DNA of 64,000 nucleotides from Paramecium tetraurelia (taxonomy: Eukaryota; Ciliophora; Oligohymenophorea; Peniculida; Parameciidae), in NCBI RefSeq assembly GCF_000165425.1, contig NW_001799189.1, positions 438,728 through 502,727 of the forward strand, in the 5' to 3' direction. The notes beneath the pieces were generated by a model that was given only the letters and a program-made list of their open reading frames with translations, was not told the DNA's origin and searched no databases. A program made the translations under genes and the position numbers. Shown here piece by piece: positions 1-64,000 of the stretch; the first letter of the stretch is position 1, and the number at the start of each line of letters is the position of its first letter.

Positions 1-118
1 TTGGATAGTTCAAGGGATTCTAAGATTGCTGTTGGATTGGTTGTGCTGTCAAGATATTGTTGTTGCTCTAATATTAACTACGACTCTGAGGTTAGGTTAT
101 GATTTAATGACCAGACAT
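1..118 (-). CDS. 5' end of a Gln/Asn-rich protein, cut by the left edge
   Basis: An ATG at 118-116 opens a frame that stays open to the window edge (39 codons) when TAA/TAG are read as Gln. It begins MSGHQIITQPQSRSQYQSNN and stays rich in Gln, Asn, Ser and Pro, the usual look of a ciliate low-complexity N-terminus. Function cannot be told from this piece. The opposite strand also has a short open frame ending in TGA at 100-102, but it has no matching start and an odd Cys cluster, so the minus reading is preferred. Confidence 0.5.
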
Positions 119-310
119 TTGTATGTTAGGTTTTAATTTCTATATTTTAATTACGTTTTATTTATTTCAATCGTATAATTATTACATTTGAGATATATTA
201 TTATTATAATAATGTTATCCCTATGCAAAATGGAAGATGTTTAGACATAGAATTTTAACTCAATGAAAAGTTGAATTATGATATCATCGTACAATATGAA
301 TTTAGAACAA

Positions 311-1150
311 TCAATTTGCTGGTTCTTTTGGTTCTGATGAAGCACTAGTAGTTGTAGTTTCTACATTGCCTTCTGACACATAAGAAAAGAACACCAATTT
401 ATAAAATAAATACAGAGACAATTGCATTGTAACTACTATGGCTATTATGATATACTTTTTTTGAATCTATAATTTATCTAGTTCTCTAATATTATAATAT
501 TAAATGATACTCTTTTAAATTGAAAATTAAGAATAATATTGAATTTCCAACTCCATATGTTATAATTAGCCATAAAAACAATTCATTCTAAAAGTAACAT
601 AGAATTGTGATGGGTAACAGTGTTGACATGGAATAACCATATAAGCAGATGGTTTGGAAGAAACTTAAGTCCACTCCTAAGACCTTCATAACAACAGCTA
701 AAATCGCAGGAGTTCCGAATGCAATTATGTATAACAAGGCCGTTGCTTAAGGAACATAACCGACGTCAAAGGATTGGTTCTCTTTCTCTGAGTCTACTTA
801 TCTCAAATTAGCGATAGCCGTAATCATAAAAATCAAAGTAGCATTGATCCATATTGGTCCCCATCTACCAAATATATAGAGCATATATACAAATCTGGGT
901 TATCTTTGGTAATGTTCAGAAAATCTGGACGAAATGGAAGAAATGTGGCTTTGACTCTTTGTATAACATCATTTTCCGTGACATTGAAATATGGAGTGTA
1001 ATATCTATTATAGAATTGTAGTAATTACTCAACTGTCAGAAATCCACAATATCCTGTTTGCCTTTTATCACCACTATCATTCAGTTTGTTGAATTATCCT
1101 TTTTAGACTTGCTTTTCCTCATCTGTTTATTTTTGTACTCCGATTTCCAT
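311..1150 (-). CDS. Yip1 domain family protein (YIPF1/YIPF2-like)
   Basis: Multi-pass Golgi/ER membrane protein expected to act in vesicle traffic with Rab GTPases. Start at 1150, TGA at 313-311, 262 residues. Two introns, 865-890 (26 nt) and 486-510 (25 nt), restore one frame. Removing the first creates PDLWGPIWINATLIF, which fits the DLYGPFWI-type signature of the YIPF1/2 branch just before the first membrane helix. About five hydrophobic segments follow (VGYVPQATALLYIIAFGTPA, AVVMKVLGVDLSFFQTICLY and others). The tail after the last helix is polar and Thr/Ser-rich. Family membership rests on this motif and the helix pattern; a search would settle the exact branch. Confidence 0.8.
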
Positions 1151-1310
1151 TCTATTCTGATATTTTTATTTTAAATAATATTAAAATTCTTATTCATCTC
1201 CCCATTAAATCAGTTAAAATGCTTACAATTATGAATCATTTTATAAGCAATAGATCTTGCAATTTTCATATTTTAGAGTTTCTGTTTTTATAATAATATT
1301 AAATTTATAC

Positions 1311-2246
1311 ATGTAAGACGATTTTGTTTATCATCCTGAGATCATGAAATCATAACTAAGTATGCTGCCTCCTATTGAATAACTCACTTTGTAATAGTTA
1401 GCTAATAAACGAAAAATAAATTTCAACATGATGCTCTCATTGCCGGTTTATTATTAAATTTCTAATTGCAGTTTCTACTGAAAGACAAAGCTTTAGAAGA
1501 TAGGAAAGATACTATTGCCATCTATAGAAAACATAAATTTGAGCCATTGAAGCCTTAAAAACACAAAGTGACTTTGATAAACAGTGGTCGCATTCACTGT
1601 CCTGAGTTCTGGTCAGATAAATATCAGAGCACTGCCTTACGTGGTTCTCATATAGATAGAAATCTAGACAAGTACAGACAGATCATTAAAAATAACATCT
1701 AAGATTATTTGGTTAAATTTGAGATGCAAGCTAAAGAATAATTGGAAGAATCAAAAAAGTATTAATTAAATAGATTCAAGAATTAAATATTAAGAAATCT
1801 TTAAAAAGCAATGTTCCATCTCTGATGAAGAATGTGCCCCATCAAATAATGAGTTAAATCTTAGTCAATGCACCCAAGATGAAATTATTAACTACTATAG
1901 AGATGTTAAAAGGCAAGATTCTGCCAAAAAGACAAGCTTGAGAAATCTTGATAAGATTACTTGCAGTAGTGTTAAATAGAGTTTTATTGAAAAGTTCGAC
2001 AAAGTCATTACTACTTGCGATCGCAATTCTATTCCATCCAATAGAAATTCCTTGGATAGCATAAAGTAACAATAAAATCTATTAGATTAGCACTTGCGGA
2101 TATAGGAATATTAAATAAAGAAATAGACATGTTGTTGGCAGCAAGACATGCAGAAGTCATTATAATTGATACTAATTAATATATATATTTATGATCAAAC
2201 AAATTTCATCACATTATTGTTTTTACTCTTTATGAAGAAGAGGTGA
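1311..2246 (+). CDS. Hypothetical charged protein
   Basis: Unrecognised protein of about 295 residues starting MQDDFVYHPEIMKSQ. A 26-nt intron beginning GTTTATTATT and ending GCAG joins the first two coding parts near 1447-1472. Around 1762-1783 the frame must shift; a 22-nt GT..CAAG intron does this exactly and leaves a multiple of three, though that 3' end is less usual. The middle is charged and probably coiled (DYLVKFEMQAKEQLEESKK); the end is Ser/Gln-rich. The last 25 residues before TGA at 2244-2246 look poorly coding, so the true 3' end may differ. No domain is recognisable. Confidence 0.5.
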
Positions 2247-2524
2247 AACTAGATTTTTTTAGATTAACTTTCTTTTGATTTGCGAAGTAAGGTTATAATC
2301 TATGTTAAAATAGGGGAGCTGTCTAAGGAGCAGTATGAATTCGAGTTTCCTTTGTTTCTGATAGAAATTTTATTATGGAATCTCTTTTAATTTATTCATA
2401 AGGTTTATGTTTGTATTTATTTAATTAAAGCAAAACATACTTTTTTTACTTAGGTACAAAAACTATATTCTTTCTTGTTTGTTGTAACTAAATACTAGGC
2501 TCACTAGGGGAATCTGATATCAAA

Positions 2525-3103
2525 TCAGAACATTTTTTTTCCAATGGTCGTTAATAGTAAGTGCGATCCTTGGTAAAAGTCCTTAGAACCTTGATATCCT
2601 ACATGCTGGCAAAATGAGAATCCCTATTAGAGTTAAGTTGATTTGATGGGTTAAATTGGCTTATATTTTATGTATCTATCTTCTTAAACGATTTCTGAAA
2701 TTTTGTTTTCATTCTTCCCTGTATTGCTCTTCTTCTAAGATCTTTGACTCTATCTAGAAATTAATGTTATTATATAATAGTTCTAGGGTATTTAAGGTCT
2801 ATATTCAACTTTACAATAAACTAAATCACTTACTATTTTTTATGAATTCATGCCTTCATTGAAGCTCTTCCTTCTTTGTCTTGGGAAATCATCTGAAATC
2901 TTGATTAGTTAGTAGCTGTGAATCGCATTATTGGTTTTATGTAAGCTCTTCAAGACTACACTAGGTTTGACTTACTTATGCAATTTATTGTAAAATTCAA
3001 TTTTTTGGAACTTGACTTGTTGGTTTTCTGAACTGTCTTTAGCAATTAATCTTGGATATTATTTACAATTCTTATCCTGGTCATTGGTGATTAAAATCCT
3101 CAT
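2525..3103 (-). CDS. Hypothetical protein, 192 residues
   Basis: A single open frame from ATG at 3103 to TGA at 2527-2525 with no intron needed. It starts MRILITNDQDKNCKQYPR and is basic, Gln/Ser/Asn-rich in the middle and more hydrophobic at the C-terminus (FYQGSHLLLTTIGKKMF). I do not recognise a family. It is divergent from the next gene, whose ATG lies 83 bp away at 3186, so the two probably share the short space between them as promoter. Confidence 0.5.
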
Positions 3104-3185
3104 TAAATTAATTAAATGCAAACATCAATAAAAGGCAATAATGAATATACAATAATTAATAATTTCAAATTTTAATTTACTATTA

Positions 3186-4615
3186 ATGAATTAACAGCGT
3201 CGACTTTCTCCAGCTCCTTAAAGTCCTATCCAACGCAATACCATAATCTCATGTATGATTCATTCTTAAATTAGAACATTCTAATCGATTTCAATTCCTC
3301 TAAGTGACTCCATCCACTCATCCTGTGTAATATGTCCAATTGTAGAATTGTAAGAATCCTGCATTTAACAATTAGACAATGAACCAAGATAAATCTCTAG
3401 AGAAAGAGAGAACAATCAAATTCCCTACCAATAAGTTTGTCCAAAGGGATTTTAGAGTCTGAGATTATTGAGTCAGCCTGATGGTAATTCGAGTAAGTCA
3501 CCAGTTGCTCCAGTTATGTAATCCTAACCAAATATCAGACCGAATTAAAACTCTAATTCTCTACAATAATACATAGATAATGCTCTCAGAACCTAAAGAG
3601 AGGAAATGCTAAAATTATTAGAATAACAAAATAAATAGATCGATTATATGCATTAATAATAGCAACTTATCATCTAATAATAATAGTCGCAACAAGAAAA
3701 AAAGAAGGAGCCTGTTAATATTGAGTCGTAACTCAATTAAGTGAAAGAACAACTCAATTTTTAGATTACTTAAACTTGCCAGGGATATGATCCATAAAAT
3801 ACAGAAACAGGAACAAACAGACTTCAAGGCTTTGCAAGTGCAAATAGAGAAGTTGAAATCTCAACTCTATCAAATTAACCTATCAACGAGCAAATAGTCT
3901 GATAGATTGTAATAATCATATAGAGGCAAAGAGAATGAAGTAGAAGAATATTAATATAAAAAACATATGCCTTAACGAAATTCCTTAGATAACTATGATT
4001 AATATATCAAGAAATACGAGTAGTTCAATAAATAGGTTAATGATTATTTGATTAATCGAAAAATACCTGACCATTTGAGTTCAATACTTAATTCCAGTAA
4101 GGATTCGAATAGTGAGATTCATGAAATCGAATACATCTCATCAGATCATCCTCTTACTGATATCACAAACACCCATAATATCAAATAAAATAAATCATAT
4201 TAATCCCAACCCTTGTAACAAATTGCTTAACCATCCCTCACTTAATAATTTATGACTCAAAAAACCACTACTTAATCCCATAACTTACCTAATGAAGATT
4301 CCCCTATAAAAGCATTGAATGAACAAATGATGATTGATAGTTTGGATAACATCAATGTGCATGATCCAAATAATTTATAAATTACCAAAGAAGAATTCGA
4401 TCAACTAAAATGTAAACCTTAAACTTAATTTATTAGCTTAAAGAATGTCAACCATACATGAAAACGATGATGAAGATGAGGAATTAATGTATTAAGTTGA
4501 TGAAAACGGATTCATTTTGAGTCAGGATGGCCATCCTTTGATTGATGATACAGGAAAACGAATACAACTAACAAAATAAGAGCTTCAATTCTATAAAAAC
4601 AAAATTAATAGTTGA
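3186..4615 (+). CDS. Gln/Ser-rich coiled-coil protein
   Basis: Predicted protein of 455 residues starting MNQQRRLSPAPQSPIQRN. The first third is low complexity with SP and Q runs. After an inferred 37-nt intron (about 3729-3765) comes a convincing coiled coil (ESLLKLARDMIHKIQKQEQ), then a Ser/Asn-rich region. A 25-nt intron at about 4412-4436 leads to an acidic tail with VDENGFILSQDGHPLIDDTG. The total is a multiple of three. The 37-nt intron is long for this genome and is the weakest part of the model. A structural or cytoskeletal role is likely from composition only. Confidence 0.6.
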
Positions 4616-4636
4616 TATAATATATATATAAGGCAC

Positions 4637-4992
4637 TCATTTTTATTTATAATAATTGGATAAACACCCCTATCTCTTCAAAAAACATTCCATATGATTC
4701 TCCTTATTCTATTATCCAACTTTCCTCTATGTAGTTATTGGAGATTTGACTCTCTGATCCAAAATAACTCTATTGATCCTGTCCATCATATTTGAGATAG
4801 GGATTACTTTCTATTTGTTTCCTGATTCTTAATTACTATTTTAGGTTTTTATCCTAATAGGAGATACAAATGATTTTTCTTTTGGACTTTCCAGCTTTTC
4901 TTTATGAGGTTTTAAGTAGAAATCTACGTTTTAACGAAATTTTTAATAATTCATAAACTTTTAAATTAGTTTTCACTTTTACAACTACCCAT
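4637..4992 (-). CDS. Small protein with MGSC N-terminus
   Basis: 106-residue protein beginning MGSCKSENQFK. Gly2 followed by Ser and Cys is a typical N-myristoylation plus palmitoylation signal, so it is probably tethered to a membrane. The rest is basic and polar (KPHKEKLESPKEKSF, VILDQRVKSPITTQRK) with no domain I can name. One intron of 35 nt at 4924-4958 connects the first 11 codons to the rest. A second frame over the same stretch is also open, but it overruns the neighbour's 3' end, while this one stops at TGA 4639-4637, 21 bp from the convergent gene. Confidence 0.6.
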
Positions 4993-5096
4993 TTATAAAC
5001 AATTATACAATTTGTTAAAAACAGCACTCATATCAAAACAACAATGTATATACGATAATTAGCTACATTACTCTTAATAAACAAAATTAAAACAAA

Positions 5097-5790
5097 TCAT
5101 TTTTATTCATCTAAGTGATTATTCGCAATATGATTGCCATTACCATTGCCATTTGCATTAGATTTGATAAATAAAATTTTCTTTAGTTTCTTTTCTATTT
5201 CTACTTCCAGGTTTACAAAATGTTATAATTTTTCAATAGTTGTGAATTAATCATTTTCAATTTCTTATATTGTGAAATATTTAGCAACACAATCATTCTT
5301 GAAGCGAGGCAACTTGATTTTATTAATCTCAAATAATACTTGGATAATCTTACTTCCTCTTAAGATATGGAGTACTTCTATCTATTTTCTTCTATTCTTT
5401 GTTTCCTCTCTTCTTTATTAGGATTATCACCTGTATTAATAACACATCCATTTTTTCTCATTACTCCCTTTTTTTGATTGTTGTCTATCCAAACCTTTTC
5501 TAAATCAATCTACAATCCTATTTTATTGTTATAAATAAATCCATACCCATAAAATCTCCTAATGATTATTATCCAAGCATTCTCTATGTTTAAATGTATA
5601 TTTATCCAATAGATTTATCTGGCAAACATTCTGATTAAATGATGCTTCTCCATTTGCCAATTCCGAATTTCTGTAATGCAAGCTTGAGTATCTTGACTTC
5701 TTCTTAGGACCAACCTGGAGATAGGGTGTAATTCCACAGACTCTTGGATTCATTGTGTGCTCCATGCTTCTTCCTTTTTTATTTCTCCAT
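5097..5790 (-). CDS. Myb/SANT-domain protein
   Basis: 212-residue nuclear protein with one Myb/SANT-like helix-turn-helix near residues 15-70: the tryptophans of SPGWSQEEVKILKLALQKFG and GIGKWRSII have Myb spacing, followed by LPDKSIGQIYIQTQRMLGQQS. Introns at 5518-5546 (29 nt) and 5328-5353 (26 nt) are both needed and give a clean frame to TGA at 5099-5097. The C-terminal half is lysine-rich with a short coiled coil and a Gly-Asn repeat (ANGNGNGNH). Likely DNA- or chromatin-binding; targets unknown. The extended conserved sequence around the domain suggests a protist-specific family rather than a classic R2R3 Myb. Confidence 0.75.
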
Positions 5791-5864
5791 TATTGGCGCT
5801 TTAATTAATTAAATACAAATATATTGAGGAGTGGTTTTATATTAATTTTTATTATATAAATATT

Positions 5865-7521
5865 ATGAGTACTGTGACAAATGAGTCAAAGAAGAAGGAA
5901 AGCATAGACAAAGCTCTTCTTTAACAATAGAGAGAACAACTCAAATAAACTGTTTTGGAAAGATTTATCAAGGATTTTGGGAAGAATAACAAAAATAAAA
6001 TATAAGTAACTTACAATCTAGAGATTAGATAATCACCAATATTGTGAATGAATATTTCTCAAAAACTAGAGTTACCGATGTTACTTTGAAAAATTTAAAA
6101 CAACAAGTTTAATAAGCAATTCAAAATGCAGGATCCACAACCCAATCTCAAGCAGAATAATCAATCAAGGAATCCTAAGGTATAGCAATGTTGTATTTGG
6201 TAGTCACACAATAACAATAGTTGTAATAGATACCATAATAGAAACCTCCAAGTAGTCAATCAAGGAAATCAAATTAATAAATGTAAACAGCAGCATAATA
6301 ACATCATGATGTCTATTCTGAAACATCTTCAAAGGTATCAAGAATTCATTAACAAGGCACCCAAATCAGTGTACATGATGGAGGGAGATGAGGATGATGA
6401 ATGGGCGACTTTAGTTAAATTTGATACTGAATTGTATAAAAAAGAAAAAGAACTTGAGCTTATAAGAAAGTAGGAGTTTAAGAAGAAGATCAAATCGGAG
6501 TTGGATAGATAAATAAATGAGAAATAAGGGAAGAAACACGAAGAGGTTCAAGATGAAGATGCTTATGTGAAGTTGCATCATTATCAATTGAATGTATATG
6601 ATTAGAGAGAGAAGGACAAGCAAGATAATTTGAAGAATAAAATATATAATGAAAAGTTATAAAGAGACAAATAAGTAAGAGATGAATAGCAAAGAAAGTA
6701 ATATAATATTCATTTTATTAATAGAAAGGTTGAATAAAAAAGAGAGAAAGAACTGGACAGTTTGTTGGTGAAGAAAATTAGAGAAGAATTAGAATTAGAA
6801 TAAAGAGAGTAATTAAACAGAAGAAACAAAGAAAGAGAGCGTTTTCTAAGAATGATGAAAGAAAATGAAGAGTATAGAAAGAAAGCCTTAGAGGATGCTA
6901 AGTTGGAGAAGGAAGCAGAAACTTAAATGCAACAATAATACATCAGTTTATAGAATCAATTAGAGGAATAAAGAGAATTAGAGAGGAAATAGAGAGAGGA
7001 TAAGATGAAAAAGGTTATGGGAATGTTTGCTGAAGGAGTTGTTCGAGATCAAAAAGAATTGATTAAATAGGAGGATGATAAAATGCTTAGGAACATTATT
7101 TAATAGAATGACAGAGAAAAGATTGAAGAAGAGAAGAAAAAGTTAAAATAATTAGATTAAAGATAACAATTAAGATCCTTTTTGAATTCATAAATTGAAG
7201 AAAAAAAGAGAAGACAAGAAGAAGAGGAGGAACTCAATAAAAGACAAGCAGAAATTTGGAAATAAGATTTAGACAATTATAATGATCACGAAAGAAAGAA
7301 ATTTGATGTATTCAAATCTCATTTTACATTAGTACATTAAAGAAGTAAATTTAAGACATGCGGATATATTAAAAAGTTAAATCTAAGAAAAACAAGGCAA
7401 AATCAAGTAAAAGTCTACTAAAATGAACACAGCTGAGTTATTATAAAATAAGGATAAACTAAAAGTTATTGCATAAGAAGTACCTGATCTAGGAGATAAA
7501 GTAAAAAAAATAGAGATTTGA
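5865..7521 (+). CDS. Long coiled-coil protein, possibly ciliary
   Basis: 528-residue protein with three short introns (6006-6028, 6335-6356, 7308-7332). The N-terminus (RFIKDFGKNNKNKIQIITNI) is a short globular part, followed by a Gln/Ser-rich linker. From about residue 150 to the end it is almost pure charged coiled coil, rich in Glu, Lys, Arg and Gln (KRREKELDSLLVKKIREE-like heptads). The C-terminal RHADILKSQIQEKQGKIKQK resembles trichohyalin-plectin homology segments of axonemal proteins, but this is a weak likeness. Function is inferred only as structural, possibly basal body or axoneme. Confidence 0.65.
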
Positions 7522-7574
7522 TGAATAAAAATCAGCATAGAATATTATATATATAAATATTATTGTAAAATTTT

Positions 7575-8237
7575 ATGATACCTAATCGTGAATAGTAACT
7601 AAATTAAAAAGAGTTAGAAGCTCTAAATCAAAAGAATAAAATAGCATCAACTTTAATTGAAGATGCCTCATTTAATACTATGATCAATAAAAAAAGAGCA
7701 GAACTAAGTGATAAAGAATTTCTTAAATGGCTCGATTAAATAAAAAAGTCAGATCAGCAAAAATTGATTTCCATCAAAGTAGCTGGATAGGATACGGATA
7801 AACTTTTAGTTAACAAACCTAAATAAGGAAATATGAAATAAACTTAAAAACAAGAATAACTAAAATCTTTTGGTCAATTGAAATAACAATTAGAATTAGA
7901 AAATATATAGGCCCAAATTAAAAAAAATGCTTAAAAGGCATAAAACCAAATAGATAGATAAAGATTAGGTGAATTTGCAACCAAAGATAATAGTAATAAA
8001 AAAAGAGTTGAGGATAACCAAAAAATCCTAGAAGAGATGTTAAAGGAAAAATAAAAAGAATAGGAAAGACAGGATTACTTTATTAATGAAGAAAAATATA
8101 AGAATTCTAAATTCCATAGCCATGATTAAGCAAAATTTGAGAGCAATCCTGATAAGTTAAAGTATCAATCTAAAAATGAAAGCAAAGCCAAATTATTAAC
8201 AAAACCTTTTATCCCATCTTATAAAAAAGAACTATGA
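7575..8237 (+). CDS. Coiled-coil hypothetical protein
   Basis: Intronless open frame of 220 residues beginning MIPNREQQLNQKELEALNQK and ending KPFIPSYKKEL before TGA at 8235-8237. It is hydrophilic, rich in Lys, Gln, Asn and Glu, with predicted helical stretches (DNQKILEEMLKEKQKEQERQ). There is no recognisable domain. It follows the previous coiled-coil gene on the same strand with 53 bp between them, which may reflect a shared ancestry or only dense packing. Confidence 0.6.
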
Positions 8238-8296
8238 TCAATACTTAATTTATAAAAATAGAATTATTATATTAATGTTTTAGTATTAAGGGATTT

Positions 8297-8674
8297 ATGA
8301 AATATAAATTATCAAAACTACTTAGAAAGAGTTAAATGGGAAATTTCTCTAATAATAATTTTCAATCTCATAAATAAAATGATGGGCATTTTGTCTTTTA
8401 TATTTCTTTCTTCAATTCAAATTTGAAATGGCTGAAATACAAAGTTAAAATTGTTAAACCTCATAACATGACATACTTCAATTATATTTTAAGTAGAAAT
8501 AATATAGAAGTTGAAATGTTAAATCCTTAATCATGTATACTTATATTATAAATTTCTATCATGTAGGTTGAATTCAGGCCTATTTTAAGAATTTTATTTA
8601 TATTGAACTCTTAATAATTTTAAAGAATAGTGATTTTTTTAATTATTTTAAAATTTCTAGATGTCTATATTTGA
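8297..8674 (+). CDS. Possible small gene, 125 codons
   Basis: With TAA/TAG as Gln there is an unbroken frame from ATG 8297 to TGA 8672-8674. It includes MGNFSNNNFQSHKQNDGHF (internal Met-Gly start) and a mixed, protein-like stretch (WLKYKVKIVKPHNMTYFNYI), then becomes very hydrophobic. It may be a real small gene, a decayed copy, or chance in AT-rich DNA. No homologue is recognised. Confidence 0.3.
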
Positions 8675-8980
8675 TCATTATAGGAGAAAGGAGGCAAAAC
8701 AAAGAGGTTTTGTTGCAATTTTGTTCAAGTGATTAAAAATTTGTATATATTTAATGATCAGTATTTATTCATAAAATATAAAAATTTTTGCTTTAGATTT
8801 TAAAAAATCTTTAAAAATGTAATAAGAAGCAGATTATGTAAATATTCATTTATATTTATTTAGAATTAAGATGAAAAATAAGTATACTAACTGAGGTAGT
8901 AAATTATTTGTTACAAGCAAGTTTAAAGGTAAGATTGAAAGTAACCATATAGAAATCACCACATAGAAAATGAAAAATTA
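8675..8980. other. AT-rich spacer upstream of the SNF2 gene
   Basis: No open frame of note on either strand; runs of A and T predominate. It probably holds the promoter and 5' leader of the SNF2 gene. Confidence 0.5.
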
Positions 8981-11968
8981 ATGTTTCCATACAGCAAAGA
9001 CTAGTGGGAGGCAGAAAGGGAAAAGATATTCCAGAATTCGATTCAATATTTTCATGACAAAATCGATAAAAATGAGGAACTAAAATCCATTTTTAGAGAC
9101 CGATACCCAAAGCTTAAATTGGATCAGACTTGTGATGTATAGTCTTTGATATGATATCCTTAGGATATGTCTTTATTTAGTGAACGAATGCAAGGGTATC
9201 TAGAAAAGAGGAGATCGGATATAGAATAGGAGCTAAAGAAAACCCACCAAAATGATCCAAAATATGTGAGTTTGAAAATTGAATTACTGTTTATAAATTC
9301 AAAGGAATTTTATTTGAAAGTTAAAGAGTCTATCTTGAATCCATTATTGTAGGAAGAAAATTAGGCAGTATTGTAATCAAGGATGCTGGAAAGATTATTA
9401 TTAGATAGAAATTATTTTAAAAGAGACAAGCCTTAGAGAAGGGCAGAGAGCAAGTTGTCAGACAAATTTGAATTAAGTATGATACGACACGAATAGGCAA
9501 GAAGGAAGAAGATAAAATAAAAAGAGTTCATGTCAGCAATATTTGCACATCAGATTGAGTTTATGGAATTTCATAGAAAGAAATACAAACATGCTAGAAA
9601 ACGAAGTGTTTAGTTTAAGGTTGTATTGGAATAAAGAGAATAATAAAGAGATAAACAGATGAGAATGGAGCACATCCGAAGAGGAAATCTAGAAACTTAT
9701 ATTTAAGTTTTGGAGAAGTTGGATGAGGCTAAAAAAGAGAGAGTAGTTTCCATTTTGAGATAAACAGATCAATTTTTAAAAGATATAGGGGCGAGAGTGA
9801 AGATTTAAAAGGGTGAAGAAATTATGGAGGAAGATGAAGTCATTGAAAATATGAATTCGAGCAATGGTTTGGGGTATGAATTAAGTTAAGCTAATAAAGT
9901 ATATTATAATATAACTCATAAAATAAAAGAAGTAATAACACAATAGCCAACATTATTGGAAGGAGGATAATTGAAATAATATTAATTATAAGGATTAGAT
10001 TGGTTAGTAAGTTTGTATAATAACAATTTGAATGGTATTTTGGCTGATGAAATGGGTTTGGGTAAGACAATCCAAACAATCTCTCTCTTATGTTATTTGA
10101 TAGAAATAAAAAAGAATTTTGGACCATATTTCATTATTGTACCTTTATCAACTTTGAGTAATTGGTCCAATGAATTTGAGAAATGGGCTCCCTCAATTAA
10201 AAAAATTACTTATAAGGGTTCTCCTTAAATAAGAAAGGAAATATCAAAATAAATGAGAACAACTAAATGGAACATATGTCTAACTACTTATGAATACGTA
10301 TTAAAGGACAAGTTAACTTTATCAAAATATGAATGGAAATACATAATAGTTGATGAAGGACATAGGATGAAAAATTCAAGAAGCAAATTCGCAATGATCT
10401 TAGGATAGTAATATCAAAGTGAAAGAAGATTATTACTTACAGGAACACCATTACAAAATAATATTGCCGAATTGTGGGCTTTATTGAATTTCTTGTTACC
10501 AAAAGTGTTTTCATCTTGTGAAGACTTTGAAAAATGGTTCTAAACTCCATTAAACATAATGGGAGCAAGCGAGAAGGATATTTAATTAGATGAAGAAGAA
10601 TAATTACTTATTATTAATAGATTGCATTAAGTGCTTAGACCATTCTTATTAAGAAGAGTTAAAAAGGACGTAGAGAAAGAATTGCCTAGAAAAACAGAAT
10701 ATGTTATTAAGATAAAGTTATCAGCTTGGCAAAAGAAAATATATGACTAAATTAATTAAAGAGGAGTTATGACCTTTGATTAATAATCAGGGAAGAGTGG
10801 ATCTTAAGCATTATAGAACTTGATGATGTAATTAAGAAAGATTTGTAATCATCCCTATCTATTTATGTTGAATTTGGATATGAATAGAGTCACAGATGAA
10901 ATTTGGAGATCCAGTGGAAAATTTGAGTTATTGGATAGAATTATACCTAAATTGTTATACTTTAAACATAGATTACTAATATTTAGTTAAATGACATAAT
11001 TAATGGATATAATGGAAGCATTTTTTGAGTATAGAGGATGGAGATATTTGAGATTGGATGGATCAACTAAATCAGAAGATAGAGAATCTAGAATTCAATT
11101 GTTTAATTAAGAAAATTCAATCTATAATATCTTCTTATTAAGTACAAGAGCTGGTGGATTGGGATTGAATCTATAATCTGCAGATACCGTTGTATTATTT
11201 GATAGTGATTGGAATCCAATGATGGATTTATAAGCATAAGACAGAGCGTATAGAATTGGATAAAAAAATGAGGTTAGAGTACTCAGATTGATTACAGCTA
11301 CATAAATTGAAGGGAATATTCTCAGTAAGGCTGAACACAAAATGGGGTTGGATGCGGTTATCATTTAAGCAGGATTGTATAATTAAAGATCAACTGATCA
11401 AGAAAGAAGGGAACGCTTACAAGATTTCTTTAGACAAAAGAATAAAGTGGACTTGTTTGAAGCAGAAGAGATTCCTGATGATACTTAAATTAATGAATGG
11501 ATAGCAAGAAGTGAAGAAGAATTTGAGATGTTTAATGAATTGGATAGATAGAGGTATGAACAAGAAAAATTGATTTATAAAAACTTTAATGAGAACAAGG
11601 ATGATCAATATTATAATTATAGATTAATTTAAGATGATGAAGTTCCAGAATGGATTACATCTAAATAAAATGAAGTTCAGGAGGTTAAAGAGTATGGCAG
11701 AGGTTAAAGAGAAAGGAAATAAGTTGTTTATTACCTTCCTGAAGCCTCTCCAATCCTGGAAGAATAATAAGATGATATGAATGAATTAGATTTTAAAATG
11801 GATGATTAAATAGATATTGAATAAAACCAAGTGTTTTAAGATGATCTTGATTTACCAAAAATCTAGAGAAAAACAAAAAAATTAAGATAAGTAGATAACG
11901 ATGAAGGCAACAGTAATAATTTTGATGAAAATGAACCAAAACTAAAAAGTAAACGTAAACTTAATTGA
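8981..11968 (+). CDS. SNF2/Brahma-type chromatin-remodelling ATPase
   Basis: 986-residue ATP-dependent nucleosome remodeller, the motor of a SWI/SNF-type complex. One 27-nt intron at 9137-9163. An HSA helix ([19 protein letters not shown], about residue 180) recruits actin-related proteins and is followed by a post-HSA segment. The SNF2 ATPase follows with [18 protein letters not shown] (Walker A), [13 protein letters not shown] (Walker B), LTGTPLQNN, and in the second lobe [18 protein letters not shown] and QAQDRAYRIGQ (arginine finger). After this comes a SnAC-like acidic and charged region ([20 protein letters not shown]) and a basic end. There is no bromodomain, unlike animal and yeast SNF2/STH1. 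The start was chosen as the first ATG in frame. Confidence 0.95.
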
Positions 11969-12656
11969 TAATTACAATTTATTCAATTTATTCCAAACAA
12001 AATATATAAAAATAAATTTATAAATTCATTATTATTTAGATTTTAAAAGAATATCAATTCATAAATAGGTCTATTCAATTATGGTTATAAGAACCGATTA
12101 CCGGCAATGCTACATATCAAAGAGGGTTAACATTCTCATTTATAAAAATTGAATATCTTGAGGAATCTAAATTGTTTCTTAAAATTTTCATCAAAGAAAA
12201 ATCAAAAAAATTTAATGTCTATTGAAATCTACTTCCTTAAGCCAAATATTTTAACTTTAGTTTATCCTTTTAAAATTTTTATACCTGAATTTTTTTACAA
12301 ATAACTTATTTATATTGTCAGAAGAAGATGAAAATGTTTTATAAACTGCAACTTTAATCATGGCATCAGAATTTTAATGCTCGAATTCATACTGTTCAGT
12401 ATTCTAATGTTTTTAGGAGAGGGAGAGGCATCTAACCAGCACCTTTTGGAATATTGAAGTTTTAGATTGATTTTAATTTAAGTTTCCCAAATCTGTCGCT
12501 ATTTATTTTGATTGGGTCGAAACTTGTCATACTCTCCCCGAAATGTGCAAGATTTATAGAGGTTAAGGTTGAATAAAAGTGAGTTTTATGAAAGCATTAT
12601 TGAGTATTTGGTTATTTTATTTTAAAATTTAAAATAAATCAAATCCATTATTTTGC
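11969..12656. other. Unassigned stretch with coding-like fragments
   Basis: Between SNF2 and eS10 no full gene model works. On the plus strand, open pieces in different frames look protein-like: about 12049-12213 (LWLQEPITGNATYQRG), about 12240-12310 (NILTLVYPFKIFIPEFFYKQ) and about 12310-12570 (WHQNFNARIHTVQYSN, then RRGRGIQPAPFGILKF). A 25-nt GT..AAG intron can join the first two. I could not join the rest or find a start, so this is either a gene with introns I missed or a decaying copy. Confidence 0.35.
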
Positions 12657-13117
12657 ATGGTTCAAGTAAAGAGATAAGATAGAAGAAAAGTCTATGAATA
12701 TTTGTTATTGGAAGGTGTTATTGTTATCAAGAAGGTATATTTTCATAACAATTCAAGGACATGGCACTTCCACTCCATGCTGAAACAGGTGTAAAGAACT
12801 TGGAAGTTTGGATGCTTTTGAGAAGCTTGAGAGACAAAAAGCTTGTGGATTTGGTATTCTCATGGCAATACTACTATTATTACCTTAAGGCTGAAGGTGT
12901 TAAATATGTCAGAGATAAATTGGGTATATGAAAATCATCTATGGTAAAAGGCATTGTCGAGGATGTTATCCCAGCCACTTTCAAGAAAGCAGATAAAAAG
13001 TTTGATGAAGATGTTCCTGAATAAAGAAGAGGCCCAAGAGGAAATAGGCCCTTTGGAAGAGGTGGTAATAGAGGACCAAGAAGAGCAGAAGAAGGAACCG
13101 AAACAGCATAACAATGA
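12657..13117 (+). CDS. RPS10: 40S ribosomal protein eS10
   Basis: Small-subunit ribosomal protein eS10, 136 residues. It begins MVQVKRQDRRKVYEYLLLEG, has the family core (MALPLHAETGVKNLEVWMLL, VFSWQYYYYYLKAEGVKYV) and ends in the usual Arg/Gly-rich tail (RRGPRGNRPFGRGGNRGPRR). Introns at 12735-12757 (23 nt) and 12924-12950 (27 nt) both end in AAG and both are required to keep the known sequence, which shows that AAG is a usable 3' splice site here. Length and order match the family closely. Confidence 0.95.
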
Positions 13118-13166
13118 GATTGATATATAAAAATGGTACATTATATATGTCTATCTATGCTTTAAT

Positions 13167-14727
13167 TCAATCCCTTTTACTCTTTGTGTTTTTATTAGCT
13201 TTTTAAGGGTTGTCAGAAGGCATTCCTTTAAACATATTTTATATTTTCTTGTCCATTTCTGAGTAAATTTTTCTCATTGCCACCATAAATAATATGAAAA
13301 CACCTCCCATAATTGTTATTGTTAAAATCAGATTTTAATAATATCTAGCTCTTCTCTCAAACATCAGATCTATTGAATTGACAGAACTTGACACTTTTCC
13401 AAATGTATTTATTAAAGCAACCAATTCATTTCTTTTCAACTTTCCTGAAAATTCACTTGGAGATTCAGAAAATAGAATTTTTAATGCTGTTCCTAATCCA
13501 TAAGTCTACATCTTTCCAAATACTCTACATTTTTGACATTCCACACAATCCATGATTTTACTTATGTTGTGAATATATCTTTGATAATCTTTCTTTTAAT
13601 CCTAACAATAATAATGTTTAATAAATTACGAATGTTATTTAATTGAAGAATTATTATTCATCAAAAGGTTTAGAACATTAACTATTACCTAGAGATAAGA
13701 TGGTGTTCAATAAATATTTGGATCTAGTATCTTCTTCAAAAGACATTGAATTTATATCATGTTTTTGAATTCCTGGAGATGCTAATATGACTGCCCTTAA
13801 AAGAACAGAATATATAAAGAACAAGTTTCGAATTCTTTCAGGATGATTACCTACTCTTTCGAAATATAATGAATAATTTGGGTAGGTTCTATTTGTTGAT
13901 AAATCAACATAAAACTCACTCAACTAAGTCGAAATCGAAGTATGCAATCCCTACACTAATTTATTCAATGCTCGCTTCTCCCTACACATTTCATTTAATG
14001 AACCTTAGTAACAGTTTTCTTTATATATAACATCCCAAATGTGTTGTCCTTAGTATCCTGTATAGGCTTCAGGATTTAATTTCAAATCAACATAGACACC
14101 CTTGTCATTTTCGATATCTTCAACATGCCATATCCATTCAGATGGAGCTACAACTCATGAATGAAATTACATAGATATCTTTCTGAATCCCAGAATGCAA
14201 AATCATCTTTTGGCTAACTTATTGGAGAGGATACTGGGGCCAACCAATTGGATGGAATCTTGAATATATTAACCTTATTACTTCTGAGGTGTTACAAGTG
14301 CAAATTACACATTTTCTACTTGTGCAAATGTATTCCCCAATAGAGAATGGACAATCATTTTCTAAATTGACTCTGAAGATCTTAAAATATTTTTTGTACT
14401 ATAAATTCGATCCTTATTTTTACAGTCAATTCATCCAATAGAGGGAATATTTGATCATTCACTGATTTGAGAGTTTGAAAGTCTTAACAGCTATCCTCAA
14501 CAATTCCTTCATATTTAAAGCCTTTTTCCAACTAATTGTTTGATAGCTTTAATTACTAATATGTAGTTCAATCCTGTTATAATTATTCCTGCTACGTATG
14601 CATAAATCAACCAAGAGATGCATTTCCCCATCATCTTTAATTCCCATTCTTTTCTTTGTCTTCTTTTAGCTCTCTCTATTTTCAATTAAGTGAGTTCGTC
14701 TACAATCTCATCTTACCCTCTTTACAT
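13167..14727 (-). CDS. ERO1: ER oxidoreductin ERO1
   Basis: FAD-dependent oxidase that reoxidises protein disulfide isomerase in the ER, 478 residues, five introns (14532-14556, 14399-14423, 14259-14281, 14148-14170, 13602-13629). Both redox centres are present: Cys-rich N-terminal shuttle segment (EDSCQDF, then [19 protein letters not shown]) and the active CVECQKC motif. FAD-domain landmarks include [42 protein letters not shown] and [14 protein letters not shown]. Unusually there is a hydrophobic helix near residues 37-58 ([17 protein letters not shown]) and a second near the C-terminus ([19 protein letters not shown]), so it is probably membrane-anchored at both ends. It is convergent with eS10, 49 bp away. 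Confidence 0.93.
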
Positions 14728-15075
14728 TATAAAGTAATTATAATTTATATTTAATTAATTTTAGTTTCAATCTAAATCTAAATCTATATACACGTATGAT
14801 AAATAAGGAATCTCAAATAATTCTAAATGAAATATTTAAGATTCCTTATGCTGTTAAATTTTGATAATATCAATTTGCATTACTATTAATAATTTAGGTA
14901 TTTGTTGTATTAGAAAAGAGAGGAAAACTACAAAGAAATTCAATATTATGGTAATCAATTTGAAGGGTTTTAAAGTTTCAGTTACATTAGATTTAATCTG
15001 TTGATTACAAAAGACTACTCATAATAATAATTGATACTTTTGATTGTGATTACTTATAAATAATTACAATTTAAT

Positions 15076-17042
15076 ATGTTGGCTTCAAGATCTGATTCTC
15101 AATTAAGAAGTCTTGAAAATCCAGATAAATAAACGATGAGAGGAGAATCTTCCAAAAGAAGTGATAAATTGCTTGAAATTCCAAGAAAAAAGCTCAATAT
15201 GAGGTTATTGTTTTTATTACAGTTAGGCTGTATACTGAGCAGGAACAAAAGATTTAGAATTTAATTAATTCTAAAACAGTTACAATTAGTATTATTGCAT
15301 TGGTCGGAATATATGCAATTTTAATTTTTGTTATTGTAGCTTTAGAGGAATTGATGGATGAGACATAATTCAACAATGTGTCTGTAATACTGAGTTGGAT
15401 AGAATTAGGAATCCTAATTGTTTTCATTTTAGAAATAGCAGTTGGTTTATATGCATGGGGTGTGATGGTAAGTATTAAAAAATAAATTAGAAATATTACA
15501 AAGATAAATGGTTGATTTTGGATACTCTCATTATATTATTGTCTCTCTTTTTTGTGATCTTTGAATTGGCAGATTAGAAAACATCAAATGTAGTCAAAGT
15601 AATCTAGGCTGTATTTCGATTTTTACGAATATTTCTACTTATAAGAAAGGCTTAAACTTTCAGAAGACTCTCAACAATGTCTACTATCTCTACACCAGCT
15701 GAAAAGATTGTCCGATTCTTATCAGAATTGAAAGAAGTGATCGAACTTGAAAGTATGAAATTAGATATCGATTATTGCATTGATAAAATAGGTAACAACT
15801 AATTGTATTAAATGGGAAAGTTGGATGATGATAATGCTGAAGTAAATGCTGAATATAATATAGGCTATGGGTTGGTTGAATCAAAGTCAATAGGGTAAAA
15901 GTAGTGTGAGGAAAATTGTCACAGTTGAATAACAATAGTAACAGAAAAAAGTACTAGCCAACTTTTAAAGATTGAACATTCCCAAAAGAGTAATCATTTG
16001 CAATATGTTATTAGGTGCTAGAACTGTTAGACAAATAACATGATGATTTATATATTGATCCATTTGAGTGTGACAAATTAAGTGGAGGGGAAGGTTTGGT
16101 GTATTTAATGTTGTTTCTCTTTGAAAATTACAATCTCTATGATGTGTTCTTGATTAAACCCAAAGTTGTCAGAAGTTATTTCGAGGAAGTAATGAGGGGA
16201 TATCAAGACAACCCATATCATAATAGAGTGCATGCATAAGATGTGGCATAAACATGCAATTTTTTGTTGAATAGATGCAAATTTATTGAGATTGGCTAAT
16301 TAGATGAATAAGATATAGCTTGTGTTCTAATTGCAGGTGCCATTCATGACTATGGACATCCTGGTCTAACGAATGCCTTTCTTATTAATAGTAAAAATGA
16401 GTTAGCATTAACTTACAACGATTAAAGCGTTTTGGAAATGTTTCATCCATCCTAATGCTTCAAAATCGCTTGGACAAACCAGAAAGCAAATATCTTTGAA
16501 AGTCTGACATTTCAAAAATACAGAAGGATTAGAGAATCTATTATCTCGATGGTTTTATCCACTGACATGGCTCATCATGCTTCTGAATTAGCCATAACCA
16601 ATAGTAGAGTGGCAGCACGTAAGTTATGTTGTGAATTTAGCCGACTTTGAACCATACGGGAAGGATAAACAAAGATTAATGGATTTGGTTGTTCATTCTT
16701 CAGATGTATCAAATCCAACTAAAAGCTTTGAAATCTACAAGTAGTGGACAGAGAGAGTTCTGACAGAGTTTTGGTTACAGGGAGATAAAGAACGAGAACT
16801 CGGCTTGCCTATCTCCTATCTTTGCAATAGATATACAACCAACATGGCAGAGGCCTAACTGGGGTATTTAAACTAATCATATTAGCTTTATTGATTATGT
16901 GGTCAAACCAACATTTTCTTGTGTTCAGGGTTTTCTTCCAGCTTTTGAGCCTTATCTCGAAAATCTAGATAAGAATAAGGCTAAATGGCAAGAACTTGTT
17001 GGGTACTACAAACAATAATTGGCCTCCATTTAAACTTAATGA
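15076..17042 (+). CDS. Voltage-sensor-like domain fused to cyclic-nucleotide phosphodiesterase
   Basis: 609-residue membrane enzyme, six introns (15204-15226, 15468-15490, 15842-15863, 15990-16014, 16619-16640, 16864-16885). Four hydrophobic helices come first: about residues 65-85, 98-122, 128-150 and 155-175. Helix 2 has Glu (ILEIAVGLYAWG), helix 3 has Asp (WLILDTLIILLS) and helix 4 reads FRFLRIFLLIRKAQTFRR with Arg at 0, +3 and +9, the pattern of a voltage-sensor S1-S4. The C-terminal half is a class I PDE: YHNRVHAQDVAQ, the metal site HDYGHPGLTN, HHASELAI, VHSSDVSNPTKSFEIYKQW. It should hydrolyse cAMP or cGMP, perhaps under voltage control at the plasma or ciliary membrane. The coupling is inference. 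Confidence 0.88.
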
Positions 17043-17378
17043 TTAATAGATAAATATTTAATAATTTTATAATCTATATAAATTAACTTCCCTTTAATTA
17101 AAATGAATAATTTGGAAATTAAATGTTATCTTATGAAATGTTAATTTGGGAATATATGCTTAAATAATCACATGTACTCTTGTATATATCAATTTTGTTA
17201 TGATCAACAAATAGATTAGTAGATACCTATAGTTAATTGATATACTGTTGTAAAAATATTTGAATGTGAGTTAAGTTTAATCTTTTGGAATAAAATGCCA
17301 ATGTTCTACTAATTATATCAATCATCTAAAGAATAAAGATATTAACTATATGGTATTAATTAATTTATCTAATAATTA
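17043..17378. other. AT-rich spacer
   Basis: No convincing coding frame on either strand. Likely 3' end of the phosphodiesterase gene and promoter of the casein kinase gene. Confidence 0.5.
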
Positions 17379-19214
17379 ATGAATTTTGAAGATAAATAAA
17401 ATGACAGGCTATACAAAAATAGATTCTATATAAAGCATAAGATCAGTGCAGGTACTTTTTGAAACTGGTTTAACTTTTGTAAGGTTCATTTGGGGTTGTA
17501 TTCTTATGTTAAGATCTGCAGACCAAAGAATATGTGGCAATGAAAGTGGAGAAGGAAGACACCAATTCAATGAGTTTGGAAAGGGAAATCTAAATGTTAG
17601 ATGAATTAAAAAAGCTTCCAGGTTAGAAATTTGCTAAAATAGGGATTCCAAAAATAATATGGGCAGGAAATGAGCATAATCATAATTGTTTGGTGATGCA
17701 ATTGCTAGGCAGAGATTTATCCTACCATTTAAAGGCTTTAAAAAGGTTTTCATTGAAATGCGTTGTCAATATATCACTGCAAATAATATAAATAATTGAA
17801 GGTGTGCATAAGAAGTACTTATAAATTCATATAATTTGACAGAGGAATAATTCATAGAGACATGAAGCCAGAAAATGTAATGACTGGAAAAGATCAAGAA
17901 TCAAACTAAATCTTTTTAGCTGATTTTGGAATTGCCAAATTTTACAGAGAACCAGATGGAACCCATGTGTACATTATCTCCCATAATAGAAATAAATATC
18001 AGACCCTTCAAAGACAATAAATCCTTTGTTGGCACAACCAGATATGCAAGCATTGGAGCACACAGAGGATTTGAATTGAGTAGAAAAGATGATCTAGAAT
18101 CAATTGGATATATGATTGTCTACATGTACAAAGGAACCCTGCCTTGGTAAACCTATCATAACGTCGCAGAGAAGGAAAAGACTAAAATGGTTGGTTAGAT
18201 CAAATAATAAACATCATTAGAAGAATTGTGTAAGGATTGTCCTTAAGAATTTTATTAGTAACTCTCATTCATATTCATATGTAGATATTTTCATTATGTA
18301 AAACAATTGTAATACAAATCTACTCCTGATTATAGATATTTACATTCCTTATTTGAGTAAATATCTATAAACAATGGATTTAAACATGATAAAAGGCTTG
18401 ACTGGACTGAATTCTCTCAAGGAACCACTAAAATCTCAGGAGAATAGACCCAACAAGAAACAAAACAACCAGTTAGGTCTTCTAGATAAGATGATAAATT
18501 TAAAAATGTTGACTACATTCCATCGAAAAGGTACATATTTTATTTAATTATCAGATCCGATATTAATAATTTACAAAAAGCAATTAATAGTAATAGGAAT
18601 AGAAGTAGACATCAATCAGAATAATGTGTCAATAAAAGTAATAACAGTGGAAATAGTTTCTCATCTTCATATATCAATAGTTAGCAATCTTCAATTCTTT
18701 TAAACTATTAAAACTCATAATTTTCTCAAAATAATATTAGAATAGGATCCTCAAAACTACTTAGCAAATTATAAGAAAGGGGAATCATCAGTTTACATCA
18801 GGATTCTAAAGGATCTCTAATTTAATAGCAATCTTCTAAATCATTTCATGAAAGACACATGTCCTCTCACTTATAATAGTAATTAATTCCTCAATAGCAG
18901 CAGTCATTTCATAACAATAGTTAGATCATGCAACTCTAATAAGAAGACTTTTAAGATCTGGAGGAACTTGAAGAAAGATTAAAAAATGATAAAAAGTCTA
19001 AGTAAAATATACATTAATCAAGAGTTAACGAAATTAGGCTCATAAAAGCAACAAACCATTAAAAGTCAAAGAAATTCAAAATCATTTTAAGCAACCTGAT
19101 AACTAAACTGATTTGTAAGGAATGACATAATTAGAAGAAGCAAGCATCGAAAACAAGCTATAAAACTACACTTCTTATGCTCCAAAATTAAAACAAAACT
19201 TAGCTAAATATTGA
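17379..19214 (+). CDS. Casein kinase 1 family protein kinase
   Basis: 564-residue Ser/Thr kinase of the CK1 group. Five introns: 17452-17483, 17815-17842, 17969-18002, 18531-18554, 19002-19024. Kinase motifs in order: glycine loop ISAGSFGVVFLCQD, catalytic Lys in EYVAMKVEKED, HRDMKPENVM, LADFGIAKFYRE and the CK1-specific SIGAHRGFELSRKDDLESIG replacing the APE motif. THVPFKDNKSFVGTTRYAS is typical of the group. After about residue 300 comes a long Gln/Ser/Asn-rich tail probably used for localisation. The start at 17379 is set by the need to read into ISAG in frame; the nearer ATG at 17401 is in another frame. The 24-nt fourth intron keeps the frame and could be retained. Confidence 0.92.
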
Positions 19215-19887
19215 CTCAAACTCGATTTTTTATTCTTTATTTTAAGTAGAAATAATCTAATTTTGATTGCTAGGTTTTATTACAATTCTATACACTTAAT
19301 TAAGTGCATAATAATATGTTTTCATTTATTAAACAATTTTGTATTATAATACTATGTTATTTCATTGATTTTTATTACTTAAAGACAGTTTTAATGATTA
19401 TTGTTTCATTTCAAAATAGTTAATATGTAAATATTTTTTTTAATTAGAGATTTGGCATATTAATGAAAAGGGTAGATTTTTATGAGTTTGATAAGTAATT
19501 TCAAAATATTAATTATTAATTATTATAATTTATTACTATCTAATTAATTTTAGTATATATTCAAATAATTTGCATTGTAATTGAGAGACTTTTATAAAAT
19601 AAATCATATATTCAAATATGAATTAAATAGAAAATTAACTATTTTATTATTAAAATTTAATTAGTGAAATTTATTTTATATTCATTTAATTACAGTATTA
19701 ATGAATTTATTCGAGACTTTTTTTCTAATTATATTTTGAAAATTAAATTAAATGAAATACAAACAATTAAAATTAATAAAATCATTAAAATTGCTAATCA
19801 TTATTATTATGATTTAGATTTTGATTTTGATTGTTACGAGGATTGCATTCGTATTACTCGATTATGGTATGCAAAAGTTAAACTATT
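19215..19887. other. Convergent spacer, AT-rich
   Basis: Lies between two converging genes. A plus-strand frame free of stops covers 19664-20056, but it contains no Gln codons, is unlike its neighbours, and overlaps the opposite gene's 3' part, so it is not called. Confidence 0.45.
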
Positions 19888-21035
19888 TCATTTTGAGTTG
19901 GTTATTGATAATTTGTTAATTATATCAATTTTTACCATAACGAAGATCTGTCTGAGTATTCTCTTCGTTCTTCTATTTCTTTTAATTATAAGAAATGCTA
20001 TTACTATTACATCAAGCTTTGATAAAACTATAGATCTAATTATGAATTTTAATTAAAATATTGCATCTCTAGAAATATATGATTAATAAATACAGTCTCT
20101 AAAATACTATTGTTGAGGCTATGGATAGCATAAATATTGTTATTATTGATTTTACATTTATTACTACGCTTACAAATATTGTTATTGTAAATAATAAAAG
20201 TCCAAATATGTATTTGGTTAAAAATGTGGGATAATGGGAATGTCTTCTTAAACTTTTGCTTTCTTGATAGTTTCCTTCTTCTATTTGGTTTTTGGAGGTC
20301 TGCCTCTCTTCGAACTTGGAATTTTATATTCAAGCATAGGAATGTCTTTAATCTATTATTTTTGAAATCGAACTCCAATTCTTTCTTGGTCAAAGTAAGC
20401 CACAAAATTTTCTTTATTCATAGGAATTTTGGTATTTGAATCGCAAAACAAGATGCTAGATTATTTTTAATCTGAGAATTCGTGATTAATCACATTTTAA
20501 AATCCTTGAATTAAAGTTCTAATCAGATTTACACTTCTATAGGTATTAAAAGTATTTATATGCTCCTAAGATTGGATATGCTAAACTAAGATAAAAAGTC
20601 AACATACATCTAAATATTCTTCATAATTTTTTTTGCAGACTCCACAATATCTATGTTTTTTGCCAGGCTTTGGAACTAACTTAAATATAATACAATAATT
20701 AAATACCATTTTGGTCTTCTTGATTCTCTATTCTTCAATTTTCAATTGATGTTCTTATTAATATCTCTCTAGATTGAATTAATATTAAGTTCTATCATAT
20801 TCTAGGATGAATGTAGGGAGTCCGGGCTATCTATCGCAATTCAGAACAGGAACTATGTTTTCAAACTATCCAGTGAATCTTTTGTAATGTAATACATTTA
20901 CTCATTATAAACAGGACAATAATCGAGAGTGATTTATGACTTAATCCAACATTCACTATATTTTGGAATCAAAATGAATTGATGTTCATAACAAATCTAC
21001 TAGCATCTCTTCTTTGGTTTTAGGGAATGAATCAT
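19888..21035 (-). CDS. DBF4-type zinc-finger protein (putative CDC7 kinase activator)
   Basis: 356-residue protein with a DBF4-type zinc finger, the motif C that binds the CDC7 kinase: YCGVCKKNYEEYLDHIQSQEH gives the C-x2-C...H-x5-H arrangement, followed by a helix (RSVNLIRTLIQGF). Upstream, TLDYCPVYNEFTGQFENIVP may correspond to motif M. Further on are an AT-hook-like SKRGRPPKTK and a Gln/Tyr-rich stretch. Introns: 20879-20901, 20680-20706, 20581-20607. The last 50 residues are hydrophobic and unlike the rest, so the 3' end is uncertain. Its role would be firing of replication origins; it starts 32 bp behind PSF2 on the same strand. Confidence 0.72.
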
Positions 21036-21067
21036 TTAATTTTCAATAAATTAATATATAAATATTC

Positions 21068-21614
21068 TCAACTCTCTGCTAGTAATTTCAATTACCTCAA
21101 TTTTTTTAAATCTCCGTAAAAATTAGAGTAAATTTTATTTCTTTCATGTTGATTTAAGTTATTTATTTTTATAGCATCTGATCCTCTTGTAATAAATTCC
21201 TCTACTTTCTTCTAAATTTTGCTTTCTCTTCTTGTCTTGATGTCCTCCAACAATAACTTGATTCTATCATCATCTTTGATATCATCTCTGCAATAAGAGA
21301 ACAAAATTGAAGAAATTTCAAAATAATATTGCTCCATCCTTGCCAATTCTAACTCATTTATGGTTTCTTCATCAAGTTTTAATTGCAACCTCTCAATAGT
21401 TAACCATTCGGGAGGAATGACTCTGCATTTATTCTTTTTCTTCAATTCAATTGCTACCCATAATGGAACTTCTACAATTTAATTAATTTTAAATGGTCCA
21501 AAATATCCCTTAATTAATCATTTTCGATATTACAGAAATGAATTGTAGCTTATCCAAATCAAAATTCGGTTAAATATTAATGAAGGTTGAATGTTAAATA
21601 ATGAAATCACTCAT
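21068..21614 (-). CDS. PSF2: GINS complex subunit PSF2
   Basis: DNA replication factor PSF2 (GINS2), part of the CMG helicase. 173 residues, one 25-nt intron at 21509-21533. The N-terminus has the B-domain pattern and the diagnostic GYFGPFKINQIVEVPLWVAI and KKKNKCRVIPPEWLTIERL, followed by the helical domain (RMEQYYFEISSILFSYCRDD, LLLEDIKTRRESKIQK). It ends NFYGDLKKLRQLKLLAES, comparable in place to the end of human PSF2 before its tail; length fits the family (about 185). The TGA at 21070-21068 separates it from the DBF4-like gene. Confidence 0.9.
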
Positions 21615-21687
21615 TTCTGCATTAATATATCCTTATTACATTATTAAATTAATTTTATAAAAACATTAATTATTACAACCAATATAT

Positions 21688-22999
21688 TCAATCCCCTTTT
21701 GGTAAATCAGTGCCTTCTTCTTGAGATTATTTTTAGAATGACACTTAAGAATCTTGTTATTGTTATTGCTATTATTATTTCTTCTTAGCTAATTTTGATT
21801 GCATATTCGAATTTTATAGTATCATTTTTAATTCTTCAAAATCTTCATCGTCACCATCACTATCCCCTTGTCTTCCAGCTCTATGAGTTTTCATGGCCCC
21901 GCCTTTCCTCGGCACTTTACTTAAATCAATCCTGGTATCAAGAGCAATTTATGACTTAGAGCCTCTACTTGACATCTGTGGTTTTTAGAAAGCTCTGTCG
22001 GTGTGATTGCCCATATTTAACTTTTATTTCAGCATAAACTCTTCTATTTACTTATGTACAGGCTTATTCACATCAAACCACTTAGGTTATTTAATAACAT
22101 TATCTCGATCAAAGTGTTTCCTATATTTATATAAATCTGATATAGAATTTCTTATTTGGAATAATTGTAAATATAATTCGTAGAACTATAAGCAAATATT
22201 TGTGGCTAAATGTCTATAATAGTCTAATAATTGCAAAATCTAAAATCCTTTATAGTAATACCTCTTTGCTTAAAAAATTGTAAAATACAATTATGTCAGA
22301 CCAGTACACCAACACTATCTCTTTTAGCAGCATGTCTTCTGGCACCATCAATAATGCTTCTTTCAATGTATCCATCTATCCCAACCCACTGTTTACCTGA
22401 CTCTTTAAATCAATTATATACCAAATTGCTTATCTTAAACAACCACAATAGCTTTGTTTATATATCAATAAACTTTTATCCTTCCTAGAACAATGGGTAT
22501 TGCTACACTTTACAAGCATGAAACACCTAAATGTTAACAGCAAGTTTTTGTAAATATTAAAAATAGCTTAGCTAAATATTTGCAGATAGCCATTCCTCTT
22601 TTTATTGATTTGTTTTAACAACACTTGGTGATTTTCGATTCATAAGAATTGCAAACTTCTAATTCAGAAAGTGGTCTGCAAAATCAATACCTAATTAAAA
22701 TTCGTGCAGCATTAAATGACATGTCAAAAGCACTTTATTCCTTATTATATAAGAGTTTGCAAATTCCCTAAGAATATGGTATATATTTCTTACTGCTCAC
22801 AAGTCAATTGGAAATATTGATCTATATAATAAGATGGTGCTTTTGTTATAAATTCTGAATGATTATTCTCGAAGCAAGAAATTAAGAACAAGAGATCATC
22901 CAATAAAATTTCATCGGATTAACTTAACAGAGATGAGTTTGCTATTCTCTTTTAGAATGGTGGCCTATTTTTGAAATACCCCATAAATTTATTGATCAT
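21688..22999 (-). CDS. ANTH-domain-like clathrin adaptor (AP180/CALM-like)
   Basis: About 420 residues of largely helical protein. The pattern matches an ANTH domain: RNKVLLTCHLMLHEFQLGID in place of the CALM FKSLITTHHLMVYGNERF, then IQLSYFQYLQKLAVN, and a late segment FQILQLLDYYRHLATNICLQ resembling INLLEKYFDMKKNQCKEG. ANTH domains bind PI(4,5)P2 and recruit clathrin. The tail is acidic then Gln-rich. Introns are seen at 22768-22793 and 22401-22421; another junction near 22290-22330 is needed but not resolved (the sum is off by two). Two in-frame starts exist, 22999 and 22984. Confidence 0.5.
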
Positions 23000-23920
23000 A
23001 ATATTGTATTTATAATTCTAATTAATGTTTGATTACAATATTATCATTCTCACAACATGCTAACGTCATTTTATATCATCTTATTCAAAACAAAGACATT
23101 TAAATATATTTATATTTCAATAACGATTCATTTATTTTCAATTAATTTAAGTTCAACTCAATATTTCAAATATAACTTATTTCTGTTTATAGTACTTATT
23201 GCTTTTCAACTAATATGAAATAAGATTTTATAATTAATGAGATAATTTCTATCATTAAAAATTTATATACTTATACAATTGAATGATAACTATGAATAGG
23301 CGTTAATGTAATAGTGATTGGACTAAAATGAACATTAATTCATTAAGTTAAATCTTTTTGTTTTAATAATTATAATCTTGTAATTATTAATTAAATTCAA
23401 TTAATCCAATTTGTTTTATAAATTATGAAATTCTAAGTTGTTGATACTTTTAAATTAGAATTACTTAAATTTAATTTTATTAATTAAACAATCACTAAAT
23501 ATATATAAAATTGTAACATAAATATCTTGTTCACATATTTATAATTAGTATATGGAACTTTTGTTATTATTCTTAATAATTATTTATCCTAAATTGAGAT
23601 TTTTTAATTATCTCTTAGATTTGAAGATTTTCTTTTCTAATTAAATTAAAATGTTTTAAAAGGTATTTCATTTAGTTCAACTTCACAGTCATCCTCTACA
23701 AAACATCTATTTTAAACCAATCTATATTTCTCTTCGTATATTATATAATTTTTTTCTATTATCATCAGGTAATAAGAATACATTATCTAAATAATAAATA
23801 GCAAGTAAGCAAAGGAAATTCTTCTTATTATTTATCTATGTTTCTGATCTCCTGTTTGGAGATTTGTAATAATTTTACAATTTTATATATTTTTGATTAA
23901 TATATTTATTTAATATATAA
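23000..23920. other. Large AT-rich intergenic region
   Basis: The longest stretch here without a gene. It is extremely AT-rich with many short poly-A/T runs. A small hairpin (ATCTCC, loop TGTTT, GGAGAT) lies at about 23848-23864. As the genes on both sides point away from it, it should contain two promoters. No RNA gene could be identified. Confidence 0.5.
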
Positions 23921-25888
23921 ATGAAGACAATTTCTTTGGACCAGAGTTAAACAAAAATAAAAATTTTATAGCAAGTCATTACTATTCCTGATGTCCCTTG
24001 CTAAAGACATGCTAAGGAATAGTTGGTGTCAGTGTGTACTTAAGGGTAATGTAGAGAAAAAGGTGCAATATGCCCATTATGTTAAGTGAATTATCATCAT
24101 ATGCATTTGGAGGATACTTGGAATCTGAATTATTTTGTATAATAAATTCATAAATAAATTGAAAGTCTATAGCCAGATTATAAAGCCATTAATGAATTAC
24201 TTATCAGCTTTAAGTTAAAAATAAGTGAAGTAAACTTTGTATTAAGAATTAGTCCATTAAATCCTTAATTTTGTAATTGGAAATTATTGATAAGCAAGTG
24301 AATATGATTTTACAAAAGTCTAAGCAAAAAATTGACTTTGACATAGATGAAATAAAAACTACTTTGAAAAATTTAGGAAAAACTAGTTAAATTGATAATT
24401 TTGGAAAAAAAAGTAAATTATCCTTCGCATTTTAGTTGTTAAATTAACCTAATACTTTGGCATAGATCCTAAAACTCATGAAGTTTATAGAACAAAGGAT
24501 TATGAGGATTTATAGATTTAGAAAATGACAGACTTAATCGAAGAAAACTAATAATACTTTGAAAAGGTGAAGGAAAGAATAACGAGATTATTGACAAAGA
24601 CTTTAGATAAATTTTGTAATTTTGAAATACCATAAATGGAAATGGTTGTTTCAAAGTAATTTGAACCCAAACAATTGAGATGTTAACAGGTTATACATAG
24701 AGCACATTAGAATTGGATTAGAAGTGTTTCTATGTTTAAATTAAGTGAAAGAGAAATTTAGAAAGTAAAAGAAACAGCATAAGGACAATTGTCAGAATTT
24801 GATTAATCGTTACGATATGGTTAAATGGCTATAGTTACCACTAGTGATGATATGGACATAAAGGTTTGGTTAGATTCACCTGATGACCATAAATTTCATT
24901 TGTTATCGACTATAACTGGAGCACATTAAAGGGAATTCTTTGGACTTAGAATTCATTATTGTGATATTAATTTAATTACTAGATTGAGCAATGATATATC
25001 ATGCAATAATTTGATTTTCAGTGCACAACATGGTTTAATCAAAGTTTGGGATTGGATTAGCAAAAAATGTGTTAATGAAATTAAGACTCAATCATTTTTT
25101 ACTTATGATTTTGAAATAGTTAAAATGAAAGATCTTGGAATTTGTTTTGCTCATGGATCTAAAAATTCCATTTAAATTGTTGATTTCACTAGTCCATTTG
25201 GAATGCTTATGATATAAGAAATTAATCCAGATGAATAAAACAAAGACATAAGTACTTTCAGGAAGATATCACAAGTAAAAGAAAAATTTGATTATCTGGC
25301 AGTTGGCTTTATCAATGGGGTTATTAAAGTTTTTAAAAATGATGGCAAATTACTCTATAAAATATAGAGATAAGATACCGAATTAGCTTTTTGTGTGGAG
25401 TTTTTTAAGGATTGTGTAAAAGAAAACCCTAAAATACTTAAAGGTTCTATCTGGAGCTTTTTAGTTATTGGGTCTGATTCTGGGATAAAAGTACGCTTCA
25501 AATATTATAAAAAGTTAGTGCTTATGACATATAAACAGGAAAATCTGTTTGGGTTAACAGAAATTCCCATACTAGTTTTGTAAGAGGGTTGACTTCTATT
25601 ATAGTTAAAGATAGTTCTTCTACTAAAACTATTTTGTTAAGTTAATCAGAGAAAGAAGGAAGCATCAACATATTAGATGGGTAATCTTAAAATTAAACAT
25701 AAATTAGAGCTAATGGATAGTTATTACATTCGATGCAGGATGCTCTTGATTCAGGCCTCAGATTTAGAGGCTTAAGCTCCTATTAAGGAGTGTTAGATCC
25801 TATTACTCCTGATTCTTCAATTATTGTTGCAGGAACATGTAAAGGAACACTTCATATTTTCACTTTTTAAGAATAAAAATAAACTTGA
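23921..25888 (+). CDS. Zinc-finger, coiled-coil and WD40 protein
   Basis: 633-residue protein. Residues 25-75 carry a B-box-like zinc finger: CQRHAKEQ, VCTQGQC, CPLCQVNYHHMH supply paired Cys/His ligands. A coiled coil follows (IQKMTDLIEENQQYFEKVKE). The C-terminal half is a WD40-like propeller with repeats ending in DDMDIKVWLDS, HGLIKVWDWISKKC, NGVIKVFKNDGKLL and SAYDIQTGKSVW, plus a final TCKGTLHIFTF. Introns at 24230-24252 and 24413-24435 (23 nt each) are clear; a 20-nt intron at 25472-25491 is the only one that joins the last repeats in frame. TRIM-like in order, so a scaffold or ubiquitin-related role is possible, but no RING is seen. Confidence 0.7.
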
Positions 25889-26147
25889 TTAATGTATTCA
25901 TATTAAGTTTAAGTTCCTAAAATTATTTATTTATCTTATGATTGTTATCAAAACAATTTTAATCTATTTTTACTGAAATTAGCCTCAATTCCCATTTAGA
26001 ACTATATCCAAGATCCTGATATAAATTAATGAAACAAAAATAATCTAAAATCTAAGGTTGAAAGAATTGATAGATGAAGTTAAAATTACAATCAAATATA
26101 TATTAGTTTGAATAACACAATTAATCTTTAATTATTTATAACAAATA

Positions 26148-28723
26148 TCAATTTTTTAATATTTCGAATGGATTTTAAGATTTGATTTATTACTTTTTAG
26201 ATTCCTTCTTTTGTTTATTATGGTGATGAGCTATTGCAAAATCTTAAAGTTCATTCTATAATATGTATAAGTATTTACATGAGGTTTTCTGTCTCTGTTG
26301 ATTACTCTCTTTTGATCTTCTTAATCGTTATTCTATCCATCTTTCTATTCTCTATCATTATCTCTTTGAGGCTAATTATCTCTATAACCTTTATTATCTC
26401 GTACATTGTCTCTATTTCCTCTGTTGTCTTAATAATCCTTATTATCTTTATTTTCCCATTTTTCTCGTTTTTCTCTATAATTATTATCTCTTCGCTCCCT
26501 GTTATCGTTATTATCTTATTAATCTCTCTTATCCCATTTATTTCTATTATCCCTATTATCTCTATTATCCCTATTGTCTCTATTATCCCTATTGTCTCGA
26601 TTATCTCGATTATCTCTATTATCTCTATTATCCCTATTATCTCTATTATCCCTATTATCTCTATTATCTTTATTGTCTCTATTATCCCTATTGTCTCTAT
26701 TATCCCTATTGTCTCTATTATCTCTATTGTCCCTATTATCTCTATTATCTCTATGGTCTCGATTATCCCTATTATCTCTATGGTCTCTATTATCCCTATT
26801 ATCTCTATTGTCTCTATTATCCCTATTGTCTCTATTATCTCTATTATCCCTATTGTCTCTATTATCCCTATTGTCTCTATTATCTCTATTATCCCTATTA
26901 TCTCTATTATCCCTATTGTCTCTATTATCTCTATTATCCCTATTATCTCTATTATCTCTATTATCTCTATTATCTCTATTATCTCTATTTTCTCTATTAT
27001 CCCTATTATCTCTATTATCCCTATTATCTCTATTATCTCTTTAATATCGTTGGTCTCTGTTATCTCCATAATCCCTATTATCTCTTTAATATCGTTAATC
27101 TTTATTTTCCCATTTATTTCTATAATCTCTATTGTCTCTTTAATCTCTATTTTCTCTTTAGTCTTTATTATCTCCCTAATCTCTATTATCTTTCTATTCT
27201 TTATTTTCTCCCTATTCTCTATTCTCAATCAATTCTTTAGTTTCTCTTTTATCAGGGTTTTCTCTTTAATCTCTTTTATCCTTATCATAATCTCTATTAT
27301 CTCTTTTATAGTCTCTATTATCTCTATTGTAATTGTCTTTTCTATTTTCATAGTGTTTGTATCCGCCTCTTGGTTATGCTCTATTATTTTCATCATTTTA
27401 GTCTCCACCTTAAACATTATCATTTTAAAAATTTTTTTAATCTCTATTTTAATATTTATTTCCTCTATATTATTTATTATTTCTGAATTGATTATCGGGA
27501 TAATTATCTTTTTATTACTCTGCATTATCGTCTTGATTATTTTGATCTCTATTTCTATAATTATTTTTATAGTTATTATGATAATTATTATTATGATAAT
27601 TTTTATTTTGGTAGTCATTTCCTCTATAATTATTATACCTTTTTTAATTAGATTCTTGATATTATGATTACGATTATTGTTATTGTTATTGCTATTATTA
27701 TTATTATTGCATTTATTGTAATTATTCATCAGTTGGAATTTGAGATTCTTATTATTTCTATACCTTTTCCACTTATTCAACCTTCTTTTCCCCATCATCT
27801 GTAGGTGTTTATTCAATATTTTATGCAACTTAAGATTATTATGCCTTATGATTACTATGCAAAAATTACATTATTTTCTTCTGCTCTTGATGAAGTGTTT
27901 CTGAGTATCTTTGGGGGCTCTTAAACTTTTTAATGTTATTATTGATAATCATTGCCTCTTCTATTTTGATAGTCTCCTCCTCTATACTATTGATCTCTTC
28001 TTTTGTGCATAAAATCATTTTAGTTTTCTTCATTAAACTATCTTGGTTGCTTATGGTATTACTTTCCTTTATTTCCATAATTTCTGTCCCTATCAAAATC
28101 TATTTTCATAAAAATTCTTTCAGTCTTTCCATCAACTTCCTAAATAAAATTATATGTTATCTAATTACAATTTATAATTTATGGACATCAAGTAACTTTT
28201 GGGCATTATCCTTATCTACATCAAATCTAGCTTGATCCTCATGGATTGAGAAATTGTTCATTACAATGTCTTTTAAGACTTCCTTAATTTAATCCTCATT
28301 CAATTTCAGATTTTAGAGATGAATGAGAATGTTGACATTATCCCCATTAAAGTTAGCGAGTTACTCTTTCTTTTATTCAATAAAGCCTAATAATAGACTA
28401 AAACAATTACGATTGTTATCTTTATAATTTCTTCTTTGATTGTTGTCATTCCTATCTCCTCTCTCATTTCTATCACCTCTATAGTTATCTCTATTTTTAT
28501 AATTCCTTTAATTGTCTTTATTGTCTCTTTGATCATTTTCTTATCTAGGATAATCTTTGTTATCCCTGTATCCTCTTTTATTGTTGTTTCTTTAATTATT
28601 ATTGCCTTTATAATTTGATCTTTTTTTGTTTCGGTTATCCTCTTCATCAGAAGCATTTTTTGGTTTATCGTTGTCTTCATCTGATGTCATGTCACCCCAA
28701 TTTTACATTTAATTTTCAGCCAT
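26148..28723 (-). CDS. Asp-Asn-Arg repeat protein, probable RNA-binding low-complexity protein
   Basis: 832-residue protein, three introns (28140-28168, 27845-27869, 26256-26278). It starts MAENQMQNWGDMTSDEDN, then has a basic Arg/Asn/Tyr region and a short folded part (NILIHLQNLKLNEDQIKEVL, VDGKTERIFMKIDFD). After a poly-Gln run it becomes a very long array of D-N-R triplets with scattered KD, RE and RY, about residues 420-790. It ends with a lysine-rich tail (HHHNKQKKESKK). The composition resembles RD/RGG-type RNA-binding proteins that form granules. The same DNA read forwards gives a Ser-Ile repeat and in another frame Ser-Leu; these are shadows. Confidence 0.75.
26540..27050. repeat. 9-bp minisatellite encoding DNR triplets
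   Basis: About 55 tandem copies of TCTATTATC and its variant TCCCTATTATC-type units (TCTATTATC / CCTATTGTC). The period is 9 bp, so each unit encodes three residues on the minus strand. Base differences are almost all at third codon positions (AGA/AGG, AAT/AAC, GAT/GAC), which suggests selection on the encoded repeat. Looser copies continue to about 27230 and down to 26400. Confidence 0.95.
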
Positions 28724-28912
28724 TTGCGATTTAAATAATTATTTAATATTAAAGAATCTAATGACTTTTGGATATTTAAATCATATCCATTTCTTATTAT
28801 CATTTATTCATTAATTATTTATCTGAAAGTGCGCAATAAAAATGATTCAATTAAATTATTCTAATATTTACTTAATCACAAATTCTCTCTTGAATATAAA
28901 GAAGATTAATTA

Positions 28913-29890
28913 ATGTTTTATATATTATTACTTATTTCTTATGTGTATTCCTAGGATGAATACTTGTGCGGAAAAGGAGAAAGATAATCACCCATCAGTA
29001 TAACAGACACATTTGTAAATTATTAATAATATATTTGTCATCAATCAGGATGCTAAATACTATAAACTTGAATTAAGGTTTAAAGAAGATGTTCTAGTAG
29101 GACTGAAAGAGGAAAACACCGAATCGAAGAGATATATATTTACAGATGATCCCAGTAGACAAATACCAGAATTTAGAATGTTAGGACATGATCCTCATGG
29201 ATTAATGGTCGGTTATAGACCAACAGAATTTCAATTGATTGCTCCAGCCGAACATTAGATTTTTGAATAATCCTTTGATCTAGAACTTGTTATATGGGGA
29301 GATTTGCTTAATATTTACAAAAATCCAAATGTTAAAGGAGGACTCTCCTTTTTTTTCAAAGTTACCAATTAAGATGAATCGAACATTGTAAATGAAACAT
29401 CAACCACCTTTCCTCAAATTTTTAATGTAATTTAAAATACTATTTCAAGTTAACAGAAGATGGTGATTAATTATCAATCAATATGATCAATTTAGCTGCA
29501 CATTTAAAATTGTATGACAAATATATCACTTACAGAGGCAGTTTGACTTGGGGGGATTGTGATGAAATTGTAGATAGATTTTTAATACCTTAAGTGTTTC
29601 CAATTACTTAAGATCAAGTATAAAATTTTAATTATTTTCAGTATGATTAAATAGTTTCTAAGAAATAAATAAGCAATCCAAATCCTTTACAAGAAATAAG
29701 AAAACGAAGAATTGTGAGGGGTAGTTTAATAATAGAAGATGAAACATCAGCAAATTATAATCCAATCTATAGATTTTTGTCCTTAACTTTTATTGCATTT
29801 TTATTTTTTTTAATTTTTGCCCTGTTTATAAAAGAATAAAGAGAAAAGAGAAGAATGGATCAAGCTAAAAAGTTCAAAAGTGGAAATTGA
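28913..29890 (+). CDS. Membrane-anchored alpha-carbonic anhydrase-like protein, probably inactive
   Basis: 306-residue type I membrane protein: signal peptide (MFYILLLISYVYSQ), a lumenal/extracellular domain, then a C-terminal helix (FLSLTFIAFLFFLIFALFI) and a short basic tail. The domain follows the alpha-carbonic anhydrase order: GKGERQSPISI, LGHDPHGLMVGY, AEHQIFEQSFDLELVIWGD, FFFKVTNQDE and YRGSLTWGDCDEIVD in place of YEGSLTTPPC. The three zinc-binding histidines are not there: neither the HxH strand nor the His of ELHLVH is present. It should therefore not hydrate CO2 and may act as an adhesion or binding domain. Introns at 29015-29048 (34 nt) and 29427-29449; a 24-nt one at 29618-29641 is possible. 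Confidence 0.75.
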
Positions 29891-30574
29891 CATTATTTAT
29901 TTTAATACATAGTAAAATATTAGAAATCTATTATAATATCAAATAGATTCTTAAACTGAGTTCTTTGTATTTTATAATGAATCCCCTTTTAAATTTAACT
30001 AATCAATGGAGGATATTTTGAATCGGATATATCGGATAATTCATTACAATATTAATAACAATGAACACAATAATAGTAACCGAACAAATTGCTAAATAAC
30101 CTAAATATATTTTGATATCAAACAATGAACATTTTTGATATAATTTTATCCCATTCCAAATCAATTTAAAAGTGAATAATTTTCCAATATCCAATTAGAT
30201 TAGGGAAACAATTAAATGAATATTAAAGGATGGATATCTATATAAATATATTCGATTGAAATATTCACAACTAGGCTTGAAAAAAATACAATAGTAAAAT
30301 TATTAATTAGAACAAAATTGCTCAATATATACTATCAAGTATTTAGTAAAATTATTATTATTTTGGATGATAAGTTTAAAAGTTTGTAGATTAAATATCT
30401 AAGCATTCAAAAAATAAATCTGTGAAGATGAATTTAGTTCAATTTTCAACTTTTTGGATATTGTTCAGAGCAAAGATTAGATGATAATTAATAATAAGAA
30501 TAGTGATATTATTTTTATTGATTAAGATTACTTTTAAATAAATATCATTGAATTCTATTGATTTAAAATAGTTT
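29891..30574. other. Unassigned AT-rich stretch
   Basis: A minus-strand frame at about 30003-30300 contains one membrane-like segment (YLAICSVTIIVFIVINIV) but has no ATG, only a TTG, and no recognisable neighbour exon. Nothing else could be supported. Confidence 0.35.
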
Positions 30575-31102
30575 TCATAAGGATTATTCTTACTCAATCA
30601 GATTGGATGATTAACTTTATTATTATTGATTCTCTTGAGATTAGTAGTTTGTCAGATTCAAATTTAATAAGGTATCTGAATAGTCTTATTTTATTATATT
30701 TTCAATAACAGGATTTTTCAATGCTTGAAATAATACAGATTTTAATTTAGAATTTGAAAATTCCAAATTTGACACCTAATTTAAGATTTTATCATACTTT
30801 CTTCTCAATCTTCTCATATTCCTTTTATAAGGGACCTATTTTCTCTAAGGCCTCTCTTTTTCTCTTTTGTGCTTCTCTTGCACTATCTCTATTTCTCTTA
30901 ACACATTGGCATCTTTTACAATTGCAAAATTCATCCTCCTTACTCTTACATTTGTTTTTAATCTTTTCTATTAACTTAGCATAATATTCCAAGGGATTTC
31001 TTTGTGGTTCTTCAGAACTAAAATAAAAAGACAATATTACATTTTATTTTCTATTACAATTTAAATGATTTAATTCTCAATTCTCACTAATTCAACAAAC
31101 AT
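30575..31102 (-). CDS. bZIP-like transcription factor
   Basis: 160-residue protein with a basic region VKRNRDSAREAQKRKREALE that fits the bZIP pattern NRxSAxxA followed by Arg/Lys, continuing into a short heptad helix (LEKIGPLQKEYEKIEKKVSN). Just before it lies a Cys cluster, CNCKRCQC. The C-terminus is Gln/Ser/Asn-rich, as in activation domains. Introns at 31018-31040 (23 nt) and 30776-30797 (22 nt). The leucine zipper is short and not regular, so dimerisation may be weak or partner-dependent. A coiled-coil non-DNA-binding protein is the alternative. Confidence 0.55.
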
Positions 31103-31223
31103 AAATAAAAAGGATTTTAATTTATCATCCAATCTAGTTGAATTAAAGTTGAATTCTTTGCAATCAATTTATGTCAATTCGCCAAACAATCCTTTAATTA
31201 ACTATTCACTTATTTATTTCTAA

Positions 31224-32143
31224 TCATTATTTTAATAGATCCGAATAATTTTTAAATACTTTAATATATATAATTAATAATACTTTTTCTGCATGACATT
31301 CAAAATTACCGTTCGTATTAAATTACTTTTAATTCTCAATTATTTATTCTATTAGATTAGATTGATGAAAATATTGACCCATTTTATAAAACATCTTTGA
31401 AAATGATTATTAGCACTACTCTAATGTCAGTATTGATTATTCCGGTTAACAAAGAAATTAATATAGAAATTCAGCAGACCTATTATCATCTGACAATAAA
31501 TCATTCAGAGTTTTTAAGACTATCTGTTGAGTACTATCTTAGGTTATATGTAATTTTTTAAATATGACTTCACTGATGATGTTGCTAAATAGAAGTGATT
31601 AACTAATTATTGCAATCTAGGAATCTATACTTGTTTAAATAATTACCATTTGTACATTAATTATCTTTAGTCCCCAAGTAAACTAGTTTCTTACTGACAA
31701 TATCACAAATCAGTGTCCATTGTTACTTATCGATTACTATGGAAGTGGGATCTCTTATATAATTCAGTATTAGTTCATCAGAATCAGAAACACTTTATTT
31801 CATTAAATAGATCATTAGATTAGCAATGTATTTGACTAAAATGGGCATTTTCATCTATTAAAGAGAGTCTTTGATTGATATCTGAGAACCTTTCTGTTAA
31901 ATTTACTCTAATAACTTTAATATTTTTTATTGAATAGTACTAATTCTAGTTCAAACTCACAGTCTATTAATTTTAATAATTAAGCTTGCATAATCTAATG
32001 GGGAGGCCTGAATCAACATATATTATTAAACATTTACATTTGGGACTAAATAATCAGGCTGTCAATACCATATATGAGATATAGGAATCAATTTTATCTG
32101 TTGGAATATTCTGGGTTCCAATTGAAGGTATAAGTGGTTTCAT
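31224..32143 (-). CDS. Hypothetical protein, 263 residues
   Basis: Unrecognised soluble protein beginning MKPLIPSIGTQNIPTDKIDS. Four introns of 23, 30, 35 and 40 nt (about 32059-32081, 32016-32045, 31858-31892, 31536-31575) bring together segments such as IMQAQLLKLIDCEFELELVL, VKYIANLMIYLMKQSVSDS and LKTLNDLLSDDNRSAEFLYQ with a total divisible by three. The introns are longer than elsewhere in the window, which lowers confidence in the exact joints. Composition is that of a helical cytoplasmic protein. A plus-strand reading of the same DNA gives hydrophobic strings and is rejected. Confidence 0.5.
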
Positions 32144-32359
32144 ATGATCTTTATATTAATCGCAAAAATTTTAAAAATATTACACAACATATTAATTTGT
32201 TAATGTATATTAATTGGGAATCTATAAACGAACTTTTGTGAATTTTAAACATGCCAATTCAGTTAGAGAAATGATTTATTTATAATTATTACCCATCAGA
32301 TACTCAACCTAAATATTGAAACATTTACAATATTAAAATATAATAATATATATTTCCGT

Positions 32360-32654
32360 ATGATTAATAATGAAAAGACTGAAATCAAAATAGAGAGAAG
32401 GTACCTGATCATATCAATAAAGTTAAATACCATCTGCTTAACCAAAGAAAGTGTTGGTGAAGAAACCATCTACTAATACTGATAAATAAGAAAAAACTTC
32501 AGAAGAATTAGCTAAGCATTAAGAAATGTTAGATGATCGTCTTAAACAAAAACAATAATAATATGAAGAAGCAAAAGCCAAGATACTCTAAAACTAAAAA
32601 ATTATAAGAAACTAGCAAAAATACAATCTAGAATTCCCGGAATTGCCAAAATGA
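32360..32654 (+). CDS. Small SUZ-domain protein
   Basis: 90-residue protein with one 22-nt intron at 32401-32422. The conserved part, ELAKHQEMLDDRLKQKQQQY followed by EEAKAKILQNQK, fits the SUZ motif (basic residues, Tyr, then A-[KR]-x-[RK]-I), known from small RNA-binding SUZ-domain proteins. It ends NLEFPELPK. Likely binds RNA or ribonucleoprotein. Short length makes the assignment tentative. Confidence 0.5.
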
Positions 32655-32747
32655 AGCAATACAATATAAACACACATACATCGATATAAAAGTTCTCAAA
32701 ATAACATCACAATTTCTTTATAAAACTATTATCATATTTAATTAATA

Positions 32748-35667
32748 ATGTCTAATGATGATAATTTTCTGATCGAAAGTGATGATGAACACGAAGCTGA
32801 TGATAATGATCTCACTTAATAATAATCTCCTTTAGTCAGAACATCTTTTACAAACCCATTACAATTTAAAATTAATTAGCATTTCAAGGGTGAAATAAAT
32901 GATGATGATGAACAATAAGTTATTTTGACAAGATCATAAAACTATTGTGGAGATGCTAGTGCGCATAGTTAAAACAGCGAAGACCTCAAAGGAATTACTC
33001 ATACAAATAATTCATCTGATGATGAATAAGAACCCACCAGAATCACATAAACCTTCAATAACCCCTTACACAAAATCAAAGAAGAAGTTGACGAGAGCTA
33101 TGAAATTAATATAAATAACTCCGATGAAGAAATCATAGTCAATGAGTTTGCCAAAGCCCATGATTTAGTCATTAAAAATTGCTCCATCAAAATGGTATCC
33201 AAATATTATTTCATTACTAGATATACATCTTTATAAATATATAATTCATTCACTCCAAGAGGCTAGCCTTCCAAATACTCTAAACCAAATTAATTTCAGA
33301 AAAATAACACTAAATCTAACAAAAAAAGTAATTGGCCTCTCATTTAACCAAATGGATATTCAATCATCGAGAAAAAAAAATCAAAGCAACATATTTGAAA
33401 AAATGGAAATTGCAAAATGCTAAAAAGAAGCTTTATGATGAAGCTAAAAAGAGAAATATTGATAAGGCTAAAGATCTAAGACAAGCATAAGGAAGTGCAA
33501 GTACCTCTAATGATACAACTCTTTAAAATAAATCTTAAACTTAGGCTGGAGCCATTAATAGCACTAAATTAGCTACATCAACTTAACCAACTTCATTAAA
33601 TTAATAATCATCGACTTTACCATAATAATAATCGCCACCTCCACCACCACCACCTCCTCCTCCACCATTGCCTAATAGTACTTCAAATGTTACAGCACCA
33701 CCTCCACCTCCACCTCCTCCACCGCCTCCATTACCAAATTCATAAGCTCCACCACCGCCTCCTCCTCCTCCTCCTCCACCACCAATACCAGGTTAATAGA
33801 ATCCTCCTCCTCCTCCTCCTCCTCCATTACCAGGATAATAAGCTCCCCCACCTCCTCCTCCATTACCAGGAGGTGCCAGACCACCTCCACCACCACCTCC
33901 TCCTTTTGGAAATGCTCCTCCTCCTCCACCTCCTCCTCCAGGTTCTAAAATACCAGGTCCACCACCTCCTCCAGGAGGACCTAGACCACCTGGACCACCT
34001 CCTCCTCCTGGATAAGCTGGTGGATGACAAGTAAACACTTTATAATATAAGGGGACCTGGAATTGTAGCCAGAACACCAAAAAAGGATATGGCTCCAAAA
34101 AGAGTTCATGTGAATGTGTTGTCTAAATTCAAACTGAAAACAACATTTTGGTCATAGTAAGTAGAGCCCCAAGGAATAAAAGTAAAATACCATTATTATG
34201 ACTTAGATTCCATTATTGGATTTTGATCTTTTGGAATCGAAGTTTTGCGAGAAAATAGATCCAAATGCTAATAAGAAAGAAACAAAAGCTTTGCCAAAAC
34301 CAACATTGATTTATATAGAAGAATAAAAAAAAGTAAACAACACAGCAATAGTAATGATGAAATTTCCTGTAAAACCAAATTTAATAATCGAATGGCTGAA
34401 CGTGCTTTCAGAGAAATTAGATATTGAACTGATTGAAAAGTTGATTTCAATAGCACCTCTAGATGAAGATGCAAAGTTGTTAAGAGAATTTGAAGGAGAT
34501 TGGACAAAAGTGAATGATGCTGAAAAGTTCTTAGCAGAATTCATAAAGATTTATCGATATCGATAGAGATTAGATAGTTTATTATTTAAAAGAACATTTG
34601 ATTCAGAATTTAATGATACATTTAAAAAGATAGGTTATTTATAAGAACCAATTCTTCTAGTGAAAACAGATCCCCGTTTGAAAATCTTTTTACAATTAAC
34701 ACTTAATATAGCTAATTTTTTAAATCATGGAACTCCAAAAGCAAATGCTGGTGGAATTGGATTAGATAGTTTGAATGTAGTCGATTCAATAAAGGCAATA
34801 GATAAGAAAACAAACCTGTTGTTATATTTAACTAAGATAGTGAAATAATAAGAAATAAAACTCAAAGTCTTTTTTGATGATGTGCTTCTATTGGAGGATG
34901 CTTAAAAGGTAGAATTGGCTGATATTGAAAATAAAATGAATGAATATAATAAAGGGTACTAATATAAATAATATTAAGATTAAAGAAGATTAATGATGAA
35001 ATAGCAGCGCTACAAAAAGCAATAGATAATAGTCTATTGACAGAGGAATAGAATGTTGCATCATTAAAATTCATTGAATTATTTCAAGAATTTTTAAAGG
35101 AAGGAGATTGGAAAATGTAAGCCTATTAAAAGAAGTTCGAGTAGATAAAGTTAGACATAAAGCAAGTGGGCTAAATGTATGGAGAGAATGATAATTACAG
35201 TATCAAAGATTTCTTAGGATAACTATTTACATTTGCAAATAAATTCAGAGCTGCTTACATGTATTATTATTTTACTATTTTAAAGTAAAATGGAAGTAGA
35301 TGAGGCATTAGAAAATAAGCCAAAACCTTAATAACAAGATACAAAAGGCAGATCTAAGACTTTAGTATAATCTACTCCTGAAACCTAAGGGAATAAAAAC
35401 TAATTAGATCCTAAATCTAACTTTTATAAAGCAACGACTCCTAGTAGTGGAATGAGGATGAGTACATCTGCAAAAATGAATGCAAAGAATGGTATCAATT
35501 ATTAATATATAACAAAAGTAATGAGTGCTGTGGCTAAGTAAAGGGAAAGTAAAATGCATGAGAACATTTCAATAGTCTAAAAATAACAATAATAATAAAT
35601 TATACCATAAGCTCCAACAAATGTAATTTAAAATGCTAGAACTGGTGTTATTTCTTTTAAGTAATGA
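32748..35667 (+). CDS. Formin (FH1-FH2 actin nucleator)
   Basis: About 940-residue formin. Acidic Gln/Ser N-terminus, then a basic helical part ([20 protein letters not shown]), a Gln/Ser linker, a proline-rich FH1 (about 33640-34015) and an FH2 domain: [68 protein letters not shown] and [20 protein letters not shown]. Introns at 33195-33220, 34182-34206, 34956-34978 and 35261-35285. FH1 binds profilin-actin; FH2 nucleates filaments. The FH1 frame hits TGA at 34025-34027 while FH2 continues in another frame, so one junction there is unexplained. Confidence 0.85.
33640..34015 (+). repeat. Poly-proline (CCT/CCA)n tract of formin FH1
   Basis: At least ten runs of 5-9 prolines separated by short Gly/Ala/Asn/Gln links such as LPGQQAPP. 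Other frames of this tract give Leu/His and Gly repeats, which are shadows. Confidence 0.95.
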
Positions 35668-35837
35668 TAAATATATATTTTTAACGATTATAATTTTTAA
35701 TATTACATGGAAAATTAACAAAGCCAATAAGCATTTTTATAGAGTGTTTCCCTTCTTTTCAGTAAATATATGTCTTAGAACATTTAGAAATTATCAAATT
35801 TCCATTCATTTGTTAAAATTGTGGAAATATTGAAGTT

Positions 35838-36893
35838 ATGAGATAACTTTAAAAAATATTTAATGAAATTGATGAAATTGATATTGATGAATTATCAAGT
35901 AGGATAGTTTTAGTTTCAAAATAGATTCAGAAAAAGAAGGAGGAAACTTTTGTTTCTATTTAATAATAAATCTAGAAATCTTTGAATTATCTATAACCAT
36001 TAAAGACAGACGATCAACAATTATTTAATTTTGAAAATCATGAATAATGTTTACAAAGAGTTTGTGATGTATGCATATTTTCTTTATTTGAGGATATTTT
36101 TGTCAATATCTAGGAACAATTAGAAATTTAGAACTCGTTAAATGAATTGATTGCCATAATGCAGGAACAACAATTATAAATTAATTAATTTCCTCAATCT
36201 AAGAACTTACAGTTAATATCTGAATACAACAACAACAAGATAATAAAAGAAAGATTGGAAGGAGCATTAAAAATTAATTAGAGTCATAAGGAAATCCTGA
36301 AAGAAATTCTTATTAAAATAGGATAAGACAATTCCAATCAGAAGATCAACTATCAAATTTCAATCAAGCAATCTCAACTAGATCTTATATATCTTATTCA
36401 ATAAAATTCAGTATTAAATGAAAAAATAATTGAATTAGAAAGTTAATTAAAGGAAAAGAACAGTTAACTTCTAAAATTTAGTTATTATATTTAACAGATT
36501 GAAAATAGTTAATAAAATTAGAACATCCAGTATGTTGTATCTCAAAAGATCTCATAATAGGATTAGAATACTTAATCATAACAAGACCATAATAATGCTT
36601 AAGATTGTTAGGTTAATTAATCATAATCGGATGAATTCTATTCCATTATTGATTAGAGTCTGAATAACTTTTATGAAAATCAATGCAGATAAAGTTAGGC
36701 AAAACCTTAACAATCAATGACAGTCCTCAAACCCATAAATCAAAATATTATAGTTTAATAAAGTTTTCAAAAATAGAAAGCAACTTTAAATTCTGAAAGG
36801 AAGGTTAATTTTAGTTTTGATTATGGAAACCCTCTGGAAACAAACAATAGTTTTACGTAATAAGAAGATGAGAATTACTAATTTAATTTTTGA
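35838..36893 (+). CDS. Coiled-coil protein, 351 residues
   Basis: A single open frame from ATG 35838 to TGA 36891-36893. It starts [20 protein letters not shown] and forms mostly helical coiled coil up to about residue 220 (KIIELESQLKEKNSQLLKFS), then a Gln/Ser/Asn-rich tail ending NSFTQQEDENYQFNF. Function unknown; a cytoskeletal linker is plausible. No intron is required, though a 24-nt GT..AG stretch at about 36071-36094 could be one. Confidence 0.6.
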
Positions 36894-36978
36894 ATAGATA
36901 AATTATTTTCGATTACTTATTTATATCTCAGAAATAATAAAATATAATTTATTATTCTTAATCAAAATTGAATTTACT

Positions 36979-37425
36979 TCATTTATGATGACTTTAAATT
37001 TCAAATTAATTATTAAATGGTTATTTAAATGGACTTTATTCTAAGAATTAGACGTTTGATTTGTTAATTTCAGTATATCTACTAAAAGCTAAGGTTGAAG
37101 CACTAAATTTTTATTCAGATTAATGAAAAGGTTTAGGATTAGCATTATGTATATTTGGTGAATGACTATTTTCTAAATTATTTATTTAAGATATTCTTGA
37201 TTATTAGATAGAGCCTTGATGTAAGTTGAATTAATTATGTCCTTTTACATAATCTGGATTCTTTTTGCCAAAATTTAACTAATTAATAGAATTAGATCCA
37301 TCATTTTCATCTGGTTTCCAATTGGCCAATACAACATACTGCATAAAATCCGTTTCAATGTATTCTTCATCAGAATCTTGTTTACTTTCATTTGGATTGT
37401 AAATATCTGATTCACAAGTACCCAT
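36979..37425 (-). CDS. Small protein with MGTC N-terminus
   Basis: Intronless 148-residue protein beginning MGTCESDIYNPNESKQDSDE. Gly2 and Cys4 suggest N-myristoylation and palmitoylation. The rest is polar and probably disordered (FGKKNPDYVKGHNQFN, SASTLAFSRYTEINKSN). It converges with the coiled-coil gene, 85 bp away. No domain is recognised. Together with the MGSC protein at 4637-4992 it is one of two small acyl-anchored candidates in the window; their sequences are otherwise unrelated. Confidence 0.6.
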
Positions 37426-37482
37426 AATAGAGAGTATATAGAAATTATATTAAATATAATAATATATTAATTTAGTAATATA

Positions 37483-39427
37483 TCATAATAGAGCTTTTAA
37501 TTTAGTTATCGTGTGATTAAACCATGGGATTTCTTTTAAAATGACAGGAGTTAGAGCTGTTCTAAATGTGTTATCCATAATATTTTGATAGACAATGACT
37601 TCACAAGAGTCATCTGTTTTCTTTTTCAAAATTATCAAACTCATCTTCTACCCTAGATATCAAAGTTGCTAATACCTTTTTAATCACATTTGATTTTGTA
37701 GTGATTTGGTAATGCTTTTGAGCTTGGAACAATAGTAATTTAATAAAGTAAGTCATCTATTTTACTAATTTCCTATTCACTGATGAATGCCATTTTCTTG
37801 AAAGTTGATTTATCTTCCCAGACATAATATTCAACAATTAGACTTCTAAATTCATCATACTTTTCTAAGACATCCTTCTATGTCATTCCATGAAACCATT
37901 GGATTTTGAGATCTGTAAAGATAACGATAGCTTTTTCGAGGGAACAATTAAGAGGATGAATTGTTTTTACAAATTAACCAGATAGATGATACATCAAATG
38001 AGTTTCAAATTCTATGGATAATCCAAATTATTAATACCTTAGACAAACTTCCAATTTAAATTCATTTAACTGATTTCATATAACTATTCAATTGAGGCTT
38101 CTTATTCTAGGATGGCATGTTCAGTAGAATTAGATTTTGTAGGCAAAAATTCTTAGAGATTTTCATTGCTATCTTTATTTACTTTGATTTCATCTATCAT
38201 TTTATTTATATGAGTCTGAACAAAATACTCATACTCCTATAAACATTCTTCATCATCAATCAAGTATTTGATCATTTAATCCTTTAATTGATTCTGATTA
38301 ATATATTTATGCAAAAGTATAAGAGCATCTTGTTTACAGTGTTTTTATTGTCCACATACATGAGACTAGATCTTTACCTTTTTAAATTGCTTAATGGATA
38401 TTTCTCCAAACTACTTTAGTGCTTATTCGGCATCTACTTAAGTATGTTGATATACTTGGATTATAATCATATTCTAGGATTTTTCGAAAAAACTAAAACC
38501 CATTGATGCAACTAATATGACTCTAAATATCATTGTTTTGGATGGATAATTGCTACATGATTCCTTCGAGTTCTCTTTCCTCATCTCCTATGAACAACAC
38601 CTTTAACATGGTTGGAGACACTTATTGAATTTTGCCAAAGCAATATTTTTCCATTTTTCTATACTTTTAATTTATGAATATACTAAAAGAGTTTGCCTCT
38701 CTCGTCTATCTTCTCATTCAACTTTTTTAAATAATGGATTATCATTTATTCTGGCTCATTCTTTGGCTGTATTTTCTTAGGACTGGCATCCAAAAGATCC
38801 TTTAATGCTGTTTCATCTCTACTGGGTTGATGTAGTTTAACATTTTAATCGAAACCGCCTTTTTAAAATTATTCTTTATATTTATTAATTCAATTACTAC
38901 CTTTAATATTTAGGAATTCTAAAAAGATATACAAAGAATGATCTAAATGTTTTAAAAGGTGTTACAAAAACTCTTAGAATATTTATATTCTTTACATTAA
39001 AGCATGTCCTATCTTTAAGCAATAATTTTCCTTGAATTTGTTTGAATTAAAGTTTTCTAAGGGAACTTCGGCATAGATTTTAAGTAGGAGTGAAGCTAAC
39101 ATTAATTTAATGAATTACTTATTCATGCAATTTCTCAAACTCCGAATATCTTTTAGGAATGGTGTAATCAAAATAATCAGTTTTTATTTAAATAACATAA
39201 TTTACTATATGTTTTTTATATATCGATTCATGGTCTTCATCCTTAAATATTTCTATTATTTCTATCTATTTAATCATTTGTTAATCGACAATCAAAGCAT
39301 ACAGATCTTTTCCTTACTTTTCCTTCTAGACTTATTGCTTTTGCCCAAGATTTGGACGTTCCGATTACTCTCTAAATAAAGTAGGAATGACTTCTTGCGT
39401 AAAGCTTTATGAAAGTATCTATTTCAT
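37483..39427 (-). CDS. PX-domain protein with C-terminal START-like region
   Basis: 591-residue protein with seven introns (39096-39118, 38973-38995, 38874-38900, 38659-38683, 38434-38455, 38012-38037, 37653-37675). The PX domain spans about residues 55-165: YVIQIKTDYFDYTIPKRYSE, FEKLHEQLHSYLKSMPKFPQ, then NSRKIIAQRQDMLQQFLQHL, matching the RYSEF and R-x2-Q/L pattern that binds phosphoinositides. The middle is helical with a Cys/His patch (VCGQQKHC). The end (WEDKSTFKKMAFI, CEVIVYQNIMDNTF, LKEIPWFNHTITKLKAL) resembles the last strands and helix of a START lipid-transfer domain. Likely a membrane-contact or endosomal protein; the START call is weaker than the PX call. Confidence 0.75.
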
Positions 39428-39958
39428 AATAATAAATAAATATTAATATATTTTACAATTTTTGTTATTCACAACTTTTATTATAAATGCTTTAATAATT
39501 GTTAATTCTTGACAGAAAACCTGTTTTTTCATAAAGCAATTAAGCTACTAAAATTATCTAAACTATTAATGAGTAAATACACTTGTTCTTATTCTCATTT
39601 TCTGATAATCACATTCAGCTATTTCTCATACCAATTTTTAATTTACTGTTATAATAAATTCTTATATTTATGATATTAATCGATAACATCAACTTGGAAT
39701 ATTTTGAGAATCAATATTATTTGATGAAAAAATTCATAGCCTAATTAAGTTATTGATATTATTTCTAAAAATAAAATAGCATTTAAATTATTTTATTTAA
39801 TATCTATATAAATTACAATATCAATTCTCAATTGTTCTTTTTATTATATAAATAATGTAACTTGTAGATTTTAAACTAAAATATCTCTATTTGTATTCTA
39901 AAAATAAACATTCTAAAACTATATTCGTTAATTATTAATATTTATTAAATTTTCAAAT
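39428..39958. other. AT-rich intergenic region between divergent genes
   Basis: No coding frame supported. It should contain the promoters of the PX protein and of the HOOK-like gene. Confidence 0.5.
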
Positions 39959-41633
39959 ATGTCACATAATGCTATATTGAAATGGGTGGGGTATTTGGTG
40001 AATGTGCCTGAAGGTACTACTTTAAAAGATTTAAGTGATGGTAGAATTTTAACTAATTTACTGAATAAATTGAATCCTGAGGCTTATCCTCAAAAAGTTT
40101 AATCTTCTCCTTAAAAAAATTTCTAAATGGATATGTTATGTGTAACTAACTTAGTTTAAAATTTGAAATAATCAATTCCCAATTTACCTGAAATAAATAG
40201 TTTATTAATTGCAAAGCATTAAGATACTACCGAAATCATTAAATTGATTTCAATCATAATAAAAGTACTTATGTTTACTATTGATAGATTATGATCGAAT
40301 CTCAATTAGCTTAAGAGGCAATACTTAAATTAAATGAAGAATAAGTGCAAAATATTTTATAATTTATCAATTAATATTAGGAGGAAGAGATTGGACATCA
40401 GCAATAGTCTGATAGAAAATTACTTGATAAAATAGATGAATTAGAAGATGAAAATTAGCAATTGAAGTAATTGATAGAACAATAGGATAAGCATTAAACA
40501 TAACACTTTGATAAAATTAAATAATAAGAGCAATTATTAGTCTAAAAAGAGAATGAAATTAGTGAGATCAAAATATGTATGATATTCAATTCTTATAATA
40601 CTTAGAACTTCAAAAAAATATTCATATAGAGGAGAATATATCAGGAACTCTAATAGAAAAATTAAAAATGTAATTGACAGCAATCAATAAAGATAAAAAA
40701 GAATTATCTGAATAAAATGAAATGTAATTATATATATGTTATTGATTTAGGTTATAACATAAGTTGTAAAATTATTCGAATTTAGAAAATATCAATTTAC
40801 AATTATAACAAGAATTAGCATAAAGATGCAAATAAGACAAAGTTGTAGAGGAATTAAAAACAAATATTGAGATTCTAAAATAGCAAATGGATTTAAAAGA
40901 TTAGAAGATCAGTAAATTGTAAGATTAAATAAAACAGACATCATAAAATTAATAAAAAGAATGTAGTAAAGTTGTAGAGTTGGAAATGCAGAATGAATAA
41001 TTGAAATAAGAAATAGAAGATATTTAGAGAGGTAAAAATAAGGAAATTCATTAATTGCATCAAAAAATAAATGAACTAAAAATACAAGTAGACACAATGC
41101 AAATGGAGAAATAGGAAACATAAAGATCATCAGTTCATTATCAATAGAGTCCAAGATGTTTGGATTCTGAATTTAAGTCATTATTGAATGATAACATTGG
41201 TGGTTATTATTCAGAATAAACAATTTAAGAGTTTTAATAATAACTATAACAAAAAGAGTAATAGTTACAATAAAAGGAAATCCTGTTTGATCAAAAAATC
41301 AAGACTCTGGAGGCAAAGATAAACAAAGAAAAAGATACAAACATTTAACATATACAAATAGTAAGTATATTATATAATTAGACATCTTCATTGCAAGAGG
41401 AAAATAAGAAATTAAAATTGGAACTAGAGAAATTAATTGATACTAATTATTAAGTGAGTAGAATACACGCAGAAAAACAATAAAATATGCTCCTTATTTC
41501 AGTTATTGAATGTTTGAATGAAAAGGTTAATTAGTTACATTCCTAATCGAAGGAGCATCTTAAGAGTGATAAGAAAACACAGCCTTAAATTTTATCTAGA
41601 AATTCAATATCTTTATGGAGTGCTAAATAATGA
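39959..41633 (+). CDS. HOOK-like coiled-coil protein
   Basis: 531-residue protein. The N-terminal 110 residues (AILKWVGYLVNVPEGTTLKD, LSDGRILTNLLNKLNPEAYP, NLPEINSLLIAKHQDTTEI) match a HOOK/CH-like domain, used by Hook adaptors to bind dynein light intermediate chain. The remainder is long coiled coil (KLLDKIDELEDENQQLKQLI, ENKKLKLELEKLI). It ends RNSISLWSAKQ. Introns 40264-40286, 40577-40605, 40724-40750; a fourth of 21 nt at 41361-41381 keeps the frame and may be real. Predicted role: linking cargo or organelles to microtubule motors. Confidence 0.7.
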
Positions 41634-41670
41634 TTATTAGATGATATATTTAATATTATTTTACTGATTA

Positions 41671-42285
41671 TCACTTTTTCTTTCCTTTCTTGCCACCTGC
41701 TGCTCCTCCAGCTGCTGCTCCTCCTGCTGGAGCTGCTGCTGCTGCCGCTGCTGCTTTGGCTGCTTATTATTTTTTGATTGCTTCTAAATTTGCTTTAATC
41801 TATTTTATAACATACACATCTTACTGTAGCTTCATCCATTCTGAAAGTTTGATGGCATGTTCCACAATAGTGTCTATCAAAATGCTTGGCCATATATACT
41901 CCTTGAGGACATTATGGACATTATTTATGTGATCTCTACACTGAGCCTTTATTATCTACAGTATAGAGTTTGAGTGTTGCCAATTTAACCTTTCGGTGTC
42001 TATGCTTCTTCTTCTTGGGCTTAGCAAAATTCTTCTTCTTCTTCTTCTTCTTTTTACCTCCTTCTGCATCTACATTTACATAGTATATGCTTTCACTGCC
42101 TATAGAGAATATATGATATTCTTACCCAATAAAGCAGATGCTGCAATAGCCTCACCATTACTCACGAGAGAGACTTCACATTACATTTCAGATTGAATCA
42201 TCATCATCAACTCATTAGCTGTACAGACATCAGCTAAATCATATAGTCTTACCTCACCATTGAGGTGACCAACTTTAATTATCAT
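41671..42285 (-). CDS. RPS27A: Ribosomal protein eS31 with N-terminal ubiquitin-like domain
   Basis: 187-residue precursor. Residues 1-70 are a divergent ubiquitin-like domain (MIIKVGHLNGEVRLYDLADV) ending in the cleavage-type DAEGG. Then follows eS31: a Lys run, AKPKKKKHRHRKVKLATLKL, and the zinc ribbon CPQCPQGVYMAKHFDRHYCG with TC after it. A non-standard tail of Ala, Gly and Pro (AAAAAAAAPAGGAAAGGAAG) ends in KKGKKK. Introns 42100-42125 and 41800-41824. In most eukaryotes the leader is true ubiquitin of 76 residues; here it is shorter and little like ubiquitin. The ribosomal part functions in the 40S head. Confidence 0.92.
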
Positions 42286-42337
42286 TTTAAATAATAAAGA
42301 TTTTAATTTAAAATAAATTACTCAAACGCAATACCAA

Positions 42338-44740
42338 TCAATTTAATCTCAATCTACGATTTCCGAGCAAAGGTCTCAATTCACTAATTATGTAATGTTT
42401 ATTAGATTCCAAATGCTTTGCTGATTATTCCTCTAAAATTTATTAGCAATGCTATGTAAAGTGAGAATTGGATCTTTACAATAAGACATGAAAATTTTGG
42501 AAATATACCAATTGAAATTCTTTCTATAGAAGATGAGCTTATAATATTTAGGAATTAATTTGATCTTCCAACACTATATCATTAATCAAAGACACAAAAT
42601 TGCCTAATTTGATCAATAAGATTGCACTTAAAGACTGACTCATCATATAATTCAGGATCATCAATCCAAATTCTTTATGAGATTTCTGATTTACTTGAAT
42701 GTAGATATTTAATGGAATGAATATGTGTTCATAAGGTTCATCCTTGATTTCAGAATATTATTGAACTTGCATAAGTAATGTTTCACCCATTAATTAATCA
42801 TCATAAGTCTTCAGATATAATAGGAATGTTTGAATAAGAACACCCTAAATCCAAAATTCACTTTATGAAATCAATTAAGATTTCAATATATTTTAGACCA
42901 AAATGGCAAACTCATTTGAAATCTGGATTTTCTATACCTAACATTAACTTAAGAACATTAGTAATAATTCTGTTCCCATCTCAATTAAAATTTATTATTT
43001 TGAACTGAATATTTGTTAGATTATAAATATACATACCTCAATATGTTATGCCAATTAATCACTTCTAAAGATTATCTCAATCAAAGTTTCAATAATTTTC
43101 TCTTGAATATTCAAATTATTCCCTTGCCACTCCTAATAAAATTACTTTATGATCCAAGAGTGATCTGAAAATTAATCCTTCTTTGTTAGTTACGAATAGA
43201 AATTGAATATACATATTTTACTCTCTTGATTTTAAAAGTTGCTGTATAATTATTGTATGTTAGGCCAAAACTTGCTAGGCTAATCTATTATTTCTATAAG
43301 TTGATTTAAACACTCAATCTGCAACAGAATTATGCATTTATTTGTAGTTTGTAATGTCAATACTAAGTTTATAATAATTTATGAAATGTCTTCTGGGATT
43401 TACTCATTATATTTTAAATACTTTATGAATATTTATAAAATCTAGATCTTTAAAGGATCGAACAGAGCATCACTTGATTATAATTCCTATTAAAATTGGA
43501 CTATATATTAATCCATATCAAATTGCATATCAAGCATCACATTTCTAATTAAATAATATATGGCTTCCTTCTATATCACATTTTAAAAGGTCTTGAGTTC
43601 TGGGGTTTATTGAAATTGATCATTCATTATTTAGATCACATCATCAGCCTTATGACTTTGAAGAGAGGCTATCAAAAAATCAATGGCCGTATCTCTGATT
43701 TCATATGACGAATTATTATTTTCAGCATAGGCCTCTTCTTAATCAAAATAGATGTCGTATACTTAGGCCGGACTTAAAATCAAAGCATACTGAATCAAGA
43801 ACTTGAGAATATTGCTAAAATATCCTTCAAATAAAACTAATTCAAATTCTAATCCATTTTAATTTATCTACTCCAAGGCCAACAGAGGATCATAAGTATG
43901 ATTCTATAGTAACAACTTTAGAATCTTTAAAACTTGTAATACTAATTTATTTTGTTAATTAGGAAGATCTTTCAAATTTTAAATATCATTTTTGAATTAC
44001 TATTCTGAAACAAACTCTAATTATATTTGCTTTAAATGTTAATTAGTAAAATATATTTTATTTAATACAAATAACAATTAGCTTAAAGATTCTAATGAAA
44101 AATCTTTGTTATAAGTTAATTTGCTTAATATTATTTTTTATATTAAATACACAACTCTGAAATTGTTATTATAGATTTATTTCTCCAATTCCCCTAAATA
44201 CTTTTCAAATTCTAGAATTGCTGGATTTTTAATTATTTTTTATGCTAAAACTACCAATTTTAATGAGATTTCTAAGGCATTATCACTAATCATAGTTTAG
44301 CTTTGTTGACACAAATATTGCACTCTTTGAGAGTCTCCCTCTTCTTTAAATAACTCTTTAAGTAAGTAATATAATAATTCAATATCCTTTTGGTTTATAA
44401 TCCATTAAATCAATTCGAGATCTTATTGTTATTTTAGCAATATAAAACGTAATGCTTTTCTAATTTAAATACCTTTATTATTTTTATCGCTATAAATTTA
44501 AGTGATGATGGCTCTTAAGTATGAATATTAATTTAAGTCTAAGGAGTCCTTATGTTGTATTAACCAATAATTGAAATAAATTTCTGCCAGTTGATTCTTT
44601 TCAATAATTAAATTAAACAATGGATTCATGTCATCTAAATTCCTAAAGGTTTAATCCAACAGTTAGAGTGATTCATTACGAACACAATCTAATTAATCGA
44701 TCGATCCCTATAACAATTTCAATAATTAAAATTAATCCAT
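42338..44740 (-). CDS. Importin-beta family karyopherin (importin-9-like)
   Basis: 783-residue all-helical HEAT-repeat protein. The N-terminus (LLKLLQGSIDQLDCVRNESLQ) fits the importin N-terminal repeat where Ran binds. A mid-protein acidic loop, DQEEAYAENNNSSYEIRDTA, followed by IDFLIASLQ, resembles the segment of importin-9/Kap114 with EDxxSYxxR. Repeats continue through WIQGVLIQTFLLYLKTYDDQ to LLQKEFQLVYFQNFHVLL. Introns 42980-43005 and 42932-42956. It would carry cargo through nuclear pores. Shorter than the usual 1000 residues; exact subfamily not certain. Confidence 0.65.
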
Positions 44741-45178
44741 AATTATATTAATTAATTGAAAATAATTAATTATGCAATATAATCATAAAATTTATTTATA
44801 TATCTTAATTACTCTCACACTCCTAATTTTTATTCATAAATCTAAAGAGTATTTGCCCAAAATAATTAAAAATCAATCATTTTATTAGATTTTATGAAAC
44901 TCAACAGATTCATTAAAAGTTCTAAAATATTCATTCCTTGGATTTGCTAAGACTGTTTAATTAATTAGAAAAAATATTCGTTAATTTAAGAATTTAGAGT
45001 TTATTAAATGTGATTTAATTAATCTTCTGAAATATATAAGAAGATTTATTAAAAATAACGATAGTCAATATGACTGACTTTACATTATGAATAAGTCGTA
45101 TGATGATGTAAGAATGTGAAAATGAGTGTAAAATTATTGGGATTTTGAGGAAAAGAAGATTTGAATAAATTATATTTT
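44741..45178. other. AT-rich spacer between divergent genes
   Basis: No gene supported. Likely promoters of the importin and cyclin genes. Confidence 0.5.
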
Positions 45179-46103
45179 ATGGAATTTATAATCAATAAGA
45201 AATTTCATTAATAACGAAATATATGGACAGAGATTAATTTGTCTATTTTACATAGTTATGATAGATTAAATAACAATCAGGAATAAGAAAAAATAAAGGA
45301 AAGTGCTAATTATCGGAAGTACGTAAATAAAATTGGAAAAATTATAAAATAAATTATTCGTGGATAAAAACAGTTGTTAAATATTGATTAGTTCTTAGAT
45401 AAGCAGATTAGTTATTTTGATAAAATATTGTGGATAGGAAGTAACTTCTAAAGTTATATTCTTTGAAAGGAATTCAGAAAAGTTGAATGAGAAGTTCCAA
45501 AGTATCTAAAAACACAATTAGCAATACTATAAACGTAAGATAGAAGAGATTCGATTAATGAGTTATGAAATATTAATATTGAAATAATATCTATTAATGC
45601 AACGACACAATTAGTTACTTACTACGATAGCCAACATATTGGATGAAATAATTAAAGAGACTGATGCTTTAGAAATAGAGTAAGATTCAATATCTTGCTT
45701 CCATGCAACTAAAGCACCATCAATAACCTTATTTAATTACTTATAAAGAATAGCAAAATACACACATTGTAGTGAAGAATGCTTTGTTATTGCCTTAATT
45801 TACTTGGATAAATTGCAAGAAAAGCATCCCTATCTAGTGTTGAATTCGAAATGTATTCATAGGTATCCAATTTATTTAATCAGATTTCTATTGACTTCTT
45901 TGGTGATTGCCATTAAAGTTTAAGATGACGATTATTATAAAAATGAATATTATGCAAAAGTAGGAGGTGTAAGCGTAAAAGAGATTTTTGTTCTTGAATA
46001 GGCCTTTTTAGAATTAATGGATTATGAATTGTTTATACCGGAACAACACTATTTTATGTACGAAAAGAAATTACTAGAGTATACAGAAATTGAAATGCCC
46101 TGA
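45179..46103 (+). CDS. PHO80-type cyclin
   Basis: About 287-residue cyclin of the PHO80/cyclin-P type. The C-terminal half holds the box: APSITLFNYLQRIAKYTHCS, ECFVIALIYLDKLQEKHPYL, RFLLTSLVIAIKVQDDDYYK, NEYYAKVGGVSVKEIFVLEQ and FLELMDYELFIPEQHY, which are family signatures. It would activate a PCL-type cyclin-dependent kinase. The N-terminal part is a Gln-rich helix (RKYVNKIGKIIKQIIRGQ). A 21-nt intron lies at 45863-45883. Around 45433-45472 a further join is needed; a 40-nt GT..AAG intron fits but is long. Start is the first ATG in the open frame. Confidence 0.8.
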
Positions 46104-46464
46104 TAAACCTTTGATTATCGTTAATTTTTGATTTAGTTTAATTATTTTAAACATGTCTCAATATATATATCTAATCAACAACTTTTAAAATAATAAAAAA
46201 TAAAAGTATTTTATTATAGAATTTTTTCAGCGTAAATTCTACATTTACATAATTATAAATAAATATTAAACCTTTAAGAAATAGTATAAAATAATCAAGC
46301 TCTCATTATTTTCATTAATCAATTGAGTTAAATATTCAGTGTAATCTCTCCAAAGAATTTATTCTGCATTATAAATCATAATCACCAATTATTTTAATGA
46401 GATGAGAATAAGTTTAGAATTATTTATTATTCATGATTTGAATACTAAATATAAATAAATAAAA
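46104..46464. other. AT-rich convergent spacer
   Basis: Nothing coding or structured is seen between the converging cyclin and ankyrin genes. Confidence 0.5.
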
Positions 46465-48105
46465 TCATAATAGTAATGTATTTCTTGATTCTTACCACTT
46501 CATCTCTCTATCACGATGTCTTGTTAAAAGTAGTACGAGATGAATCTAAGGCATATATATAAGATTTACCTTTCTTGACACTTTTATGAGGTGCATTATA
46601 TCTGGATTTGTACTTTTATGCTAGCAATTCTTAATAGACCATGGATTGGCCTTATAATATAACAATTGATAAACTATATGCTTTTACTCTGACTGAATAG
46701 CATAATACAAGGGGGTTTTGCCATCTTAATCTATAGAATCAACATAGGCCCCATAATGAAGCAATCTCTCAGTAATTGATTAATAGCCCTTTTTAGAACT
46801 CAAATGTAAAGGTGTCTATCCTTCTTCATTTATATCAAATGCATAATATCTACATTTTAGGAGCATAAAGTTGATAAGTTATAAATTATTATCTTCTACA
46901 CCCTCAAAAAATTAGAATGATCCTTCCCTTTCATAAGCTTTTTTTTAAATGACTCCATTCTAGAAGATTTCTTTTATAGTTAATTTCATTAATTTCATTT
47001 TTCTAACGCAGTTAACTATTTAATTAAACAACTTTTTAAATATTGATCTGACTTAAATGCTGAAAATAGTGTTTTATTTTTTTTTGAATCTATCCTTAAT
47101 TTAAGATGATTTAATTGATTATTACATGAAATTTTAAGATTTTGATTATTTTTATTTTTATTCTTCTTCTACTTAAAATGTAAATTACTTTAAAAATGTT
47201 GTGGATATTCTCATTCTTTTGTTATTATTACATGATTTAGTCTATTCTGAAAGCTGTGTTAAAGTGATTTCTTATTATTTGCTTTATTCTTCTTAGTATG
47301 CTTTTTTTTTATCATAGTAAATTTGGATAACTGATTTTAATTTTTTATCTGGAGAAGTTGATTCTTAGAATGATTGATCTAAAAATTTTAGGTTTCTCGT
47401 AAACGCCTCTCTAACCTTACTTTATTTTCTAACCGAAGGATTTCTTTAATTAATAGCAAGCATTTATCCTATCTTTTCTATCATATCTTTTGGGTGTTAA
47501 TTCTCTAATTGTTCAAACTGAGTTATTTCATTTTCTTATGTAGAAACAGTTTTTGAGTTTTAAACTGATTTTTTTTTCTTTCTCATTAACAAGTTATCTT
47601 TATTTATTAATTTTAGAGCCTTAGAAACTGAATCACTCCCTTCTCCATTCATTACAGAAATCTATTTCCCTATTGTTTTATAATATTTGTACATTAAAGT
47701 CAATATAACTTAATTTAGGTACTTTGAGATTTCTTTTTTCAGAATTATTTCTACTATTTTAGATAAGTATTTCATCTTCCATTCTGCTTTCTATTTTTCT
47801 AATACCAATATTTTGAGGAGTGTTGGGATTTATTGTAGAATTTTTTACGAATGAGGATTACCTTAGCCATCTACTAGTTTGAGCTCGGTTGTTACTTTAT
47901 TTGATTGAATCACACTTTATTATTTATTCAAAGATATAAATACTTTAAATTAGGCAAGCGGTTCACTTTATTGCATCATTCCTTTTCCGCTTTTGGCTTC
48001 TAGTTTTTTTTTAATCGTAAATGACTTTTCTGTTTTACCGTCCATATAATTATACTCAAATGTTTCAATGTATAACGGCTTGATAGCATATTTAAACTTG
48101 CTCAT
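46465..48105 (-). CDS. Ankyrin-repeat protein, tandem copy A
   Basis: 538-546 residues in one continuous frame. The N-terminal two thirds are basic, Gln/Ser/Lys-rich and helical (KAEWKMKYLSKIVEIILKKE). The C-terminal third has ankyrin repeats: FDINEEGQTPLHLSSKKGYQ, ERLLHYGAYVDSIDQDGKTP and LYYAIQSEQKHIVYQLLYYK. A 24-nt intron at the end (about 46529-46552, GTAAATCTTA..CCTTAG) is supported because copy B has an intron of 23 nt at the same codon. Cytoplasmic scaffold is the likely role. It lies 37 bp from copy B. Confidence 0.75.
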
Positions 48106-48142
48106 CCAAATAGATTGTTATTATAATATTTAATTATTAAAA

Positions 48143-49419
48143 TCACAAATCCTAAATGACTCTACCACAATTTCTCCAGGTTTGTTATCTTTTCTTGTAT
48201 GGAATCATCATCAGCAATAGGTCAATCTAATTACTCATTAAACTAATACTCTTCTTGCAATTTTGAGCATCTTCATTAAACTAGGATCAGTAGTTTCATA
48301 AATGCAACCTTTAGACGACCATGGATTACATTGTTGAGATAGCAAAAGTTTAACTATATCCCTTTATTTATTAACTAAAGCATAATATAGTGGTGTTTTA
48401 TAATTTACATCTTTTGCATCAGGATACGTCCCATAAGATAATAAAATTTCTGCTATAGCCATATATCCCTTTCTTGAGCAAATATGGAGAGCAGTTTAGA
48501 AGTACTCGTTTACATCAAACGCATAGAATCTACATTTTTCTAACATTAATTTAACTAAATCTAAATCGTTTTTCCCTATTGCTTTGAAGAATACGTATGA
48601 TCCTTCTCTTTGATATGGTTTCAATTTGATAATCTCATTGTTTTTTAATATTATCTCTGGGTGCAATTTCATAAATTTCAGTTTTCTTATACAATACAAT
48701 AATAGGCTCTTCATTTTTTCTAAGTTTGTCTAAGTTGAAATGCTGATATTGCACTCAGTTTTTCTCACTTTTGTGGGATCTTTTTTTGTTTTTATTGCGA
48801 AATCCCAATATTTATAAGATTGTTTTTGTAATTCGGAATAATCATCTTTTTCCTGATTCTTGAAGGATAAATCAGAATCGGCAAAGTCTTCAAAAAAATT
48901 TGTTTGAGTTTTTATCTATCTCTCTATTGAGTCCGATTATTTAGTTAATTTTCGTTAAAGATTAAAGTCATCCATTTTTTATGATAATCTTTACAGGTTA
49001 ACACTTTTTCTGGATAAATAATTTTAAATTTTATCCTATAACTATTAATCCTTATTGATATTCTATGATTTTTTATTCTTTTATTGAATGTGATTTTATT
49101 AGGAATTTTTCATTTGATTATTATTAGTGCTAGAACCCTTAAAATAAAGAGGCTCTTACTCTAATTTTTCTAATACTTGTTTTTTCATCTATCTCTAGCG
49201 AAACGATTTCTAATATTACAGTAGCAAATCTTCAAAGTTAGTAACTTTTATTTATTTTCTCATCAGCTTTTTGTCCTGTATAATAAATTACTTAACCTTT
49301 TCATTTAATTCATTACCTGAATTCTTTTCTTTGATCTATTTTCTTCATATAATTACATTAAAATCAATATATTTTTACACATCTTCATTGGAACATTCCT
49401 AGCATCTATCCAACGTCAT
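48143..49419 (-). CDS. Ankyrin-repeat protein, tandem copy B
   Basis: 410 residues, similar to copy A over the C-terminal half: both share CRxYAFDxNE, RKGYxxIxExLL and NPWSxK. Repeats: ALHICSRKGYMAIAEILLSY, DAKDVNYKTPLYYALVNKQR and IVKLLLSQQCNPWSSKGCIY. The N-terminus (MTLDRCQECSNEDVQKYIDF) continues into a Gln/Lys/Asn-rich region. Introns of 21 nt at about 49326-49346 and 23 nt near 48210. A further short frame beginning MLEIKKSHSKLKRKL at about 49545 may be an upstream exon, but I could not join it. Clear tandem duplicate of copy A. Confidence 0.7.
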
Positions 49420-50328
49420 TCTTCTTTATTTTTGTTTCTTCTCCTAACAATTGTTTGTTTCGTGAAATGAGTTGCTTACGGTTTTAAATCTTTAATATTA
49501 AAAAAATTCAGCTTTCTTTTTAATTTAGAATGACTTTTCTTGATTTCCAACATAATATTTATATTGTTGAGTTTCTATTTATATTGGTTAATAATTCATA
49601 ATAATAATTTATACAAAATATTTATTAATATTTAATTTATCTTAAACCTAAGACAATTATAAACAATTCAAACACCAAGCATTTAATTAATTAGTTAAAT
49701 CTATACTATATTATATAAATAAAGAAATTGATATGCTCTCCTAATATATTATTTCAATCCCAGTCTTACAGTTACATTTTATCTATTTAAACTTAAAAAG
49801 TCAAAATTATTTTGTTATAAACAGAAATATAAATTTAAATAAAATTGGAAATCCGTTTTCAACTTCATCAACTTTATACTATCAACATTTTGGAATCACA
49901 AGAGAATCTCAAAGTGTATTAGTCATGATGTAGTTGTTAAATTTATACTATTTACGGCTTATTTTCAAGGTTAATTTAAACTTAGCTCTCAAAACTTAAT
50001 AAAGCGAGCTTAATATTTAAGTTTTGAAGCAATTATAATTTAAGATCAAGTTAGATTAGTCTATATGCAAATGCATTCTTCAAATCCTGTTACTTTAGAA
50101 GAAAGGTATTAATGTTATTTTTTAATGTTCTGTAATAAAAGGAATATGAGTATCAACTTATAGATAAAGATTTAATATTCTAAACGATTATAAGGAATAC
50201 AATCAAGAAAGATTAGAATATTCATTTAATATAACAAGTACAAATTTATAAATTAATTACACTACCATTATATTTCTGTTTAAAATATGAATATATATAT
50301 AATATATATAATAAATTTCAAATATTTC
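49420..50328. other. Intergenic region with weak open pieces
   Basis: AT-rich. A plus-strand piece at about 50120-50300 looks partly coding (EYEYQLIDKDLIFQTIIRNT) and could follow a short ATG exon at 50065 across a 36-nt intron, but the phases do not match. No gene is called. Confidence 0.4.
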
Positions 50329-53300
50329 TCAATCATCACTCATCAGTAGACAAGTACCACTGAGAATCCATTTGGAGGGGTCTGAATCCTCATTTTCCAT
50401 ATTAAGATTTGCTGTAAATACAAATGTAGGTCCTCTCATTGATGTTACGTAAACTGGACATTAATATTATCCAATCTTCTTCTTTTTCTCGGCAGTCACA
50501 GCAATCACATTAACAACTGGTAATTTTGGATGTAATTCCTTCTATTTCTATTCGATCAAGTATCCTTCTTATCCTTAACCACCCAATTCCCATGCAGCTC
50601 CTTCCAAATACAAACCATGAATATAAGCACCAGTCTCAGCCGAAACAGTAACTTCTTCATGTCCTTTGATTGCTGTCACATTTGTTTACAAGACCATCTA
50701 AATAATATAAATAATAATATCTTACATCATCTAAAGGTAATCCTTGTTCTCTAGCAGTCTTCTACATAATGGCAGTCAAAAATGACATGGGATTAAACAA
50801 ATAACTAATACACAATGAAATTGGGGTGACCATCTCTTGTGTCCATACTGCTAATTAGTTTGTTCTTTCAATTAAATCATTGAACCAGGCAGCCAAACCC
50901 TTTCTTGAGAAATAAGCAAACTTCTCCCAACTGGCAGGGACTTTATTGAATTGTAATGATAGAGATAAGGCTTCCATTTAATCTGTGATATTCAAAGCAC
51001 CTGTCATACCAAGTCTAAGATCCTCAAGTGATCTTCTGATTTCACCTAATAAGATGTTCATTCTTTCACATTCTTATAAACAGACAATTTGATCTGGTGT
51101 CTTTTCTGATGCCTTAGCTGTGACATCCATTAAATTAGTATCAGCAGGAGTTGTAGATTTTAATAATGTCAATTAAGTCATGACTCCATCATCTTTTTTA
51201 CCTCCACCACCACTGCTAGATCCTCCTTGAACATCCAAAATGGTACTGAATAAGGTTTCACATTATTATGTCAAGTAACCAATTTCGGCATTTGGATGCA
51301 TACCAAACATTTATGGAGATTCAATTGGTAATTTCTTCTCAATGTATTCCTTATATTATTCATATTCGAATCTTGAAGGATCTGGTGATTTAAATCCTGG
51401 ACCCAAACTGAAATTTGGTTGTAATAATTCTGGTTTAATTAAGACTTTCAAATATGTGGCATTAGTTCTTCTATCCCAATCGTCTGTAATGTGTCCACCA
51501 TACATAATTTCACCAAAAATATATTTCAAATCATCCCAAGGGACAACATCATATTTGGACAAATAATTATACAAGACATTAGCACATATGGTTAGATCAC
51601 CATCATTGAAGTTGTAAATTCTAGACCATCCCTAAGCACCAAACTTCTTTTCTACCCAAGACTAAGGAATGGAAATGGCATAAAGCAAATAAGCATGCCT
51701 TGAATTCTTATGGTTTCTTTTAACATTTATTTAAGAATTCTTAATCAAAGTGAGCATAGGCTCTTCTGAGATTAGCCTTTAAATCTTAAGGTGCTTCATT
51801 AGCGACCTTAACAGATGCTTATAGAATAGATTCTGGAATAATCTTCATTTCAGGCAGAGGAGGAGGTTCTGATGAAATGAACACTCTAAAGTTTGGATGA
51901 TGTTTAGCATAAACTGTTTCAAGATATCCTTCCAAACCATTAAGACCTGTCAACCAATTTTACATTAAATGTACATTTTGTAACATAATCCAATGTCCTT
52001 AAACAGCACAATCCAATAATGCTTTTCTAGCAATTTCTTCTTGACCTTGACCCATAGAGATGTTGATGAATTTGCCATTAAATGATGTGATATCATATTA
52101 GGCAGCCACTCTTTCCACTTCAGGAGTAGGATCAACTCCTGGGAATAAGACGAAGAAAATAGGTGTGGTTGGAGCCATCTCACTAAAGGTTTCAAAGATA
52201 GAGAATGGAGGTTATTCAACATACTTATCTCCCATTTCTTCAGCAACATAATTAGCCATAGCTGATGTCAATCTATCAGGTCTCATTGTTCTTAGTAATA
52301 GTAATCTATGGAATTTCTTAAGATGACTGAAAGCCTTTGGTAGATCACTGATTTCAGCCTTTTCTTCATTATACCATTTCTTCCATTGGAGATTGTCAAC
52401 TTCTAAACTTTATCCAAGACCATTAAATTCAGGGATTGATTCCAAAGCTTTGCAACATGCCCAAATAGTATCATTCAAGAATGATTTCAATGATTCAGGC
52501 ATAGGAGGAGGATTTAATTCAATTTTACCAATAATCAAATGGTCAACTTATTCTTTTGGTAATTTTCCTGCTTTCAAATTGATTCTCAAAGTAAGCATAG
52601 TTGATACAATCAACTTATGTCTTTCGAACAATCCTCTTCTGGCATATTGGAAAGATGTATAAGTAATACTTTCAATCAATTAATTAACTCTCTTTCTCAA
52701 TGATTATGGAGTAAGTTGATCGTCATCAGCAGCTCTCTTCTATTCTTCAGCTTATTCTTCTTTCTTTTGTTCTCCTTCTTCACCTTCCTTAGCTTCTCCT
52801 CCTTCTTCTCCTTCTCCTTATTAACCTTCTCCTTATTCTCCTTCTTATTATTCCCCTTATTATTATTCTTCTTATTGTTATTCTTATTATTATTCCTCTT
52901 GTTATTCTTCTTATTATTCTCCTTCTTCTCCTTCAGCTGCTTCTTCATCTTCTCCTTCCTTCTTCTTTCCAAGATCAATCTAAGCTGCTGCTTTCTCATC
53001 CAACATGACACCTGTTTGTACATGCTTATGTTCAGAAATTAAATCAATAGCTCTATGAACTACAACCAAATAAGATTCTAAAGAATATTTATAGAAAGAG
53101 TGGATCTTAGATAGATCTGTCAATAAGAAATAAATTAAGGCGCCCCTTGCAGCTGCATTTCTGTATTATTCTGATGTTTCATTGATTTTAGCTTCAGTGG
53201 CCTTAGCAATTTCTACTTTTTCAGCAATTTCTGTAGAGATCTTCTTAGAGTATTCTAAATTTTCAATCAAAGCAATATCTTCTAAAATATCACCTTCAGC

Positions 53301-56300
53301 ATTTGCTAATTTATATAATAATTCATCTTCCAATTCTTTTAATTTAATTTTGAATGAATTTTATTGTTAAATCAATTCTACCTTCTTCTAAGCCAAATCT
53401 GGTCTTTCTCTACCAACAACCAAGGCTAATAATTAATCACTTAAACCATCTTCAGTGACAGTGAAATTGATAAGAGTAGCTTCTGCTTAGATTTCAGGAG
53501 GATAATGTGGATTACTTAATTATGTGTGTAAGAACAATTAGAATTTAGGATGAACATCCAATTCTTAACCAGCGAATTTAATCTTCTTTTATCCTGAACT
53601 TTTGATGATAAATTGTCTTGCAATAACAGGCATTAAAACTGCATCTATTCTTTCATCCATATTTTCAATTAAACATGGATTACCAGCTTAGATAGAGAAT
53701 TCAATTTATCTATTTGTATTTTTTTATCCAATACGTAAGATCTTCATATTGTTTGAAGATTCCTTTTCTTTAATCCATTTGATTCCTTATAATTAAGGAT
53801 CTATGATCAATGGATATCTTTTCAGAGTTAGTTAAAATGGTACCATTTTCAGTACTGACAGCATCACTTGGCAATAATTATTGATTCCATTTTGCAATAG
53901 TACTTTCATCTGTCAATAATTTCACTGGATCAGCATTATTACTAAGTGGAACTTTGTTATCAATGATGAATTTCAGGAAGTAGTCCTTAATCATAACATC
54001 TCTGAATCTCTTGTTGAATGGACCAGCATATGAGACAAAGGCAGCTGAAACTAAAACATCTCCACTTAATAATTAAATTTAGCCTTCTAACATTTTAATT
54101 GCTTAATCCCAACGTTCATTTTCACTTCCTAAGGCTTTAACTAAACGATTGGCAGAATTAAGTCTCTTTTCACATTTGGCAGCTTAATCTAAGGCAGCTT
54201 ATAATTGTGCCATAGCTTTATTATAATCAGCAGTCAAAACAGCTAATCTATCATTTAATTCCTTCACTTGTTCTTAGACTTTAGCCAATTTTGCATTAGC
54301 ATCATCCAATTATTGAATAGCTTCTTTAAGTGCTTATCTCTTAGGTTCTACAATTTGGATGACATCATAATATTTGACAATGTTGATAACCCAATCGCAT
54401 AGACCTCTAGCAGCTGATGATTTATTAGCCATAGTTTATGCATTGAAATGTTCTAAATTCAAATAGTTTTTCTTAACAAAATCTACATTTGTTGTGGGTA
54501 CTTGATTTGCATCTACAATATCTTTGAAACCCATGAGTTTATTCAACAATTCTTTTGGCTTTTGCATCATCTTTTATGCACTCTTCCAATCATAAGCTTT
54601 AGGTTTCTTTGATTTTGGATCAACTTCGATTTGTTCATTATAGAATCCAGCCAATAAGAAAATGGTAGCTGAGAAGACATCTGGTACACCAGAAGGTGGA
54701 GTAGCAAAGTTCTTAGCAACTTAGAAATCTTTTTCACTCAACCCATTCAAGGCAGCCTTGGCTTATTCAACAAGTGGGATAGCAGCATCTAAATCTGCTT
54801 GGGTGGATGTCTTTTTCTATTCAACATCTTATTTGATGGTTGAACATTTAGCTTCTTCATCTGCTGCCTTTGCATTTTCAACTTCAGCCTTTGCTTTTTC
54901 TTTACCAACAACTTCAGCTACTTGATTAGCTTCATTCTTAATTTATTCAGCTTCTTATTGTTTTTCCTTGACTTGAATTTCAATTTCAGCCACTAAAGCT
55001 TAGGTAGATCTCAATTTGATAAGACCATTTTCATATCTTTCCTTATTCTTTTCAAGCATTCCCTTCTTAGTCTTCAACATGAAAATATATAATTTGATCA
55101 ATTCTAAGAATGATTTAGGTGTAGTATAGACATATCTTCTTTCTTATTCTAACAATTTGACTGATAAATCATTAACTAATTTGAATGAGAATGGCATGAA
55201 TTTAACAATAGCCTCTCTAACTTAATCTGTGGGTACATCAATATCTTTTAAGAATTGTTAAGCAACATTATAGAGAGCATCTTAAGGCCAAGGTTGGAAC
55301 CAATCAATGACAGTAGAGTTGACAAGAGCAGGGAATTGACGAGCTCTTTTACGGAGTGATTCACCTACTGGTGAGAAACACAAGGTCATATGTAAATTCT
55401 ATCTAACTTTATCAATAAACCATCCCCAACATGAATCTCTTGTATCTGGTCTACCATCAGCCTTTACTTTAGGTCTAATTTGATTTATCAACACTTCCTT
55501 TTCATCTGAGTTATAGAGTTCTGCCACTTCTCCTGAAGATAGTAGATCATTGATGTATGTTAAGAATCTCTCGTTTGTAATTTGACCTTCATTGAATAAG
55601 AACATAATAGGTTCATCTTTGACACCTGATTTCTAGTAAAGTAATTACAAGTCAGTTCTTAGATCATTCATACCATAATTGCTTGAGATAGTAATCATGA
55701 AGAGTGTGTATGTCATAATGAATGCAGCCAATTTAGTTAACGATTATTTACCACTACCTCCTACTCCTACTAATAATGAATGTCCTCCTGGTGGTAACAC
55801 AATTCTAGTGATTCTACATACATGTTTAAGAGCATCTTCGAATAATACTAATCCCATATAAGCAAAGTTATCATTATATTCTTTTAATGCTTCAGTGATT
55901 ACTGGTTCCAATTTATCATTTGGCATCTGATCATAAAATCTATCACCACCAATACCAGCTAAGAAGTTACAGAAGATCAGATTTTCAGGATTATCTTTTG
56001 CAAAGAATCTACTGAAATTGAATTTGGTGAATTATTTCTTTAACAAATCGAACATCAATGCCTTATAGGTATTAAGATTATCCATTGAGACTAATCTATC
56101 ACCATATGTTCTTTCAGATTCATGAACCCATAATCTTATTAATTTATCTGAATCAATAAATTTAGCAGGATCGGCTAATAACAATCCTTATATAACATTG
56201 GAAATATGTCTAAGATTGAATTCATAATGGAAATTTATGGCTGTCTTTCTGAAATTCTATATGACACTTGTATGTAATTATAAAGCAGCTTTGATAATTG

Positions 56301-59300
56301 CAGGTCCATTTTCAGTGACAGCTGGTTTGAATCTCTTAAGATGTCCTGATAGGAATGTGTTGTAGATTAAGAACAAACTTTCATTGTCAGGAATAGGAAT
56401 GGAAACAGTCCAAAAGTGTCTTTGATATCTTGGATTAACAAAGAATGAACCAGCTGATGGATTCATAGCAGCAATTGTTTGAGTGTTGATGATATCCTTC
56501 AAACTCAATTTACTTAAATCATACCAATGACCATAATCTGCATGTTATCTTAACAATGCAATAGCTGTCTAAGTATCATATGGATCTAATTAAGGCATGT
56601 TCAAATCATCAATGAAATATATTAATTTTCCTTTTCCTTAAGGTCCAAATTGTCTACCTGCCTTCTTTTCCAATTATTGTTCCAATTGTGCCTATAAATA
56701 AGTTGAATCAGTATAATAATTGAAATTGATTAATTGATAAGTAAAATTATCTGGTTGAGCTTTCACGATATCTCTCAAAATACCCTTGGCCAATTAAGTT
56801 TTACCACAACCGGATTAACCAATCATCAAAACTGGTTGTTAAACATAAATAAATTATTTAACTAATTCACTTGTAGCCAAAGTTTCTTTAGTTGGCACTG
56901 TAATATTACCCATAACCATTGATTAAGGATCAAAATCTATATTAGATAATCTTTTAGCCCATTCATCGAATTTAACATTCTCTGAATTTTATTCAACAAA
57001 GTAATCAAATACTGTACCCTTACTTGGGAATTTTACTGAAGTCTTCCATTCACCTTTCCACCAATTAGAGAAATCCTTACGATAATCAATGGAGTCTTTT
57101 TCAGATAAAACACCTCCAATAGCCCAAACACAGCAATACACGAAATGATATTCCATATTCTTCACTTCTCCTTATAATAATGGCAATAAGGCTTTGCATA
57201 ATGAGATAATCATAGAAATTGGATTGACTGGAATCAAAGTCTTACAATGTTTCTTTAAGAATAGTAAAGTACCTTCAATATATCTATCAAATAGTTTTTG
57301 TAAATCTTATTTAAATTTATCATCATTAAAGTTATTCTTAACCCATGATTTCACGTAGGCTCTCCATTAATACCCCTTGTCATCTGAAATATATAAGATA
57401 CCAGCTCTAGACACTGTGGCAGGAGTAGCAAAACGAAGATCTCTGATTTCAAAAAGCATTCTCATGTGTGGTTTCAATGGAATTCTTTCATTATTTGCCA
57501 ACGTCAATATCTTATTGTCATCCATCACTGAATTCATAGACTCAATCCAATTAGCATCTAAATCTCCATCAAGTAATATCCATTTAGGATTAACATCTTG
57601 AATTTCACTTAGAGATCTCAAAACCTTTGAAACTAAACCATCTTTCCATTCCTTTGTTGGTAAATTGTAACCATACAAATCTCTAGTACTAACGACCTTT
57701 GGATCTAAATCAACCACTGTTGTCTTCTTACCAGCCTTATCTTAAGCTTTAGCCAACATTTTCCATGTGGTTGATTTACCAGCTCCTGGTGGACCCATTA
57801 CGAAAATACAATGTCTAATTTCTAATAATTCTGATGCTTGAACAATCTTCAAAATATAATCGGGGTCTGGATCCAATCTATTTTCAGCAGTAACTTATTC
57901 AATGATTCCTTCAAATGCCATATCTCTCTTTCTTGGAATATTGATATTTGGGAATAGATCTGATAATAATCCTGAGAAAACATCCAAATCTTAAAATGCG
58001 ATCTTTGGAATATTGAAATCTCTCAATGCTCTCATCAAAAGTGCCTATTCTGCAATATTTGCTTCTGCTCTCTTAAACCACCAGCAACGACTAAGACTGA
58101 TTTAATAGCTCTAAGTCCCCAATCATAATGCAATTATTTTGATAATAAATCTCTGCATAACATATATAAAGTAACGAATTTATGTGCTAATGTCTTTGCC
58201 TCTTCAAATCCTTCAGCCATCAACATGTTTTCACAAATCAATTCTAAATCTGGAACAACCACTGTAATTGGTCTAAACAATGCTTTCAATCCTTCTGGTA
58301 ATTCTGCTCTTCCCAAATAACCTGGATTCATTGTGATAAACACACCACAAGTTGGATCTAAAGAAATCTCACCTCCTCCTGGAAATAAAAATGTCTTTTT
58401 CTATTGTTTAATAGCATCAGTGACTGCCTTGAATTAGACTGAACAGACTGACAAGACTTCTGGTAATAAACGATTAAATTCATCAAAACAACCCCAACAT
58501 CCAGAACTAGCAAGTCCCTTATAGATATTACCCATAGATTCATAATTCATTTCTGAACTGCAATTGAATACGTAGCATGCTTTAGCTAAAGCATTAGCCA
58601 AATCTTTAGTGGTTTCTGTTTTACCAGTTCCAGCAGGACCAGCAGGTGCACAACCCATCTTTAAATGCAATGCTTAAGTGGCTGTGACGTAGATACGATC
58701 TGTCAATGGCGTAATAACCAATCTTGGACCATTACCCAAATATTCATATGAATAATTGAAAGATGCATCAGCAATTCTAATAAGAGCATCATTATTGACC
58801 CAATAGAATTTCAATTAAGATTGCCATTAAAATTCATCTGGTTTACGAACATGTTCATCAATCAATTTACCAATAGTATCTCTTGAGTGAGCATCCATAG
58901 TAATCAAACACATCAACTTTTATCTTAATGATTTAGTTAAATCTCCTCTAACAAATCTAATTAATTCAGTAAGAGCTTCAACACTTCTCTTATAATAATC
59001 TTTGAGGGCATTCATATCTCCATTAGCTATTTTTCCAAATGCTTCTTCTACTTAAACTGACCACATAATATTATTGACTAATAAAGCAATTTAAGCTGGA
59101 TCTTAATCAATCCAAGTTTTTCTATCCATTTGTAATTGGCATGTCTTAGAATCATAACATCCAAATGATTTCTTGGCTAATTCTCTTAGAGTATCAATCA
59201 TAGAATCAATCATGGCTTATAAATAGGTTTCAACTTTATTTAACAATTACAATGGTTTAACTAAAGATACTTCTTCTTGACCAACGCATGTAATCATCTT

Positions 59301-62300
59301 TTTGGCAAATGGTCTTTCATTATCATTTTCTTATAATTCTAATTTATCAATAGCTTAGAAGATCTTCGACATATGTCTGTTAATTTTTGCAGGTGAATTA
59401 CCATTTGAAAGAATATCCAATAGATCATTGACACTAACGAAATAGAATCTTGGGAATGCTCTTCTTTTAGAATCCAAAAATTCGTTCAATGCTTTTTCAC
59501 AGACCTTCAAATCAGCTTATATTTTTTCTAATGATTTCAACATATTTGGTTATGTACAGAACTTCAAGATAATCTTAATTTAGCAACCAGATTCCATAAT
59601 TTCTTTCATATTCTTATCAATTCCAACAAATTATTCTGATTCCTTGGGTAATTCCTTCTTGACTTCTTCTGATTGAATAAATAAGTTTTCCAAGAAGGAC
59701 CATGTTTTCTGTACTTCTGATAATAATTAAATAACATCATAAATTGCTCCTAAATCCTATTTCCATTTTTCAACATCTTTCTCAAAGAATTTCACATATT
59801 TACTCAATAACATATTGTTGACCTATAATTAATGTTCTTCCAAGGTTTCAAAATGTTCATCCAACATTTTCAAAGTTCTGATATCAGTATCCTTATGTTT
59901 CAACAATTCAAATTGAACATCCTTCCAGAATGTATCTACCTTGATAATTCCCTTTTCCATTTTTAATTCTTATTTTGCTTATTCAGAGATATCTTCAATT
60001 TTTTCTCTAAAGTCGAAAAGTTTAAGATTCCAAATAACATCTAATTCCATATCATCTCCAATTGCAAAGTCTTGATTTACAACAACCTTGACTTCTTTCC
60101 AATGTCTACTATCAGTTGTATTCATAGCTGGATCTTTTAATTCAGTTAATAAAGGAATGAAAGTACCCCATTTACGTAAATCTTCATTAATACCAGTGAA
60201 TACATTTGATCTTTTATCAATACCCTTCATATCAATTAAGAATTTACGAAGCTTTTTCACTTCATCTTCCATATCATTTGGATCTATAGTTGCCCATTTA
60301 TATCTCTTGTAATCTGAGAATTTTTATTCACATTTCTTGATGTGTTCCCATAATAATTATACAGCAGCTACTTCTTATTTGATAGCATCTAAATTTTTTT
60401 AGCAACCAACAACCTCATCTGGGAAGTTGAACATTTTTGAATAATATTCATAATTTTAAAGTGTTTTTGTGAATTTATCTATTTAAGCTTAGACTTCAGT
60501 AAATCTTTCTTATGAATCTTTAATACCAGTTTTATATTAATAAAATGTTTCTTTTTTAAGACCTTGTAAATATTCTTTTAATTATTCTTCGAATTTCTTA
60601 ATCTTTTCTTTGGTCTTATCAGCTTCTTATTTGACTGGACCACTTATGTCTTTTTCAACTGTTTATGAAATCTTTAATAAATTTTTCCATTCTTCTTGCA
60701 TCTTGTTCACTTTTTTGATTTCTGTTTCTTTTTTCATATCATGTTTTTCTAGTGTTCTTAATATTTATTCATTTTCATCTAATAACAAAAGAATGTTTTC
60801 TTTTTCATCTGAAATCTTTTTAAGATTCTCCATAACCTCTAATAAACTATTGACATCTTCTTAGATATTCTTATCTTTGATATTAATATTATCTCTGGAT
60901 GTGTCAATAAGTTTATTAATTTCTTCATTCTTATTAGTAACATAATTAACTAATTATTAGCCTGTATATTGGTTATTTTTAATTCCAACACCATCTAAAA
61001 ATTATGCTTTCTTAGGAGCACCTCTAATTTCATTAAATTCACCTCTTTCATTTTTTAATTTAACATTAACAATAACTTCACATGGTTCTTCAATTTAATA
61101 TTTAACAATATAAGATCCATCATCATTATCATGAATAGAGTATTTGATGTTAGCTTTTTCTTCTAATAATTACAATCTAGATTTTTCCTATGGTACCTCT
61201 TCTTCAACTTCTTCATATTCAGATTCTTAATTTTCACCTTCTTCTCCTTCTTATTATTATTTAACCTTCTTTCTCTTAACAGTTCTCTTCTTATGAGATT
61301 CTTATTCAATTCTTTCTCTCTCTTCAGGATCCATCTACTCTAATTACTATAATCTAATGGCTTCTCTTTATCTTTCTTCTTCCAATTCTGATAAAACATC
61401 AGGTCTAGTAATTTCAATTTAAAATTCATCAGCACCACTTTCTCTATTTTAATTATTCAAATTTCTAGTTTGAATATAGAACATAGTATCTGTTTTTATT
61501 GCATTTTCTCTCAACACTCCTGGTCCAAACATTAATGACTTTTCAGCCTTTGAGTTTAAGAAATAGGAATAGAATTGACTCATAATAGTGAAATCTAATC
61601 TATCAATACTGACTTTGACTTCAGATTTTCTAGCTCCATGTTTTTCATATGAAGGTGTTTCACAAGTTAATTCAGTTGGACTTACATATACTGCTTGAAC
61701 ATCCTCTGAAGCTTTTCCTGAAAAGAATCTGACAATAATATTTTAGGAATCCTTGAATCCATCTCCCGTAATAGAGACTTTGGTTTTTCCTGTTAATGGA
61801 CCTAAACATGGTTTAATTGAATAGATAGCATATGGAGGTCCAACAATTGATGAGACATTCAATGCATATATATCATTCATCCAAGCATTTGACCATCCAC
61901 CAAACATCATAATTCTAGAATCTGAAGGATCATAAATTAAAGTAGTTGATTCTCTAGTTTTAGGTTTGACTGGTTTTTCTTCTTCTAATTACACAGGTGA
62001 CCATTTCTTAGCATCTACATCCAATACAAAAGTATCATCAACTAATCTACTTGCTGTTCTGTTACCACCTTCTTTCGAAGTTACCAACTTGTCCACCAAA
62101 AATGAAATATTTCCATGATGGAATAGATGGCACCATAATACCTGCCATATTCCACTTAGGTATTTCATGTGATATTTCTGGATCTACCCAACTATTATTA
62201 TTAATATCATATATGATGACATTTTAAAATTGCGAAATTTGATTCCATCCGCCAAAAATCATGAGTAAATCATTCTATCCCATAATTTAAGAATTGTGTC

Positions 62301-62963
62301 CTCCTCTAGGGTCAGGTGGTGTTCCACTAGGTTCTAATTGTGACCATTCAAAACTTTCACAATCTAAAACATATAAATCATTGAATGATTTAGTTGCATA
62401 TCCAACTCCTCCATGTCCTCCGAAAACATACACTTTGTTCTTATGAAATGTTGCTGAATGATTTCCTCTTGGTTCTGGTGCACCAATCTTAGATTCAGCA
62501 TTTTTAGGTTCCCCAGTTACTTTTTAATTGGGTGGTTAAGACCATTAGAAATTAGTAGTTCTTAAGATGAATGTGTCATTAAAACGGAGATTTGATGTAT
62601 AGAACCCACCAAAAATAAGCATTTTCTCAGGAGTAATGGCGCATGCTGCATGATTTGTTCTTGGCAGTGGTGGATCACCAGAACATTATACTAACTTCCA
62701 TTCACAAACATTTGGTGCTACTCTCAACGAATATACTTATATGTTAATTACAATATCTACCTTAATTATTTGGTGCTATCTTTGTATTTTTCTTTTCTGC
62801 ATCTGGTTTCTTCTCGCTGTCTAATCCTCCAAAAAGAATGTGAGTTTTTCCAACAGTTACAAAAGTATGACCTGATCTAGGTGCTGGAATTTGTCCAGAT
62901 TGCTTCACTTATACCCAAACTAATGGTTGTGGCTGTAAAAAGATATGAACATATATATACCAT
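50329..62963 (-). CDS. Axonemal outer-arm-type dynein heavy chain with N-terminal kelch domain
   Basis: About 4,180 residues; force-generating subunit of ciliary dynein. From the N-terminus: kelch repeats (62,900-61,850; [28 protein letters not shown]), filamin/IPT-like domains (61,830-60,950), tail and linker, then the AAA ring. P-loops: [10 protein letters not shown] (about 58,630), [11 protein letters not shown] (57,780), GQSGCGKT (56,810), GVGGSGK (55,755). AAA1 has CFDEFNRL and [16 protein letters not shown]. The stalk and microtubule-binding domain lie at about 54,260-55,000. The C-terminus ends [13 protein letters not shown]. Introns seen: 62933-62960, 62736-62760, 50698-50725; the frame sum is off by two, and the joint near 62,070-62,100 is unresolved. 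The kelch plus Ig-like tail resembles Chlamydomonas alpha heavy chain. Confidence 0.93.
52705..52975 (-). repeat. Gln/Glu/Gly-rich insert inside the dynein ring
   Basis: Between [20 protein letters not shown] and RKRVNQL the dynein frame carries about 85 residues of only E, Q, G, K, A and D ([19 protein letters not shown] and similar). The DNA is a purine-rich GAA/TAA/GGA run. It keeps the frame, so it is translated. Its place is in the AAA5-AAA6 part of the ring. Confidence 0.85.
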
Positions 62964-63063
62964 CTGTAATTTAAAAAAAAAAATTAATAATATCATACCA
63001 TTCCTATTCATATCACTTAAATAACTATTATATAGTAAATAAATATCATATATCTTTAAAAAT

Positions 63064-63556
63064 TCAAATTCTTTTTTGTACCTTGCCTTTCTTTTCATTG
63101 TATTCATCACTAGAAGTCATTGGAGAATGATACCCTCCTTCGCTAAACTATGTTAAATATTATTTACCCTTTTTGAAATCTCACATATTTACTATTTTTC
63201 TTTGTTCTTCTAAAATGATATTCTTTTTTTTCTTCTCCGCCTCCTTCATTCAAAACTGATTTTTAAGTTCCTGTTGTCTAAATTGGTTGTGAAATTTCTT
63301 AAACAAATGGCGATGTCTTGCTACTCTATGAAAATATTCTGTCATTCGGATTTATCTTGCCTTTCTTTTACAAATTTCCACCCAATTTAGAATTCTTCAT
63401 ACTCAAAAATCCTTCCCATCCTTTTATCACATTACCAATATGACCTGTTTCTTCCAAATATCTTGTTTCCTCGTCAAATATACTCTTCTCCAAATTTTTG
63501 AGTTCATTCTCTAAAATAAACTTCTTTTCAACAAGGTCTTAGTATCTCTTATCCAT
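63064..63556 (-). CDS. EAF6: EAF6 / MEAF6 subunit of histone acetyltransferase complexes
   Basis: 155-residue subunit of NuA4/MYST-type acetyltransferase complexes. The conserved core is MDKRYQDLVEKKFILENELK, NLEKSIFDEETRYLEETGHI, GNVIKGWEGFLSMKNSK and DRIFSQSSKTSPF, in the order seen in yeast Eaf6 and human MEAF6. The tail is basic, then GEGGYHSPMTSSDEYNEKKG. A 25-nt intron near 63142-63166 gives this tail and a stop at 63066-63064; an alternative 20-nt intron ends at 63117. It lies 100 bp upstream of the dynein gene on the same strand. Confidence 0.88.
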
Positions 63557-63733
63557 TAATATATATATATATTTATATAAATTATATATCATTATTTTCT
63601 TAGATATTATTCTAAATAGTATTATAGAGGACAGTTCTTTAATTCAAGAATCTACTCTATAGTAAAGAATTCAAATCTAATATCTAATTTTATAATTATC
63701 TTCGATCATCAATTTATGAATATTCTCATTAAA

Positions 63734-64000
63734 TCAAATGCTGTTAACTTTCTTTGAGTGCTTAATCTGTGAGATAATTATGATTCTAGATGTCAAAAGT
63801 TTCCAGGCTTCAAATAAATCCTTATTTAATACCTAAACTAAATATGCTTATTTATAGATATTTTTCTAATATTAAAATTAATAAAGTACTTTCTTATTTT
63901 CTTCTAGTAGTCTAATTTTTTTTCTTAATTACTCCTCCAACATATTTAAGTTTTATCTTGATTTTTATTATCTAATGTTATTAATTTCTCATTCAATGCA
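63734..64000 (-). CDS. 3' part of a coiled-coil gene, cut by the right edge
   Basis: From the window edge a minus-strand frame reads LNMLEEQLRKKIRLLEENKK, a 24-nt intron (about 63864-63887), then KNIYKQAYLVQVLNKDLFEA and WKLLTSRIIIISQIKHSKKV to TGA at 63736-63734. A second frame at the very edge (ALNEKLITLDNKNQDKT) is also protein-like and may be an upstream exon. Coiled-coil, otherwise unknown. Confidence 0.5.

Follow-up and report, generated by a model that had tools for sequence, protein, structure and literature searches.

How membrane potential controls ciliary cyclic nucleotides is an old question in Paramecium. Hyperpolarisation raises cAMP and makes the cells swim faster, and the known link between voltage and cAMP lies on the synthesis side, where a cyclase is fused to a K+ channel (PMC4588038, cited here, like all papers below, from excerpts). 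Voltage-sensor proteins that are not channels include the voltage-sensing phosphatase and the sperm Na+/H+ exchanger (PMC10651576). Part of an ion transport domain has been reported in the phosphodiesterases (PDEs) TgPDE4 and TgPDE16 of Toxoplasma gondii (PMC8809380). In Euplotes, PDEase_I and Ion_trans genes are described as 'always adjacent' in four subgroups (PMC8670190). Here we describe a Paramecium gene, located within a stretch of 64,000 nucleotides (the window), that almost certainly encodes a complete class I PDE to which a true homologue of the voltage-sensor domain (VSD) is fused. The gene is referred to below as VSD-PDE.

Like the voltage-sensing phosphatases Ci-VSP and TPTE2/TPIP, the predicted protein places a single pore-less S1-S4 VSD on a cytosolic enzyme, and the VSDs are similar in sequence. 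However, its enzyme is a class I PDE whereas theirs is a PTEN-type lipid phosphatase, its sensor is closer to the repeats of Cav/Nav channels, and its linker is about 170 residues long. With mammalian PDE4 and PDE1 it shares the catalytic core, the metal residues and the Gln, and with PDE4 also an Asn of the substrate pocket; the mammalian enzymes carry UCR or calmodulin regulatory regions and no VSD. The adenylyl cyclase-K+ channel fusions of ciliates and apicomplexans also join a channel-type membrane domain to a cyclic-nucleotide enzyme and are hyperpolarisation-linked (Weber 2004, cited in PMC4588038 and PMC10651576), but they make cAMP and hold a pore, whereas VSD-PDE is pore-less and should degrade cyclic nucleotide. 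Apicomplexan-type multi-helix PDEs resemble it as class I PDEs with N-terminal membrane helices, but their counterparts in the Paramecium genome are without Ion_trans. A fusion of this type is not unique in print, given the partial ion transport domain reported for TgPDE4 and TgPDE16. However, that part is described as ion transport and not as voltage sensing, and neither text contains the word voltage (PMC8809380; PMC7720076); the two are set beside VSD-PDE by description only. Moreover, many substitutions are reported in the catalytic region of TgPDE4 (PMC7720076), whereas the window copy is complete. In the excerpts of open-licence papers that were searched, by name or by domain terms, no description of a voltage-sensing PDE was found, and the word phosphodiesterase is absent from two voltage-sensor reviews (PMC10651576, PMC13095418). 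The voltage-sensor nature of the PDE fusion seems not to have been recognised before in the papers searched.

The gene model was built twice, by hand and with an unguided dynamic-programming gene finder (Table 1). The two versions are identical base for base, an agreement that is not fully independent because the codon table of the finder was partly trained on this gene. They bear out the original prediction in its coordinates, its spliced frame of 609 codons, its four helices and its complete PDE metal site, HDYGHPGLTN. The introns (23, 23, 22, 25, 22 and 22 nt) are all GT..AG and, because no length is a multiple of three, splicing is needed to keep the frame, which is closed after 609 codons by a TGA at 17040-17042. 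In-frame TAA and TAG codons and introns of 22-25 nt are coding traits of the window, and the genome holds many duplicated genes.

Table 1. Features of the VSD-PDE gene, in window coordinates.
Feature	Position	Strand	Details
VSD-PDE gene	15076..17042	+	7 exons, 609 aa; ciliate code, TAA/TAG = Gln
Exons	15076-15203, 15227-15467, 15491-15841, 15864-15989, 16015-16618, 16641-16863, 16886-17042	+	
S1 helix	15276..15347	+	aa 60-83, from hydropathy, limits by eye; Ion_trans match aa 71-187
S2 helix	15384..15464	+	aa 96-122, from hydropathy, limits by eye; E102, F109, E112
S3 helix	15509..15574	+	aa 130-151, from hydropathy, limits by eye; D134
S4 helix	15596..15655	+	aa 159-178, limits by eye; K159, R166, R169, R175, K176; 6/6 paralogues
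Linker	15680..16203	+	aa 187-345; introns 15842-15863, 15990-16014; no Pfam match above cut-off
PDEase_I catalytic domain	16216..16967	+	aa 350-585; introns 16619-16640, 16864-16885; Pfam E 2.4e-78
HDYGHPGLTN, part of metal site	16345..16374	+	aa 393-402; with H355, D505; H351 of YHN close by
DVSNP	16703..16717	+	aa 505-509; metal-site Asp and PDE4-type Asn; alignments to PDE4B, PDE1B

A profile check of the VSD region had been proposed with the original prediction, and the Pfam model Ion_trans matched there above its cut-off (aa 71-187, E 4.2e-12, 46.2 bits against a cut-off of 25). The match spans profile positions 10-122 of 241, which is the S1-S4 half only, with the pore part absent. Ion_trans was found in all five of the family VSDs scanned, the sixth member (L032) lying outside the scan. 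After residues had been shuffled within each helix or loop, it was recovered in none of nine shuffles at E<=1, compared with 2e-13 for the real segment, which rules out a match driven by composition. There is nevertheless some composition background, since other membrane models match the VSD segment weakly and below their cut-offs (FKS1_dom2, 1.3e-3); Ion_trans is the sole membrane model above its own. A search of solved structures with the single sequence (aa 1-240) returned Cav3.2 (2.5e-13), TPTE2 (5.9e-7), 3wkv (1.1e-5), Ci-VSP (2.9e-4) and Hv1 (5oqk, 0.0019). Searching the PDB with a five-row profile gave Cav2.3 (8.7e-18), Cav3.2 (9.5e-18), the 'Ion channel' 3wkv (3e-8), which we take to be an Hv1 chimera, and Ci-VSP (1.1e-6). 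As judged by sequence, the closest solved relatives of the VSD are the voltage sensors of Cav/Nav channels, with voltage-sensing phosphatases and Hv1 next. An S5-pore-S6 unit was sought after S4, and in none of the six models of the family was a hydrophobic segment present there; the linker and the PDE follow instead. A pore-bearing voltage-gated channel is thus out, given the S1-S4 part of Ion_trans alone and no hydrophobic segments past S4. Pfam likewise detected no PTEN-type phosphatase domain in VSD-PDE, finding PDEase_I instead, and neither an adenylyl cyclase catalytic domain nor a K+ pore.

S2 reads IELGILIVFILE, with an outer acid at E102, F109 seven residues on and E112 three further, and S3 reads WLILDTLII, containing D134. 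Going by spacing, we take E102, F109, E112 and D134 to correspond to Shaker E283, F290, E293 and D316, and the first three are the predicted outer acid, hydrophobic plug and inner acid of a charge-transfer centre. Acids in helices 2 and 3 had been noted originally, and these are confirmed as E102 and E112 in S2 and D134 in S3. S4 reads KVIQAVFRFLRIFLLIRK. Counted from R166, basic residues stand at -7, 0, +3, +9 and +10 in the subfamily of the window copy (A), which has Gln at -4; the second subfamily (B) has an extra Arg at -4, and its S4 falls under the hydropathy threshold used. The +6 position is hydrophobic. In a profile alignment to one repeat each of Cav1.2 (525-642) and Cav2.3 (485-594), R0 and R3 fall on arginines of R-L-L-R-I-F-K, yet the Lys that both repeats have at +6 is replaced by a hydrophobic residue, and for this reason the predicted S4 charge pattern is real but thin. 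The arginine-patterned fourth helix of the original prediction was right as to R0, R3 and R9, but its core holds only two Arg, which a pair of basic residues supplements at the inner end. Voltage sensitivity is therefore not to be assumed. The original interpretation is borne out in part: the reading of the four helices as a voltage-sensor domain stands, their homology to true VSDs being indicated by Ion_trans, the S2 and S3 residues and the Arg-bearing S4. Fold prediction of exon 3 alone, from one sequence, shows four helices (S3, S4 and two in the linker), and was given zero weight owing to its low confidence (mean pLDDT 53).

We then asked how widely the arrangement occurs in the genome (69 Mb, 231 contigs). 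Sixty-nine PDEase_I matches were grouped into 42 loci, window included, and 41 of these (the window and 40 others) were modelled with the catalytic motif; L041 gave no such model. Models other than that of the window are automatic, and those of L009, L010, L015, L023, L024, L027 and L028 may merge neighbouring genes. The models of the paralogous L023 and L024 pass from regions resembling a protein kinase and a cyclic-nucleotide-binding domain (by eye, PKG-like) into a class I PDE; these are either a kinase-PDE fusion or two neighbouring genes that the finder merged. A VSD is carried by six of the 42 PDE loci, the hydrophobic stretches of L015, L023, L024, L037 and L042 lying outside the Ion_trans scan. 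With the window VSD as query, the genome yielded 29 matches at E<=1, and no PDE locus beyond the six was among them. The top seven fall at five PDE loci, on contigs C58 (87% identity), that of the window, C138 (81-83%), and C73 and C39 (33%). The sixth PDE locus, on C198 (38%, E 8.9e-6), is the tenth match, after C165 (6.4e-7) and C53 (4.5e-6), and its gene model carries the entire VSD. Many of the other matches (C165, C53, C44, C180, C190, C149) are paired approximately 2 kb apart and are presumably repeats of four-repeat channels. Pattern searches of bacterial and archaeal genomes and of viral contigs gave 57 and 77 matches, none of them confirmed, which has no bearing on other eukaryotes.

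The VSD and PDE halves are joined at five loci besides the window, in four open models and one (L031) with frameshifts. Subfamily A comprises the window, L030 and L031, and subfamily B comprises L032, L033 and L034; the two share 28% identity over the N-terminal half. E102, F109, E112, D134, K159, R166, R169, R175 and K176 are invariant in all six. In a tree of 41 PDE domains the six VSD-PDEs form one group (support 98/96), although the tree is rooted at midpoint only and the tree program flagged A and B as two long branches that join each other. The grouping is backed independently by the VSD and by a linker motif common to both subfamilies. Compared with the window, L031 (C138:112300-115400), the third copy of subfamily A, shows by eye two frameshifts shortly before the catalytic core, and its YHN is replaced by YHS; on these grounds it is probably a decaying duplicate, or the assembly is wrong there.

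Six PDEs adjoin the VSD-PDE group in the tree (94/88, not starred). Each of four among them (L036, L043, L047, L048) contains three or four hydrophobic segments at the threshold used, all but one N-terminal, and the four may be a local counterpart of the apicomplexan multi-helix PDEs. Ion_trans matched none of these four, nor the N-terminal helices of either L027 or L028, and hhalign of the VSD against the four, based on thin alignments (5 and 4 rows), gave a probability of 0.2%. This excludes the membrane region of an ordinary PDE as the source of the helices. The original prediction had held that alignment of its helices with ordinary PDE membrane regions would count against it; in a comparison with four multi-helix PDEs of the same genome, the VSD reading was not contradicted.

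On balance, VSD-PDE is probably a membrane enzyme composed of a pore-less S1-S4 VSD of Cav/Nav type, a linker of about 170 residues and a cytosolic class I PDE under voltage control, most likely cAMP-selective. Voltage control of the enzyme, taken by itself, is reasonably probable. We infer that the N-terminus is inside, that S4 movement is driven by voltage and coupled to catalysis, and that the protein is located in cilia. By analogy, its mechanism is probably that of a voltage-sensing phosphatase: when the membrane potential changes, S4 would shift, with R166, R169, the inner R175/K176 and the outer K159 passing the F109/E112/D134 constriction, and the linker would relay this shift to the catalytic domain and alter PDE activity. 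The likeliest sign would be a PDE that is on at depolarisation and at rest on hyperpolarisation, which fits best because hyperpolarisation raises cAMP and speeds swimming; activation of a cAMP-selective enzyme by depolarisation is nonetheless a tentative and rather doubtful proposal. VSD-PDE would then complement the adenylyl cyclase/K+ channel fusion that is linked to hyperpolarisation, and voltage would set cAMP from both sides.

The sparse charge of S4 also allows for a true VSD homologue that has lost voltage sensing and serves the PDE as a membrane anchor, targeting module or oligomerisation unit, which we consider unlikely, if the least so of the alternatives. The few core charges (R0 and R3, with a hydrophobic residue at +6 and, in subfamily A, Gln at -4) are in keeping with such a role, and in Plasmodium and Toxoplasma PDEs have membrane helices as a rule (excerpts of PMC5746546 and PMC8809380). 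However, eight charge-transfer and S4 residues are kept in all six copies at 28% identity, and an anchor requires none of them. Moreover, the VSD is under purifying selection. For L030 and L031 (dS 0.37), dN/dS is 0.059 over the VSD and 0.015 over S2-S4, a constraint that again speaks against an anchor. Between window and L030 the VSD has dN 0.095 and dS 2.1, and the resulting ratio of 0.045 is rough because dS is saturated; S2-S4 gives approximately 0.03 for window-L030 and window-L031, with dS likewise saturated. A-B ratios weigh little, dS there being near or beyond saturation.

Returning to the proposed voltage-controlled enzyme, its catalytic half has PDE1B (6e-60) and PDE4B (4e-57) as closest solved relatives. 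The class I motifs YHNRVHAQD, HDYGHPG, SDVSNP and AQLGFID are present, in which the metal-ligand His/His/Asp/Asp and the invariant Gln of PDEs sit. At the substrate pocket the window has DVSNPTK, aligned with DLSNPTK of PDE4B and DISHPTK of PDE1B, and the PDE4-type Asn is found in all six VSD-PDEs. Asn at this position is typical of the cAMP-directed PDE4, 7 and 8. This one alignment position suggests that VSD-PDE prefers cAMP, which is a lean and not a result because the cGMP-directed PDE9 also has Asn. Improbable, to our minds, is an enzyme that does sense voltage and is cGMP-directed or dual, acting on a cGMP signal linked to depolarisation. The catalytic half finds its best single match in PDE1B, a dual enzyme, and the shared Asn leans the other way. 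Depolarisation does raise cGMP in Paramecium cilia (PMC4588038, in excerpt).

The preferred cAMP-selective, pore-less enzyme also differs from a VSD that itself conducts ions, by an Hv1-like proton pathway or a gating-pore current, with the PDE regulating or regulated by the flux. The weak likeness to Hv1 (5oqk, E 0.0019) and to 3wkv points in that direction, but the mid-S1 Asp, the selectivity residue of Hv1, is absent from both subfamilies, B having an Asp at the start of S1 only, and all six models are without hydrophobic segments past S4. The authors of the TgPDE4 study took that protein to imply coordination with cation transport (PMC7720076, in excerpt). Conduction through the VSD is, overall, very improbable. 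That the gene model merges the gene of a small VSD protein with that of a PDE is rejected as a vanishingly small chance, since the order is the same at all six loci, the distance from the inner S4 end to the YHN/YHS motif is 172-182 residues across the six models (the 182 of L032 includes a read-through intron, and the L031 value comes from a model skirting the frameshifts), and the linker has a conserved stretch, P.EK...L...I..I.NN..Y...E..WLNQ, in both subfamilies.

If VSD-PDE is a voltage-controlled enzyme, it would provide a second direct voltage link, on the breakdown side, and a second-messenger hydrolase would join the few non-channel proteins that have a voltage sensor. Together with the cyclase fused to a channel, such an enzyme would allow excitable single cells a calcium-free, push-pull electrical control of cAMP, and in other cells it would lend itself naturally to controlling cAMP electrically. 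It is plausible, though short of probable, that the six copies belong to a family of voltage-gated pore-less cAMP PDEs with a single origin that predates the split between the two Paramecium-type subfamilies. This family may be alveolate-wide, the 'ion transport' pieces of Toxoplasma PDE4 and PDE16 and the PDEase_I/Ion_trans neighbours of Euplotes being the same thing. In Euplotes, one such fusion may have been annotated as a pair of adjacent genes.

Other genes were recognised in the window. Upstream of VSD-PDE lies an ERO1-like oxidoreductin gene (12727-14727, minus strand; ERO1 E 5e-40 for 13465-14085), and just downstream is part of a protein kinase gene, CK1-like by eye (17459-17839, plus strand; Pkinase E 1.6e-8). 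At 26148-28723 (minus strand) a predicted protein has a long Asp-Asn-Arg (DNR) repeat array. An automatic model of 4330 aa at 50329-63556 (minus strand) contains Kelch and IPT domains followed by a stem that is dynein heavy-chain-like by eye; its start is a NuA4-subunit-like gene (E 1.9e-22), probably joined on by the finder.
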